Part shown: piece by piece, positions 1-64,000 of the stretch | How the letters are laid out: every line of letters begins with the position of its first letter | How positions within the stretch are numbered: the stretch's first letter is position 1 | Origin: Starkeya sp. ORNL1 | GTDB taxonomy: Bacteria > Pseudomonadota > Alphaproteobacteria > Rhizobiales > Xanthobacteraceae | DNA length: 64,000 nucleotides | Reading direction: 5' to 3' | Assembly (NCBI RefSeq): GCF_012971745.1 | Contig: NZ_CP048834.1 | Location: forward strand, 5,403,001 to 5,467,000 | The notes under the pieces: model-generated | What the model saw: only the letters and a program-made list of their open reading frames with translations | What the model was told of the DNA's origin: nothing | Databases searched by the model: none | Position numbers and translations under genes: made by a program

Positions 1-2539
1 CCTCGACCGCGCCGCCGGTGACGACGTGGTAGGAAGGCGGCAGCCTGGCGATGAACGCGTCCAGCTCGGGCTTGATCTGGTCAACGACGGTTGCCGGCTG
101 GACCGAAGAGGTCAGGGCCGCCTTGACGGTGATCGTCGGGATCCGATTGCGCCGCCACAGGATGGGCTGCTCCAGCTCATAGTGGAACGTCGCGATCGCG
201 GCGAGTGGAAAGGACCGGCCGTTCTGGGCCGGAATCTGAAGATTCTCCAGGGTTTCGATCGAGGCGCGCTCGGTCGAGCGTGCGCGACTGACCACGCTCA
301 CGAGGTAGATGGAGTCCCGAATCTGCGTCGCCGTCGATCCGCCGACGACGCCGTTCAGCACCGTCGCGACGTCCTGCGAGGTGACGCCGAGCTGACGCGC
401 CTTGTCCTGCAGTATGTCGATCTTCACCACGCGGGCCGGTTCGTTCCAGTCATAGGTGACGCGATCGGTGTTCGCATTGGCACCGACAATGCCGGCGACC
501 TCCCGGGCATAAGCGCGGACCTTTGCGACATCGGGACCGCTGACCCGGTACTGGATCGGGCGGCCGACCGGCGGCCCGATGTCGAGCGAGTGAACAAAGA
601 CGTCGGTGCCGATGAACTCCTGCTCGCCAATCGCCTTCAGGCGCTTGATGACGCGATCGCGCGCTTCAAGCCCCTTGGTCATGATGACGACCTGCCCGAA
701 ATTGGGGCTTGCCGGCTGCACGTCGTAGGACAGCACGAAGCGCTGGGCGCCTTCGCCGACATAGGACGACCAGAAGGTGATGTCGTCATCGCCCTGCAGC
801 TTCGCTTCGAAGCGGTCCATCTGCGCTCGGGTCTCGGTGATCGAGGCGTTCTGCGGCGCCGTCCAGTCGACGATCACCTCCGGCCGGTCGGACGACGGGA
901 AGAACTGCTGCTGCACGAATCCCATGCCGACAAGCGAGCCGACGAAAAGGGCGAGCGTGGCCGCGATCGTCAGCCATTTGAAGCGGACGCAGGCGTACAG
1001 GATGGACCGGAAGAGACGCGTGAACCGCCCGGGTTCTTCGCGATGCTTCTTCATGGATTTTGGCAGCAAGGCTACGCCGAGAAGCGGCGTGAAGACCACC
1101 GCGACGATCCATGACACGACCAGCGAAACGGCGATGACGACAAAAAGCGTGAAGGTGAATTCGCCGGCGCTGCTGTCATTGAGGCCGACGGGAATGAAGC
1201 TCGCGACCGTGACAAGCGTGCCGGTGAGCATGGGAAAGGCGGTGGAGGAATAGACGTGGGTCGCCGCTTTCTCGAGCGTGTCGCCGACTTCGAGGCGGGA
1301 GACCATCATCTCCACTGCGATCATGGCGTCATCGACGAGCAGGCCGAGCGCGATGATGAGCGCGCCGAGCGAGATGCGCTGGAGTGAGATGCCGAAATAC
1401 TGCATCGCCACGAAGGTGATGGCGAGCACCAGCGGGATCGACAGGGCGACGACGAGGCCGGCGCGCATGCCGAGGCTGATGAACGACACGATGAGGACAA
1501 TCGCTATCGCCTCGGCGAGCGCCCGGGTGAAGCCGCCGACCGCCTCTTCGACCACGTGCGGCTGGTCCGAGACCTGGTGGACCTCGACGCCGATGGGAAG
1601 CTCAGCCTCGATCTGGCGCATCTCCTCGACCAACGCCTCCCCGAACTTGAGCAGGTTGGCGGCGGGCTTCATGCCGATCGCGAGCCCGATGGCGGGCTGC
1701 CCGTTGTAGCGGAACAGCGACGTCGGCGGGTCGACATAGCCTCGGCTTATGGTCGCAACGTCCGATAGCCTGAAGAAACGGCCATTGATCCAGAGATTGA
1801 CCTTGCTCAGGTCTTTCTCCGACCCGAACTGCCCGTTGGTGCGGACTGAAACCCGCTCGCCGTTGGCCTCGACCGTGCCGGACGGCGAGACCGCGTTCTG
1901 CGCGCTCAGCGCGTTGATGATGGTCTGCTGCGTGAGGCCGAGCGCCGCCATCTGCTGGGTGGAGAATTCGAGATAGACGATCTCGTCTTGCGCGCCGACC
2001 AGGTTGACCTTGCCGACATTCGCCACCTCAAGGATCCTGGCCCTTGCGGCTTCGACATAATCGCGTAGCTGGCGCTGGGTGAGGCCATCCGACGTGAAGG
2101 CGTAGATGTTGCCGTAGACATCACCGAAATCATCATTGAAGAACGGGCCCTGCACGCCCGCGGGCAGGTCGCCCTTGATATCGGAAAGAATGTTGCGCAC
2201 CCGCAGCCAGGTGTCGGTGACGGCACGCCCCTGCGTGGTGTCGCGCAGGTTCAGGAAGATCGTGGTCCGGCCTGGCGATGTCTGGCTCTTGGTGTAGTCG
2301 AGGGTGGTGATCTCCTCGAGCTTCTTCTCGATCCGGTCGGTGACCTGCGTGGCCGTGTCCTCGATCGACGCGCCGGGCCAGGTGGCGGTGATGAGCATCG
2401 TCTTGATCGTGAAGTTGGGATCCTCTTCACGGCCGAGATTGAAATAGGCGAGGACGCCGGCGACCGATGCTATGAGCATGAAGTACCAGACGAGCGAACG
2501 GTGGCGCAGCGCCCAATCCGACAGGTTGAAGCCGTTCAT
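1..2539 (-). CDS. RND efflux transporter, inner-membrane permease (partial)
   Basis: Inner-membrane proton-driven pump of the AcrB/MexF (HAE-1) superfamily, which would export drugs or other hydrophobic compounds through a tripartite envelope complex. The reverse-strand frame is open from the ATG at 2539 to the window edge, giving about 846 residues; the C-terminus lies outside. The start MNGFNLSDWAL and a first membrane segment fit the family. The proton-relay pair is visible as GLLVDDAMIAVE at about residue 400, and a second membrane block (residues 330-490) is intact. The start codon overlaps the stop of the upstream adaptor gene in an ATGA, so translation is probably coupled. Substrate cannot be told from sequence. 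Confidence 0.93.
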   Translation of the reverse strand, partial: MNGFNLSDWALRHRSLVWYFMLIASVAGVLAYFNLGREEDPNFTIKTMLITATWPGASIEDTATQVTDRIEKKLEEITTLDYTKSQTSPGRTTIFLNLRDTTQGRAVTDTWLRVRNILSDIKGDLPAGVQGPFFNDDFGDVYGNIYAFTSDGLTQRQLRDYVEAARARILEVANVGKVNLVGAQDEIVYLEFSTQQMAALGLTQQTIINALSAQNAVSPSGTVEANGERVSVRTNGQFGSEKDLSKVNLWINGRFFRLSDVATISRGYVDPPTSLFRYNGQPAIGLAIGMKPAANLLKFGEALVEEMRQIEAELPIGVEVHQVSDQPHVVEEAVGGFTRALAEAIAIVLIVSFISLGMRAGLVVALSIPLVLAITFVAMQYFGISLQRISLGALIIALGLLVDDAMIAVEMMVSRLEVGDTLEKAATHVYSSTAFPMLTGTLVTVASFIPVGLNDSSAGEFTFTLFVVIAVSLVVSWIVAVVFTPLLGVALLPKSMKKHREEPGRFTRLFRSILYACVRFKWLTIAATLALFVGSLVGMGFVQQQFFPSSDRPEVIVDWTAPQNASITETRAQMDRFEAKLQGDDDITFWSSYVGEGAQRFVLSYDVQPASPNFGQVVIMTKGLEARDRVIKRLKAIGEQEFIGTDVFVHSLDIGPPVGRPIQYRVSGPDVAKVRAYAREVAGIVGANANTDRVTYDWNEPARVVKIDILQDKARQLGVTSQDVATVLNGVVGGSTATQIRDSIYLVSVVSRARSTERASIETLENLQIPAQNGRSFPLAAIATFHYELEQPILWRRNRIPTITVKAALTSSVQPATVVDQIKPELDAFIARLPPSYHVVTGGAVE

Positions 2540-3612
2540 GGGATCATCTCCGGGTCGATCCTGACCCTCTGGCCTTCGGCGAGGCTGTTCACACCGGCGG
2601 TCACGACCCGGGCTCCCGCGTCGATTCCGCTCTTTATCCGAAGCGTTCCACCGAGATCGCTCGCGACCTCCACGGGCTTGCGCGACACGGTCAGGGCCTT
2701 CTCGTCGACGACCCAGACGAACGAACGGCCATCGGCTTTCAGCAATGCGGAGGGCGGCAAGTCGATGGAGGCGAGTTCAGTCCGGCTGGGGGTCGCGGTG
2801 ACGGTCGTCCCGATGCGGAAGGTCGGCGGCGGTGCATCGAGCGTGATGCGGATGCGCCGCGTCCGGGTTGCGGCGTCGGCCTGCGGCGCGATTTCGCGCA
2901 CGCGTCCGCGTGCCGCTATGCCGGGGTCGACCTGGAGCGTCGTCGCAAACGGGTCCCCCACCTTCAGCGACTGCGCCATCTCGTCGGGAACGTCGACCAT
3001 GGCTTCGCGTATCTCGGCCTGCGCCACGGTGACGACGGTGTCGCCGGCATTGACCGTCTGGCCGACCTCGGCGTTCACCGCGGTGACGATGCCGTCGGTG
3101 TCGGAGACGAGGCGGGTGTAAGACAGTTGCTCCTTCGCCTTGTCGAGGCCGGCGCGCGCACGCACCACGGCGGCGTTCGCGGTGGCGAGAGCCTCCTCGG
3201 CGGTGTCGAGATCGGCTTGCGAGGCGACCTTCTGGGCGAGAAGCGCTTTCTTGCGATCTTTAGTGGCGGTCGCGTAGACGAGTTGAGCCTCCGCCTTCGC
3301 AAGTTCCGCTTCGATCTGCCGGACCGCGAGACTGAGCGTCATCGGATCGAGCGAGGCGAGAAGCTGGCCGGCCTTGACCGTCTGCCCGACATCGACGTCG
3401 CGCGCGACCACGCGGCCAAGCACGCGAAAGCCGAGATCGCGGGAAAAGCGAGGCTGGACCGTACCGGTGAAGCTGATGGTTGCGTCGTCCCGAGGCGTGG
3501 CCACGACGGACAGCACGGGGCGCGTCGGCGGCGCTGGAGCCGCTTCGTTCGGCGAACAGCCGCTGAGCGCGACCAGAGCGAGGAGGCCGACGAGAGCTGG
3601 ACGAAGATTCAT
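2536..3612 (-). CDS. RND efflux periplasmic adaptor (second MFP), lipoprotein
   Basis: Membrane-fusion (HlyD/AcrA-like) adaptor of 358 residues linking the RND permease to an outer-membrane channel. From the ATG at 3612 the protein opens with a lipoprotein signal ending LSGC (Cys19), so it is probably anchored by lipid. It then has a biotinyl-lipoyl half (RVVARDVDVGQTVKAGQLLA), a helical hairpin rich in Ala/Lys (about residues 95-160), the second lipoyl half and a beta-barrel region. The longer frame upstream of 3612 overlaps the preceding gene and is not needed. It overlaps both neighbours by ATGA. It is the second of two adjacent adaptors, an arrangement known from TriABC-type pumps. Confidence 0.92.
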   Translation of the reverse strand: MNLRPALVGLLALVALSGCSPNEAAPAPPTRPVLSVVATPRDDATISFTGTVQPRFSRDLGFRVLGRVVARDVDVGQTVKAGQLLASLDPMTLSLAVRQIEAELAKAEAQLVYATATKDRKKALLAQKVASQADLDTAEEALATANAAVVRARAGLDKAKEQLSYTRLVSDTDGIVTAVNAEVGQTVNAGDTVVTVAQAEIREAMVDVPDEMAQSLKVGDPFATTLQVDPGIAARGRVREIAPQADAATRTRRIRITLDAPPPTFRIGTTVTATPSRTELASIDLPPSALLKADGRSFVWVVDEKALTVSRKPVEVASDLGGTLRIKSGIDAGARVVTAGVNSLAEGQRVRIDPEMIP

Positions 3613-4736
3613 GAGGGCTCTCCCGAGGCAATGGCGACCACCTGTCCCGCACGCAGGAACTGGCCGCCGGCGGTCACGACGGTCTCGCCTTGCTTCAGCC
3701 CGGCACTGACCAGGATCTGTCCCGTCCCGTAGTGGTCGACGGTGATCGGGCGCTGCGACACGGCGTTGGTCTTCGGATCGACGACCCACACCGTCGGTCC
3801 GGCTTCGCCTGCGGAAAGCGATGTCCAGGGCAGCGGAATCAGATTCTTCGCTGCCCATTTGCCGCTCCCGAACACGGCGGCGCCGAGACCCATGGCGGCC
3901 GGCGGGTCGATCAGCGACATCTTCACCCGAACGGTGCCCGTCGCCGCGTCGAAGGTAGGCGAGACCTCGCGCACGACGGCGGTGGCGACCACGTCCTGAT
4001 CAGAAAGCAGCCGGATCTCGACGCGATCGCTGGGAGGCGTATCGGCGAGCAGGGCTTCATAGACATCGAAGATCGCGTCGCGCGCGCCGTCGCGCGCCAA
4101 GGTGAAGACCGTCTGTGCTGCCGCGACGACCTGGCCGGCCTCGGCATCGCGCGCGGTGATCACGCCGTCGGCGTCGGCCTTCAGAATCGTGAAGGAGAGC
4201 TGTTGCTCCGCCGTGCCGACATCCGCGCGGGCGGACTCGACCGCCCCTTCGGCACTGCGCAACTGCTCCTGGGCTGAATCGAAATTGCTGCGTGTCGTGA
4301 AGCCGCTCGCGATCAGCTGCTTCTGACGGGCAAAACTGCTCTGCGCCTGCACCAGCGTCGCCTCGGAGGCCCGCAGCGTGGCCCTGGCGGATTGCACATC
4401 GGCTTCCTGCTCCGGGGTCTCGATCGTCGCCAGAACGTCGCCGGCCTTCACGTGGTCACCCACGTCGACCTTGCGCGCGGCGATCCGGCCGGCAACGCGA
4501 AACGAAAGCTTGCTCTCGATGCGTGCGGCGATGGTCCCGGTCAGCGACACCGTGCGGGCGATCGGCTGAAACGACACGGTCTGCACCTTGACCATCTCGT
4601 GCGCTTGCGGCGGAGCGCTGGCCGCTTCCCCGCAGGCGGACAGTGCGGTGGCCGAGACGAGGCAGGCGATGAGCGGGCCCAACCGGCGCGGCTCACGCGT
4701 GGAGGGCCTTGGAGAAATCGGGAGACGCTTGCGCAT
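3609..4736 (-). CDS. RND efflux periplasmic adaptor (first MFP), lipoprotein
   Basis: First HlyD-family adaptor of the operon, 375 residues from the ATG at 4736. This start was preferred because it gives a lipoprotein signal with box LSAC (Cys35) and a GAGG ribosome site just upstream. Starts at 4754 or 4877 would place the operator or the tetR promoter inside the gene. The lipoyl motif RIAARKVDVGDHVKAGDVLA, the coiled-coil hairpin (about residues 105-170) and the C-terminal membrane-proximal domain are all visible. It resembles the following adaptor only in family features, so the pair is not a recent tandem copy. Its 5' end lies about 20 bp from an operator-like palindrome, so repression by the divergent TetR protein is likely. 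Confidence 0.92.
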   Translation of the reverse strand: MRKRLPISPRPSTREPRRLGPLIACLVSATALSACGEAASAPPQAHEMVKVQTVSFQPIARTVSLTGTIAARIESKLSFRVAGRIAARKVDVGDHVKAGDVLATIETPEQEADVQSARATLRASEATLVQAQSSFARQKQLIASGFTTRSNFDSAQEQLRSAEGAVESARADVGTAEQQLSFTILKADADGVITARDAEAGQVVAAAQTVFTLARDGARDAIFDVYEALLADTPPSDRVEIRLLSDQDVVATAVVREVSPTFDAATGTVRVKMSLIDPPAAMGLGAAVFGSGKWAAKNLIPLPWTSLSAGEAGPTVWVVDPKTNAVSQRPITVDHYGTGQILVSAGLKQGETVVTAGGQFLRAGQVVAIASGEPS

Positions 4737-4756
4737 GAAGCCTCGTATGGCCATGT

Positions 4757-4771
4757 ACTGTACCGTACAGT
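4757..4771. promoter_or_regulatory. Operator-like palindrome 1 (TetR/RND intergenic)
   Basis: ACTGTAC-C-GTACAGT, two perfect 7-bp arms around one base, 20 bp upstream of the first adaptor start. The same palindrome recurs 60 bp away (centre to centre) beside tetR. The position between divergent regulator and target, and the symmetry, fit a TetR-family operator. Binding is inferred. Confidence 0.75.
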
Positions 4772-4815
4772 TCAGCGACGACACTTGACGCAAGTCGTGC
4801 GGGAGGTCAATGATA

Positions 4816-4832
4816 AACTGTACGGTACAGTT
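4816..4832. promoter_or_regulatory. Operator-like palindrome 2 (TetR/RND intergenic)
   Basis: AACTGTAC-G-GTACAGTT, two perfect 8-bp arms around one base, 24 bp upstream of the tetR start. It shares both 7-bp arms with palindrome 1 and has one extra matched pair. A TTGACG hexamer lies between the two sites (4785-4790). The layout suggests that one repressor controls both divergent promoters. Confidence 0.75.
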
Positions 4833-4855
4833 CAATTTTTTCGCAGTGGCACGCC

Positions 4856-5557
4856 ATGATCCGGCATCCTTCGACAATGCAGCACCCTGGCGCTGACGCG
4901 GATCCCGCTGGTGCTCCGGCGAGCGCGGCTGGTCTTGCCGCCTGGCCCGACCGGACCAATCCCAAGGTGCGGCAGCTGCTGGAGGCGGCGCATGCGCTCT
5001 TCCTCGACCAGCCCTACGACACCGTCAGCACGGACGCGATCGTGAAGGAGGCCAAGGTTTCCAAGGCAACGCTCTATGCCTATTTCCCCAGCAAGGAGGC
5101 GCTGTTCGCGGCCCTGGTCAGCGACAAGTGCGGACAGACCGCACAGGCGATCTGGGAGTCGGCCTCGGCTTCCGACGATGTCGAGGAGGTGCTGCGGACC
5201 ATCGCGCAGAATTTCATGGCGATGTTCGCGACCGGCGACGCGCTCGCCTTCTACCGCAGCATCATCGCCCAGGTGCCGAGGTTTCCCGAACTCGGACGCA
5301 TTTTCTACGAGTCGGGCCCGAAGGTCCTGCAGGAGAGGATCGAAAGCTTCCTGCGCGACGCGAGCGAGAGGGGAGACATGGCCATTCCTGACCCGAAGCT
5401 TGCAGCGATGCAGTTTCTCCAGCTCATTTCGGTCGACGTCCCCTTGATCGGCCTGCTGGGTCTCGAACCGCTGACGAAGCAGAGGGCTGACATCGCGATC
5501 GAGAGCGGTGTCGCGCTTTTCATGGCGGGCTATGGCGCCAGGCCGCGCACGAGGTGA
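4856..5557 (+). CDS. TetR/AcrR-family transcriptional repressor of the RND operon
   Basis: 233-residue TetR-family regulator. The N-terminal helix-turn-helix is clear at about residues 38-85 (AHALFLDQPYDTVSTDAIVK, then VSKATLYAYFPSKEALFAAL). The C-terminal half (about 95-225) resembles the ligand-binding fold found in AefR-type efflux repressors. It is divergent from the two-adaptor RND operon, with two copies of one palindrome in the 119-bp gap, so local repression of pump and self is the natural inference. The ribosome site is weak; an in-frame ATG at 4877 is an alternative start that keeps the whole HTH. The inducer is unknown. Confidence 0.9.
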   Translation: MIRHPSTMQHPGADADPAGAPASAAGLAAWPDRTNPKVRQLLEAAHALFLDQPYDTVSTDAIVKEAKVSKATLYAYFPSKEALFAALVSDKCGQTAQAIWESASASDDVEEVLRTIAQNFMAMFATGDALAFYRSIIAQVPRFPELGRIFYESGPKVLQERIESFLRDASERGDMAIPDPKLAAMQFLQLISVDVPLIGLLGLEPLTKQRADIAIESGVALFMAGYGARPRTR

Positions 5558-5733
5558 CGGCTGATTGAGCCGGTACGGAGTCATCATCAAGCGGGGTCGC
5601 GCTCGACGACCTTTCGTCGGATCGCGCGCGCGCTCAATGAGTGCGCGACCTAGACTGTTTTCCGGCTTTACATCCACGTCTTCCGGGAGTGGAATCGTTC
5701 GAAACTATAATCGGACGTTCCGGGAGACGCCCC

Positions 5734-6066
5734 ATGTGCCACATCTTCGCGGGCCAAGCGCCCGAGACCTATGAGAGCCAGACGCGATCGGTGCGGATCG
5801 GCGGCCATTCGACGTCGATCCGGCTGGAAGCGGCGTTCTGGGCCATCCTCGAAGAGGTCGCCGCCCATCAGGGCATGAGTCTCGGCAAGTTCGTCACCAC
5901 GCTGCATGACGAGGTGCTGGAACTGCATGGGGAGGTGAGTAATTTCGCCTCGCTGCTGCGCTGCTCCTGCCTGATCTATCTCGGCGAAGTGCGCGGCAAG
6001 GCGCCCAGCGCGCCGCGCGAGATGGCGCGCCGGGCGTGCGCGAGCGAATTGCAGGCCGCTGAATGA
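5734..6066 (+). CDS. Ribbon-helix-helix domain protein
   Basis: 110-residue small protein. Residues about 16-60 (TRSVRIGGHSTSIRLEAAFW followed by a helix pair ending at GKFVTTLHDE) fit the ribbon-helix-helix domain of the RHH_4 type, widespread as single-domain proteins in Hyphomicrobiales. The C-terminal 50 residues are helical with a short hydrophobic run. The ATG at 5734 was chosen because residues upstream in the longer frame look unstructured and the family begins close to this point. It stands alone between tetR and the glyoxalase-like gene. A DNA-binding role is inferred from the fold; its target is unknown. Confidence 0.72.
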   Translation: MCHIFAGQAPETYESQTRSVRIGGHSTSIRLEAAFWAILEEVAAHQGMSLGKFVTTLHDEVLELHGEVSNFASLLRCSCLIYLGEVRGKAPSAPREMARRACASELQAAE

Positions 6067-6188
6067 GGCTCCGCCACGCCCGCCTCACAAGGGGCCGCGC
6101 GGCAATGTGCTAGCGGTCTACCACCACGCCTCGCGGGCGCGGCCTAGCATCCTCTCGATTGGCGGATTCTCGCCGAAGGAGGTGCATA

Positions 6189-6584
6189 TTGGCCAAGGCC
6201 ATTCATTCGATGATCCGGGTGCTCGACGAAGCGCGCTCGGTGGATTTCTACGGCAAGGCGTTCGGACTGAAGATTGCCGACCGCTTCGGCTTTGACGGCT
6301 TCACGCTGATCTATCTGCGCAATGACGCGGCCGACTTCGAGGTCGAGCTGACCGTCAATCACGACCGCACCGAGCCCTACACTCTCGGCGACGGCTACGG
6401 GCACATCGCTTTCGCCGTCGATGATCTCGACGCCGAGCATGCCCGCTTCATCGAGCTCGGGCTCAATCCCAATCCGGTCAAGGAATTCTTCCGCGAGGGC
6501 TCGCTGCTCGCGAAGTTCTTCTTCGTCACCGATCCCGATGGCTACAAGATAGAGGTGCTGCAGAGCCGCGGACGCTACAAATAA
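6189..6584 (+). CDS. VOC-family protein, glyoxalase I-like
   Basis: 131-residue vicinal-oxygen-chelate protein starting at TTG 6189, preceded by a strong AAGGAGG at 6177-6183. The product then begins MAKAIHSMIRVLD, the usual family start. Putative metal ligands are at His6, Glu53, His72 and Glu122, matching the H/E/H/E set of bacterial glyoxalase I (lactoylglutathione lyase), and DPDGYKIE near the C-terminus is typical. It would convert the hemithioacetal of methylglyoxal and glutathione. It precedes a Tat-exported dehydrogenase subunit by 58 bp and may be co-transcribed. A GloA function is likely but other VOC activities are possible. gloB is present at 19.9 kb. Confidence 0.82.
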   Translation: MAKAIHSMIRVLDEARSVDFYGKAFGLKIADRFGFDGFTLIYLRNDAADFEVELTVNHDRTEPYTLGDGYGHIAFAVDDLDAEHARFIELGLNPNPVKEFFREGSLLAKFFFVTDPDGYKIEVLQSRGRYK

Positions 6585-6642
6585 AGCCTGCGCTACAAGT
6601 AAAGACGACAAAACAACTAAAATATAATATCAGGAGGAAGCA

Positions 6643-7188
6643 ATGACGACGATCATCGACGCGCGCGGACCTTCGCGCCGCGCGCTTCTTGCCGGAGCGG
6701 TCAAGGTTGGCCTCGGTGCCGGCGCCCTCATGGTGACGGGCGCGGCGGTGATGAACCCGAACGAGGCCTGGGGCCTCGAGGTCACCAATCTCAAGCCGGA
6801 GACCATGCGCACGCTGATCGTGATGGCGCGCGACATCTATCCGCACGACCGCATTCCCGACCGCAACTACGCCATCGCCATGAAAGTCTATGAGACCGGC
6901 GCCACCGATCCCGCGCTCAAGGCGCTGGTGGAAGACGGCGTCCTCACCCTCGATACGCTCGCCAAGGCGAAATACGGCGTGGGCTACGCCGATCTCGGTT
7001 GGGAAGACCAGCGCGTCGCGATCCTGCGGCAGATCGAGGACGGCGCCTTCTTCCAGAAGGTGAGGGGCGGCATGGTGGTCAGCCTCTACAACCAGGAGGA
7101 GGTGTGGCCGATCTTCGGATACGAGGGCGCCTCGGCCGACAAGGGCGGCTATATCGACCGCGGCTTCAACGACATTGCCTGGCTTTGA
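6643..7188 (+). CDS. Tat-exported small subunit of a GMC-type dehydrogenase
   Basis: 181-residue protein with a twin-arginine signal (PSRRALLAG at residues 10-18, then a hydrophobic stretch to about residue 35). This implies export of a folded, cofactor-bearing complex to the periplasm. The mature part resembles gluconate 2-dehydrogenase subunit 3 family proteins, which are partner and Tat-carrier subunits of GMC flavoproteins. AGGAGG lies at the ideal distance from the ATG at 6643. The GMC flavoprotein follows after 15 bp and has no signal of its own, so the two are probably exported together. The electron-accepting cytochrome c subunit of classical complexes is not nearby. Confidence 0.8.
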   Translation: MTTIIDARGPSRRALLAGAVKVGLGAGALMVTGAAVMNPNEAWGLEVTNLKPETMRTLIVMARDIYPHDRIPDRNYAIAMKVYETGATDPALKALVEDGVLTLDTLAKAKYGVGYADLGWEDQRVAILRQIEDGAFFQKVRGGMVVSLYNQEEVWPIFGYEGASADKGGYIDRGFNDIAWL

Positions 7189-7203
7189 GGGGAGGACGCG
7201 AAC

Positions 7204-8775
7204 ATGGCTGCACCCTTCGATCTGAATGATGATTCACTCGTCGTCATCGTCGGCTCCGGCGCCGGCGGCGGCACGCTCGGCACCGAACTCGCGCTCAAGG
7301 GCGTGAAGGTGGTGATCCTCGAGGCCGGCGCCCGGCACAGTATGGAAGACTTCGTCAACAACGAGTGGGAGAGCTTCGCGCAGCTCGCCTGGACCGACAT
7401 GCGCACCACGTCCGGTACATGGCGGGTGCACAAGAACTTCCCGAACCTGCCGGCCTGGATCGTGAAGTCGGTCGGCGGCTCGACCGTGCACTGGGCCGGC
7501 GCCTCGCTGCGCTTCCAGCCGCACGAATTCAAGACCGCCAGCACCTATGGCAATATCGACGGCGCGAACCTGCTCGACTGGCCGATCACGCTCGCCGAGC
7601 TGGAGCCCTATTACGCGCAGGCCGAGGACCGGATGGGGGTGACCCGGACCAATGGCATTCCGGGCCTGCCGGGCAACAACAACTTCAAGGTGTTCGAGGC
7701 CGGGGCCAAGAAGATCGGCTACAAGGAGGTCTCGACCGGGCGCATGGCGATCAACAGCGAGCCGCGCCACGATCGCGGTTCCTGCCAGCAGATCGGCTTC
7801 TGCTTCCAGGGCTGCAAGTCGGGTGCGAAATGGTCGACGCTGATCGCGGAGATTCCGCGCGGCGAGGCGACCGGCAATCTCGAAGTGCGCCCGCAATGCA
7901 TGGTGGTGAAGATCGAGCATGATGCGTCGGGCAAGGCGACCGGCGTGGTCTATGTCGACAAGGACGGCAAGACGCAGCGCCAGAAGGCCCGCATCGTCGC
8001 GGTCGCCGGCAACTCGATCGAGAGCCCGCGGCTGCTCTTGAATTCCGAAAGCGCGATGTTCCCGGACGGCCTCGCCAATTCCTCCGGCCAGGTCGGGCGC
8101 AACTACATGCGCCATATGACGGGCTCGGTGTACGGCATCTTCGAGAAGCCGGTGCACATGTATCGCGGCACCACCATGGCCGGGATCGTGCGCGACGAGG
8201 CGACGCCTAATACCAAGCGCGGCTTCGTCGGCGGCTATGAGATGGAGACGCTTTCCATCGGCGTGCCCTTCATGGCCGCCTTCATGGACCCCGGCGGCTG
8301 GGGCCGCTCCTTCAGCTCGGCGATGGACGGCTATGTCAACATGGCCGGCCTGTGGATCGTCGGCGAGGACATGCCGCAGGAGACCAACCGCGTCACGCTC
8401 AACACCGACGTCAAGGACAAGAACGGCATGCCGGTGGCGAACGTGCATTTCGACGACCACCCCAACGACATCGCCATGCGCAACCACGCCTACAAGCAGG
8501 GTTCGGCGATGTATGAGGCGGTGGGCGCGACGCGCACCATTCCGACGCCGCCCTATCCCTCGACGCACAATCTCGGCACCAACCGGATGAGCGAGAAGCC
8601 GCGCGACGGCGTGGTCAACAAGCACGGCCAGACCCACGACATACCGAACCTGTTCATCTCCGACGGCAGCCAGTTCACCACCGGCGGCGCCGAGAACCCG
8701 ACGCTGACCATCGTCGCGCTGGCAATCCGGCAGGCCGACTACATTGCCGGCGAGATGACGAAGAAGACCTTCTGA
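7204..8775 (+). CDS. GMC-family FAD-dependent oxidoreductase (alcohol/sugar-acid dehydrogenase large subunit)
   Basis: 523-residue glucose-methanol-choline family flavoenzyme. The FAD dinucleotide motif [17 protein letters not shown] sits near residues 17-33 with ILEAG after it. The substrate domain and the C-terminal GMC region follow, with HNLGTNRM (first catalytic-site His) and [14 protein letters not shown], where Asn replaces the second His as in other dehydrogenase-type members. A purine-rich ribosome site (GAGGGGAGGA) precedes the ATG. With the Tat-bearing small subunit directly upstream, a periplasmic dehydrogenase oxidising an alcohol, sugar or sugar acid is the best guess. The exact substrate cannot be assigned. 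Confidence 0.88.
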
Positions 8776-8923
8776 TCCCGTCGGGCACCCCGGCGCATTG
8801 CTCCTCCCGCCGCCGGTCCGCAAGGGCCGGCGGTTCTTTATGGAGCGCTCATCTTGCCAGCCGAGGCGCCAGCCTTTAGCACTCGCGGCCAATAGCGACG
8901 CGCACTTTCAGGCGAGGATGGAC

Positions 8924-10033
8924 ATGGCGACCCATAAGCTCCTGCTGCTTCCCGGCGACGGCATCGGCACCGAGGTGATGGCCGAGGTGAAGCGCGTCAT
9001 TGCCTGGCTCGAGACCACGGGCCTCGCCTCCTTCGCGGTGGAAGAGGATCTGGTCGGCGGCGCCGCCTATGATGTGCATGGCATTCCGATCTCCGAAGAG
9101 GCGATGGTGCGCGCGCTGGCGGCCGACGCCATCCTGCTTGGCGCGGTCGGCGGCCCGAAATGGGCGAATGTCGACTATGAGGCGCGCCCCGAGGCCGGCC
9201 TGCTGCGGCTGCGCAAGGATCTCCAGCTGTTCGCCAATCTGCGTCCGGCGATCTGCTACCCAGCGCTGGCCGATGCCTCCAGCCTGAAGCGCGAGCTGGT
9301 CGACGGGCTCGATATGCTGATCGTGCGCGAACTGACCGGTGGCGTCTATTTCGGCGAACCGAAGTCCATCACCGACCTCAGCGACGGCCAGAAGCGCGCC
9401 GTCGACACCCAGGTCTATGAATCCTACGAGATCGAGCGCATCGCCCGCGTCGCTTTCGAGCTCGCCCGCACCCGCCGCAACAAGGTGGTCTCGGCCGAGA
9501 AGCACAATGTCATGAAGTCCGGCGTGCTGTGGAAGCAGGTGGTGAGCGAGGTTCACGGTGCGGAGTTCGGCGACGTGACGCTGGAGCACCAACTGGCCGA
9601 TTCGTGCGCCATGCAGCTGGTGCGGGCGCCGAAGCAGTTCGACGTGCTGGTCACCGATAACCTGTTCGGCGACATCCTCTCGGACGTCGCGGCGATGCTG
9701 ACCGGTTCGCTCGGCATGCTGCCGTCGGCTTCGCTCGGCGGCGTCGAGGAGATTTCCGGCAAGCGCCGCGCGCTCTATGAGCCGGTGCACGGCGCCGCCC
9801 CCGACATTGCCGGCAAGGGCCTCGCCAATCCGATCGCGATGATCGGCTCGCTCGCCATGGCGCTGCGCTATTCGTTCGGTCTCTCTGAGGCCGCCGACCG
9901 CATCGATGCGGCGATCGCCGGCGTGCTCGACAAGGGCTACCGCACCAACGATATCAAGTCCGAAGGCACCACGGTGGTCGGCACCAGCGGCATGGGCGAT
10001 GCGATTCTCGCCGAGCTCGGCGGGGCGAAGTAG
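8924..10033 (+). CDS. leuB: 3-isopropylmalate dehydrogenase
   Basis: 369-residue enzyme of leucine biosynthesis that oxidises and decarboxylates 3-isopropylmalate to 2-oxoisocaproate with NAD. The start [14 protein letters not shown], the substrate-binding stretch ending [23 protein letters not shown], and the metal-binding region [10 protein letters not shown] are all present. The ATG at 8924 was chosen because GGCGAGG lies 7-13 bases upstream and the family begins [13 protein letters not shown]; the ATG at 8918 is too close to that site. The length matches the family. The other leu genes are not in the window. Confidence 0.97.
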
Positions 10034-10052
10034 GCCGCGCCCGGCCTATATT

Positions 10053-10073
10053 CCTCTCCCCGTCGGGGAGAGG
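10053..10073. repeat. GC-rich hairpin between convergent leuB and membrane gene
   Basis: CCTCTCCCC-gtc-GGGGAGAGG, a perfect 9-bp inverted repeat 20 bp after leuB. There is no U-tract on either strand, so it is not a classical terminator. It shares the CTCTCCC...GGGAG composition of the elements at 34230 and 46649. Confidence 0.6.
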
Positions 10074-10084
10074 GGGCGCGTCGC

Positions 10085-10630
10085 TCAGGCCGCGTTCGCC
10101 CGCACCCGGTCCGGATAGCTCCTGGTGAATCGCGCCGCGCCGAGCAGCGCCAGCACGGTGGCGAAGATGCCGAATTTCGGTGGGATGTCCGGCCGGTAGA
10201 TCAACACCAGGTCGGCGATCACCAGCACGGCGAAGGCCAGCGCCCAGACGGCGGTGATGACGTAATTGGTGCGCAGGAATTGCGGGCTGTCCCACAGCTC
10301 GGGCGCCACGCTTTCACGGGCATATTGCAGCGTGAAGGGCTGGCGCAGCGCAATCGTCGCCAGCACGATCAACAGCAGCCCGGCATCGACGCGCAGCCGC
10401 ACCCCGAGGATCGACCAGTCGGGCTTGACGAACAGCGCATAGGCGGCGAGCCCGCCGAACAGCAGGGCGGTGCCAATTTCCAGTATCTTGGGGGAGCGGC
10501 CGTTGACGCGGTCGCGAATGACCATCGCCAAAGCAATAATCGCCGCGGCGACGAGACCTTCGGTCGCGCCGACGAGGCGATCAATCAGGGCAAAGGCGAG
10601 GAAGGGGGCGAAGGCCAGAAGGATGTTCAC
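10085..10630 (-). CDS. Integral membrane protein of unknown function
   Basis: 181-residue protein with about five hydrophobic segments (roughly residues 3-20, 25-40, 52-68, 80-95, 122-142 and 150-165) joined by short charged loops such as RDRVNGRSPKI. No catalytic or transport motif is recognised. The organisation is loosely like small septation or YciC-type membrane proteins, but I cannot assign a family. It ends 51 bp from the convergent leuB, with the 10053 hairpin between them. Codon use is like the neighbours, so it is very probably a real gene. Confidence 0.7.
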   Translation of the reverse strand: MNILLAFAPFLAFALIDRLVGATEGLVAAAIIALAMVIRDRVNGRSPKILEIGTALLFGGLAAYALFVKPDWSILGVRLRVDAGLLLIVLATIALRQPFTLQYARESVAPELWDSPQFLRTNYVITAVWALAFAVLVIADLVLIYRPDIPPKFGIFATVLALLGAARFTRSYPDRVRANAA

Positions 10631-10666
10631 GGCCCGGCCCTGCCATCTGAAAGCTGATGCCGGGGA

Positions 10667-10939
10667 TCAGTAACCCGGCAGGTAGTAGCGATCCGGAAGC
10701 GGATAGCGGCTGCCGGTGATGGAACTGTCGCTGCCGTACGAGGGATAACGCATCGCCTGCGTGTCGATATAGTTCAGATACGGCATGCTGCCGGGCTTCA
10801 CCACGGTGCCGGGATCGAGATACGACTTCGGCGGCGGCTTGCGGATGATGAGGCGCGTGCTCGATCCGTCCTGAGCCTGGACCGGAACCGCAGCAGCAGC
10901 CGCGATAACAGCGGCAATGGCGAACGAGGCGAAACGCAT
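10667..10939 (-). CDS. Small secreted hypothetical protein
   Basis: 90-residue protein beginning MRFASFAIAAVIAAAAAVPV with cleavage expected after VQAQ, so probably periplasmic. GGAGG sits at a good distance from the ATG at 10939, which favours this start over one 21 bases upstream. The mature 65 residues are rich in Pro, Tyr and Ser (KPPPKSYLDPGTVVKPGSMP, then RYPLPDRYYLPGY). No enzymatic motif is visible. Short Tyr/Pro-rich secreted proteins like this are common in Hyphomicrobiales and of unknown role. Confidence 0.72.
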   Translation of the reverse strand: MRFASFAIAAVIAAAAAVPVQAQDGSSTRLIIRKPPPKSYLDPGTVVKPGSMPYLNYIDTQAMRYPSYGSDSSITGSRYPLPDRYYLPGY

Positions 10940-11032
10940 TTTAACCTCCAAGCGACGCACCCGCCGCGTCGCGACGCTTACGTCACCTATAAGATGGACA
11001 CAAGACGGCGCCGCGTCGAGGGGTGGATACCG

Positions 11033-11944
11033 TCAATTACGCCGGTTGGCGATGAATCGCGCCGCTTGGTCAAGAAGTGTTGCACGCGGGCCAAAGGGCG
11101 CGAGCGCCGCTTCCGCCTCCGCAACCAGTCGGCCAAGCTCGGCGCGGGCGCCGGCGACGCCGAAAAGCTCGACAAATGTTGCCTTGCCGGCCTCGGCATC
11201 CTTGCCGACTGCCTTGCCGACCGCGCCGGCGTCGCCCTCGACATCGAGCAGGTCGTCGGCGATCTGGAAGGCGCGGCCGATCGCCAGCGCATAGGTATCG
11301 AGCGTTGCGCGCTCCGCCTCGGACGCGCCGCCGAGCCGCGCGCCGGCCTCGCAGGCATAGCGCAGCAGTGCGCCGGTCTTCATCGCCTGGAGGCGCGCGA
11401 CGTCGTTCACACCCAGCCGGCCGCGGCCGGCATCGTCGAATCGGCCCTCGGCGGCGAGATCCAGCATCTGGCCGCCGACCATGCCCTGCGTGCCGGCGGC
11501 ACGGGCGAGGCCGGCGATCAGCGCGACGCGCACGGCCGGGTCCGGATGGGTGTCCTCGCGGGCGAGGATGTCGAAGGCCAGCGTCAGCAGGCCATCGCCG
11601 GCGAGGATAGCGGTTGCCTCGTCAAAGGCGCGGTGCACCGTGGGCAGGCCGCGGCGCAGATCATCGTCGTCCATGGCCGGCAGGTCGTCATGGACCAGCG
11701 AATAGCAATGCACGCATTCCAGCGCGGCGGCGGCGGGCATGGCGCCGGCACGCGGCACGCCAAACAGGGCAGCGCTCTCGGCGACGAGGAAGGGGCGCAG
11801 CCGCTTGCCACCGCCGAGCGCGGCATGGCGCATGGCGTCCGCGAGGCGCGCGCTCGCCGTTCCCGTATCGGTGATGGCGCGATCCATATAGTCGGCGACG
11901 GCGTCGGCGGTGGCGGCTAGGGTCTCGGTAAGGCTGTCGGTCAT
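11033..11944 (-). CDS. ispA: Polyprenyl (farnesyl/geranylgeranyl) diphosphate synthase
   Basis: 303-residue class I trans-prenyltransferase that condenses isopentenyl diphosphate with allylic diphosphates to supply quinone, hopanoid and undecaprenyl precursors. It shows GGKRLRP, the first Asp-rich motif (DDLPAMDDDDLRRG) and the second (QIADDLLDVEGD) with the closing KATFVELFG region. The ATG at 11944 (MTDSLTETLA) fits the family start; the upstream extension to 12145 is low-complexity and overlaps the divergent mtgA promoter. Chain length is not certain from sequence, but the size and single-copy context fit farnesyl diphosphate synthase. Confidence 0.9.
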   Translation of the reverse strand: MTDSLTETLAATADAVADYMDRAITDTGTASARLADAMRHAALGGGKRLRPFLVAESAALFGVPRAGAMPAAAALECVHCYSLVHDDLPAMDDDDLRRGLPTVHRAFDEATAILAGDGLLTLAFDILAREDTHPDPAVRVALIAGLARAAGTQGMVGGQMLDLAAEGRFDDAGRGRLGVNDVARLQAMKTGALLRYACEAGARLGGASEAERATLDTYALAIGRAFQIADDLLDVEGDAGAVGKAVGKDAEAGKATFVELFGVAGARAELGRLVAEAEAALAPFGPRATLLDQAARFIANRRN

Positions 11945-12071
11945 CACGTGATCGCCCGGTTGCTGCGGCTGCGTGCCGCAGACCGGGGTTGCGGTCAAGT
12001 GCTTGTGACGCCACGGGGTTGGCGAGAGCCGTGCGCGGCCGTTAGGTAAGGGCCGGGCGGGGGAGTGGCGG

Positions 12072-12755
12072 ATGATCGGCAGATGGGTGAGGAAGATCGC
12101 GAAAGCGGCGTTGCTGCTCGCGCTCATCCCGCTGGTGCTGACCATCGTCTACAACATCGTGCCGCCGGTCTCGACGCTGATGCTGGCGCGTTGGGCGACA
12201 CTGCGGCCGGTGGTGCGCGACTGGGTGTCGCTCGATCGCGTCGCGCCGGTGCTGGTGCGGAGCGTGCTCGCCTCGGAGGATGCGCGCTTCTGCCAGCATA
12301 TGGGCGTCGACCTCGTCGAGCTGAACAATGTCATTGACGAGAGCGACGGGCTCGACGCGTCGCGCGGCGCTTCCACCATCACCATGCAACTCGCCAAGAA
12401 CCTGTTCCTGTGGAACGGGCGCAGTGTGATCCGCAAAGGACTCGAATTCCCGCTGGCGCTCTACATCAATTTCGTCATGAGCAAGCGACGGCAGATGGAG
12501 GTCTATCTCAACATCGCCGAATGGGGCCCGAACGGCGAGTTCGGCATCGAGGCGGCGTCGCGCCGCGCCTTCGGCAAGGGGGCCGGCGAACTGAATGCCC
12601 GGCAGGCGGCGCTGCTCGCGGTGATGCTGCCGAATCCGCACCGACGCGATGCGGCCAAGCCGGGGGCCGGGATGTCGCGCCTCGCCGCGCGGCTGCAGGC
12701 GCGGATTCCGGCGGAGGGCGGCGAGCTCACCTCGTGCCTTGGCACCGGCCGATGA
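12072..12755 (+). CDS. mtgA: Monofunctional biosynthetic peptidoglycan transglycosylase
   Basis: 227-residue GT51 glycosyltransferase that polymerises lipid II into glycan strands at the inner membrane. One N-terminal membrane anchor (about residues 10-30) is followed by the family motifs [13 protein letters not shown] (catalytic Glu69), [15 protein letters not shown], the RK-E motif and [12 protein letters not shown]. There is no transpeptidase domain, which separates it from class A PBPs. It is divergent from the prenyl diphosphate synthase with a 127-bp shared upstream region, and rpmF follows 148 bp downstream. Confidence 0.95.
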
Positions 12756-12903
12756 GGCTCGCGGATGCCGGGGTCTGCTTTCGCTTCCCCGCCCCCTTTC
12801 GCTTCAAGGCGCGAGACTGTATAAGCCCGCACTCCGAACATGCGCTATCCGGCACCGGCCGCCCTTGCGGGCGATGGAACACGCCGGCACAGGAGTTGAG
12901 ACT

Positions 12904-13089
12904 ATGGCCGTTCCTAAGAAGAAGACCAGCCCGTCGCGCCGCGGCATGCGCCGTTCCGCCGACGCCCTGAAGCAGCCGACCTATGTCGAAGACAAGGATT
13001 CGGGGGAGCTGCGCCGTCCGCACCACCTCGACCTAAAGACCGGCATGTATCGCGGCCGGCAGGTGCTGAAGGTTAAGGCCGAGGCGTGA
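12904..13089 (+). CDS. rpmF: 50S ribosomal protein L32
   Basis: 61-residue ribosomal protein beginning [20 protein letters not shown], the standard bL32 start, and ending with the [16 protein letters not shown] segment common in alphaproteobacteria. The zinc-binding cysteines seen in some L32 proteins are absent, as usual for this class. A longer frame runs upstream but the L32 start is unambiguous, with GGAG about 8 bases before it. The gene is monocistronic here, followed by a GC-rich inverted repeat. Confidence 0.98.
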
Positions 13090-13113
13090 GCCTGGCCTGG
13101 GCGTGAGCCCGAT

Positions 13114-13132
13114 CCGGGGCGCCACGCCCCGG
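13114..13132 (+). terminator. Possible terminator hairpin after rpmF
   Basis: CCGGGGCG-cca-CGCCCCGG, a perfect 8-bp stem 25 bp after the rpmF stop. No T-tract follows, so intrinsic termination is doubtful. It may only stabilise the mRNA 3' end. Confidence 0.35.
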
Positions 13133-13226
13133 TGCGCGGATCTGGATGCGGCCGCAAGGCCGCTTCCCTGCACGCCGTGTAGATGACTGTTAGCGGCTAC
13201 CTTCCCGACAACCTGCTGGGGCCCCG

Positions 13227-13628
13227 ATGATCGCGACCGTTCCGCTGCTCATCATTCCGCTCGCGATCTACAATATCCTTGCCTTCATCACGCCGGGCTA
13301 TGCCTGGGCCAACGTGCTGTTCAGCGTTCCGATGGTGTCCGGCGTGAGCTGGGACGTCACGTTGAGCGACGTCTTCATCGTGCTGTCGCTGGCGTTCCTG
13401 TTCTTCGAGATCGTGAAGGCGACCAGCGCCTCGACGCGCTCCATCGTCGACCACATGCTCTCGACCCTGGTGTTCGTGGCTGCCCTGGTGGAGTTCCTTC
13501 TGGTGGCGCCGGCGGCGACCTCGACCTTCGCGATTCTGCTCGCGCTGATGCTGCTCGACATCGTCGCCGGCTATTCGATCTCGATCCGTGTCGCGCGCCG
13601 CGATTTCGCCATCGAGCGTCCCGAATAG
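13227..13628 (+). CDS. Small integral membrane protein
   Basis: 133-residue protein with four predicted membrane helices (about residues 2-22, 46-64, 78-95 and 98-118) and a short charged C-terminal tail (RVARRDFAIERPE). The second segment is preceded by an aromatic/Asp region (WDVTLSDVFIV) and the third begins after SASTRSIVDHML. The layout is conserved in small alphaproteobacterial membrane proteins, but no function is known to me. It stands between rpmF and the EAL-domain gene. Confidence 0.72.
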   Translation: MIATVPLLIIPLAIYNILAFITPGYAWANVLFSVPMVSGVSWDVTLSDVFIVLSLAFLFFEIVKATSASTRSIVDHMLSTLVFVAALVEFLLVAPAATSTFAILLALMLLDIVAGYSISIRVARRDFAIERPE

Positions 13629-13779
13629 GGCGATGCCTGTCGGTATCATAGTGCCATCATGGAGTGTTAACGCTTGCGGCGGAAATCGCTCGCGGTGACA
13701 CTGGTTTTGCTCGCCGGGCCGAAATCACCGTGTAAGAGGGGACTGTCCCCGGGCCGGGGCTTCCCTGATACGGACCAAG

Positions 13780-15489
13780 ATGTCTTTGCCGAGTGCTTCT
13801 GATTCCGACGCTTCCCGCGCAGCCGCGCTGACACCCCACGTCGTCGCCCGCATTGTCGGCGAGAGCGGCGGCGCCGCCTATCAATGGACGGTGGTGCCGG
13901 ACCGGCTCATCTGGGATGCCTATGCGGCCGAGGTGCTCGGCGTCGCCGACATTGGCAGTATTGCGAGCGGCGCCGACTATGCCTTGCTGGTCGATCCAGA
14001 GGGTGGGCGCAGCCGCGTCGAGGCCGTGATGGCCGACAAGAATCTGGATGCCGGCACCGGCTGCCGCTTCGAGACCATCTACCGCCTGCGATCGGTCGAC
14101 GGCGTGCAGGAGCCGGTCTGGCTGGAGGACCGCGGCATTTGGTTCGCCGGGCCGGACCACAGGCCGGCGCGGGTCGAGGGCGTGGTGCGCCGCATCGGCA
14201 CGCAGAATCTCGGCCAGCGCGAGTTCGACCGTGCGGCGCGGATCGACGTGCAGACCGGCCACATCAACCGCCAGCATCTGGCGCAGCTGCTCAGCGAGCG
14301 GCTGGCGGATGCGGCCCGCTATCGCAGCCAGTTCGGTTTCCTGCTGATCGGCGTCGACCATCTCGGCCGGCTCAACGATGCCTATGGCTTCGAGGTCGGC
14401 GACGAGGTCATCGACATGGTCGGCCAGCGCCTCAGGGCGCGGATGCGCGCCCATGACGAGATCGGCCGCTTCTCCGGCAACAAGTTCGCCATCGTACTCC
14501 GGGACTGCTCGCCGGAAGACATGGCGACCGCAGCGCAGCGCTTCATCTCGGCGGTGGTCGACGATGCGCTGCAGACCAGCGGCGGGGCGGTGGCGGTCTC
14601 GGTGACGGCGGGCGGGGTGATCGCGCCGCGCCATGCCCGCGCGGTGCCGGAGATCTTCACCCACGCGCAGGATGCGCTGGAGCACGCCAAGACCTTCGCG
14701 CGCGGCAGCTACCAGCCCTATCAGCCGAGCGTCGAGCGCGAAGCAGCGCGGCGCGCCAATCTGCGACTGACCGACGACATCGTCACCGCGCTCGCCGGCA
14801 GCCGGGTGATGCTGGCCTTCCAGCCCATAGCCGAGGCGGCCTCGCGCCGCATCGTGCTGCATGAATGCCTGGTCCGCGTCGAGGGCGCTGATGGCGGCCT
14901 GCTCAGCGGCGCTGCCGTGGTGCCCATCGCCGAAAAGTTCGGGCTGATGCGGCTTGTCGACAATCGCGTGCTGCAACTGGCGCTCGACGTGCTGGTGGCC
15001 AATCCGGAGATGCGGCTCTCGGTCAATGTCTCGCCAAGCACGGTCAATGACCGGGCCTGGCTGGCGTTGCTGGAGGAACGCGGCCGGCGCGGCCTGGCTG
15101 GCCGTCTCGTCGTCGAGTTGACCGAGACCGCCGCGATCCATGATGTCGAGGTGACCCGCCGCTTCGTCCACCGGCTGCACGAGATCGGGTGCACGGTGGC
15201 GATGGACGATTTCGGCGCCGGCTACACCTCGTTCCGCAATCTGCGCCGGCTTGGCGTCGACATGCTGAAGCTCGACGGCAGCTTCATCCGCGCCTTGATG
15301 GAATCCGAGGATGACCGCTTCTTCGTGCGCACGCTGCTCGATCTGGCGCGGCACATGGGGATGCAGACGGTGGCCGAATGGGTGCCGGACGAGGCTACCG
15401 CGGAGCAGCTTGCCCAATGGGGCTGCGACTATCTCCAGGGCGCACTGATAGGCCTTGCGGCCGAGCGGCCCCGTCCGCTGCATCCCTGA
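13780..15489 (+). CDS. EAL-domain c-di-GMP phosphodiesterase with degenerate GGDEF and PAS-like N-terminus
   Basis: 569-residue signalling protein without membrane segments. Residues about 25-145 look PAS-like. The GGDEF-type domain follows (about 165-305), but its signature is FSGNKF in place of GGDEF, so cyclase activity should be lost. The EAL domain (about 320-560) keeps catalytic positions: the first motif as HECLVRV (ECL for EAL), the Asn in RLSVNVSPS, the Glu in VELTET, DDFGAGYTSF and the Lys in DMLKLDGSFI. It is therefore predicted to hydrolyse c-di-GMP, with the GGDEF part perhaps sensory. It converges on phaR. Confidence 0.88.
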   Translation: MSLPSASDSDASRAAALTPHVVARIVGESGGAAYQWTVVPDRLIWDAYAAEVLGVADIGSIASGADYALLVDPEGGRSRVEAVMADKNLDAGTGCRFETIYRLRSVDGVQEPVWLEDRGIWFAGPDHRPARVEGVVRRIGTQNLGQREFDRAARIDVQTGHINRQHLAQLLSERLADAARYRSQFGFLLIGVDHLGRLNDAYGFEVGDEVIDMVGQRLRARMRAHDEIGRFSGNKFAIVLRDCSPEDMATAAQRFISAVVDDALQTSGGAVAVSVTAGGVIAPRHARAVPEIFTHAQDALEHAKTFARGSYQPYQPSVEREAARRANLRLTDDIVTALAGSRVMLAFQPIAEAASRRIVLHECLVRVEGADGGLLSGAAVVPIAEKFGLMRLVDNRVLQLALDVLVANPEMRLSVNVSPSTVNDRAWLALLEERGRRGLAGRLVVELTETAAIHDVEVTRRFVHRLHEIGCTVAMDDFGAGYTSFRNLRRLGVDMLKLDGSFIRALMESEDDRFFVRTLLDLARHMGMQTVAEWVPDEATAEQLAQWGCDYLQGALIGLAAERPRPLHP

Positions 15490-15500
15490 GATGTAGGCAG

Positions 15501-15569
15501 AGAGCCGGGATCGCTCTCCGCAACGTCATCCGATCCCGGGTACGGCCTGCGGCCGTTCCGGGATGACGA
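15501..15569 (-). repeat. Intergenic repeat, family R1 (short copy)
   Basis: On the reverse strand this reads GTCATCCCGGAACGGCCGC and continues to a second GATCCCGGCTCT block. These are the same blocks as in the elements at 37215, 48331 and 54636, but this copy is shortened. It lies between the convergent EAL gene and phaR. Confidence 0.7.
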
Positions 15570-15594
15570 TAGCCAAGAGAATGGCGGCGGCCTT

Positions 15595-16176
15595 TCAGCC
15601 CTTGTTCTCGCCCTTCTCGCCAATGCGGTCGAGCCGCTTCTGCATCTCGGCGACCTGACGCTTGAGTTCGTCGAGATCGTCGGACTTTTCCGCCGGAATC
15701 GCACTGTCTTCGGCGCGGCCATTGGGCATGAACATCTTCATGGTGCGGTCGAAGATCTCCATGTTGCGACGCACTTGCTCTTCCATTGCGCCGAAGGCTG
15801 CAAAGCTCGGAACGCCGCCGAAGGTCTTCGCCACCTGATCGCGAAACTTCTCTTGCTCGCGCGTGAAGTTCTCGATGGAAATGTCCAGATAACGCGGCAC
15901 CAGCATTTGCATGCTGTCGCCATAGAAGCGGATGATCTGCCGGAGGAAGTTGATCGGCAGCAGGTTCTGCCCCTTACCTTCCTGCTCGAAGATGATCTGG
16001 GTGAGAACCGAGTGCGTAATATCTTCCCCGGTCTTCGCATCGTAGACGACGAAATCCTCACCGTTCTTCACCATCAGGGCGAGGTCTTCGAGCGTCACGT
16101 AGGTGCTCGTGCCGGTATTGTAGAGGCGGCGATTCGCATACTTCTTGATGGTGACGGGCTCGGTCGATTTTGCCAT
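15595..16176 (-). CDS. phaR: Polyhydroxyalkanoate synthesis repressor PhaR
   Basis: 193-residue regulator that binds PHB granules and DNA. It represses phasin and PHA genes until granules titrate it away. The N-terminal PHB/PHA accumulation DNA-binding domain is clear (TIKKYANRRLYNTGTSTYVT and VVYDAKTGEDITHSVLTQII at about residues 9-60). The second domain (about 65-130) contains FYGDSMQMLVPRYLDISIEN, and the C-terminus is a charged helix (DELKRQVAEMQKRLDRIGEK). The divergent phaA-phaB pair, 214 bp away, is the probable local target. Confidence 0.96.
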   Translation of the reverse strand: MAKSTEPVTIKKYANRRLYNTGTSTYVTLEDLALMVKNGEDFVVYDAKTGEDITHSVLTQIIFEQEGKGQNLLPINFLRQIIRFYGDSMQMLVPRYLDISIENFTREQEKFRDQVAKTFGGVPSFAAFGAMEEQVRRNMEIFDRTMKMFMPNGRAEDSAIPAEKSDDLDELKRQVAEMQKRLDRIGEKGENKG

Positions 16177-16289
16177 GTTATCCTGTCGCCTTAGTCGTTT
16201 CCCTTTGAAACACTAGGACGTTTCCAGACCGACCGCTACAGGATTGTTCGACGCACAAAATTGTCGACATGAGGCACCTCGCGACGGCA

Positions 16290-16319
16290 TTGACACGGGT
16301 CACTTGAGCCTCCCACCAT
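16290..16319 (+). promoter_or_regulatory. Possible sigma-70 promoter for phaA
   Basis: TTGACA (16290-16295), an 18-bp spacer and CACCAT (16314-16319), about 70 bp before phaA in the phaR/phaA divergent region. The -35 is perfect and the -10 is weak. No clear PhaR box was found. Confidence 0.35.
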
Positions 16320-16390
16320 GCGGCCACACATAAGCAACAACGCCGGTTCCCACGGGGCCGGTCTGCCCGTAATCCCGGAGGACGGCATTC

Positions 16391-17569
<1,179 letters not shown>

Positions 17570-17702
17570 AGCGTGCGGTATTTGGATATGCAGCCTGCGA
17601 CAAGGCGTCGAGCTTAGGACAGCCCTTGCGCCTTGTCCTCCAATGAAAAAGCCGTACAAGCCGGCGATATGCCGGGAGGGCATGTCTGAGGGGGAAGTGC
17701 AC

Positions 17703-18428
17703 ATGGGTCGAGTTGCGTTGGTGACCGGCGGCACCCGCGGGATCGGGGCCGCCGTTGCGACTGCGCTGAAAGCAGCGGGCTATTCGGTCGCCGTCAATTA
17801 TGCCGGCAATGAAGAGGCGGCGGCGCAGTTCACCGCCGCCACCGGCATTGCCGCCTTCAAATGGGACGTCTCGGATTTCGCGGCCTGCAAGGCCGGCGTC
17901 GCCGAGGTCGAGGCCAAGCTCGGTCCGGTCGAGGTGCTGGTCAATAATGCCGGCATCACCCGCGACGGCATGCTGCACAAGATGACGCCGGAACAATGGG
18001 GCGCCGTCATCAACACCAATCTGAACTCGATGTTCAACATGTGCCGCCAGGTGATCGAGGGCATGCGCGAGCGCAGCTTCGGGCGCATCGTCACCGTCTC
18101 CTCGATCAACGGTCAGAAGGGCCAAGTGGGGCAGACCAATTACTGCGCCGCCAAGGCCGGCGAGATCGGCTTCACCAAGGCGCTGGCGCAGGAGAATGCC
18201 AAGAAGGGCATCACGGTGAACGCCATTTGCCCCGGCTACATCGCCACCGAGATGGTGAAGGCGATGCCGCAGGAAGTGCTCGACAAGAACGTGCTGCCGC
18301 TCATTCCGGCGGGGCGGCTGGGCGAGCCGGACGAGGTGGCGCGCTGCGTGGTGTTCCTCGCCTCGGACGAGGCGAGCTTCATCACCGGCTCGACCCTCAC
18401 CGCCAATGGCGGGCAATACATGGTGTGA
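17703..18428 (+). CDS. phaB: Acetoacetyl-CoA reductase
   Basis: 241-residue short-chain dehydrogenase that reduces acetoacetyl-CoA to (R)-3-hydroxybutyryl-CoA with NADPH, giving the PHB monomer. It has the cofactor motif TGGTRGIGA (residues 8-16), NNAGITRD, and catalytic Ser133/134 with Tyr147 and Lys151 (YCAAK). The ATG at 17703 gives exactly the usual 241-residue length and follows a GAGGGGGA ribosome site; the frame extends 20 codons further upstream. It pairs with phaA just upstream. Confidence 0.97.
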   Translation: MGRVALVTGGTRGIGAAVATALKAAGYSVAVNYAGNEEAAAQFTAATGIAAFKWDVSDFAACKAGVAEVEAKLGPVEVLVNNAGITRDGMLHKMTPEQWGAVINTNLNSMFNMCRQVIEGMRERSFGRIVTVSSINGQKGQVGQTNYCAAKAGEIGFTKALAQENAKKGITVNAICPGYIATEMVKAMPQEVLDKNVLPLIPAGRLGEPDEVARCVVFLASDEASFITGSTLTANGGQYMV

Positions 18429-18580
18429 GGCCGGCGACGCGTTGCTTGTGCGCGCGTCGTTTTGAGGAGGCATTGCCGCGTGCGGCGCGGCAGGCCTTCG
18501 TATGTGGAGTACCTTGGTGTATGGGGAGCGCTCCTTCCCTCGCGTTCCGCGTACCGTATCGCGTATCCTTGCCGCGTTTC

Positions 18581-19459
18581 ATGACCCGCACTTCCGCCAC
18601 CCTTATCGGCTTCACCGCGATCCTGCTCTGGTCGACGCTGGCGCTTGCCACCTCGGCCACCGGCGCGGTGCCGCCTTTCCTGCTCACCACGCTCACCTTC
18701 GCCATTGGCGGCACGGTCGGCCTCATCGCGGCGCTGGTGCGCGGGGTGGGGCTCGAGGTGCTGCGCCAGCCTTGGCCGGTGTGGCTGCACGGCGTTGGCG
18801 GCCTGTTCGGCTACCATTTCTTCTATTTTTCGGCGCTGAAGCTGGCGCCACCGGCCGAGGCCGGGCTGATCGCCTATCTCTGGCCGTTGCTGATCGTGCT
18901 GCTCTCCTCGCTGCTGCCGGGCGAGAGCCTGCGCGCGCCGCATATCATCGGCGCCGTGATGGGGCTTGCCGGCACCGTGGTGTTGCTGGCCGGCAAGGCC
19001 GGCGGGCTCGGCTTCGCGCCTGAATATCTGCCGGGCTATGCCGCCGCTGCGGTGTGCGCCGTGGTGTGGGCGACGTATTCCGTGCTCTCGCGGCGCTTCC
19101 ACAATGTGCCGACCGAGGTGGTCGCCGGCTTCTGCCTGATAACCGCGGCGCTTTCGGTGCTGTGCCATCTCGCCTTCGAGCCGGCGGTCTGGCCGGTGGG
19201 CGCGACGCAATGGATCGCCGTTGCCGCGCTCGGCATCGGCCCGGTCGGTCTGGCCTTCTATGCCTGGGATATCGGCATGAAGCGTGGCGACATTCGCCTG
19301 CTCGGCGTCGCTTCCTATGCTGCGCCGGTGCTGTCGACGTTGCTGCTGGTCGTAGCCGGCTATGCGGCCGCGAGCTGGACGCTGGCGGTGGCCTGCGCGC
19401 TCATCGTCGGCGGCGCCCTGGTGGCGACGCTGCTCGCCAGGAACAGCCGGAAAAGCTAG
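18581..19459 (+). CDS. DMT-superfamily (EamA) transporter, YddG-like
   Basis: 292-residue membrane protein with ten predicted helices in two EamA repeats, a drug/metabolite exporter fold. The sequence around FGYHFFYFSALKLAPPAEA and LIAYLWPLLIVLLSSLLPGE resembles the aromatic amino-acid exporter YddG branch. The ATG at 18581 (MTRTSATLIGFTAILLW) places the first helix at the N-terminus. The much longer frame upstream runs over phaB out of frame and is spurious. The gene ends in a 4-bp overlap with the convergent cupin gene. The substrate is not proven by sequence. Confidence 0.87.
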   Translation: MTRTSATLIGFTAILLWSTLALATSATGAVPPFLLTTLTFAIGGTVGLIAALVRGVGLEVLRQPWPVWLHGVGGLFGYHFFYFSALKLAPPAEAGLIAYLWPLLIVLLSSLLPGESLRAPHIIGAVMGLAGTVVLLAGKAGGLGFAPEYLPGYAAAAVCAVVWATYSVLSRRFHNVPTEVVAGFCLITAALSVLCHLAFEPAVWPVGATQWIAVAALGIGPVGLAFYAWDIGMKRGDIRLLGVASYAAPVLSTLLLVVAGYAAASWTLAVACALIVGGALVATLLARNSRKS

Positions 19460-19896
19460 CCTGGAGACCAGCCCGGCGCTGCCAGTTCGAAGCCGGCATA
19501 CTCGAAGCCCGGCGCCACGGTGCAGCCGACCAGCGTCCAGGCGCCAAGGCTTTCCGCCGCCTGCCACCAGCCGCGCGGCACGACACGCTGCGGCTCTTCG
19601 CCATCGAGCACATCCGGGCCTAGGACGAGGCGCTCCACCGGGCCGGCATCCGACTTCGCCAGCATCAGGGCGAGCGGCGCGCCGGCATGCCAGTGCCAGA
19701 CCTCGACGGCGTTGGTGACGCGGTGCCAGTGCGAGCGCTCGCCGGCGGCGAGCAGGAAATAGATGGCGGTCGAGGCCGAGCGGCCATCCTCGATGCGCGC
19801 GGGATCGCGAAAGGTCTCGCGGAAATGCCCGCCTTCCGGATGCGGCACGAGGCCGAGGCGGGCGATGACCTGCGCGGCGTCCGGCAAGCCGGTCAT
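19456..19896 (-). CDS. Cupin-fold protein, DUF985 family
   Basis: 146-residue protein of the Cupin_5 (DUF985) family. Residues such as PHPEGGHFRETFRD, the central WHRVTNAVEVWHWHAG (a histidine cluster typical of a cupin metal or ligand pocket) and VPRGWWQAAES match that family along its full length. No reaction is established for DUF985 proteins. The gene ends convergently on the EamA transporter with a 4-bp overlap, and gloB lies 20 bp upstream on the same strand, so the two may be co-transcribed. Confidence 0.85.
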   Translation of the reverse strand: MTGLPDAAQVIARLGLVPHPEGGHFRETFRDPARIEDGRSASTAIYFLLAAGERSHWHRVTNAVEVWHWHAGAPLALMLAKSDAGPVERLVLGPDVLDGEEPQRVVPRGWWQAAESLGAWTLVGCTVAPGFEYAGFELAAPGWSPG

Positions 19897-19916
19897 GGCT
19901 CGGCCTCCACTGTTCC

Positions 19917-20690
19917 TCAGCCCCGGAAACTGTTCTTCAGCGAGCGCAACTCGGTGAAGACCACGCCGGGCTCGGCACCCGGAAGGCCGATACGCTCGGC
20001 GAGTTCGGCATCGTCGGCCCGCAGGAAGGGATTGGTCGCCTTCTCCAGGCCGATGGTGGTCGGCAGCGTCGGCTTGCCGATGGCGCGCTTGGCTTCGACA
20101 TCGCGCAGGCGTTCCAGCAACTCGGCATTGTCCGGATCGACGCTGGCGGCGAAGCGGGCATTGGAGAGGGTGTATTCATGGCCGCAATAGACGGCGATGT
20201 CGTCCGGCAAAGCCCGCAGGCGCAGCAGCGATTCCCACAGCACCGGCGGATCGCACTCGAACGGGCGCCCGCAGCCCATGACGAACAGCGTATCGCCGGA
20301 GAACAGCAGCCGCTCGTCCTCGAACAGGAACACGATGTGCCCCTTGGTGTGACCGGGGGTCTCGAGCACGCGGCCAACGAGGCCGCCGATCGCGACCGGA
20401 TCACCGTCCACCACGGCGAAGTCGAGCCCGGGGATGGTGTCGCGCTCGGCCTTCGGTCCGATCACGGTGGCACCGAAACGCTCCTTCAGCGCCTGGACGC
20501 CGGCAATGTGATCGGTGTGGTGATGAGTGACCAGGATGTGGGTGAGGTTCCACCCTTCCTGATCGAGCGCGGCGAGGATAGGCGCGACTTCCGGCGCATC
20601 GACGACAACGGTCGTCTCGGTCGCGGAGTCACGCAGCAACACCGCATAATTGTCGGCGAGACAGGGGATCAGGCGAATCTCGAGCGGCAT
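19917..20690 (-). CDS. gloB: Hydroxyacylglutathione hydrolase (glyoxalase II)
   Basis: 257-residue metallo-beta-lactamase-fold enzyme that hydrolyses S-D-lactoylglutathione to D-lactate and glutathione, completing methylglyoxal detoxification. The metal-binding motif THHHTDH (residues 55-61), the following ligand His in TPGHTKGH, the bridging Asp in SGDTLF and the C-terminal CGHEYT motif are present. The ATG at 20690 follows AGAGGTG and gives the family length; a longer frame to 20750 adds unrelated residues. A GloA-like VOC protein is encoded at 6.2 kb. Confidence 0.95.
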   Translation of the reverse strand: MPLEIRLIPCLADNYAVLLRDSATETTVVVDAPEVAPILAALDQEGWNLTHILVTHHHTDHIAGVQALKERFGATVIGPKAERDTIPGLDFAVVDGDPVAIGGLVGRVLETPGHTKGHIVFLFEDERLLFSGDTLFVMGCGRPFECDPPVLWESLLRLRALPDDIAVYCGHEYTLSNARFAASVDPDNAELLERLRDVEAKRAIGKPTLPTTIGLEKATNPFLRADDAELAERIGLPGAEPGVVFTELRSLKNSFRG

Positions 20691-20798
20691 CTGCACCTCT
20701 GATGGCTCGGGCGAATCGCCCGGACAAAACCACCCGGGCGGACAGGGCACTGGCTGATCGGTGGGCCTCTCAGCGGCAGTATCAAGGTAGCATACAGG

Positions 20799-21317
20799 TC
20801 AACGGCACTCCTGCGCTGCGCGGTCGATTGCCGCCGATACGCCGTTGAGCGAATAGGTGTCGGTGGTCACATTGCCGCGCCGCGAGGTGGATTTCACCAC
20901 CACGTCCTTGCCCTTGCGCAAGGTGTCGACGAGGCGTGCCTCCTCGGCGACGTTGCGCACCCAGGCGCCGGTCTCGCGCGTATAGAGGGTGAAGTTGGCC
21001 GGACCGATGGCGAGGGTGGAATCGGAACCCTCCTTCATCGGGAAGCCGACAATGACGCTGACCTCATTCTTCACATTCTCCGCGGTGCGGGTGCTGATGA
21101 AGAAATAGGCCGGGTCGCGTTTCAGCGCCTCGGGCACCCGTGTCTTGGGCTGGGAGAGGGCGTAGCAGATCTTGCCCTGACCGCTCTGGTCCATATAGAC
21201 ACCCCAGTCGCCGAATTGCGCGACCAGCTTTGGCGCACCCTGGGCTGCTGCGGCACCGACGCCGAGAGCTGCGAATGCCAAGCCGGCGAGTGCCGCGCAC
21301 ACGATCCGACGGGCCAT
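20799..21317 (-). CDS. Invasion-associated locus B (IalB) family protein
   Basis: 172-residue secreted protein. It has a signal peptide (MARRIVCAALAGLAFAALGV..., cut after AAAAQ), then FGDWGVYMDQSGQGKICYAL, the hallmark of IalB family proteins in Bartonella, Brucella and free-living relatives, and two cysteines (CYAL and the C-terminal QECR) that may form a disulfide. The ATG at 21317 was preferred because it starts the signal peptide; the longer frame adds a charged tail. The molecular function is unknown, and the family name does not imply pathogenicity here. Confidence 0.88.
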   Translation of the reverse strand: MARRIVCAALAGLAFAALGVGAAAAQGAPKLVAQFGDWGVYMDQSGQGKICYALSQPKTRVPEALKRDPAYFFISTRTAENVKNEVSVIVGFPMKEGSDSTLAIGPANFTLYTRETGAWVRNVAEEARLVDTLRKGKDVVVKSTSRRGNVTTDTYSLNGVSAAIDRAAQECR

Positions 21318-21447
21318 GGTCGATCTCCCCCGATTGCGCTTGTCCGCAGGGCGGCGGCGCACGATTCCCTCGTCCCCACTTAAGGGATAACCGGCGTCGC
21401 CGCCACTGTGAACCCTCTGTGCGTAAACGGCGATTGTTGCGAACAGC

Positions 21448-21819
21448 TCAGCGTGCCTTGCCGGCACGCAGCCGCTCCAGTGCGCCCCGCGCGGCCTCGC
21501 GATGTTCGGGCCGGATATGGGCAGCAAGCAGGTTGAGCGCGGTGGCGATTACCGCAGCGTCATCAGTGAAGCCGAGCGCCGGCAGCACGTCGGGAATGGT
21601 GTCGAGCGGCAGCACGAAATAAGCCAGCGCGCCGAACAACAGCGCACGCACCCGCAACGGCGTCGCCCGGTCGAGCGCGCAATAATAGGCGGCCGTGGCA
21701 TCCTCGGCGAACGGCAGGCGTGCGCCGACGGAACCGAGCTTGCGCCAAAAACCCGACTTCACCTGGCGCTTGTCCGAAGCGTAGGAGCGATTGTCAAATT
21801 CCTGCGAGGCAGCGGCCAT
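21448..21819 (-). CDS. YkvA family protein (DUF1232)
   Basis: 123-residue protein with the DUF1232 core at about residues 60-95: ALAYFVLPLDTIPDVLPALG then FTDDAAVI, a membrane-associated helix followed by the conserved PxDxIPD and DD motifs. The N-terminal 55 residues are charged and variable, as in relatives. The role of YkvA proteins is unclear. It is a single gene separated by 130 bp from the IalB gene on the same strand. Confidence 0.85.
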   Translation of the reverse strand: MAAASQEFDNRSYASDKRQVKSGFWRKLGSVGARLPFAEDATAAYYCALDRATPLRVRALLFGALAYFVLPLDTIPDVLPALGFTDDAAVIATALNLLAAHIRPEHREAARGALERLRAGKAR

Positions 21820-21921
21820 CTATGATTTCCTCCAATCGCGACAGGAAATGGCCCCGCGTGTCCCGCTTCGCAAGTAGTGGATGATTCGCATCGAAAATTG
21901 CTGCGACGACCGTTTGCACAC

Positions 21922-22455
21922 TCACATCAGCGGATAGGAGGCTTCCACCTTGTAGGGGCCGCCGCCGACCGAATCGCGGGAGGAGAACAGCACGAAGCGC
22001 GGCACCTCGAAGGTTGGGCTGCGGTAGAAGCCACGGATGGAGAGGTATTCGGCAACCTGGCTAGGTGCGCTGTCGCGCAACCGCGCGAGCGTCACATGGG
22101 GCTTGTAGTTGCGCCCCTCCGGCGGCAGGCCGACGCGCTTGATCAGCCGCTCCTGCTCGGCCTGCAATTCGGTCAGCGCCGGATTGGACCTCACCGCGGC
22201 GAAGATGGCGCGGGGCTTGTGATTGCCGAACTGGTCGACGCCGTCGAGTGCCAGTTCGAAGCCGAATCGCTCGACTTCATCCAGCGCGGAGGCGACATCG
22301 CGGGCGACCGCGTAGTCGACATCGCCGATGAAGCGCAATGTCACATGGTAAAATTCAGGGGATATCCAGCGGGCTCCCGGAATGCCACCGCGCAAGCTCG
22401 CGAGGGTGGCGCCGATGTCTGGAGGGATTTCTAGCGCGGTAAACAGCCTTGGCAT
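21922..22455 (-). CDS. thpR: RNA 2',3'-cyclic phosphodiesterase (2H family, ThpR/LigT)
   Basis: 177-residue 2H phosphoesterase. Both catalytic His-x-Thr motifs are present: YHVTLRFIGDV at about residue 41 and KPHVTLARL at about residue 123. The start MPRLFTALEIP is typical. Family members hydrolyse 2',3'-cyclic phosphates on RNA and show RNA-ligase activity in vitro. It is divergent from the MOSC gene with 124 bp between the starts. Confidence 0.93.
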   Translation of the reverse strand: MPRLFTALEIPPDIGATLASLRGGIPGARWISPEFYHVTLRFIGDVDYAVARDVASALDEVERFGFELALDGVDQFGNHKPRAIFAAVRSNPALTELQAEQERLIKRVGLPPEGRNYKPHVTLARLRDSAPSQVAEYLSIRGFYRSPTFEVPRFVLFSSRDSVGGGPYKVEASYPLM

Positions 22456-22579
22456 GGTCGGTTCCCTGGTTTTCCCCGGGACAAGTCAGAGTGAATTCAT
22501 ACGGATTCGCGGCCCGAGGGAAGGGCCGAAATGCAGGACTCGCGCCGCGGAGCGGCTGACGAGACCCGGTGAACCTAAT

Positions 22580-23422
22580 ATGGTGCGTGCAATGACCGAA
22601 TCGATTGACGAACCCATCATCTCCGAACCCGCTCCGGCGCCGACGGCCTCCGAGGCCTTCGCCACCGTTGACGCGCTCTATCGCTATCCGGTCAAGGGGC
22701 TGACGCCGGAACGGCTGGAGCTCATCGAGCTCAAGGCCGGCGAATATTTCCCCGGCGACCGTATGTTCGCGATCGAGAACGGCGTATCCGGCTTCGATCC
22801 GGAGGCGCCAGCGTTCCAGCCGAAGATCAAGTTCCTGATGCTGATGCGCAATGAGCGGCTTGCCGCACTCGATGCGCGCTATGAGGACGAGACCTCGACG
22901 CTCGTTATCCGGCATGAAGACGCCGAAGCAGTGCGTGGCGACCTCAAGACGCCCGAGGGCCGCGCGGCAATCGAGGCGTTCTTCCAGCGCTATGTGCGCT
23001 ACGAGCTGCGTGGTGCACCGCGCGTGCTGGAGGCGCCGGGTGGCTTCCGCTTCGTCGACACCACCGAAGGCTATGTCTCGCTGATCAATCTCGCCAGCTG
23101 CCGCGCGCTCGGCGACATGCTGGGCGCGCCGGTCGACCCGCTGCGTTTCCGCGCCAACCTCTATCTCGAGGGGCTGGAGGCGTGGGAGGAGTTCGAACTG
23201 GTCGGCCACACTATCCAGGTCGGCAATAATGTGCGGCTGAAGGTGTCCGACCGCATCGTCCGCTGCGCGGCGACCAATGTCGATCCGGTGACGGCGAAGC
23301 GCGATCTGGACATCCCGGGCACGCTGATGCGCAATTTCGGGCACATGCAGTGCGGTATCTTCGCCGAGATCCTGGAAGGCGGGCTGATCGCCGAAGGCGA
23401 CCAGGTGCGGCTGATCTACTGA
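22580..23422 (+). CDS. MOSC domain-containing protein (MOSC_N plus MOSC)
   Basis: 280-residue protein. The beta-barrel N-terminal MOSC_N domain starts at ATVDALYRYPVKGLTPERL (about residues 26-110). The MOSC domain follows (about 120-275) with RCAATNVDPVTAKRDLDIP holding the conserved cysteine and TLMRNFGHMQCGIFAEI. MOSC domains relate to the C-terminal domain of molybdenum-cofactor sulfurases and to the mARC/YiiM proteins, so a molybdenum-linked role is possible. The ATG at 22580 or 22592 is likely the start; upstream sequence overlaps thpR. Confidence 0.87.
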   Translation: MVRAMTESIDEPIISEPAPAPTASEAFATVDALYRYPVKGLTPERLELIELKAGEYFPGDRMFAIENGVSGFDPEAPAFQPKIKFLMLMRNERLAALDARYEDETSTLVIRHEDAEAVRGDLKTPEGRAAIEAFFQRYVRYELRGAPRVLEAPGGFRFVDTTEGYVSLINLASCRALGDMLGAPVDPLRFRANLYLEGLEAWEEFELVGHTIQVGNNVRLKVSDRIVRCAATNVDPVTAKRDLDIPGTLMRNFGHMQCGIFAEILEGGLIAEGDQVRLIY

Positions 23423-23477
23423 GGGGTTCCGTCCACCCCGCCGGGTGGCGGCAGCGGACGTAATCATTCCCCGTGTC

Positions 23478-23500
23478 ATGGCCGGGCTTGTCCCGGCCAT
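23478..23500. repeat. Intergenic hairpin repeat
   Basis: ATGGCCGGG-cttgt-CCCGGCCAT, a perfect 9-bp inverted repeat after the MOSC gene. The unit resembles a short repeat often seen between genes in Hyphomicrobiales genomes (recognition from memory). It is followed by a second, weaker block to about 23560. Confidence 0.6.
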
Positions 23501-23563
23501 CCGCGGTTGTTCCCTCTCAAGGAGGTGGATGCCCGGGGATGAGGATTTCCGGGCACCGAAAGT

Positions 23564-23866
23564 TCACGCCGCCGCGCTCGCTTCCGCGGGGTCGTCGCGG
23601 ACGATGACGGTCGTGGCCACGCGATAGAAATCCTCGCCGGGCATGCCGACCCTGCGGGCATGCTCGCGAATCGATTCCGGATCGCGCGCCTGATAGATAC
23701 AGAACGTGCCGATACGCCCGTCCGGCTCGTGAACCACGTAGCTCTTTATCCAGCGGACACGGTCACTCATCTCGTCGTTGCCGATCCTTGCCGATTTGGC
23801 GCCGGCGGCTTCGAGTTCCTGAAGATCGGCCCAGGCGCCGGGCCGGCGGATGACATAGAGGTCCAT
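23564..23866 (-). CDS. DUF4242 domain protein
   Basis: 100-residue protein that begins MDLYVIRRPGAWADLQELEA and carries VRWIKSYVVHEPDGRIGTF and CIYQARDPESIREHARR, the fold signature of DUF4242 (ferredoxin-like, nickel-binding SCO4226-type) proteins. These small proteins are of unclear function; a metal-binding role is known for one member only. The gene is divergent from the winged-helix regulator, with 156 bp between the two starts, so the pair may share control. Confidence 0.82.
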   Translation of the reverse strand: MDLYVIRRPGAWADLQELEAAGAKSARIGNDEMSDRVRWIKSYVVHEPDGRIGTFCIYQARDPESIREHARRVGMPGEDFYRVATTVIVRDDPAEASAAA

Positions 23867-24022
23867 TTTTCTCTCCTGTGCGAGGCTCTCGTTGCTCCCG
23901 GGGTTTTCCGGTAGCTTCGCCCGCGAGGCAGGTTGAAGATGACAAGAGGGACAGCCGGGCGTCCTTACGCCACTCTCATGTTCTTCTGATCATTTGCCGA
24001 TTTGCCATGGGAGGCGGGGTCG

Positions 24023-25843
24023 ATGGGCGTCTATCGTTTCGGCGCGTTCGAGCTGAACGAGGAAGCTCGCGGCCTTCGTCTCGCCGGCAAGGACCTCGGG
24101 CCGCAGCCTCTGGTGTTCGATTTCCTCGCCATTCTCCTGCGACATCAGGACCGGGCTCTGAGCAAGGCAGAATTGCTCGATACGCTATGGCCGGGTGTCA
24201 CCGTGACCGAGGCCTCCTTGCAGCGCGTGGCAAGCCTTGCTCGCGCCATCCTGCGCCAGGGAGACATGGAAGCGGCGCTCCGCAGCCTGCCGCGGTTCGG
24301 ATATCGGCTTTGCCTCGATCCGTCGGCCGTTTCGGACCGGATGCCGGATTCCGCAGATCCGTCGGCCGCGCATTCTCCCAAGCCTGGACGGCAGGCGGGG
24401 GTGAAAATCCTGGCTGCACGGGCGGCGGTCTCCGCCAGGAAGTGGCATGACGCGGCGGCTTCGTTCGCCGAGGCGGACGCTGCCGACGAACTGCTGGCCG
24501 CCGATCTCGAGCAATGGGCGCTCGCCATCGAGTGCTGCGGGCGGCCGAGGGACGCCGTTCCACCCCTGACACGTGCGGTCGCGGCCTACGGCATGGCCGG
24601 GCAACGCCTGCGGGCGGCTCATCCGGCGGTCGCGCTTGCCAGAATCCACCTGGAAAGAGGCGAACTGGCGGTCGCCAAGGGCTGGCACACGCGTGCTGCG
24701 GCGTTGATCGGTGCAGCCAGTACCAGCCGCGAATACGGCCTCTGGTGCTGGATGGGATCGCGTGTCGCAGCCGCGGAGGGCGAGCCGGAGCGGGCACTCG
24801 TCCTTGCCGAACAGGCCTACACAGTCGGCAGGGATCTCGAAGATCCGGTCGTGGAGTCGCTTGGCCTGGTCTATCGCGGCTTCTTCAAGCTTTGCCTGGG
24901 GGAGACCGGCTCGGGACTGGAGGATCAGGATTTCGCCGCGGCGCTCGGTCTGTCGAGCGACATCGATCCCGTGGTCGGCGGAATCCTCTATTGCAACATC
25001 CTTTGGGCCTGTCGGAATTTTGGTGACTGGACGCGAGCCGACCAGTGGACCCTGGGCTATGAACGCTGGTGCAGCGCCTGCGGGCTGGAGAATCTCACCG
25101 GCTCGTGCCGACTGCATCGGGCCGAGGTTCTCGGCGTGCAGGGTACGCTGAAGCAGGCGGAGCAGATGGTGCGCGACGCCCTCGATCAGCTCGCGACCGA
25201 CGCACCCTGGGCGACGGGTGACGCATTGCGCGTTCTGGGCGACATCCATCTCGCCGCGGGAGACCTCGTCGAGGCCGAAGCCGCCTATCGCGCTGCCCAT
25301 GCGGTGGGCTGGGATCCACAGCCGGGTTTTGCACTCCTGCAGCTCAAGCAGGGGCAGGCGGAAGCCGCTTATCGTGGCCTCGAACGCTCCCTGCTCGGGA
25401 CCGGCTGGCCGGCCTTGCAGCGCCGTGGGCTGCTCCTCGCCACATTGGCAAAGGTGGCGGCGCGGACCGGGCGGGCAGAGCGAGCGAAGGAGATTATCGC
25501 CGAGCTGGAGACGCAGCCACGCCGCTGGCCGATGGCGTCAATCCAGGCACTGACGGCCGAAGCCAAGGCGGAGCTTTTCATTGCGGACGATCGTCCAGGC
25601 GAGGCAGTGCGCGAGCTGCAGATTGCGTGCTCGCTCTGGAACGAGATCGGCTCGGCAATCAATGCCGCCGACGCCGGGCTGTCGCTCGCGACGCTGCTCG
25701 CCCAGCTGGACGACGATATTGGCGCTGAGTTGGAACTCGGCACGGTCCAGTCCATCGCCCGGAAGGTCGATTCCCCGCGTCTCCTGCGGCGAGGCGAAGA
25801 GTTGAAGGCGCTGCTTGGCGCGAGGAAGGAGACGAGGCCATGA
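24023..25843 (+). CDS. Winged-helix (OmpR/PhoB-type) regulator with long helical-repeat C-terminus
   Basis: 606-residue protein. Residues 1-100 form a DNA-binding winged helix of the OmpR/CadC type (VYRFGAFELNEEARGLRLAG, then LLDTLWPGVTVTEASLQRVA and LPRFGYRL). No receiver domain or membrane segment is present. Residues 130-600 are Ala/Leu/Glu-rich helical repeats similar to TPR or SARP-type C-termini (for example LGDIHLAAGDLVEAEAAYRA). No NB-ARC/P-loop was seen, unlike many large regulators of this layout. The ATG at 24023 follows GGAGGCGGGG; an in-frame TTG at 24002 is weaker. The target is unknown; the divergent DUF4242 gene is a candidate. Confidence 0.83.
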   Translation: MGVYRFGAFELNEEARGLRLAGKDLGPQPLVFDFLAILLRHQDRALSKAELLDTLWPGVTVTEASLQRVASLARAILRQGDMEAALRSLPRFGYRLCLDPSAVSDRMPDSADPSAAHSPKPGRQAGVKILAARAAVSARKWHDAAASFAEADAADELLAADLEQWALAIECCGRPRDAVPPLTRAVAAYGMAGQRLRAAHPAVALARIHLERGELAVAKGWHTRAAALIGAASTSREYGLWCWMGSRVAAAEGEPERALVLAEQAYTVGRDLEDPVVESLGLVYRGFFKLCLGETGSGLEDQDFAAALGLSSDIDPVVGGILYCNILWACRNFGDWTRADQWTLGYERWCSACGLENLTGSCRLHRAEVLGVQGTLKQAEQMVRDALDQLATDAPWATGDALRVLGDIHLAAGDLVEAEAAYRAAHAVGWDPQPGFALLQLKQGQAEAAYRGLERSLLGTGWPALQRRGLLLATLAKVAARTGRAERAKEIIAELETQPRRWPMASIQALTAEAKAELFIADDRPGEAVRELQIACSLWNEIGSAINAADAGLSLATLLAQLDDDIGAELELGTVQSIARKVDSPRLLRRGEELKALLGARKETRP

Positions 25844-25900
25844 CATCCTGATGCGATCGACGTACTGGCGTGCTCGACGTTCTGGCGTGCTCCATAAATC

Positions 25901-25932
25901 AAAAGGCCCGGACGCTGTCCGGGCCTTTTTTC
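25901..25932. terminator. Bidirectional intrinsic terminator
   Basis: AAAAGGCCCGGAC-gct-GTCCGGGCCTTTTTT. A 10-bp GC-rich stem is flanked by A- and T-tracts, so it can end transcription from both sides: the winged-helix gene (58 bp upstream) and the convergent DUF4167 gene (18 bp beyond its stop). Confidence 0.9.
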
Positions 25933-25949
25933 ATTCGATGCGTCCCGGC

Positions 25950-27167
25950 TTACTCGCCGGCTTCGGCCGGGGCCGCGGGGGCCTCGCCCTCGGCGGCCTC
26001 AGTGGTGGTGCGGCGCTGGTAGCGGCGGCGGCGGGGACGGACTTCCTTCTCCGCGACTTCGCCTTCCGGCGCCGCCTCTGCAGCCGGCGGCTCGCTGGCC
26101 GGGGTCTCGCTCACCGCGACGGGCTCGGGAGCCGGGGCGGGCGCGGGAACCGGGGCAGGCGCCGGGGCGGCAGCCACCTCGATCGGGGTGGGCGCTACGC
26201 CGCCCTGGGTGATGAAGGCGGGCAGGCCGATCTCGGCTTCCACGTCCGGGCCGAGCGAAGGCTGCGGCTGCTGGGCCGGATCCCGATAGGGCACCTCGTC
26301 GCGCGCTTCGCGCTGGGGGCGGCCTTCGCCACGCTGCCAGCGATTCTCCCGCGGCTCGCGGTAATCACGCGGCTGGTGCTCGCCGCCTTCGCGCGCCTCG
26401 CGCGGGGCGCGGTCGCGGTTGTCGCGATCGCGATTGTCCCGGTCCTGGCGATTGTCACGATCACGGTTGTCGCGATCGCCACGCAGTTCGCGATTGTCCC
26501 GGTCGCCGCGGTTGTCGCGATCCTGCCGATTGTCGCGGCGCGGGCCATTATTGCCGTCGCGATAATTGTCGCGCTGCTGGTGCTCGCGGGGCTGGAAATC
26601 GCGCTGGCCGCTGTCGCGATTGCCGTCGCGGTCGCGGTTGTCGCGATTGCCGTCACGATCGCGATTGTCGCGATTGCCATCACGGTCGCCGCGCAGCTCG
26701 CGATTGTCGCGATCCTGGCGCATCCCGCTATCCTGGCGATTATCGCGATCCTGACGATTGTCACGATCCTGGCGATTATCGCGGTTTCCGCCTTCGCGCT
26801 GGCCGTAGGGCTGCTGCTGGAACGGCTGGCCGCCGCCCTCGAAGCTCCCGGCCTCGTCCATGTCGAACTCGTCGTCGTCCTCGTCCGAGCGCTGGAAGGG
26901 CTGGCCCTGGACGCCGAACTGCGCCTGCGCCGCGGCGATGATGCGGAAATAATGCTCGGCGTGTTGCAGGTAGTTCTCCGCAGCGACATAGTCGCCGGAG
27001 GCCTGCGCATCGCGGCCTAGCTGTTGGTATTTCTCGGCGATGTGATGCGCAGTGCCGCGCACCTTCACATCCGGGCCGTTCGATTCATAGACACGCGTGA
27101 GCGGGTTCTGGCTGCGACGGTTGTTGTTGCGGCCACGCATACGCTTCTGCTGGTTATTATTTCGCAT
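25950..27167 (-). CDS. DUF4167 domain protein with Arg/Asp/Asn repeat region
   Basis: 405-residue protein. The N-terminal DUF4167 domain (about residues 1-85) is well conserved: MRNNNQQKRMRGRNNNRRSQ, NPLTRVYESNGPDVKVRGTA and YLQHAEHYFRIIAAAQAQ. Residues about 115-270 are low complexity, built from RDNRQD / RDNRD / RDGNRDN units. After a Pro/Ala stretch comes an Arg-rich patch (RPRRRRYQRR) and an acidic Ala-rich tail. The Arg-rich ends and disordered centre suggest RNA or ribosome association, but no function is established. It sits 3' of the lysC-ptsP-prfA-prmC cluster with a 502-bp gap, an order I recall as common in Hyphomicrobiales. Confidence 0.9.
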   Translation of the reverse strand: MRNNNQQKRMRGRNNNRRSQNPLTRVYESNGPDVKVRGTAHHIAEKYQQLGRDAQASGDYVAAENYLQHAEHYFRIIAAAQAQFGVQGQPFQRSDEDDDEFDMDEAGSFEGGGQPFQQQPYGQREGGNRDNRQDRDNRQDRDNRQDSGMRQDRDNRELRGDRDGNRDNRDRDGNRDNRDRDGNRDSGQRDFQPREHQQRDNYRDGNNGPRRDNRQDRDNRGDRDNRELRGDRDNRDRDNRQDRDNRDRDNRDRAPREAREGGEHQPRDYREPRENRWQRGEGRPQREARDEVPYRDPAQQPQPSLGPDVEAEIGLPAFITQGGVAPTPIEVAAAPAPAPVPAPAPAPEPVAVSETPASEPPAAEAAPEGEVAEKEVRPRRRRYQRRTTTEAAEGEAPAAPAEAGE

Positions 27168-27669
27168 CGAGCTGATCTCTGGTGCCTGTCGTGGCCGGCC
27201 GGGGGCTAATCCGTACCGATGCCGCGCGCAAGCGGGTCAATCGCCTCATCAAGTCCAGCGACGAGGGGCGCAGACATTTGCTGCCCGTTGGTGCCACAGG
27301 AACGGACCGCCGCCGCCCGAAGGCGCCGGCCGACCGTCGACTGTCGCCGACCATCGAGCCTCGTGTCATGGGAAGGCATCGTTCGTTGCATCGCAGCCAC
27401 GGGTTGCGATCAAGGATCGAAACCACAGGACTGAGACCAATCGAAGATTCGACCGGCGCACGATAGTCGCGCAACGGTCAACCCCCATGCTTCGTCGTGC
27501 TACCGCCGAGCTGTACACGACAAACCGGTGAAGCATTCATCCCGCTCGGACCCCGGCACGCCATCGCAACATGTGCGGACGACATTGCCAGACGCCACTC
27601 GATTTGAAGAGCCGACGTTCAAATCTCGCAGTGGCGGATGGGGTCTGGGGACGATTCCTGCAAACAACA
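27168..27669. other. 502-bp intergenic region upstream of the DUF4167 gene
   Basis: No coding region is supported here: the short frames on both strands lack ribosome sites and recognisable content. One 8-bp inverted repeat (GATTTGAA at 27601-27608 and TTCAAATC at 27618-27625) is the only structure seen. The DUF4167 promoter must lie here, but no convincing -35/-10 pair was found. Confidence 0.5.
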
Positions 27670-28569
27670 CTAATCGGTTCGATCCGGCGTTCCAAGCCCT
27701 TTTTTGCCGCAGGGCACGCAAACCGGTGCAGCAATCGTAACGATGGCGCGGGGAATGCCGCCAAGGTCGCGGCGCGCCGGACCGTCCGGCGGCAAGCCGA
27801 CGTGTTCCAGCAGATGCGCGACTTCCGCTTCCTGTCCGATACCGAGTTCCAGGATCGCCCGGCCGCCCTCGCGCAACAGGCGGGGCAAGACGCGGGCAAT
27901 AGCGCGATAGGCAGCAAGGCCGTCGTCACCCCCGTCGAGCGCCAGAAGCGGATCGTGAACGCGCACCTCCGTATCGAGGGCGACTATCTCACCCCTTGAT
28001 ATGTAAGGCGGGTTGGAAAGCACAAGGTCGAAGCCGCCCTTTATCGCCTCGGCCCAATTGCCGACGATGATGGCACTGCGATTCGCCAGGCCGAGCGACG
28101 CCAGGTTGGCGTGGGCCTGTCGAGCGGCACCGTCCGAGAGATCGACGCCGATGCCCAGGGCGTTCGGGCGCTCGCTGAGGAAGGCGGCGAGGAGGGCGCC
28201 GGTGCCGGTGCCGAGATCGAGCACGCGCAATGCGGCACCGCGGTCGGGGAAGACGGCCAGCGCCGCTTCCACCAGGGTCTCGGTCTCCGGGCGCGGCACC
28301 AGCGTCTCCGGCGCCAGGGCGAAGTCCAGGCTCCAGAATTCGCGGCGGCCAATGAGACGTGCCAGTGGCTCGCCATTGGCGCGACGGGAAGCGAGGTCGA
28401 GAGCCTGCGCGGTGTGCTGCGGGGACACTGGCGCATCAGGGCGGGCGATGAACTCGATGTCGGAAAACCCGAGCACGGCTTTCAGCAGATGCCGGGCCTC
28501 ACGTTCCGGCGTCTCGACGCCGGCGAGCCGGCGCATCATCTCGGCAACCAGCGCGACACGCCTGGTCAC
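27670..28569 (-). CDS. prmC: Peptide chain release factor N5-glutamine methyltransferase
   Basis: 299-residue SAM-dependent methyltransferase that methylates the GGQ glutamine of release factors. It has the N-terminal helical domain, [20 protein letters not shown] (substrate loop), [12 protein letters not shown] (SAM motif I, about residue 117) and the catalytic [11 protein letters not shown]. It starts in an ATGA overlap with the prfA stop, so substrate and modifying enzyme are translated together. The last 20 residues ([19 protein letters not shown]) extend past the usual family end and may be a read-through tail of little meaning. Confidence 0.95.
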
Positions 28570-29654
28570 GCCTGCGCCCAGCCGGATTCGGCTTCCGCGA
28601 GCAACGCGGCCTGATGCTCGGTGGTGAGCGCCTCGACCAGTTCGCCAAGGCCTTCGCCGGCAAGGATTTCCGGCAGCTTGTGCAGCGTCAGGCCGATGCG
28701 GTGGTCGGTGACGCGGGCTTGCGGAAAATTATAGGTGCGGATGCGCTCGGAGCGATCGCCGGAGCCGACCTGGCCGCGACGGTCGGCGGCGCGGGCGCTG
28801 TCGCGCTTCTCGCGCTCGGCGTCATAGAGCCGGGCGCGCAGCAACGCCATGGCGCGGGCCTTGTTCTTGTGCTGCGAGCGCTCGTCCTGCACCGCGACCA
28901 CGACGCCGGTCGGCATGTGGGTGATGCGCACCGCGCTTTCGGTCTTGTTGACGTGCTGGCCGCCGGCGCCTGAGGCGCGGAACACGTCGATGCGCAGGTC
29001 GCCCTCGTCGATGTCGATATCGACGTCCTCGACTTCGGGCAGCACGGCGACGGTGGCTGCGGAGGTGTGGATGCGCCCCGACCCCTCGGTGTCCGGCACG
29101 CGCTGCACGCGGTGCACGCCGGATTCGTACTTCAGCTTGGCATAGGCGCCGCGGCCATGGATGGCGGCGATGATTTCCTTGAAGCCGCCGGCGGTGCCCT
29201 CATTCATCGAGAGCGCCTCGACCGACCAGCCATTGAGCGCGGCAAAGCGCTCATACATGCGGAACAGGTCGCCGGCGAACAAAGCCGCCTCGTCTCCGCC
29301 GGTGCCGGCGCGCACTTCGAGGATGACGCCGCGCTCGTCCATGGCGTCCTTGGGCAGCAGCGCGAGCCGCACCTCGCGCACCAGTTCTTCGATGCGGGCA
29401 TCGAGTTCCTGCGATTCGGCATAGGCGAGCGCTGCCATCTCGGCATCGGTCGAGGGGTCGTCGATGAGCGCGCGGGCATCGACCTGTTCACGCTGGGCGG
29501 CCCGCAGCGCCTTGACGCGCTCGATCAGCGGCGTGAGGTCGGCGAACTCGCGCGACAGCCGGACATAGGCCTCCGCGTCCGGGCTGGCGGACAGCGCATG
29601 CTCGATCTCCGCATGGCGGGCGAGCAACTGGTCGAGGCGGGCATCGGGCAACAT
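28566..29654 (-). CDS. prfA: Peptide chain release factor 1
   Basis: 362-residue class I release factor recognising UAA and UAG. The GGQ motif that triggers peptidyl-tRNA hydrolysis is in [19 protein letters not shown] (about residue 230), and the domain holding the PxT-type codon-recognition loop precedes it. The ATG at 29654 ([17 protein letters not shown]) matches the family start; a GTG three codons upstream is also possible. It is the third gene of the lysC-ptsP-prfA-prmC operon, 54 bp after ptsP. Confidence 0.97.
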
Positions 29655-29708
29655 GACGATCACAAAGTCAGACGTTGAAACGGCAGGAATAAAGCGAACG
29701 CGCCGTCG

Positions 29709-31976
29709 CTAGAGCGGCAGGCCCGCGGCCTCGGCGAACGCCTTCAGGCGGGAGCGCACCGACCCCTGGCTGGCGCCGTTGGCGAGCAGCGGCGCGACCA
29801 GAGCGGACGCCGCGGCAAGGTCGAGTTCCAGCAGCATCGCCTTCACCGGCCCGAACGAGGCCGGGGAGACCGAGAGCTTACGATAGCCGATGGCAGCGAG
29901 CGCCAGCGCTTCCAGCGGGTGCGAGGCGATCTCGCCGCACAGCGTCACCGGCTTGCCGTGCCTGGCGGCGACATCGGCGACCAGCTTCAGCGCCCGCAGC
30001 GAGGCGGGAGAGAGCGAATCGAAACGATCGGCGACACGCGGATTGCCGCGGTCGGCGGCGAACAGGAACTGCACCAGATCGTTCGAGCCGACAGAGGCGA
30101 AATCGACCTTGGAGAACAATTCCTCGAGCTGGAACAGCAGCGCCGGCACTTCCAGCATGACGCCGACCAGCACGCGTTCCGGCAAATCATGGCCGTGGCG
30201 GCGCAGATGGGTCAATTCGCGCTCGACGATATGGCGGGCGCGGTCGAACTCTTCAACCGCCGAGACCATCGGGAAGATCAGGCGCAACTCGCGCCCGGTG
30301 GCGGCGCGCAGCAGCGCGCGGATCTGGCTGCGCAGCAAGCCGGGCCGGTCGAGCCCGAGGCGGATGGCGCGCCAGCCGAGCGCCGGGTTCTCCTCCTCGA
30401 TGGCGCGCATATAGGGCAGCACCTTGTCGCCGCCGATGTCGAGGGTGCGGAACACCACCGGGCGGTCGCCGGCGGCGTCGAGCACCGAGCGATAGAGCTT
30501 CAGCTGCTCGTTGGTGCGCGGGAAGGCCGAGGCGATCATGAATTGCAGTTCGGTGCGGAACAGGCCGATGCCGACCGCGCCGGTCTCGGCGATGTGCGGC
30601 AGGTCGACCAGCAGGCCCGCATTCAGGTGCAATTCGATCGGCACGCCGTCCTTGGTGACGCTCGGCACGTCGCGCAGCGCGGCGTAGCGCTCCAGCCGCC
30701 GGGCGCGGAAGCGCACCTTCTCGGCATAGGCCGCCTCGACATCGGCCGGCGGGCGCACATGCACCTCGCCGCTGATGCCGTCGACGATCACCGCGTCGCC
30801 CGGATCGACCAGGCCGACAATGTTCTCGACATGACCGACCGCGGCGACGTTCAGGGCACGCGCGACGATGGTGAGGTGGCTGGTGGCCGCGCCCTCTTCG
30901 AGGATGACGCCGCGCACCCGGGCGCGGTCATAGTCCAGCAGCGCCGCCGGGCTCATATTGCGGGCGACGATGATGGCGTTGTCCGGGATCTGGCTCTTTT
31001 CCGGCCCGCCGGCGCGACCGGTGAGCTGGCGCAGCAGCCGATTGGCGAGGTCGTCAATGTCGTGCATGCGCTCGCGCAGGTACGGATCGGTCATGCGCAG
31101 CATGCGGGCGCGGGTGTCCGACTGCACGCGCTCGACCGCGCCTTCGGCGGTGAGGCCGGTCATCACCGCCTCGCGCATGCGCTGGGTCCAGCCACGGTCA
31201 TTGGCGAACATGCGATAGGCTTCGAGGATCTCGCGATGCTCGCCGACGCGGGCGACGCCCTCGTCCTCCAGCATGGCATCGATCGAGGAGCGCAGCGTCT
31301 CGATCGCCTCGTCGAGGCGGGTAAGCTCGCCCGGCACGTCATCGGCGATGACCTTGGTCACCTCGATGCGCGGCTCGTGCAGCACGACATGGCCGAGGCC
31401 GATGCCTTCGGAGAGCGCGAGGCCCTTGATGTGGAGCGGGCGCCGCGCCGCCGGCTCGGCGCCGGGCCGGGCCATGGCGGTGAGCTCGCCCGACGCGATG
31501 ATCTCGGCGAGGACCATGGCGGTGGTCTGCAGCGCCTCGACCTCTTCTTCGGTGTAGGTGCGGTGGGCGCGGTTCTGCACCACCAGCACGCCGAGCGTGT
31601 TGCCGGCGCGCAGGATCGGCACGCCGAGGAAGGAGTGGTAGATCTCCTCGCCGGTCTCCGGGCGATACGAGAAGGCGGGGTGCGCCTGCGCGTTGGAGAG
31701 GCTCACCGGCTCGGCCTCGCGGGCCACGGTGCCGACCAGGCCCTCGTCGATGCGCATGACGGTGAGATGCACCGCGGTGCGGTTCAGGCCTTCCGTAGCG
31801 TAGAGTTCGAGGGTGCCGTCGACGCGCAGCACATAGACCGAGCACACCTCGGCCACCATGTTGGCGGCAATCAGCACCACGATCTTGTCGAGGCGGTCCT
31901 GCGCGCTGACCGGCTCCGCCATGACCTCGCGAAGTCGCCTCAGAAGCACGCGCGGGCCGCCGAGCGCGCCTCGCAT
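29709..31976 (-). CDS. ptsP: Phosphoenolpyruvate-protein phosphotransferase, nitrogen PTS EI-Ntr
   Basis: 755-residue first enzyme of the nitrogen-related phosphotransferase relay, which takes phosphate from PEP to NPr. An N-terminal GAF domain (about residues 15-155; alpha-ketoglutarate or glutamine sensing is known for this family) is followed by the EI domains. The phospho-histidine is in [15 protein letters not shown], the PEP-binding region includes [14 protein letters not shown] and [11 protein letters not shown], and the active Cys is in TLCGEIAS. The ATG at 31976 ([19 protein letters not shown]) is the usual alphaproteobacterial start; 14 further codons upstream are open. It lies in the lysC operon. 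Confidence 0.95.
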
Positions 31977-32060
31977 CGGCCGTCCTCGGTTTCCGGGAAC
32001 CGCAACCCGGAGTTTCACTCATCCGGCGCGAAGCATGCTTCGTGCCGGCTCACTAATTTT

Positions 32061-33314
32061 TCAGGCGTCGAGCCCGTATACCGAATGGAGAGTCCGGACG
32101 GCAAGCTCAGTGTAGGCGGCGTCGATCAACACCGATATCTTGATCTCCGAGGTGCTGATGAGGCGGATATTGATGCCGCGCTCGGCCAGCGCCCGGAAAG
32201 CGCGGGCAGCGACGCCGGCGTGCGAGCGCATGCCGATGCCGATGATGGAGATCTTCACCACGTCGGTGGCGCCTTCGATGGTCTCGAAGCCGATGTTCTC
32301 GCGCGCCGCCTGGAGCGCCGCCTTGGCGCGCTCGAAGTCCGCGGTCGGCACGGTGAAGGTGATGTCGGTGAAGCCTTCCGCCGAGATGTTCTGGACGATC
32401 ATGTCGACATTGATGTGGGCTTCGGCGAGCGGCACGAAGATGCCGGCGGCGATCCCCGGCTTGTCGGCCACGCGTCGTATGCTCACCTGAGCCTCGTCAC
32501 GCGCGAAGGCAATGCCGGTGACGACTTCACTCTCCACGATTTCCTCCTCGTCGCAGATCAGGGTTCCCGGCGGATCGCCGTTGGTGCGCAGTTCCGGCGC
32601 ATCCGGGTCGGTAAAGCTGGAGCGCACGAACGTGCGCACCTTGTGCACCATGGCGAGCTCGACCGAGCGCACCTGGAGCACCTTGGCGCCGAGCGACGCC
32701 ATTTCCAGCATTTCCTCGAACGCCACCTTGTCCAGCCGCTTGGCCTTCGGAACGATGCGCGGATCGGTTGTATAGACGCCGTCGACATCGGTATAGATGT
32801 CGCAGCGATCGGCCTTGATGGCGGCGGCGACTGCCACCGCGCTGGTGTCGGAGCCGCCGCGGCCGAGCGTGGTCAGGCGTCCGGACGGCAGGTGCATGCC
32901 CTGGAAACCGGCGATCACCGCCACCTCGCCGCTCTCGCTGAAGCGGCGGATCAGCTCCGTACCATTGACGTCGAGGATGCGCGCCGAACTGTGGGCGTCG
33001 TCGGTCGAGATCGGCAGCTGCCAGCCCTGCCAGGAGCGGGCGGGGATGCCGAGATCCTGCAACGCGATGGCGAGCAGGCCAGACGTCACCTGCTCGCCGG
33101 AGGCGACGATGGCGTCATATTCGCGCGAATCGTGCAGCAGCGCGGTCTCGCGGCACCAGGCGACCAGTTCGTTGGTCTTGCCGGACATGGCGGAGACCAC
33201 GACCGCGACCTGGTGGCCGGCCTCGACCTCGCGTTTGACGTGGCGCGCGACGTTGCGAATGCGCTCCACGTTCGCGACGGACGTGCCGCCGAACTTCATC
33301 ACCAGACGTGCCAT
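32061..33314 (-). CDS. lysC: Aspartate kinase
   Basis: 417-residue monofunctional aspartokinase, the first step to lysine, threonine and methionine. The kinase domain has [19 protein letters not shown] at the start, [16 protein letters not shown] and [16 protein letters not shown]. Two ACT domains follow (about residues 265-340 and 345-415), so feedback inhibition by end products is expected. It is the first gene of the lysC-ptsP-prfA-prmC operon, 84 bp before ptsP, and is divergent from ubiG across 144 bp. Confidence 0.97.
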
Positions 33315-33458
33315 GGATTCCAGACCGTACCGCTTGTTCTTTTCTTCGAGGCCGGGGGAATAGGGGGTTCCCCGGCCGAAAGGCGCGTATACATATCGGC
33401 GTCGCGCCCGGCCCGCAACGCCGGCTCACGACCTTGGAATCCCTCGCGAGAGGCCATC

Positions 33459-34205
33459 ATGCCGCATCCTGCCGAAACCACCGTCGATCCCCGCGAAGTC
33501 GAGCGCTTCGCCGCGCTGGCCGCACAATGGTGGAATCCGCGCGGCACGATGAAGGTGCTGCACACCTTCAATCCGGTCCGGCTGGGCTATCTGCGCGAGA
33601 AGCTGGTCATGCATTTCGGCAGTGATCCACGGGCGATGCGCCCGCTGGAAGGCCTGCGGCTGCTCGACATCGGCTGCGGCGGCGGCCTGCTCAGCGAGCC
33701 GCTGGCGCGGATGGGGGCGTCGGTGGTCGGCATCGATCCGGCCGAGCGGAACATTGCGGTCGCGAGCCTCCATGCCGAGCAGAGCGGCGTCAGCGTCGAT
33801 TATCGCGCGACCACGGCGGAGGCGCTGGCAGATGCCGGTGAGCGCTTCGACGCCGTGCTGGCGATGGAGGTAGTGGAGCACGTCGCCGACGTGTCGCTGT
33901 TCATCCGACGGGCCGCCGAGATGGTGAAGCCGGGCGGGCTGATGTGTGCGGCGACGCTGAACCGCACCAAGCGCAGCTTCGCCCTCGCCATCGTCGGCGC
34001 GGAGTATGTGCTGGGCTGGCTGCCGCGCGGCACCCATGATTGGCGCAAATTCGTCACCCCGGACGAATTGGAGGCGGCGATGGCCGCCGGCGGGCTGGAG
34101 GTCATCGACCGCGAAGGGGTGATCTTCAACCCGCTGGCCGACGAATGGCGGCGGGCGGGGGACCTCTCGGTCAACTACATGATGCTGGCGGAGAGGCCGA
34201 GCTGA
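33459..34205 (+). CDS. ubiG: Ubiquinone biosynthesis O-methyltransferase
   Basis: 248-residue SAM-dependent O-methyltransferase acting in two steps of ubiquinone synthesis. It opens [20 protein letters not shown], followed by [20 protein letters not shown] (typical UbiG N-terminus), [16 protein letters not shown] (SAM motif) and [20 protein letters not shown]. The frame is open for more than 3.5 kb upstream, antisense to lysC and ptsP, but the UbiG homology begins at the ATG at 33459, so that start is secure. It is divergent from lysC. Confidence 0.96.
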
Positions 34206-34229
34206 GATTGCGGGTGGACGGGCGTCTTC

Positions 34230-34342
34230 TCTCTCTCCCGCTTGCGGGGGAGGGGCGGGGAGGGGGCCTCCCCGACGCCTTGCCGCTTCCCCATCCCGAC
34301 CCGCCTTACGGCGGGCCACCCTCCCCCGCGTGCGGGAGAGGG
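34230..34342. repeat. Intergenic CTCTCCC-type inverted repeat, family R4
   Basis: The 329-bp ubiG-clpB gap carries an outer inverted pair (CTCTCTCCCGCTTGCGGG near 34230; CCGCGTGCGGGAGAGGG near 34325-34342) enclosing CG-rich blocks. The same layout recurs after the DUF459 gene (46649-46761). The rest of the gap (34343-34534) holds a strong AGGAGG for clpB. I found no convincing RpoH promoter there. Confidence 0.65.
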
Positions 34343-34534
34343 AAGAAGCAATATTTGCGAGGACGGTATAATTGACCTCGCTCAAAGCCCTTCCGTTGCC
34401 GATCCGCCACACTACATGAGGCGAGGCGGATTGCTGTAACGGGGTCCGCCGCGGCGGCCGGGATACGGGCGCCGCTGTCCCGAACGACCGTTCGTGCCTC
34501 CAGGGGGCGAGCGGGGGGCCAGGAGGCAAGAGAT

Positions 34535-37141
<2,607 letters not shown>

Positions 37142-37163
37142 GCACTGCCTGATCGGAATGAAG

Positions 37164-37199
37164 GGCGCGGCCGGCGACGACCGCGCCTTTTTTCTTTTC
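37164..37199 (+). terminator. Intrinsic terminator of clpB
   Basis: GGCGCGG-ccggcgacga-CCGCGCC followed by TTTTTTCTTTTCT, 22 bp after the clpB stop. It has a 7-bp GC stem and a strong T-tract. Confidence 0.9.
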
Positions 37200-37214
37200 T
37201 TTCTCATCCACGCA

Positions 37215-37320
37215 GTCGTCATCCCGGACGGCCGCAGGCCGATCCGGGATCGCACGAAGGTAGCGAGCAACACCTTCTTGCGATCCCGGCTCTACGCTGC
37301 GCTTCGGCTGGGATGACGAC
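37215..37320 (+). repeat. Intergenic repeat, family R1
   Basis: A mosaic palindrome that begins GTCGTCATCCCGGACGGCCG and ends GGATGACGAC, with an inner pair GATCCGGGATCGC / GCGATCCCGGCTC. It shares these blocks with the elements at 48331, 54636 and (reversed, shorter) 15501. It lies between the clpB terminator and the tungstate-type binding protein gene. Confidence 0.8.
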
Positions 37321-37361
37321 ATGGAGAGGTCGGGATCACGACCGGAGGCCGCTGACCAACG

Positions 37362-38174
37362 CTATTCCACGCTGGGGTGGAACAGCACCGTGCCGTCGAC
37401 CTTGAAATCGCCGATGGCCGCCTGGCCGTCCTTGCCGGTCAGCCAGTCGAGCAGGGCTTTCGCCTCCTCGGCATTGCCGCGCGGGTGCCGCAGCGGCGAG
37501 ACCATCACGATCTCATAGGGGTTGTAGAAGTCCGGATCGCCTTCGACCAGCACGTCGAGCTTCAGCCGGTTGCGGCGCGCGACGAAGGTGGCGCGGTCGG
37601 TCAATATGTAGGCGCCGAGCTTGTCGGCGATCTCCAGGGTGTCGCCCATGCCGAGCCCGGTCTCGCGCAGCCAGTTGCCGGTGCGGGCCTTGGGATTGAT
37701 GCCGGCACGCGCCCACAGCTTCTGCTCCTTGGTGTGGGTGCCGGAATTGTCGGCGCGCGAAACATAGGGCGCGCGTGCCTGGGCGATGGCACGCAGCGCG
37801 GCGGCGCCGTCCTTGGTGCGCGCGACCTTGGCCGGATCGGACCGCGGGCCGGCAATCAGGAAATCATTCGCCATCAGCCGGCGCCGGTAGACGCCGTGGC
37901 GCTGGTCGACGAAGCGCGTCAGCGCGTCGGGCTCGTTCACCACCACGAGGTCGGCGCCGTCATGCTCCGCCACCAGCAGCGCCTGGGCGGAGGCCCGCGA
38001 CACGACATCGATCTTGGTGCCGGTAAGCGCGGTGTATTTCGGGAGCAGGTAGGCGAACAGGCCGGAATCCTGCAGCGAGGTGGTCGCCGCGATGGTAACC
38101 GTGCCGGCACGCGCACTGAGGCTTCCCGTCAAAGCGAGGGTCGCCGCGAGGAGCACAAGCCTCATCAGCCGCAT
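37362..38174 (-). CDS. Tungstate/molybdate-type ABC substrate-binding protein (TupA-like)
   Basis: 270-residue periplasmic solute-binding protein. A signal peptide (MRLMRLVLLAATLALTGSLSARA) is followed by TVTIAATTSLQDSGLFAYLL, the oxyanion-binding start typical of TupA, and YVSRADNSGTHTKEQKLWARAG, another TupA hallmark. It would deliver tungstate (or molybdate) to an ABC importer. The permease and ATPase genes that usually follow are absent; neighbours are clpB and an SPFH protein. The ATG at 38174 was chosen for the signal peptide, since the frame continues upstream without family content. Confidence 0.88.
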   Translation of the reverse strand: MRLMRLVLLAATLALTGSLSARAGTVTIAATTSLQDSGLFAYLLPKYTALTGTKIDVVSRASAQALLVAEHDGADLVVVNEPDALTRFVDQRHGVYRRRLMANDFLIAGPRSDPAKVARTKDGAAALRAIAQARAPYVSRADNSGTHTKEQKLWARAGINPKARTGNWLRETGLGMGDTLEIADKLGAYILTDRATFVARRNRLKLDVLVEGDPDFYNPYEIVMVSPLRHPRGNAEEAKALLDWLTGKDGQAAIGDFKVDGTVLFHPSVE

Positions 38175-38362
38175 GAAGTTGCCCTTGGATTGCCAGCGCG
38201 CGCAGTCTGGCTGCGGATGATGCTTCGCGCCAGTGAAAATGGCATGAAATCGCTCTAATCTCGCAATGTCGGCGGCATGTCGCGGTTCCTGCTTACATTC
38301 TTCGTCACTTGTCGTTGGTGGGCCGAGACGGCACACTCGCGCCGCTTGCGGAGAATCGCCTC

Positions 38363-39337
38363 ATGTTGCCTCTCGGCCTCGATATTTTCGCGCTGGTCAT
38401 TCTTGTGCTGGTGGTTGGCACCATCTTTGCCGGCGTCAAGACGGTGCCGCAGGGCTACCAGTATACCGTCGAGCGATTCGGCCGCTACACCGGAACGCTG
38501 TCACCGGGCCTCAATCTCATCATGCCCTTCGTCGACCGCATCGGCACCAAGATCAGCATGATGGAACAGGTGCTGGACGTCCCGACGCAGGACGTCATCA
38601 CCAAGGACAATGCCACCGTCACGGTGGACGGCATCGCCTTCTTCCAGGTGTTCGACGCCGCCCGCGCCAGCTATGAGGTCGCGCGCCTCGACCTCGCGAT
38701 CATGGCGCTGACGACGACCAATATCCGCACCGTCATGGGTTCGATGGACCTCGACCAGTTGCTCTCGCATCGCGACGAGATCAATGAGCGGCTGTTGAAG
38801 GTGGTGGATGCCGCGGCCTCGCCTTGGGGCGTGAAGATCACCCGCATCGAGATCAAGGACATCGTGCCGCCGGCCGATCTCGTCTCCTCCATGGCGCGGC
38901 AGATGAAGGCCGAGCGCGAGAAGCGCGCGGTGGTGCTGGAGGCGGAGGGCCAGCGGCAGTCCGAAATTCTGCGCGCCGAGGGCGAGAAGCAGTCGCAGAT
39001 CCTCGAGGCCGAAGGCCGGCGCGAAGCCGCGTTCCGCGATGCCGAGGCCCGCGAGCGCCTCGCCGAGGCCGACGCCAAGGCGACGCAGATGCTGTCGGAC
39101 GCGGTAGCGGCCGGCGACCCGGCGGCGCTGAACTACTATATCGCCGAGAAATACGTGAAGGCGCTGGAAGGCATCATCACCTCGCCCAACCAGAAGGTGC
39201 TGATGCTGCCTTATGAGGCGACCGCTATCATCGGTTCGCTCGCCGGCATCGCCGAAATCGCCAAGGGCGCGTTCGGACCGGATGCTCCGAAGGCCGGCTC
39301 CACCGTGGTGCGTCGCCCGACCGGCCCCGCGGTCTAG
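38363..39337 (+). CDS. SPFH/Band 7 (stomatin-like, QmcA-type) membrane protein
   Basis: 324-residue protein with one N-terminal membrane helix (about residues 5-25), an SPFH domain (VPQGYQYTVERFGRYTGTLS, then VDGIAFFQVFDA) and a long Ala/Glu helical region (about 190-265: EGQRQSEILRAEGEKQSQIL). Such proteins form membrane-bound rings that organise lipid domains or shield proteases. An NfeD partner follows after 4 bp, the standard pairing for this branch. The ATG at 38363 begins the membrane helix directly; 18 upstream codons are open but look untranslated. Confidence 0.93.
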   Translation: MLPLGLDIFALVILVLVVGTIFAGVKTVPQGYQYTVERFGRYTGTLSPGLNLIMPFVDRIGTKISMMEQVLDVPTQDVITKDNATVTVDGIAFFQVFDAARASYEVARLDLAIMALTTTNIRTVMGSMDLDQLLSHRDEINERLLKVVDAAASPWGVKITRIEIKDIVPPADLVSSMARQMKAEREKRAVVLEAEGQRQSEILRAEGEKQSQILEAEGRREAAFRDAEARERLAEADAKATQMLSDAVAAGDPAALNYYIAEKYVKALEGIITSPNQKVLMLPYEATAIIGSLAGIAEIAKGAFGPDAPKAGSTVVRRPTGPAV

Positions 39338-39341
39338 CGCC

Positions 39342-39782
39342 ATGTCCTTCATCGAACAGCTCGGGCTGTGGAACTGGTTCATCCTTGCCGGCCTGCTGAT
39401 GATCGGCGAACTCACCGCGCCGGGCACCTATCTGCTGTGGCTCGGCTTCGCGGCTGCGGCCACCGGGCTGTTCGCGCTCGCGCTCGATACCGGCTGGCAG
39501 GTGCAGATCGTGGTGTTCGCCGCCTTCGCGCTGGTCGCGGTGCTGATCGGCTACCGCATCCGACCGAAGGCCGATAAGGCAAGCGACCGGCCCTTCCTCA
39601 ATCGCCGCGCCGAGGCGCTGGTGGGGCGCGCCTTCACGCTCGACGAACCGATCAGCGGTGGGGTCGGGCGGGTGCGTGTCGACGACACGGTCTGGCGCAT
39701 CGAAGGCACGGATGCGCCCACCGGCAGTCGCGTCGTGGTGGAGCGCGTCGAAGGTGCGACGCTTCATGTACGCGCCGCCTGA
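39342..39782 (+). CDS. NfeD family membrane protein
   Basis: 146-residue partner of the upstream stomatin-like protein. Three membrane helices (about residues 10-25, 30-47 and 52-70) are followed by an OB-fold beta-barrel (RRAEALVGRAFTLDEPISGG then VRVDDTVWRIEG). This is the short NfeD1b-type protein without the protease domain. The start lies 4 bp after the SPFH stop, so the two are an operon. The ATG at 39342 was selected because the frame upstream overlaps the SPFH gene. Confidence 0.92.
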   Translation: MSFIEQLGLWNWFILAGLLMIGELTAPGTYLLWLGFAAAATGLFALALDTGWQVQIVVFAAFALVAVLIGYRIRPKADKASDRPFLNRRAEALVGRAFTLDEPISGGVGRVRVDDTVWRIEGTDAPTGSRVVVERVEGATLHVRAA

Positions 39783-39863
39783 CGTCGCTCTGGAAACCAC
39801 CCATTAACCATAAAAGCGCACGGTCGAATCTGTCTCTCGCCCCGGCAAAGCGGATATCGGTTC

Positions 39864-41363
39864 TTGACGCGCAGTCCCTCTGTTCTGAGCGCCTTTGCTG
39901 CGCTCGGCGTCGCGCTGTGCGCGGCGGCGGGAGCGGCGCATGCGCAGGAATTGCGCGGCACGGACGATGCGACCACGCTGCGCGGCGGGGTCGACCAGGG
40001 CGATGCCGGCAATGATCAAGCAAATGCCAGCACTGCGTTGCGCGGTTCGGTCACCGCGCACACCGACACCAGCTCGACGGCGGGCGAGGGGCTCTCCAGC
40101 GAAGGCGTCGGCGCGCTCGACGTGCTGCCCGATATCGAACAGCCGCTCGACACGCTGACGCTGCCCGACAGCGGCCCCAGCCTTTCCACGGCGCCGTTGC
40201 GCAAGCGACGCCGTGCGGCAGCCGAGGACGATCCGTTCGCGCCGGTCGGGCTCAGGGTCGGCACATTCATCGTCACGCCCTATGCGGAGATGCGCGGCGG
40301 CTATGACAGCAATGCGCTGCGGGTGCCGAACGGCGCCGGCTCAAGCTTCACGGAAGTCGGCGGCGGCCTCGCGGCGCGCTCGGACTGGTCGCGCCACGCG
40401 CTCGATATCGAACTGCGCGGCGGCTATACCCGCTTCTACAATGTCGACGGCAATAACCGGCCGGAGGCCGAGGGCACCATCCGCAGCCGGATCGATGTCG
40501 ATTCGCTGACCCGCATCGACACCGTGGTGCGCGGCGCCATCACCACCGAGGCGGCCGGCTCGGTCGACGCGGTGGCCGGCGCCAAGAACCCGCCTCTGGT
40601 CTATCAGAGCGGCATCGATCTCGGCCTCACCCGCCGCTTCAACCGCTTCGAGGCGACGGTCGCCGGCATCATCGAGCGCGAGGACCACGCGCCGGCCGAG
40701 CTCACCGACGGCACCACGGCGAGCCAGGCGGACCAGAATGTCACCGGCTATGGGGTGCGGCTGCGCGGCGCCTATGAGCTGATGCCTGGCGTGAAGCCGT
40801 TCGCGCAGATCGTGGCGGACCACCGCGTCTATGACGTGGTGCCGGATTCCTCCGGCTTCAATCGCGATTCTCGCGGCATCACCGCCACGGTCGGTTCGGA
40901 TTTTCGGTTGAGCGGGCTGCTCACCGGTGCTGCCTCGGTCGGCTATACGTGGCGCGAATATGTCGATCCGCAGCTCGAGAACATTGGCGGCCTGGTGGCC
41001 GACGCCTCGCTGCGCTGGGAAGCCACCGGGCTGACGACGGTGGAACTCGCCGCGCGCACCGCAGTCGGCGAGACCACCTATGCCAATGCCTCGGGCGACT
41101 TCATCCATGAAGTCAGCCTGGAGGTCGAGCACGCCTTCCGCCGCTGGCTGATCGGCACCGCCTCGGTTGCCTATAGGATGGACGATTATGAGGGCTCCGG
41201 GCTCACTCAGGGCACCTTCACGGTCGGCGCCGGGCTTATCTACAAGATAAACCGCTATGCCGAACTCACCGGCAATGTGAGCCATTTGCGGCTCAACTCG
41301 TCGGTGCCGGGCGACGACTACACGGCAAATGTCGTGACCGTCGGGCTGAGATTGCAGCGTTGA
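39864..41363 (+). CDS. Outer-membrane beta-barrel protein
   Basis: 499-residue protein from a TTG start. The signal peptide (SVLSAFAALGVALCAAAGAA, cut after HAQ) begins right after that codon and no ATG is suitable, so TTG is the likely start. After a flexible Ser/Thr/Leu region (about 35-120) the rest is made of alternating amphipathic strands with Tyr/Phe-Arg patterns (for example GGYTRFYNVDGNNRPEAEGT) and ends LRLQR. The pattern fits the outer-membrane beta-barrel BBP2 type known from alphaproteobacteria, possibly linked to polysaccharide export. galU/galE follow but are convergent or separate. Confidence 0.8.
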   Translation: MTRSPSVLSAFAALGVALCAAAGAAHAQELRGTDDATTLRGGVDQGDAGNDQANASTALRGSVTAHTDTSSTAGEGLSSEGVGALDVLPDIEQPLDTLTLPDSGPSLSTAPLRKRRRAAAEDDPFAPVGLRVGTFIVTPYAEMRGGYDSNALRVPNGAGSSFTEVGGGLAARSDWSRHALDIELRGGYTRFYNVDGNNRPEAEGTIRSRIDVDSLTRIDTVVRGAITTEAAGSVDAVAGAKNPPLVYQSGIDLGLTRRFNRFEATVAGIIEREDHAPAELTDGTTASQADQNVTGYGVRLRGAYELMPGVKPFAQIVADHRVYDVVPDSSGFNRDSRGITATVGSDFRLSGLLTGAASVGYTWREYVDPQLENIGGLVADASLRWEATGLTTVELAARTAVGETTYANASGDFIHEVSLEVEHAFRRWLIGTASVAYRMDDYEGSGLTQGTFTVGAGLIYKINRYAELTGNVSHLRLNSSVPGDDYTANVVTVGLRLQR

Positions 41364-41369
41364 TCCTTT

Positions 41370-41398
41370 AGCCCCCTCCCGCCAAGCGGGGAGGGGGA
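41370..41398. repeat. GC-rich hairpin between barrel gene and galU
   Basis: GCCCCCTCCCGC-caa-GCGGGGAGGGGG, a near-perfect inverted repeat between the convergent ends of the barrel gene and galU. No T-tract follows. It is of the CTCCC...GGGAG type seen at 10053 and 34230. Confidence 0.5.
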
Positions 41399-41420
41399 CT
41401 GTCGGGATGATGCCCGGGAG

Positions 41421-42326
41421 TTACTCGGCGGCGCGCTGGTTTGCCGCTAGCAGCGCGTTCAGTTCGTGACGGAACGGGCCCCTGATATCCGGGCGCGCCA
41501 GCGCGTAGGCGACGTTGGCCATCAGGAAGCCGAGCTTGGAGCCGCAATCATAGATCGCGCCGTCGAAGGTGACGCCGTAGAACTCCTGCTCTTCCGCCAG
41601 CTTCAGCATGGAATCGGTGAGCTGGATCTCGTTGCCGGCGCCGCGCTCCTGGTTCTCCAGCAGATCGAAGATTTCCGGCTGCAGGATGTAGCGGCCGGAG
41701 ATGGCGAGATTAGAAGGCGCAGTACCCTTAGCCGGCTTCTCGACCATCTTTGAGATCTTGAACACGCCGTCGCCGATATTCGCGCCTTGGCCGACGATGC
41801 CGTATTGGTTGGTCTGGTCGTCCGGCACCTCATAGACCGCAATGTGGTTGCCGCCGCCGGTCTTGGCATAGGCGTCGACCATCTGGGCGAGACAGCCATT
41901 GCGGCCGCGCGACATGTGCAGCATGTCCGGCAACAGCAAGGCGAACGGCTCGTTGCCTATGATGTCACGGGCGCACCACACCGCATGGCCAAGGCCGAGC
42001 GGCAGTTGCTGGCGGGTGAAGCTGGTCATGCCGGGACCCATGGTCTCGGCGCGCAGCGCATCGAGTTCCTTGAGCTTGCCGCGCTCTTTCAACGTGTCCT
42101 CGAGTTCGTACTGGCGATCGAAATGGTCTTCGATCACCGCCTTGTTGCGCCCGGTGACGAAGACGATGTGCTCGATGCCGGCAGCGCGCGCCTCGTCGAC
42201 GACGTGCTGGACCACTGGCCGATCAACGACGGTTAGCATTTCCTTGGGAACCGCCTTGGTGGCGGGCAGAAAGCGGGTGCCGAGGCCGGCGACAGGCAGG
42301 ATCGCTTTGCGGATGGGGCTTGCCAT
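41421..42326 (-). CDS. galU: UTP-glucose-1-phosphate uridylyltransferase
   Basis: 301-residue nucleotidyltransferase that makes UDP-glucose from UTP and glucose-1-phosphate, for polysaccharides, lipopolysaccharide and (through GalE) UDP-galactose. The start [20 protein letters not shown] and [20 protein letters not shown] is diagnostic; the active-site region [14 protein letters not shown] is present. The ATG at 42326 ([10 protein letters not shown]) is the natural start; the frame upstream has no family content. It is divergent from galE across 244 bp. Confidence 0.97.
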
Positions 42327-42570
42327 AAGATGCTGACACCGATTGAGCTGATGGAACGGACGGATAAAAAGCTGCCAGGATGGCGAAGGCATGACAGCGG
42401 CAGTTATGCCGCAGTAGGTGACTGAGCTTACTGCTATTGTGCGTCGTTTGACAAAGCGTGTATTGCGGTTTCCGTTGGCGTCGTCGCGCCAAAGCGGGCC
42501 CGGCAAGACGTCGCATTGATCCTAAAACTGCTTTCACTTCGAAATAACGCGCAAGACTGACGAGAGGTCC

Positions 42571-43557
42571 ATGACGGTTCTGGTGACGGGTGGCGCCGGC
42601 TATATCGGCAGCCACATGGTGCTCGCTCTGATCGATGCCGGCCACGACGTCGTGGTGCTCGATGATTTCTCGACCGGCTTCGACTGGGCGGTACATCCCG
42701 CTGCCACGCTGGTCTCGGGCGACGTCTCGGACGGCGAACTGGTGCGCCGCCTGGTGCGGGAGCATCGGATCGAGGCCGTCATTCATTTCGCCGCGCGCAT
42801 CGTGGTGCCGGAATCGGTCGCCGACCCGCTCGGCTATTATCTCGCCAACACGGTGAAGACGCGGGCGTTGATCGAGGCGGTGGTGGCGGCCGGGGTGCCG
42901 CATTTCATCTTCTCCTCGACCGCCGCGGTGTACGGCATGATCGGCGCCGATCCGGTGGCCGAGAACGCCGCACTGGCACCGATCTCGCCCTATGGCCGCT
43001 CCAAGCTGATGAGCGAATGGATGCTGGCGGATGCCGCCGTCGCCCATCCGCTCGGCTATGTGGCGCTGCGCTATTTCAATGTCGCCGGCGCCGATCCGCT
43101 CGGCCGCTCCGGCCAGTCGACCGCCGGCGCGACGCATCTCATCAAGGTCGCGGCAGAGACCGCGCTCGGCAAGCGGCCGGGCATGCAGGTATTCGGCACC
43201 GATTACGAGACGCCGGACGGCACCTGCGTGCGCGACTATATCCATGTCAGCGATCTCGCCAGCGCCCATCTCGACGCGCTGCGCCACCTCAGGGCCGGCG
43301 GCGCCAGCGCGGTGCTGAATTGCGGCTATGGCCGGGGTTATTCGGTGTTCGAGGTGATCGACACGGTGAAGGGCGTTTCCGGCGTCGATTTCCCGGTGCA
43401 GGTCTCCGGCCGGCGCGCCGGCGATCCCGCCGCCATTGTGGCGCAAGCGACGCGCATCCGCAGCGAACTCGGCTGGACGCCGAAGCTCGACGACCTGCCG
43501 ACCATCGTCGAGCACGCGCTCGCCTGGGAGCGGCGGCTGTCGGAAAGGAATGGGTGA
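42571..43557 (+). CDS. galE: UDP-glucose 4-epimerase
   Basis: 328-residue extended short-chain dehydrogenase interconverting UDP-glucose and UDP-galactose with bound NAD. It has the Rossmann motif VTGGAGYIGSHMVLAL (residues 5-20), the catalytic Tyr/Lys in SPYGRSKLMSEW, and the substrate region RYFNVAGADPLGRSG. GAGAGG precedes the ATG. Its placement opposite galU, the UDP-glucose producer, suggests a joint role in surface-polysaccharide sugar supply. Confidence 0.96.
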   Translation: MTVLVTGGAGYIGSHMVLALIDAGHDVVVLDDFSTGFDWAVHPAATLVSGDVSDGELVRRLVREHRIEAVIHFAARIVVPESVADPLGYYLANTVKTRALIEAVVAAGVPHFIFSSTAAVYGMIGADPVAENAALAPISPYGRSKLMSEWMLADAAVAHPLGYVALRYFNVAGADPLGRSGQSTAGATHLIKVAAETALGKRPGMQVFGTDYETPDGTCVRDYIHVSDLASAHLDALRHLRAGGASAVLNCGYGRGYSVFEVIDTVKGVSGVDFPVQVSGRRAGDPAAIVAQATRIRSELGWTPKLDDLPTIVEHALAWERRLSERNG

Positions 43558-43570
43558 GGCCATCTGCTTG

Positions 43571-43692
43571 AGCATCCTTCGAGGCCCGGCTGCGCCGGGC
43601 ACCTCAGGATGACGTGGTTCTTTAAGATGACGTGGTTCTTTAAAAAGCGACGTCATCCTGAGGCGCGAGCGTAGCGAGCCTCGAAGGATGCT
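43571..43692. repeat. Intergenic inverted repeat, family R2
   Basis: Outer arms AGCATCCTTCGAGGC (43571) and GCCTCGAAGGATGCT (to 43692) pair perfectly. Inside are CACCTCAGGATGACGT and ACGTCATCCTGAGGCG, also paired, and a directly repeated GATGACGTGGTTCTTTAA in the centre. I recall the AGCATCCTTCGAGGC unit as a common interspersed element in Bradyrhizobium/Xanthobacter relatives. Confidence 0.85.
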
Positions 43693-43811
43693 GACGCCGA
43701 GCGCGGCATGAACAGCCGCTAACCAAACTTCGAAATTTCCGCTTTCCGTTAATCTCGCCGCAACCATGCGGACGCCTAACTCCTGACGTGTATTGCGTAA
43801 GGGTAGGCGTC

Positions 43812-45164
43812 ATGCGTGTTCGTGCGTCCGCGGCCAGAAAACCGGCTGCCGGTCTGGGCCTGTTGGCGACCAGCCTTGTCGGGGCGCTGGCGCTCGGTGC
43901 CTGCTCGGCCGGGCCTGATATCACCGGCGCGCTGCCGGCCCCCGCGCAGGTGCGCTCCTATGCGGCGCAGCCAGCTCCCGCCGTCGCGGTGCACTCCAGC
44001 CATCCCGACATGGCGCCGCAGGCGCTCGCCCGTGACGAGGCGAATTTCTCGCGTTGCATCGCTTCGCTCGCCCCATTGGCACAGCAGCGCGGCGTGTCGG
44101 CCGCCGGGTTCAATCGCCTGACGGCCGGCATGACACCCGACATGTCGATCATGGCAAAGCTGGAGACGCAGCCGGAATTCACCCGCTCCACCGGCGACTA
44201 TGTCCAGATGCTGGTCGCCGACAGCCGCATCGCCAAGGGCCGCGAGGCCATGGCGCAGAACCGTGCGGTGTTCGACGCGGTCGGGCGCACCTATGGGGTC
44301 GACCCCTATGTGGTCGCCGCGATCTGGGGCATCGAGACCAATTACGGCGCGGCGCGCGGTTCCTATTCGGTGCTGAACGCGACCGGCACGCTCGCCTGCG
44401 TCGGGCGCCGGCAGGCTTATTTCCGCGACGAATTCATCGCCGCGCTGCAGATCGTCGATCGCGGCGACATTCCCGAGAGCCATCTGCGCGGCTCCTGGGC
44501 CGGGGCCTTCGGCCTCACCCAGTTCATGCCGACCGCATTCCAGCGCGATGCGGTGGATTTCGACGGCGACGGCCATCGCAACATCGTCGATTCCGTCGCC
44601 GATGCCATGGCCTCGACCGCCAACAAGCTGCGGCGCGGCGGCTGGGTCGCCGGCAAGAGCTGGGGCTATGAGGTGGTGCTGCCGCGCGGCTTCAACTACC
44701 TGCTTGCCGACAAGAGCGTGAAGAAGCCGCTCGCTGAATGGGCGGCGCTCGGCATCAGGCGTCCTGAGGGGCGGGCCTTCTCGCGCGGCGCCGATACCGC
44801 CTATCTGCTGCTGCCGGCGGGTGCCAAGGGACCGGCCTTCCTGATGACCGAGAATTTCAAGGCCATCCTCAGCTACAATCCGGCAGATTCCTACGCGCTC
44901 GCCATCGGCCATCTCGCCGACCGGCTGCGCGGCGGCGACGCCTTCGTGCAGCAATGGCCGACCGACCAGAAGCCGCTGAGCCGGGCGGAGCGTGTCGAAC
45001 TCCAGCAGCGCCTCGCCTCGCGCGGCTATGATGTCGGTACCACCGACGGCGTCCTCGGCCAGAAGACTCGGGTGGCGGTGCGGGACTTCCAGATGCGCGC
45101 CGGACTGCTCCCCGACGGCCTGCCGAGCGGCGAAGTGCTGGAGCGCGCACGCGCAGGGTCTTGA
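43812..45164 (+). CDS. Lytic murein transglycosylase B-like lipoprotein with peptidoglycan-binding domain
   Basis: 450-residue envelope enzyme that cleaves peptidoglycan glycan strands to 1,6-anhydro ends. Lipoprotein signal: GLGLLATSLVGALALGACSA. The MltB/SLT_2 catalytic domain spans about residues 75-370 with the catalytic Glu in AAIWGIETNYGAARGSYS and the motif AGAFGLTQFMPTAFQRDAVD. A C-terminal PG_binding_1 domain follows (about 390-445: GVLGQKTRVAVRDFQ). The ATG at 43812 was taken; a GTG 8 codons upstream would add only a short charged leader. Confidence 0.93.
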   Translation: MRVRASAARKPAAGLGLLATSLVGALALGACSAGPDITGALPAPAQVRSYAAQPAPAVAVHSSHPDMAPQALARDEANFSRCIASLAPLAQQRGVSAAGFNRLTAGMTPDMSIMAKLETQPEFTRSTGDYVQMLVADSRIAKGREAMAQNRAVFDAVGRTYGVDPYVVAAIWGIETNYGAARGSYSVLNATGTLACVGRRQAYFRDEFIAALQIVDRGDIPESHLRGSWAGAFGLTQFMPTAFQRDAVDFDGDGHRNIVDSVADAMASTANKLRRGGWVAGKSWGYEVVLPRGFNYLLADKSVKKPLAEWAALGIRRPEGRAFSRGADTAYLLLPAGAKGPAFLMTENFKAILSYNPADSYALAIGHLADRLRGGDAFVQQWPTDQKPLSRAERVELQQRLASRGYDVGTTDGVLGQKTRVAVRDFQMRAGLLPDGLPSGEVLERARAGS

Positions 45165-45225
45165 AACGGCCGCGATAATGGTCCACCGCTGGTGTATGAA
45201 CGAACGCACCAGGTGGTAATGGCGG

Positions 45226-46641
45226 ATGCGAGGGATCGGGCGAAACGCGTGGCTTGAGGGTGGGCTGCTTGGCGCTGGCCTGCTGTTCCTCGCCAGTTCG
45301 CCAAGCTTCGCTCAATCCGATTGGTTCCGCCCGCCGGCCGAAATCGGCTCCTCGCGCAACGCGCCGCAGCAGCAAACCCGCCCGCAGCGCCAGCAGGCCC
45401 CGGGCCGCCAGCAGGTGGCTCCGCCGCCGCAGCAGCGCCAGCCGCAGCAATGGCACCCGCTCTTCCCGCTGTTCGAGCTCTTCCGCGGCAACGACGATCC
45501 GCCGCCGCCGCGCTATGCCGTGCCGCGCCGCGGGCAGGATTACCTGCCGTCGGCAGGCGGTGGCGAACCGGTGCGCCCGCGGCGTGTGGCGCCGGTCCAG
45601 GCCGAGCAGCCGACCGAGCCGCGCGGGACGGTGTTCGCGTCCATCGAGGCGGCGCGCAAGGACAATTCGGTGAAGATCACCGATGTCGTGCTGGTGATCG
45701 GCGACGAATATGCCACTCCGCTGGCACAAGGGCTGGCGGACGCCTTCGCCGCCGAGCGCGGCGGCATCGCGGTGATCGGCAAGGCCGAGAGCGCATCCGG
45801 CTTCGGCCCGGCCAGCCAGTTCAACTGGCTCGGAGCCGTGCCGGCACTGGCGAGCTCGCAGGAGGCCACCGCCATCGTGGTGTTCGCCGGCAGCAATGAC
45901 CTGCGCCCGATCACCGACGAACTGGGCAAGGCAGAACTGTTCGACGAGCGCTGGCGTGAAATCTACGGCAAACGGCTCGATGAACTGCTCACCGTGCTGA
46001 AGAATCACGGCCGCCCGGTGGTCGTCGTTGGCCTGCCGCCGGTCGACGACAACAAGGCGAGCGATCGCAACGCCAAGCTTAATGAGTTGCTCAAGGAGCA
46101 TGTCGAGAAGGCCGGTCTGGTGTTTGCCGATGTGTGGGATGGCTTTGTCGACGAGAACGGCAAGTTCCTTATGTCCGGCCCGGCGGTGGACGGCCAGCGG
46201 CGTCGGCTGCGTACTGCGGACGGCACCGGCTTCACCCGCGCGGGCGGGCGCAAGCTCGCTTTCTTCGTCGATCGCTCGCTGGGCAAGCTGCTGAATGGCG
46301 GCGCGGTGCCGACGGCCACTGCTGCTGCGGGGGCGTCGCCGGCCACCGGCAGCAGCCTGCCGATGCTCATCCAGCTTACTGGCGCCGGCGCCACCGGCGC
46401 AGCGAAGACGCTCGCCGGCGGGGCAAGGCCCGGCGAGCCGGCGCGCATCCCCGACACCGCCGCCTCGCGCGTGCTGGTCAGCGGCGAGCCGCTAGGCCCG
46501 GTTAATGGTCGCGCCGACGATTTCCGCTGGACGCCGCCGGGCGCACCGTCCGCGCCGGCTGCTGCGGCGCCTGCAACCGGAGCAGCACCGGCAACGCCGG
46601 CTCCGTCTCCCGGAACTGCGGGGACCACGACGACGCCGTAA
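45226..46641 (+). CDS. DUF459-type SGNH-hydrolase-fold exported protein, probably inactive
   Basis: 471-residue exported protein. A signal region (about residues 1-28, ending SFAQS) is followed by a Gln/Pro/Arg-rich linker (about 35-110). The SGNH-like fold (about 145-375) shows blocks DVVLVIGDEYATPLAQGLAD, VVFAGSNDLRPI and ADVWDGFVDENGKF. The nucleophile position of block I reads GDE (not GDS), and the closing block lacks the expected DGxH (it reads ADGTGFT). Both catalytic residues therefore seem lost, as in some DUF459 members. An Ala/Pro-rich tail follows. It lies 61 bp after the lytic transglycosylase, suggesting a cell-wall or glycan-related role. Confidence 0.85.
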   Translation: MRGIGRNAWLEGGLLGAGLLFLASSPSFAQSDWFRPPAEIGSSRNAPQQQTRPQRQQAPGRQQVAPPPQQRQPQQWHPLFPLFELFRGNDDPPPPRYAVPRRGQDYLPSAGGGEPVRPRRVAPVQAEQPTEPRGTVFASIEAARKDNSVKITDVVLVIGDEYATPLAQGLADAFAAERGGIAVIGKAESASGFGPASQFNWLGAVPALASSQEATAIVVFAGSNDLRPITDELGKAELFDERWREIYGKRLDELLTVLKNHGRPVVVVGLPPVDDNKASDRNAKLNELLKEHVEKAGLVFADVWDGFVDENGKFLMSGPAVDGQRRRLRTADGTGFTRAGGRKLAFFVDRSLGKLLNGGAVPTATAAAGASPATGSSLPMLIQLTGAGATGAAKTLAGGARPGEPARIPDTAASRVLVSGEPLGPVNGRADDFRWTPPGAPSAPAAAAPATGAAPATPAPSPGTAGTTTTP

Positions 46642-46648
46642 GGATTCT

Positions 46649-46761
46649 TCCCTCTCCCGCTTGCGGGGAGGGTGGCGAGCGTGCGCGAGCCGGGAGGGGG
46701 AAACAGCCGGACGCTGTCGGAGAGGCACCCACCCCAACCCTCCCCCGTGAGCGGGAGAGGG
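46649..46761. repeat. Intergenic CTCTCCC-type inverted repeat, family R4
   Basis: Outer pair CCCTCTCCCGCTTGCGGGGA near 46650 and CCTCCCCCGTGAGCGGGAGAGG ending at 46761, with CG-rich spacer. It matches the layout of the element at 34230-34342. It separates the DUF459 gene from the convergent gltD. Confidence 0.65.
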
Positions 46762-46775
46762 AGCAGGAGTGTCCT

Positions 46776-48200
<1,425 letters not shown>

Positions 48201-48330
48201 CGCGCCCTCTTTCGCGGAGCACCGCCACCTTGGAGGCATTCCACCTCCCGGTGCAGATACATCAATCATGCCAATTGGGGAAATGGGCGCGGCACACCGC
48301 CGCGCCCAGAAACTCACCTCGATACCGAGG

Positions 48331-48425
48331 CCGTCATCCCGGAACCGCCGACAGGCGGTATCCGGGATCGCAGGAAATCGGAGAGCGATCCCGGCTCTAC
48401 GCTACGCTTCGGCCGGGATGACGAC
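48331..48425 (+). repeat. Intergenic repeat, family R1
   Basis: Begins GTCATCCCGGAACCGCCGAC and ends CGGCCGGGATGACGAC, with inner GGTATCCGGGATCGC / GCGATCCCGGCTCTACGCT. It shares its outer and inner blocks with the elements at 37215 and 54636. It lies between gltB and gltD. Confidence 0.85.
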
Positions 48426-48457
48426 CTGAGACGATTTGCCAGCTATGGCGGCCCGGA

Positions 48458-53206
<4,749 letters not shown>

Positions 53207-53605
53207 AAGTCGCCCTGGATCCCAAGGCTGCTATCGTCTGTCCGGCAGAGGCGTTACCGCAACCCGGCAAGGCACCTCCGGCGAGGCTTATGCCGCCGCC
53301 GGTATCATCCGGCTGGTCGGATTGCCTGCTATAGGACAGCAAGACTGCCCTATTAATCGCGAAGATGCCAGAATTGCCGCTCGCGCACAAGCGCCGATGC
53401 GCCTGTGCGGCGCAGCGAAATTCGCTCTTGTTGCGGCAAGGGTCCTCTCTTTGAAACGAACGGTATGCTGTGCGGCAGTGCAGCGCAACGCCGTTGCGCC
53501 GAATCCCCCGGCATGGGTATCGGCTGCCGCCGCGTCTCAGCGGCGCCGCATTCCCGGCTATAGTTAAGATGGGCAACGCTCTCCCCATTGGAAGACAGCG
53601 CAATC
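53207..53605. other. 399-bp divergent intergenic region upstream of gltB
   Basis: No supported coding region. It must hold the gltB promoter and that of the divergent secreted-protein gene. No convincing sigma-70 pair, NtrC site or long inverted repeat was seen. The short frames in it lack ribosome sites. Confidence 0.5.
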
Positions 53606-54619
53606 ATGTCGACATCGTCACTTTCCGTTCGCCGCCGGGCCGCGATGCGGCCGCGATTCCTGACGTTGTCCGGCCTCGCCGTGCCGGCTTTCGGACTGTT
53701 GCTCGGCGGCCTCGTCGCTGGCGCGCCGACGCCGGCCGCGGCGCAATTCTTTTCGCCCTATTATGATGACGCGCCGGGCTATGATTACGGCCCGCCGCGC
53801 GGCTATCGCCGCTACCGGGCGCCGGCGCCGGAGTTTTCGGCGAACGATGTGCGGCCGATGCTGCGCTCCATGGGCTTTGTCTCGATCAATCCCGCGCGGG
53901 TCGCCGGCAATGCCTATGTCACCGAGGCGACAGACGGCGACGGCGTCCGGCTGCGGGTGCGGATCGACCGCTATTCCGGCGAGGTTCTCTCGATGCGCCC
54001 GATCGGCAATGATCGCGCCGAGCGGACGCCTTTGCCGCCGGCTCCATTGCGCAATCCGCCAAAGAAGCCACCGGCCCCGAAGACCGCCGCCTTGCCGCCG
54101 GCCGCGCCGCTGCCGCCGCTGTCTCCCGGCGACAATGAAGGCGCTGCCTCGCCCGGCATCAACGCGCCGCCTGGCGCGACCGCCCCCGGCGGCGCGCCAT
54201 CGACCTCCACCGAGGTGAAGCCGGAGACCACGCCAGCGGAGGTCAAGCCGGCGGAAGCCAAACCTTCCGAAGCCAAGCCTTCCGAAGCCAAGCCGGCTGA
54301 GGCAAAGCCTGCGGCCCCGCCGGCCAAGGAGACCGCTGCCAAGCCGGAGACGCCCAAGTCCGAGGCGTCGAAGTCCGAGGCGTCGAAGTCCGAGGCGTCG
54401 AAGTCCGAGGCGTCGAAGTCGGAGACGCCGGTGCGGGTGATTCCCGGCGTGGCGGTCCCGACACCGGAGGCCCCCCCAGTGGTGGCCGATGCGAAGAAGG
54501 GCACCGGTGCGGGCACCGCAACGCCGGCGGGTTCGGTCTCGGCGGGCACGGCTTCCGTGCTCTCGCGCGATGCGACCAAGAAGCCGGCCGAGGCGAAGCC
54601 CAAGACCTCGTCGAATTGA
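53606..54619 (+). CDS. Secreted PepSY-like protein with Lys/Glu/Ala/Ser repeat region
   Basis: 337-residue protein of unknown function. After a Tyr-rich N-terminal segment that follows a signal peptide (LSGLAVPAFGLLLGGLVAGA), residues about 75-135 form a PepSY-like region (NDVRPMLRSMGFVSINPARV then RLRVRIDRYSGEVLSM). The remaining 200 residues are Pro/Ala/Lys rich and include KPSEA and KSEAS repeats. The same N-terminal domain occurs in the gene at 55684, so the two are paralogues flanking hsp20. The ATG at 53606 fits the signal peptide; an in-frame TTG at 53588 is also open. Confidence 0.75.
   Translation: MSTSSLSVRRRAAMRPRFLTLSGLAVPAFGLLLGGLVAGAPTPAAAQFFSPYYDDAPGYDYGPPRGYRRYRAPAPEFSANDVRPMLRSMGFVSINPARVAGNAYVTEATDGDGVRLRVRIDRYSGEVLSMRPIGNDRAERTPLPPAPLRNPPKKPPAPKTAALPPAAPLPPLSPGDNEGAASPGINAPPGATAPGGAPSTSTEVKPETTPAEVKPAEAKPSEAKPSEAKPAEAKPAAPPAKETAAKPETPKSEASKSEASKSEASKSEASKSETPVRVIPGVAVPTPEAPPVVADAKKGTGAGTATPAGSVSAGTASVLSRDATKKPAEAKPKTSSN
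54356..54426 (+). repeat. 15-bp coding minisatellite (KSEAS repeat)
   Basis: Four to five tandem units of AAGTCCGAGGCGTCG inside the secreted-protein gene, encoding KSEAS repeated four times. Units are identical apart from the last, suggesting recent slippage-type expansion. The 15-bp period keeps the reading frame. Confidence 0.9.
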
Positions 54620-54635
54620 GTCTCGCCGCTTTGTT

Positions 54636-54736
54636 GTCGTCATCCCGGAACGGCCGCCGGGCCGTATCCGGGATCGCGCGACGTTCTCTACCTTCTTGCG
54701 ATCCCGGCTCTGCGCTTCGCTTCGGCCGGGATGACG
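54636..54736 (+). repeat. Intergenic repeat, family R1
   Basis: Begins GTCGTCATCCCGGAACGGCC and ends CGGCCGGGATGACGG, with inner CGTATCCGGGATCGCGC and TTGCGATCCCGGCTCTGCGC. Its blocks match the elements at 37215 and 48331. It lies between the secreted-protein gene and the hsp20 terminator. Confidence 0.85.
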
Positions 54737-54760
54737 GCCGCAAGAGGCGACGGAATCTCC

Positions 54761-54795
54761 AAAATAAAAGCGCCCCGGCCTGAGACCGGGGCGCC
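54761..54795 (-). terminator. Intrinsic terminator of hsp20
   Basis: On the reverse strand GCGCCCCGG-tctcagg-CCGGGGCGC followed by TTTTATTTT. The stem is 9 bp and GC only, 44 bp past the hsp20 stop. Confidence 0.9.
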
Positions 54796-54838
54796 ATGAC
54801 GGTTGTTCGGGCTCGATCAGCCCACGATCACGCGGTGG

Positions 54839-55297
54839 TCACGCGGCCTTGGCCTCGATGACCTTCGCCGTCCCGCCATTGATCGGAATGGTGCGGGGCT
54901 TCAGCGTCTCGGGGATCTCGCGGACGAGATCGACATGGAGCAGCCCGTTCTCCAGGCTGGCGCCGCGTACCTCGACATGGTCGGCAAGCTGGAAGCGCCG
55001 CTCGAAGGCTCGCGCGGCAATGCCCTGATAGAGCACGTCGGACGACTTGGCGCTATCCTGCGCCTGCTTCTCGCCGCGAATGGAGAGCGTGTTCTCCTTC
55101 ACCTCGATACCAAGCTCCGGCTCGGTGAAGCCGGCGACGGCAACGGTGATGCGGTAGGCGTTCTCGCCGGTCCGCTCGATGTTGTAGGGCGGATAGGTGT
55201 TGGCGACATCGACGCCGCCGACCTGGTCGAGCAGCGAGAACAGTCGGTCGAAACCGACCGTGGAACGATAGAGCGGGGAAAGATCAAAACTGCGCAT
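54839..55297 (-). CDS. Small heat-shock protein, Hsp20/IbpA type
   Basis: 152-residue alpha-crystallin chaperone that binds unfolding proteins and hands them to DnaK/ClpB. The start MRSFDLSPLYRSTVGFDRLF matches class A sHsps of rhizobia. The alpha-crystallin domain covers about residues 38-130 (NIERTGENAYRITVAVAGFT; LENGLLHVDLVREIPE), then a C-terminal IPI-like motif (PRTIPI). AGGAGGA lies 6 bases from the ATG and is predicted to be sequestered in a ROSE hairpin. A strong terminator follows. clpB, a partner chaperone, is at 34.5 kb. Confidence 0.96.
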   Translation of the reverse strand: MRSFDLSPLYRSTVGFDRLFSLLDQVGGVDVANTYPPYNIERTGENAYRITVAVAGFTEPELGIEVKENTLSIRGEKQAQDSAKSSDVLYQGIAARAFERRFQLADHVEVRGASLENGLLHVDLVREIPETLKPRTIPINGGTAKVIEAKAA

Positions 55298-55380
55298 GGC
55301 ATATCCTCCTGTGAAGCGACATGCGATGAGCCCTCTCGCCTGAGCAGGGCCCGGTTACGCACCGCCGATTGGCCGGTGCA
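55298..55380 (-). promoter_or_regulatory. Candidate ROSE RNA thermometer in the hsp20 5' UTR
   Basis: The ~83-nt leader on the reverse strand can form three hairpins. I: GCACCG / CGGTGC (55359-55379). II: GCCCT-g-CTC / GAG-AGGGC (55330-55350). III, at the start codon: GCAT / ATGC closing a stem in which TCGCT (55315-55319) pairs with the Shine-Dalgarno AGGA, with a bulged G and 4-base loop. UYGCU pairing with the SD is the ROSE hallmark. Melting at heat shock would expose AGGAGGA. The fold is by hand, so exact pairs are inferred. Confidence 0.78.
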
Positions 55381-55386
55381 ATCTCG

Positions 55387-55415
55387 AAATGGGTTGTGGA
55401 AAACGCCTTCGCAAG
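55387..55415 (-). promoter_or_regulatory. Candidate RpoH (sigma-32) promoter of hsp20
   Basis: On the reverse strand CTTGCGA (55415-55409), a 15-bp spacer and CCCATTT (55393-55387). This fits the sigma-32 consensus CTTGAA / CCCATNT with two -35 mismatches. The predicted transcription start (about 55380) lies just upstream of hairpin I of the leader. Confidence 0.7.
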
Positions 55416-55683
55416 AGGCATCGCGCACAGCCGCGCACGCAGCTTCTCATCGGCTGAATTAGGTCAATTGTGCTGACCTTGTGATGAAAGCAAGGCGGGA
55501 GCGCACATCCGCGCCACAACCTTGCCCGGCCAATGAATGGCGGGTGAAGGGGGGCTTCGGACGCTGTTCAGGGCACGGATTGTATACACCGCCCCAACAA
55601 TGCGGAGCCTCGGTTTCCGCAGCTCCGCGGGCGATATCCCGCCTCACTCTAGATGAACGGTCGATGAACGGCCGCTTCGGTTC

Positions 55684-56193
55684 ATGTTCAGCGCATCGTC
55701 CCTAACTGGAAGGCTGGCCCTTGTTTTCGCAGGACGATTCTGCGCCGGCGAGGGGTCGGGCGTGGGAGGTATCCGGACGGTGGCGGCACGCGTATCGGCC
55801 GCGTTGGCGTTGACCGTGCTGCTCTTGAGCGGGGCGCTCGGCGCCGCGCCGACATTGGCCCAGGGCATCGGCATCACAGTCGGCGGCCCCTGGGGCGGCA
55901 TGACTGTTGCGCCGACACCCGGCAAGCCTGCTCTCGGACCGTATGCACCCTATGAAACCCAGGCCCCGCCCAGCGGCGGCGCCGCTGCCGCGCAGAGCAT
56001 GGATGCCAATGGCGCCGTCAACATGCTGCGCAACCGCGGCTTCTCGCAGATCACCGTGGTGAAGCAGCGCGGCACCACCATCATCCTCGAAGCCAATGGC
56101 CCGCGGGGCGAGCGCGTGCAGCTCGTCGTCGACGCCGCTTCGGGCGCCATCAGCGGCATGAAGGTCATCGGCTATGGCGACAAGCGTTACTGA
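55684..56193 (+). CDS. Secreted PepSY-like protein, paralogue of the 53606 gene
   Basis: 169-residue protein from the ATG at 55684. A signal-like hydrophobic segment (AARVSAALALTVLLLSGALG, cut after LAQG) lies 30 residues in, so a GTG at 55762 is an alternative start (143 residues). The C-terminal 65 residues (NGAVNMLRNRGFSQITVVKQ, then GERVQLVVDAASGAISGMKV) form a PepSY-like domain that aligns by pattern with residues 75-135 of the 53606 product. Gly/Pro-rich sequence joins the two parts. Function unknown. Confidence 0.72.
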   Translation: MFSASSLTGRLALVFAGRFCAGEGSGVGGIRTVAARVSAALALTVLLLSGALGAAPTLAQGIGITVGGPWGGMTVAPTPGKPALGPYAPYETQAPPSGGAAAAQSMDANGAVNMLRNRGFSQITVVKQRGTTIILEANGPRGERVQLVVDAASGAISGMKVIGYGDKRY

Positions 56194-56309
56194 GCGGCTG
56201 CCCCGACCGGGGACGATGGTGCTATCGCGCTTGTGAGCCATTGCGGCTCCGTGTATCGCTCGATTTCCCCGCCTGTTCCCCCACTTGCTCCCGTGACCAT
56301 TGTCCCTTG

Positions 56310-57260
56310 ATGAAGCTCTACCCCACGACGGCAAATCCTGTTCCCGATGGGGCGGTGTGCGGCAGTGTCACGACGGCGGACGGCGTCGCGCTGCGCTATG
56401 CGCGCTGGCAGCCGCTGGCGCCGCGGCTCGGCACGGTATGCGTGTTCCCCGGGCGCACCGAAAAGATCGAAAAATATTTCGAGACGGTGACGGACCTGCG
56501 CCGCCGCGGCTTCGGCGTAGCGGTGCTGGACTGGCGAGGGCAGGGCGGTTCGCAGCGCCTGCTGCGTGACCCGATGAAGGGCCATGTGCCGGATTTCGCC
56601 GACCACCAGCTCGACCTGCAGGCTTTCGTGCGCGACGTGATGATGCCGGATTGCCCGCCGCCCTATTTCGCGCTCGCCCATTCCATGGGCGCGGCGGTAC
56701 TGCTCGACACCGCGCGGCTCGGCCGGCGCTGGTTCGAGCGCATGGTATTGGTGGCGCCGATGCTGGAGATCGCGCTGCTGACCCATGAGAAAGCGGCGCG
56801 GCGCACCTCGCGGCTGCTCTGTGCGCTCGGCCTCGGCGGCTTCTATGTGCCGGCGGGGGCCTCGCAGCACGCCACCAACAAGCCGTTCGAGGGCAACAAG
56901 CTCTCTTCCGACCGGGTGCGCTACGAGCGCAACCTCGCTATCTCGCGCGAGCATCCCGAGCTCGATGTCGGTGCGCCGACCATCGGCTGGGTGAAGGCGG
57001 CGTTCGACCTGATGGACCGGCTCGCCGATCCGGCGACGGCGAGGGCCATCCGGCAGCCGCTGCTGATGATCGCGGCGGGCGCCGACCAGGTGGTCTCCAC
57101 CAGCGCCATCGAGCATCTCGGCACCCGGCTGATCGCCGGCGCGCACCTGGTGGTGCCGGGGGCGCGGCACGAATTGCTCCAGGAGCGGGATGTCTATCGC
57201 GAGCAGCTCTTCGCCGCGTTCGACGCCTTCATCCCGGGCAGTGCGGACTTCAGAGGCTAG
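56310..57260 (+). CDS. Alpha/beta hydrolase, lysophospholipase (PldB-like)
   Basis: 316-residue serine hydrolase of the Hydrolase_4 / monoacylglycerol lipase-like group. The nucleophile elbow is FALAHSMGAAVLL (Ser in HSMG), the acid is in AAGADQVVS and the His in VPGARHELLQE. The oxyanion region VCVFPGRTEKIEKYFETVTD and DWRGQGGSQRL are typical of PldB-like lysophospholipases. The ATG at 56310 has the motif order right from residue 20. The stop codon TAG lies inside a 27-bp perfect inverted repeat (57257-57314). Confidence 0.9.
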   Translation: MKLYPTTANPVPDGAVCGSVTTADGVALRYARWQPLAPRLGTVCVFPGRTEKIEKYFETVTDLRRRGFGVAVLDWRGQGGSQRLLRDPMKGHVPDFADHQLDLQAFVRDVMMPDCPPPYFALAHSMGAAVLLDTARLGRRWFERMVLVAPMLEIALLTHEKAARRTSRLLCALGLGGFYVPAGASQHATNKPFEGNKLSSDRVRYERNLAISREHPELDVGAPTIGWVKAAFDLMDRLADPATARAIRQPLLMIAAGADQVVSTSAIEHLGTRLIAGAHLVVPGARHELLQERDVYREQLFAAFDAFIPGSADFRG

Positions 57261-57375
57261 AGCACTATCTTATCGCTCGGATGGAGTCATCCGAGCGATA
57301 AGATAGTGCTCTAGATTCAATGAGTTGGAGCATGTTCTGATCGCAAAAGTCTTCCAACTTTTGCGGAACATGCTC
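57257..57375. repeat. Two long inverted repeats, family R3
   Basis: First hairpin: 27-bp arms 57257-57283 and 57288-57314 (CTAGAGCACTATCTTATCGC...), perfectly complementary with a 4-base loop. It overlaps the hydrolase stop codon. Second hairpin: GAGCATGTTC and CGCAAAAGT (57328-57350) paired with ACTTTTGCG and GAACATGCTC (57357-57375), with TGAT bulged. I recall the GAGCATGTTCCGCAAAAGT unit as an interspersed element in Hyphomicrobiales. Confidence 0.9.
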
Positions 57376-57390
57376 TAACGGGCGCCTCTT

Positions 57391-58176
57391 CTAGCCCTTC
57401 GCCAGCATCTCCAGCGCGGCATCGTGCACCCGGCGGTCGCCGGAAACGACGACACGCCCGCCGCCCACGGCCGGATCACCCGACCAATCGGTGACGATGC
57501 CGCCCGCGCCTTCGATGATCGGGATCAGCGGCACGATGTCGTGGTCCTGCAGATTGGTCTCGATGACGAGGTCGACATGGCCGGCGGCGACCATGCAATA
57601 GGCGTAGCAGTCGCCGCCATAGCGGGACATGCGCACATGCTCCTCGACCACTTCGAAGCGGGCGCGGTCCGCCTCGTTCATCAAGCGCGGGCTGGTCGTC
57701 ACCATCAGCGCATCGCCGAGGCTGCCGCAGGCGCGCACCCCGAGCTTGCGCTCGCCTGCGGGTCCGCGATAGCGGGCGCCGTCGCCATCGCCGTAGAAGC
57801 GTTCGCGGATGAAGGGCTGGTGCATCATGCCGTAGACCGGCCGGCCATTGCGGACGAGGCCGATCAGCGTGCCCCAGGCCGGCATGCCGGCGATGAAGGA
57901 CTTGGTGCCGTCGATCGGATCGAGCATCCAGACGAACTCGGCGTCGGGGCGCTCATTGTCGTATTCCTCGCCGATGACGCCATGACCCGGGAAATTGCGC
58001 CGGATCAGCGCGCGCATCGCCTGTTCGGCGGCGCGGTCGGCAGCGGTGACGGGATCGAAGGCGGCGCCGCGGCTCTTGTCCTCGACGCCGAGCGCGGTGC
58101 GGAAGAAGGGCAGGATCGCCTGGCCGGAGACATCGGCAAGCTCATGGACGAAGGCTTCGAAGTCCACGGCGCCCAT
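57391..58176 (-). CDS. hisN: Histidinol-phosphatase, inositol-monophosphatase family (HisN/SuhB-like)
   Basis: 261-residue Mg-dependent phosphatase. It has the family metal-binding motifs GEEYDNERP, WMLDPIDGTKSFIAGMPAWG and the C-terminal NLQDHDIVPLIPIIEGAGGI with the catalytic Asp. By sequence style it fits the HisN group that dephosphorylates histidinol phosphate in alphaproteobacteria; inositol monophosphatase (SuhB) is the alternative. The ATG at 58176 (MGAVDFEAFVHELADVSGQA) is the family start; the upstream open frame is spurious. The small-RNA array starts 226 bp away on the opposite strand. Confidence 0.87.
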   Translation of the reverse strand: MGAVDFEAFVHELADVSGQAILPFFRTALGVEDKSRGAAFDPVTAADRAAEQAMRALIRRNFPGHGVIGEEYDNERPDAEFVWMLDPIDGTKSFIAGMPAWGTLIGLVRNGRPVYGMMHQPFIRERFYGDGDGARYRGPAGERKLGVRACGSLGDALMVTTSPRLMNEADRARFEVVEEHVRMSRYGGDCYAYCMVAAGHVDLVIETNLQDHDIVPLIPIIEGAGGIVTDWSGDPAVGGGRVVVSGDRRVHDAALEMLAKG

Positions 58177-58366
58177 GTCGTTCCCCCGGTTCGCGCCCCA
58201 GTTCGCGCGTTGGCCGATTTCCTTATCCGCCGCTGCGGGCGACGGCAACGTCCTCTTCGCGCGCGAAGGCCAAGATCGTGAACGAAGGCGAAGCGACGGC
58301 GCAGAGCCCGGCGTCTGGCGCATGGCTGCCATCTCGCCCTGCCGCGCAATTGGGCATGCCTAAGAC

Positions 58367-58395
58367 TTGCTATCGGGAAGCCGTGCTGCCATATT
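58367..58395 (+). promoter_or_regulatory. Promoter of small RNA copy 1
   Basis: TTGCTA (58367-58372), 17-bp spacer, CATATT (58390-58395). Copies 2 and 3 have the same TTGnnn-17-CATnTT layout at the same distance from the conserved RNA. Confidence 0.75.
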
Positions 58396-58401
58396 CTTGC
58401 A

Positions 58402-58500
58402 GCGCGAGGACGCGATTGGCGTCGCGTTCCCGCCGCCCTCCTTGGGCGTTTCCTCCCTAGACTTGGGCCGCTCCGCTTGCGTGAGCGGCCCCTTTCTTTT
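58402..58500 (+). ncRNA. suhB/alpha-r8 (MmgR)-like small RNA, copy 1
   Basis: About 99 nt. Stem I: CGCGA (58411-58415) with TCGCG (58422-58426) around a conserved TTGGCG loop, extended by GGA/TCC and GCG/CGC. Stem II: GCCC-tcctt-GGGC (58435-58447), showing CCTCCTT. Then the single-stranded decamer TTTCCTCCCT (58449-58458), and a terminator GGGCCGCTC / GAGCGGCCC (58465-58491) with T-run CCTTTCTTTT. Both C-rich stretches are complementary to Shine-Dalgarno sequences. The decamer and location beside a suhB-type gene match what I recall of Rfam suhB and S. meliloti MmgR. Confidence 0.85.
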
Positions 58501-58722
58501 CTGCCAAGTGCTTGGATTCCGGCAATAAATGCTTGAGTTCCGATGGCTGGGAAAGATCGCGTGAGGCTCGGCCACCTCCTGTTGCGACGGATGTCCTGCC
58601 GGGTTAGGAAAGCCTAGGTGCGTCCCTCAGGGAAGGGAAGGCGTCTCGCGCGTCTGGCGCGCGTTTTAGCGCATTCGCGCTTCAGCGGTTGACTGCTACT
58701 TTCATTTCTTTCGCTTTTTTCC

Positions 58723-58751
58723 TTGTATTTTGTACGCCACAATGGCATATT
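58723..58751 (+). promoter_or_regulatory. Promoter of small RNA copy 2
   Basis: TTGTAT (58723-58728), 17-bp spacer, CATATT (58746-58751). The -10 is identical to that of copy 1, while the spacer between differs freely. Confidence 0.75.
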
Positions 58752-58757
58752 GCTGCA

Positions 58758-58855
58758 ATGCGGTGCGCGATTGGCGTCGTGCCCGCTGCCCTCCTTGGGC
58801 GTTTCCTCCCTAGACTTGGGCCGCTCCGTTCGCGTGAGCGGCCCCTTTCTTTTTT
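58758..58855 (+). ncRNA. suhB/alpha-r8 (MmgR)-like small RNA, copy 2
   Basis: About 98 nt. Stem I: GCGG-t-GCGCGA (58760-58770) with TCGTGCCCGC (58777-58786) around loop TTGGCG; a G-U pair and changed bases compared with copy 1 keep pairing. Stem II GCCC/GGGC (58788-58800), decamer TTTCCTCCCT (58802-58811), terminator GGGCCGCTC / GAGCGGCCC (58818-58844) and a T-run to 58855. From stem II to the terminator it is identical to copy 3. Confidence 0.87.
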
Positions 58856-58974
58856 GGGCGGTCCCTGGCGCGGGGTGCTGCCGGTGCTGTCCCCTTCAGC
58901 GTGGGTGGCAGGGCACCTTCTGGCTGCGATTGCCAATTTGTCGCACGATCAGCCGAATTTTCGGAGCTTCCGCA

Positions 58975-59157
58975 GTGTCGTCCCCGGTTATCCCCGGCGA
59001 GACACGGGTCATTCTTGATATTGCAAAGAAATACGCCGAGCCGCAGGTCTTGATCCCGGGGCTCGGCGGTAAAAGCGGAAGCATGCTCGCGGCAATAAAG
59101 TCACACCTTTCCGGCTATCGCTGGGGTGGTGCGCCTGGAATGCGCGATATGCCTTGA
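58975..59157 (+). CDS. Possible small protein (60 residues), unsupported
   Basis: A GTG-started frame between small RNA copies 2 and 3 encodes VSSPVIPGETRVILDIAKKY... ending GAPGMRDMP. A weak GGAG lies about 9 bases upstream. It has protein-like composition (alternating hydrophobic and charged residues) but third-position GC is clearly lower than in neighbouring genes, and I recognise no family. It could be a transferred fragment or chance. Its stop overlaps the -35 region of copy 3. Confidence is low. Confidence 0.25.
   Translation: MSSPVIPGETRVILDIAKKYAEPQVLIPGLGGKSGSMLAAIKSHLSGYRWGGAPGMRDMP
59034..59068. repeat. Inverted repeat between small RNAs 2 and 3
   Basis: CGCCGAGCC (59034-59042) and GGCTCGGCG (59060-59068), 9 perfect pairs with a 17-base loop. 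No T-tract follows. It lies within the doubtful small frame at 58975-59157. Confidence 0.4.
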
Positions 59158-59182
59158 TTATTCCGCAATGCACACGCATCTT
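59154..59182 (+). promoter_or_regulatory. Promoter of small RNA copy 3
   Basis: TTGATT (59154-59159), 17-bp spacer, CATCTT (59177-59182). It has the same geometry as copies 1 and 2, with one change in the -10. Confidence 0.72.
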
Positions 59183-59188
59183 GCAGAT

Positions 59189-59285
59189 CGTACGGTAGCG
59201 ATTGGCGTCGCTCCGTACTGCCCTCCTTGGGCGTTTCCTCCCTAGACTTGGGCCGCTCCGTTCGCGTGAGCGGCCCCTTTCTTTT
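59189..59285 (+). ncRNA. suhB/alpha-r8 (MmgR)-like small RNA, copy 3
   Basis: About 97 nt. Stem I is GTACGG-t-AGCGA (59190-59201) with TCGCTCCGTAC (59208-59218) around loop TTGGCG. Its base pairs differ from copies 1 and 2 but all are complementary. Stem II GCCC/GGGC (59220-59232), decamer TTTCCTCCCT (59234-59243), terminator GGGCCGCTC / GAGCGGCCC (59250-59276) with a T-run to 59285. It has its own promoter, so the three are separate transcription units. Confidence 0.87.
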
Positions 59286-59565
59286 CAGCGCTACGTCTCG
59301 CGGGTCGGCTCTTTGTTGCGGCCGAACTCTCACTGCGACGTCACCGAGCGCCTCAAGGCGGGCTCCGCACGCTTGAGCCGACGTTTCCCTGCCGCTGAAA
59401 ACTCCGCGGTCTGGCCCCAATATTTTGAGGGGGAAGCGTTCGGCTGAACCGAGCGTGCAGAATTCGTATATCTCTCATGTCCAAATTGCAAGGCTCTTGT
59501 GCGGCATTTCGCATCGCCCGATCAAAATTTCGTAGGATCCGGCTTAAGTGTTTGCAATGAAATGA

Positions 59566-60456
59566 TTATTCGGCTGCGGTGCGCAGCGGCGCGAGGTGCA
59601 GCTGGTCGATTTTCATCAGGGCCTCGGCAACTTCGAGGAGGTTGCGGCGTACCTCGTCGAAGCGCGGGGAGGGCTGATAGCTGCGCTCATCCATATAAAG
59701 CGCACGGTTGATCTCGATCTGCACGGCATGCATGCCGGAGGCGGGGTTGCCGTAATGCTCGGTGATGAATCCGCCAGCATAAGGCTTGTTGCGCACCACC
59801 GCGAAGCCGCGCCGGCGCAGCTCCAGTTCCAGCACGTCGGTAATGACGCCGGCGCAACTGGTGCCGTAGCGGTCGCCGAGCACGATATCGGTACGCGCCC
59901 GCTCGTCGCGGTGGCCGGTGTTCGAGGGCATGGAGTGGCAATCGATCAGCACGGCGAGGCCGAAGCCGCGCTGCATCTGCACCATCATCCGTCGCAGGGC
60001 GCGGTGATAGGGCTTGTAGAAATTCTCGATGCGGGTGATCGCCTCGTCCACCGGGATGCGGCGGCCATAGATCTCCTGCGCCTCGCCGACGATGCGGGCC
60101 ACGGTGCCGAGGCCGCCGGAGACCCGCATCGAGCGGGTATTGGCGTAGGCCGGCAGGCGGCCTTCGAACATGCGCGGGTCGAGCTCATAGGGCTCGCGAT
60201 TCACATCGACATAGCAGCGCGGGAAATGCGCACGCATGAACGGCATGCCCACTTCGGTCACAGCGCTGAACAGCGTGTCGACGAAGGTGTCCTCGGAGCG
60301 GCGCAGGCTCTGCAGGTCGAGGCGCGCCTGCTCGACGAAGGCCTTGGGATAGATGATGCCGCTGTGCGGGGAGTTGAACAGGAAGGGTGCCGCGATCGTC
60401 GACGGCTCAGCCACCTCGAAGGGCGGGTCGATCATCTCCGCGACGACAGCCATCAT
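59566..60456 (-). CDS. N-formylglutamate amidohydrolase family protein
   Basis: 296-residue zinc-dependent amidohydrolase. The family start FLFNSPHSGIIYPKAFVEQA, the RAHFPRCYVDVNREPYELDP region, LIDCHSMPSNTG and VQIEINRALYMDE match the FGase family (HutG/YbaK-like), which hydrolyses N-formylglutamate at the end of histidine degradation or acts on related acyl-amino acids. No other hut gene is nearby, so the true substrate is open. It is divergent from cpdR with 299 bp between them, an adjacency I recall from other Hyphomicrobiales. Confidence 0.88.
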   Translation of the reverse strand: MMAVVAEMIDPPFEVAEPSTIAAPFLFNSPHSGIIYPKAFVEQARLDLQSLRRSEDTFVDTLFSAVTEVGMPFMRAHFPRCYVDVNREPYELDPRMFEGRLPAYANTRSMRVSGGLGTVARIVGEAQEIYGRRIPVDEAITRIENFYKPYHRALRRMMVQMQRGFGLAVLIDCHSMPSNTGHRDERARTDIVLGDRYGTSCAGVITDVLELELRRRGFAVVRNKPYAGGFITEHYGNPASGMHAVQIEINRALYMDERSYQPSPRFDEVRRNLLEVAEALMKIDQLHLAPLRTAAE

Positions 60457-60755
60457 AGAGCCGGCCGATCACCTGATGCCCGGGTTGCGCAAGACGAGCG
60501 AACTGCGGGACACGAGGTCCGGTGCGGTTCGCCGCGTATCCCTCTTGTCTAGCACGCCCTCGCCGGGCGCGGAATGCCGATGCGCTGCCGGCTTTGCGCT
60601 TGTGATCGCAAGAAAATGGCCACGAAATGGCGACCAAGAAGCAACCACCAGCACAGGCGCGATGTGCTAATCACGCCGAGGGCATCGCGCGTCGATTCGC
60701 GCGCAAGCACATGTGCGGGCGTGCGAACCGCGAAGGGACGAGAGGTGGTTGGGGG

Positions 60756-61115
60756 ATGACGAAAATCCTGCTCGCCGAAGACGACAATGACATGCGCCGT
60801 TTCCTGGTGAAGGCGCTGGAGAATGCAGGCTACGACGTCGTCTCGTTCGACAATGGCAAGTCGGCCTATGACCGGCTGCGCGAGGAGCCGTTCGAGCTGT
60901 TGCTGACCGACATCGTGATGCCGGAGATGGACGGCATCGAGCTCGCCCGGCGGGCGACCGAGCTCGATCCCGACATCAAGGTGATGTTCATCACCGGCTT
61001 CGCCGCGGTGGCGCTGAACGCCGACAGCCAGGCGCCGAAGGATGCCAAGGTGCTCTCCAAGCCGTTCCATCTGCGCGATCTCGTCAACGAGGTCGGCAAG
61101 ATGCTGGCGGCGTGA
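60756..61115 (+). CDS. cpdR: Cell-cycle response regulator CpdR
   Basis: 119-residue single-domain receiver. Phosphoacceptor Asp52 (LLLTDIVMPEMDGIELARRA), acidic pair in LLAEDDNDM and the conserved Lys102 in LSKPFHLRDLV are present, and FITGFAAVALNADSQAPKDA is the CpdR-specific segment. In Caulobacter and rhizobia unphosphorylated CpdR acts as an adaptor that primes ClpXP for substrates in the cell cycle. The ATG at 60756 follows GGGGG; the longer upstream frame has no receiver content. The family match is very close. Confidence 0.95.
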   Translation: MTKILLAEDDNDMRRFLVKALENAGYDVVSFDNGKSAYDRLREEPFELLLTDIVMPEMDGIELARRATELDPDIKVMFITGFAAVALNADSQAPKDAKVLSKPFHLRDLVNEVGKMLAA

Positions 61116-61206
61116 GCTAAACGGGTGTGAATGAGGCGTTCGGAGCGCCTTGCGCGCGGGCGAGCGACTCGTTATAGGGGAGCCCCGCTCGACGAGAAGA
61201 CGGAAT

Positions 61207-61281
<75 letters not shown>

Positions 61282-61284
61282 TTC

Positions 61285-61565
61285 CTAAGCCATTGAAATC
61301 AAAACAATTCCTCGTCGAGCGCATTCTGCGTTGGGATGCTCGGACGTTTTGACCGGACGCATACCGGAAGCAGTCGGTGGCCTCTTAGCCTCTCAGGCCG
61401 TCCAAGCGGGTTTGGAGCCCGGCGCGGAGGTGCTCAGCGCGCGGTAAGGAGCTCACGAAGAAAATACGTCGAGCACGTCGCGCCTTGCGATCCGAGAATA
61501 CCGCTATGGGTGCTGTTGACGTCAGTCCCGCTCCCTTTGAAATCGAAACTCGCCGCGCGCCTGCT
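61285..61565. other. 281-bp region between tRNA-Val and the ABC permease gene
   Basis: No supported gene: the short frames here lack ribosome sites and recognisable content. No tRNA 3'-end duplication (attachment site) was found. It would hold the terminators of tRNA-Val and of the convergent transporter operon, but I see no clear hairpin plus T-tract. Confidence 0.5.
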
Positions 61566-61568
61566 CGC

Positions 61569-62438
61569 CTATGGCGATGCCGAGACGCCGCGGGCGAGCC
61601 GCCGCCGCAGCACTTCGCCGGCCACGCCGATCGACACGACGACAACGACGATAACCAGCCCTGGCAGCGTCGCAATCCACCACGCATTGGCGAGATAATT
61701 GCGGCCCGACGAAATGATGCGGCCCCAGGACGGCACGTCGATCGGTGTCCCCAGGCCGAGAAAGCCGAGCGAAGCCTCGGCCAGGATGATGAGGCTGAGT
61801 TCAGCCGACATCAGAATAAGCAGGGGGATCCACAGATTGGGCAGGATGCAGTCGCGCACGATCCGCCATGTGCTCTCGCCCGAAATGATGGCGGCTTCGA
61901 CGTAACTCTTGGCCAGCGTGCGCGCTGTGATCGCGCGGGCAACGCGCGCCACTACGGCCCAGCGGGTGATGGCGAGAATGAGGATCACCGACAGCAGGCT
62001 CGGCTGGATAAAGGCCGCGAGGAATACCGCGATCAGGATCGAGGGAAAGGCGAGCTGGATGTCGACGATGCGCATCAGGAACTGCTCGGTGCGCCGGCCG
62101 GCCCATCCCGCCCAGACGCCAACCACGACGCCGAAGACGGTGGCAAGCGCGGCCGAGGTGAAGCCCACGACGAGCGAGACGCGCGCGCCATAGATCACCT
62201 GCTTTGCCACGTCGCGGCCGACCGCGTCGGTGCCGAACCAGGCAATGCTGCCATTGGCGAACGCCGTGAAGGGTGGCTTCAGCCGGGCGGCCGTATCGGT
62301 TGCCGCCGGGTTGAAGTCGATCAGATACGGGCCCGCGAGTCCGACCAGGAAGAAGAGGGCGACAAAGCCCAGCGCCAGCCATTCGGTCGGCGCCAGACGG
62401 AGCATTGCCTTGGGAGAGGGGAGGGTTGTCGCCGTCAA
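61569..62438 (-). CDS. Peptide/nickel-type ABC transporter permease (DppC/OppC-like)
   Basis: 289-residue membrane permease, last gene of a transporter operon. An N-terminal helix (WLALGFVALFFLVGLAGPYL) is followed by the hallmark FGTDAVGRDVAKQVIYGARV of DppC/OppC proteins and five further helices, with the EAA loop (YVEAAIISGESTWRIVRDCI) that contacts the ATPase. Import of peptides, nickel or opine-like solutes is possible; the substrate-binding protein is not in the window. It ends just 3' of a gene-free gap; the DppB-like gene precedes it by 3 bp. Confidence 0.93.
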   Translation of the reverse strand: MTATTLPSPKAMLRLAPTEWLALGFVALFFLVGLAGPYLIDFNPAATDTAARLKPPFTAFANGSIAWFGTDAVGRDVAKQVIYGARVSLVVGFTSAALATVFGVVVGVWAGWAGRRTEQFLMRIVDIQLAFPSILIAVFLAAFIQPSLLSVILILAITRWAVVARVARAITARTLAKSYVEAAIISGESTWRIVRDCILPNLWIPLLILMSAELSLIILAEASLGFLGLGTPIDVPSWGRIISSGRNYLANAWWIATLPGLVIVVVVVSIGVAGEVLRRRLARGVSASP

Positions 62439-62441
62439 GGA

Positions 62442-63358
62442 TTAGCTCCGCCGCAGGCGCGGGTCGACGATCCGGTAGCCGACATCGACCGCGAAGTTTA
62501 CCGCTACAACCAGGAACGTCATGACGAAGATGCAGGCTTGCACCACTGCATAGTCGCGATAGCTGATCGCCGTGATGAGTTCTTTCCCGAGACCGGGCCA
62601 GCCGAACACGGTCTCAACGATGACCGCGCCGCCAAGCAGGTGGCCGAACTGCACGCCGCCGACAGTCAGTACCGGCAGGAGCGCATTGCGCAGCACATGG
62701 TGGCTGATGATGCGTGCCGTCGGGATTCCCTTGGCGCGCAGGATCCTCACCATGTTGGCTTTCAGCACGCCAATCGCCTCGTTTCGCATCAGCTGCATAT
62801 TTACCGCGATCAGCGGCAGAGCCAGGGTGACCGCCGGCAGCACCATCGAGCTCGGTGATGACCAGCCTGAGCTCGGCAGGATCTGGAGCCAGCGGGCAAA
62901 GACGAGGATGAACACCAGCCCCAGCCAGAAATCGGGAATTCCGAGCACCACCAGCGAGGTGTTTGAGGTGGCGCGGTCGAACCAACGGTCGCGCCAGAGT
63001 GCAGCCGCGAGGCCGAGGGGCACGGCCACCGCGATGACCAGGGCGAAGGTTACCGCGCCGAGCGTCAGCGTCGCCATCATGCGCTGCGCGACTATTTCGA
63101 TCGCCGGACGCCCCTGGATGACCGAATTACCGAAATCGAGCGTGAAGGCCTTGCCGAGATAGATCAGCAATTGCTCGTAGATCGGCCGGTCGAGGCCGTA
63201 TTGGATGCGCGCCGCCGCGATCTGGTCGGGCGTGGCGAGGTCGCCGAGCAGCACCAGCACCGGGTCGCCTGGTGCTATGCGGATCATGACGAATGTTGCG
63301 ATCACCGCTGCGACCAGCGTCGCCGCCGCGTTGAACAGTCGCGAACCGAGGAAGGTGA

Positions 63359-63362
<4 letters not shown>
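62442..63362 (-). CDS. Peptide/nickel-type ABC transporter permease (DppB/OppB-like)
   Basis: 306-residue permease. The start MITFLGSRLFNAAATLVAAV, RIAPGDPVLVLLGDLATPDQ and YGLDRPIYEQLLIYLGKAFT are typical DppB/OppB features, with the EAA loop near RTAR/VRILRAKGIPTARIISHH and six helices. It pairs with the downstream DppC-like permease to form the membrane channel. Its ATG overlaps the stop of the upstream ATPase gene (ATGA), so the operon reads ATPase-permease-permease. Confidence 0.93.

Positions 63363-64000
<638 letters not shown>

Follow-up and report, generated by a model that had tools for sequence, protein, structure and literature searches.

Three adjacent small RNA (sRNA) genes on the plus strand at positions 58402–59285 of the window, the 64,000-nt stretch of DNA analyzed here, are members of the alphaR8/MmgR family and lie at the family's usual locus. 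We infer their transcription, PhaR binding, Hfq use, targets, and effect, and consider it probable that they are three paralogous genes for trans-acting sRNAs, each read from its own promoter, bearing an anti-Shine-Dalgarno (anti-SD) seed that works with Hfq, and repressed by PhaR. Family membership, predicted structure, synteny, a triplet in every genus genome searched, position-specific promoters, PhaR-type motifs, and a phaR gene are established by the analysis.

A cmscan search, which keeps the best match where clan relatives overlap, places all three copies well above the 41-bit gathering score of RF00519 (suhB/MmgR, alphaR8), the suhB family that Rfam describes as 'Makes More Granules Regulator RNA (mmgR)'. 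Copy 1 (predicted ends 58402..58500, plus strand) matches at 58428–58506 with 64.7 bits, copy 2 (58757..58853, plus) at 58781–58859 with 67.3 bits, and copy 3 (59189..59284, plus) at 59213–59291 with 65.8 bits; the fold contributes to each assignment. A repeat search (minimum 14 nt) recovers a 79-nt family at 58425, 58778, and 59210, with 94% and 87% identity to the first member, and a 14-nt family around TTGGCG at 58411, 58766, and 59197. Together with the cmscan matches, these bear out the unit positions given in the initial annotation. Its statement that the spacers are unrelated also holds, since they have no three-copy repeat in common and the other five direct-repeat families in 57400–60500 comprise two copies each. 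The core had been called identical through to the terminator stem; this is correct up to the terminator loop, which reads CGCTTGCG in copy 1 and CGTTCGCG in copies 2 and 3.

Both flanking genes lie on the minus strand. The divergent neighbor at 57391..58332 is an inositol monophosphatase gene (suhB-like; PF00459), and the convergent neighbor at 59566..60456 encodes an N-formylglutamate amidohydrolase (PF05013); each has a tblastn match in 24 of 24 congener loci. An alphaR8 gene adjoins the amidohydrolase gene in most species (PMC12559287), and according to the 2005 description, the RNA is probably transcribed from the strand opposite suhB and many genomes hold more than one copy (PMC1273637). 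The window thus shows the features of the family's main locus, with the amidohydrolase gene adjoining the units and the units on the strand opposite suhB. The family named in the initial annotation, suhB/alpha-r8/MmgR, was right, given both the scores and the typical amidohydrolase neighbor, and the proposed covariance search succeeded for all three copies. A prophage or mobile origin of the window copies was considered and rejected on account of the synteny in 24 of 24 congeners. Profiles for NusG-like proteins and the large terminase (TerL) found no match in a further 45 loci, of which 44 are host loci, some of them overlapping, and one is the phage record L167.

Each unit is predicted to fold into three hairpins and an unpaired CCTCCCT stretch, in the order 5′ hairpin, weak hairpin, unpaired stretch, and terminator. 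Folding z-scores range from −5.0 to −5.2, and none of 200 shuffles is as stable. By sequence and predicted fold, the 10-mer UUUCCUCCCU lies unpaired downstream of the weak hairpin, a described feature of the family (PMC12559287), and a rho-independent terminator closes every unit. The first stem had been reported to change in every copy yet stay paired, and this had been taken as a sign of selection on structure. The pairings are as described, with gapless outward pairing from the loop breaking at bulges in some units, and the covariation holds over 25 genomes, where it is carried by copies 1 and 2. Among 75 units from 25 genomes of the genus (44 distinct hairpins with an invariant TTGGCG loop), 86.6% of 5′ stem pair cells are paired compared to 69.2% in shuffles, and both-sided changes number 97 compared to 39.4; none of 2000 shuffles did as well by either count. 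The signal is present in copy 1 and in copy 2 taken separately. The stem of copy 3 varies too little to be informative (84.0% paired vs 82.6%, 269 of 2000 shuffles; both-sided cells 2 vs 1.2, 632 of 2000). Sliding one arm by 1–3 bases (pairs 4–9) lowers pairing from 0.81 to 0.35–0.52. These results argue for selection on the structure of the 5′ stem. The TTGGCG loop occurs in 1 of 13 further units (L150, in the set L141–L152 of other families and extra congener copies), several of which show a different 5′ stem by eye.

The initial annotation had also proposed a search for copy number in relatives. We searched 41 genomes: the window's own, 24 of its genus, and 16 from other families of the order. 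RF00519 matches at an E-value of 0.001 in 37 of the 41 and above the cut-off in 33. Within the genus, the cluster comprises exactly three units in all 25 genomes searched, lying between matches to both flanking genes in 24 of 24 congeners; some congeners carry additional copies elsewhere. The window genome itself holds two further copies above the cut-off and two weak matches. The two distal copies, at G000:C1:4242034 (L037) and G000:C1:480900 (L038), have a common upstream region, including GTTC-N7-GAAC, that differs from those of the tandem three; the copy at 480900 lies in a region with catalase-like and ECF-sigma-like genes, as read by eye. A prophage origin was rejected for both, their neighbors appearing to be of metabolic or stress type with no phage gene seen by eye and no match to the NusG-like or TerL profiles. 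The weak matches, both below the cut-off, are at G000:C1:2945033 (L006) and G000:C1:6266130 (L007); the former, which reads CGTTTCCTCTCAAGACTT, is possibly a diverged or related sRNA.

A predicted −35/−10 pair with a 17-nt spacer precedes each of the three window copies on the plus strand. The elements are TTGCTA and CATATT for copy 1 (58367..58395), TTGTAT and CATATT for copy 2 (58723..58751), and TTGATT and CATCTT for copy 3 (59154..59182). Across the 25 genomes, mean pairwise identity between promoters at the same position is 0.698, 0.484, and 0.908 for copies 1, 2, and 3, respectively, and identity between promoters at different positions is 0.20–0.35, whether within one genome or between two. 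Since promoters resemble each other by position and not between neighbors, the promoter sequence is kept in a position-specific manner, most clearly in copy 3. A dyad, TGGTATGCCA, lies upstream of the copy 3 promoter at 20 of the 25 genus loci (the congener loci being L117–L140); those without it are the window's own locus, L119, L122, L134, and L137. It is possibly a second regulator site.

The terminators follow a different pattern, being closer between copies within a genome than across genomes (2, 0, and 0 of 5000 permutations for the three pairs; parses of copy 2 in L130 and copy 1 in L134 were shortened by the pattern used). In two genomes, G007 and G010 (L123 and L126), the same unusual terminator loop occurs in all three copies. 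With genomes thinned by upstream identity, the signal stands in 13 genomes (14, 1, and 0 of 5000), is weak in 7 (808, 42, and 406), and in 4 persists weakly for a single pair and has disappeared for the other two (3332, 210, and 1645). The core gives a weaker sign of homogenization, with 6 and 41 of 5000 permutations for two pairs and none for the third. The terminators may thus be homogenized within genomes; given that the thinning was by upstream identity and that small sets have little power, we regard gene conversion as no more than likely.

In Sinorhizobium meliloti, PhaR/AniA represses mmgR and binds its promoter in vitro, and the motif core is YGCRNYGCR (PMC12542648). Our statements about PhaR all rest on exact matches to this 9-base core; the full 21-base consensus with its AT-rich arms has no exact match in the window. 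The core occurs at all three window promoters on the plus strand: once in copy 1 (TGCAGCGCG, 58398..58406, over the predicted start), as two overlapping sites at the predicted start of copy 2 (58754..58767), and once in copy 3 (CGCAATGCA, 59164..59172, inside the promoter spacer). Upstream motifs are found in 21, 25, and 23 of 25 genus genomes for copies 1, 2, and 3, respectively, these genomes being related and not independent, compared to a chance rate of 16.2% for window stretches of the scanned length (112 bp). Within the genus, the motif of copy 1 sits at the predicted start and that of copy 3 in the spacer; copy 2 has it at one of these two places or at both. The copy 2 spacer site, found in 10 of the 25 genus genomes, lacks an exact match in the window.

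We extended the comparison to the order with 60 stretches (L171–L230) from 52 of the 91 genomes with strong matches (121 searched), picked to spread over genera; L221 yielded no unit under the pattern used, and the sample holds 71 units in all. Fifty-seven of the 71 units have the motif, compared to 1.8 expected from mononucleotide shuffles or to its presence in 11.9% of 82-bp window stretches. In 53 of the 57 it falls within the two usual ranges, and in 4 only elsewhere; the start range is occupied in 36 of 71 units, and both ranges in 25. The motif is absent from the remaining 14 units, and several tandem arrays outside the genus combine a copy that carries it with a neighbor that does not, so PhaR control is not universal. 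In the genus there are only 8 motif pairs, 5 of them spaced 21–23 bp. A phaR gene (PHB_acc_N match) is present in 51 of the 52 order-sample genomes, and in the sole genome without it (G046), a single case, the sRNA copy has no motif. The window's own phaR gene (PHB accumulation regulator; PF07879, PF05233), the candidate regulator of all three copies, lies at 15595..16176 on the minus strand. Together with thiolase and reductase genes in phaA/phaB order, it occupies 15595–18428, about 40 kb from the sRNAs, and this is probably a PHB synthesis locus.

The initial annotation had proposed that CCTCCTT and CCTCCC could bind ribosome sites, which is consistent with what has been reported for the 10-mer UUUCCUCCCU, a sequence that serves as the pairing site for Caulobacter SisA and its sponge CrfA (PMC12559287). 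Our target predictions are based on exact seed complements and three phasin genes. The exact complement of the 10-mer occurs 11 times in the genome, compared to 0 times for a reversed control pattern. Five of the 11 are the opposite strand of the five sRNA copies, and four of the remaining six are followed by the ATG of a plausible gene, which starts 12–15 nt after the first base of the 10-mer. From their translations, the genes at these complements appear to include a solute-binding protein and an FAD-type oxidase. No firm candidate for a sponge RNA was found among the exact complements. Predicted pairing at the ribosome site of the first phasin gene is −15.5 kcal/mol, with 2.5% of 79 background sites as good. 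The second gives −16.7 kcal/mol (1.3% of background) at an internal in-frame ATG that is the best of several tried, a choice that favors low energies, and the third gives only −10.5 kcal/mol (24% of background). Pairing with numerous ribosome sites is expected of any anti-SD seed, so these target predictions are weak.

Under the reading we favor, each copy would produce, from its own promoter, an RNA of ~98 nt comprising the covarying 5′ hairpin, the weak hairpin, whose loop contains CCUCC, the seed UUUCCUCCCU in single-stranded form, and the intrinsic terminator. The probable partners of the seed are the Shine-Dalgarno regions of target mRNAs, with the phasin genes and the solute-binding protein of an uptake system as candidates. 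With the help of Hfq, pairing would lower translation, the presumed effect being repression of storage and uptake genes. PhaR probably represses each copy, and accumulation of PHB would release transcription. The putative operator of copy 1 lies at the start site and that of copy 3 in the spacer, and copy 2 has one at the start site and, in a subset of congeners, one in the spacer; because the operator position differs between copies, they may respond with different strength or jointly with other regulators. In S. meliloti, MmgR is also activated by NtrC.

Between the two roles first suggested for the three copies, dosage or separate conditions of expression, our results favor separate control, since a separate promoter and terminator are predicted for every copy and the promoters are position-specific; dosage may still play a part, because the core is nearly identical among copies. 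In its strong form, the copies would be redundant and serve dosage only, like the Qrr sRNAs of Vibrio, which are co-regulated, and the promoter differences would be drift. The almost invariant core (identity 0.96–0.99 between copies of one genome) fits this account, as do the terminators, whose closer likeness within genomes is expected if conversion equalizes the copies, and, weakly, the 5′ hairpins of copies 1 and 2 (0.697 within a genome vs 0.666, 8 of 5000 permutations). Promoter conservation, however, follows position and is not common to the copies. The identity of 0.908 for the copy 3 promoter over 25 genomes is far above that of the little-conserved sequence after the terminators (0.23–0.37), and the copy 3 hairpin differs from those of copies 1 and 2 (identity 0.46–0.47). 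We think pure redundancy rather unlikely.

The PhaR-type motifs could likewise be a by-product of RNA structure or of GC-rich composition and not operators. The window holds about one match per 571 bp, and the start-site motif extends over the 5′ end of the RNA and into stem 1, so that constraint on the transcribed sequence could be partly behind it. The spacer motif, however, lies upstream of the predicted start and is present in 42 of 71 order-sample units, and 25 of 43 motif pairs in that sample are spaced 19–22 bp, with 21 the commonest (13). Copies of the RNA in phages and viral contigs, described below, provide a further comparison. Many keep the GTGCGG 5′ end, yet the motif occurs in 1 of 77 units between −76 and −33 and in 2 of 77 anywhere upstream (90–95 nt examined; only 36 nt in L070). 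PhaR binding to mmgR of S. meliloti (PMC12542648) also speaks for operators, and we regard the by-product account as improbable. Far less credible still is that the units are cis-acting leaders or attenuators of a neighboring gene. RF00519 was indeed first recognized upstream of a suhB-like gene, but its original authors considered a cis role unlikely on similar grounds (PMC1273637): both neighboring genes here run opposite to the units, and every unit has a terminator of its own. Three trans-acting sRNA genes with their own promoters, probably repressed by PhaR, remain our preferred reading.

Relatives of these RNAs also occur in viral sequence. A search of IMG/VR for the exact 24-nt core returned 75 stretches (L042–L116), and blastn returned two phage records and 31 plasmid records. 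Nine phage or viral-contig loci were scanned, and all score above the Rfam gathering threshold. HNH, terminase, and portal genes follow closely after the RNA in Bradyrhizobium phage ppBeUSDA76-1. An alphaR8 sRNA is at 7981–8096 of OP596613.1 (L166), and IMG/VR pieces with one include L046, L066, L074, L092, and L114. Nine of 10 chosen upstream proteins match Pfam NusG, eight above the curated cut-off, and the two of them scanned against PHROGs match a transcription antiterminator family. Eight downstream proteins scanned against PHROGs match HNH, terminase, and neck-type families, with one (L066:9021) mainly of unknown function. A NusG-like profile built from the ten chosen proteins finds a gene at most 600 nt upstream in 30 of the 61 contigs that extend at least 900 nt upstream (20 of 51 outside the profile set), and TerL lies within 3.5 kb downstream in 23 of 46 contigs with at least 2.5 kb downstream, four of which served in its profile. 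Both are present in 17 of 36 contigs with room on both sides; about half of the testable contigs do not have the NusG-like/terminase layout. The 76 contigs form 66 groups, and their viral nature at the site is judged from the NusG-like and TerL genes. The record named Microcystis phage Mwe-JY08 (PP395640.1, L167) carries an alphaR8 sRNA at 5994–6077, above the Rfam cut-off; since Alphaproteobacteria are the group from which the family is known, the phage may in fact have an alphaproteobacterial host.

By eye, the phage copies show no convincing −35 box, and their RNA is possibly a processed read-through transcript. In phage lambda, Q is followed by the late promoter and the 6S RNA, and the position of the phage alphaR8 RNA resembles this layout; it is possibly a late-operon leader that doubles as a host-type sRNA. 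We tentatively suggest, at somewhat less than even odds, that alphaR8 RNA is a regulatory currency of host and phage. Host copies would be gated by the carbon store through PhaR, with operators often paired two helical turns apart and differing among the genus triplet, and tailed-phage copies without PhaR sites would be terminated leaders between a NusG-like antiterminator gene and the packaging operon, like lambda 6S or StxS. If so, a prophage or infecting phage would supply a host-type sRNA outside PHB control. The phage copies suggest viral exploitation of the same RNA.

A key evolutionary paper, Lagares 2016, is cited for duplication and lateral transfer, so part of the copy-number and mobile-copy picture may be known. 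Published work already covers the family, its occurrence in multiple copies, and the control of S. meliloti mmgR by PhaR (PMC12559287, PMC7143759, PMC8401924, PMC12542648, PMC1273637, PMC7873438, PMC12197685). Multi-copy and adjacent alphaR8 genes are thus already known; the genus-wide conserved triplet and its predicted per-copy control are what this analysis adds. In the literature surveyed on the family and on phage sRNAs, we met no account of paired PhaR-type sites or phage alphaR8 copies, and a term search of the main text of a 2025 phage sRNA review found no mention of suhB, mmgR, rhizob, or alphaproteobacteria (PMC12197685). Why sibling sRNAs are kept is not understood in all instances, according to the Caulobacter study (PMC12559287). 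With three adjacent copies that have the same seed but separate promoters, present in each of the 25 genus genomes searched, the locus offers a compact test of this question, and the order-wide PhaR-type sites suggest a simple rule for when alphaR8 RNAs are made.

Comparison with known systems places the locus among these relatives. StxS of Stx phages, an Hfq sRNA that is a short terminated RNA between a late promoter and terminator (PMC7873438), resembles only the phage copies, and does so in position; phage alphaR8 often adjoins a NusG-like gene, and its transcription is presumed. The AbcR1/AbcR2 pair (alphar15) also consists of tandem sRNAs that bind Hfq, carry anti-SD motifs, and partly resemble suhB (PMC7143759), Hfq binding being a property of AbcR that we only infer here. 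Its neighbors, SMc01226 and lsrB (PMC7143759), differ from those of the present units. AbcR identity appears unlikely, RF00519 being the only match listed per unit among the library's models and the best where clan relatives overlap. MmgR of S. meliloti has the same RF00519 match, seed UUUCCUCCCU, terminator, accompanying PHB regulator gene, and PhaR-type site in the promoter spacer (here in copy 3). MmgR is, however, the sole alphaR8 sRNA of that species (PMC12559287), compared to three in tandem and two elsewhere above the cut-off here, and one PhaR site is listed for mmgR (PMC12542648), whereas start-site motifs are present here too. In Caulobacter crescentus, where CrfA acts as a sponge (our search for one covered exact seed complements only), SisA–D are siblings with the same seed and unrelated promoters, and one copy adjoins the N-formylglutamate amidohydrolase gene, as here (PMC12559287). 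The Caulobacter copies occupy separate genome sites (PMC12559287), whereas the three described here are adjacent.
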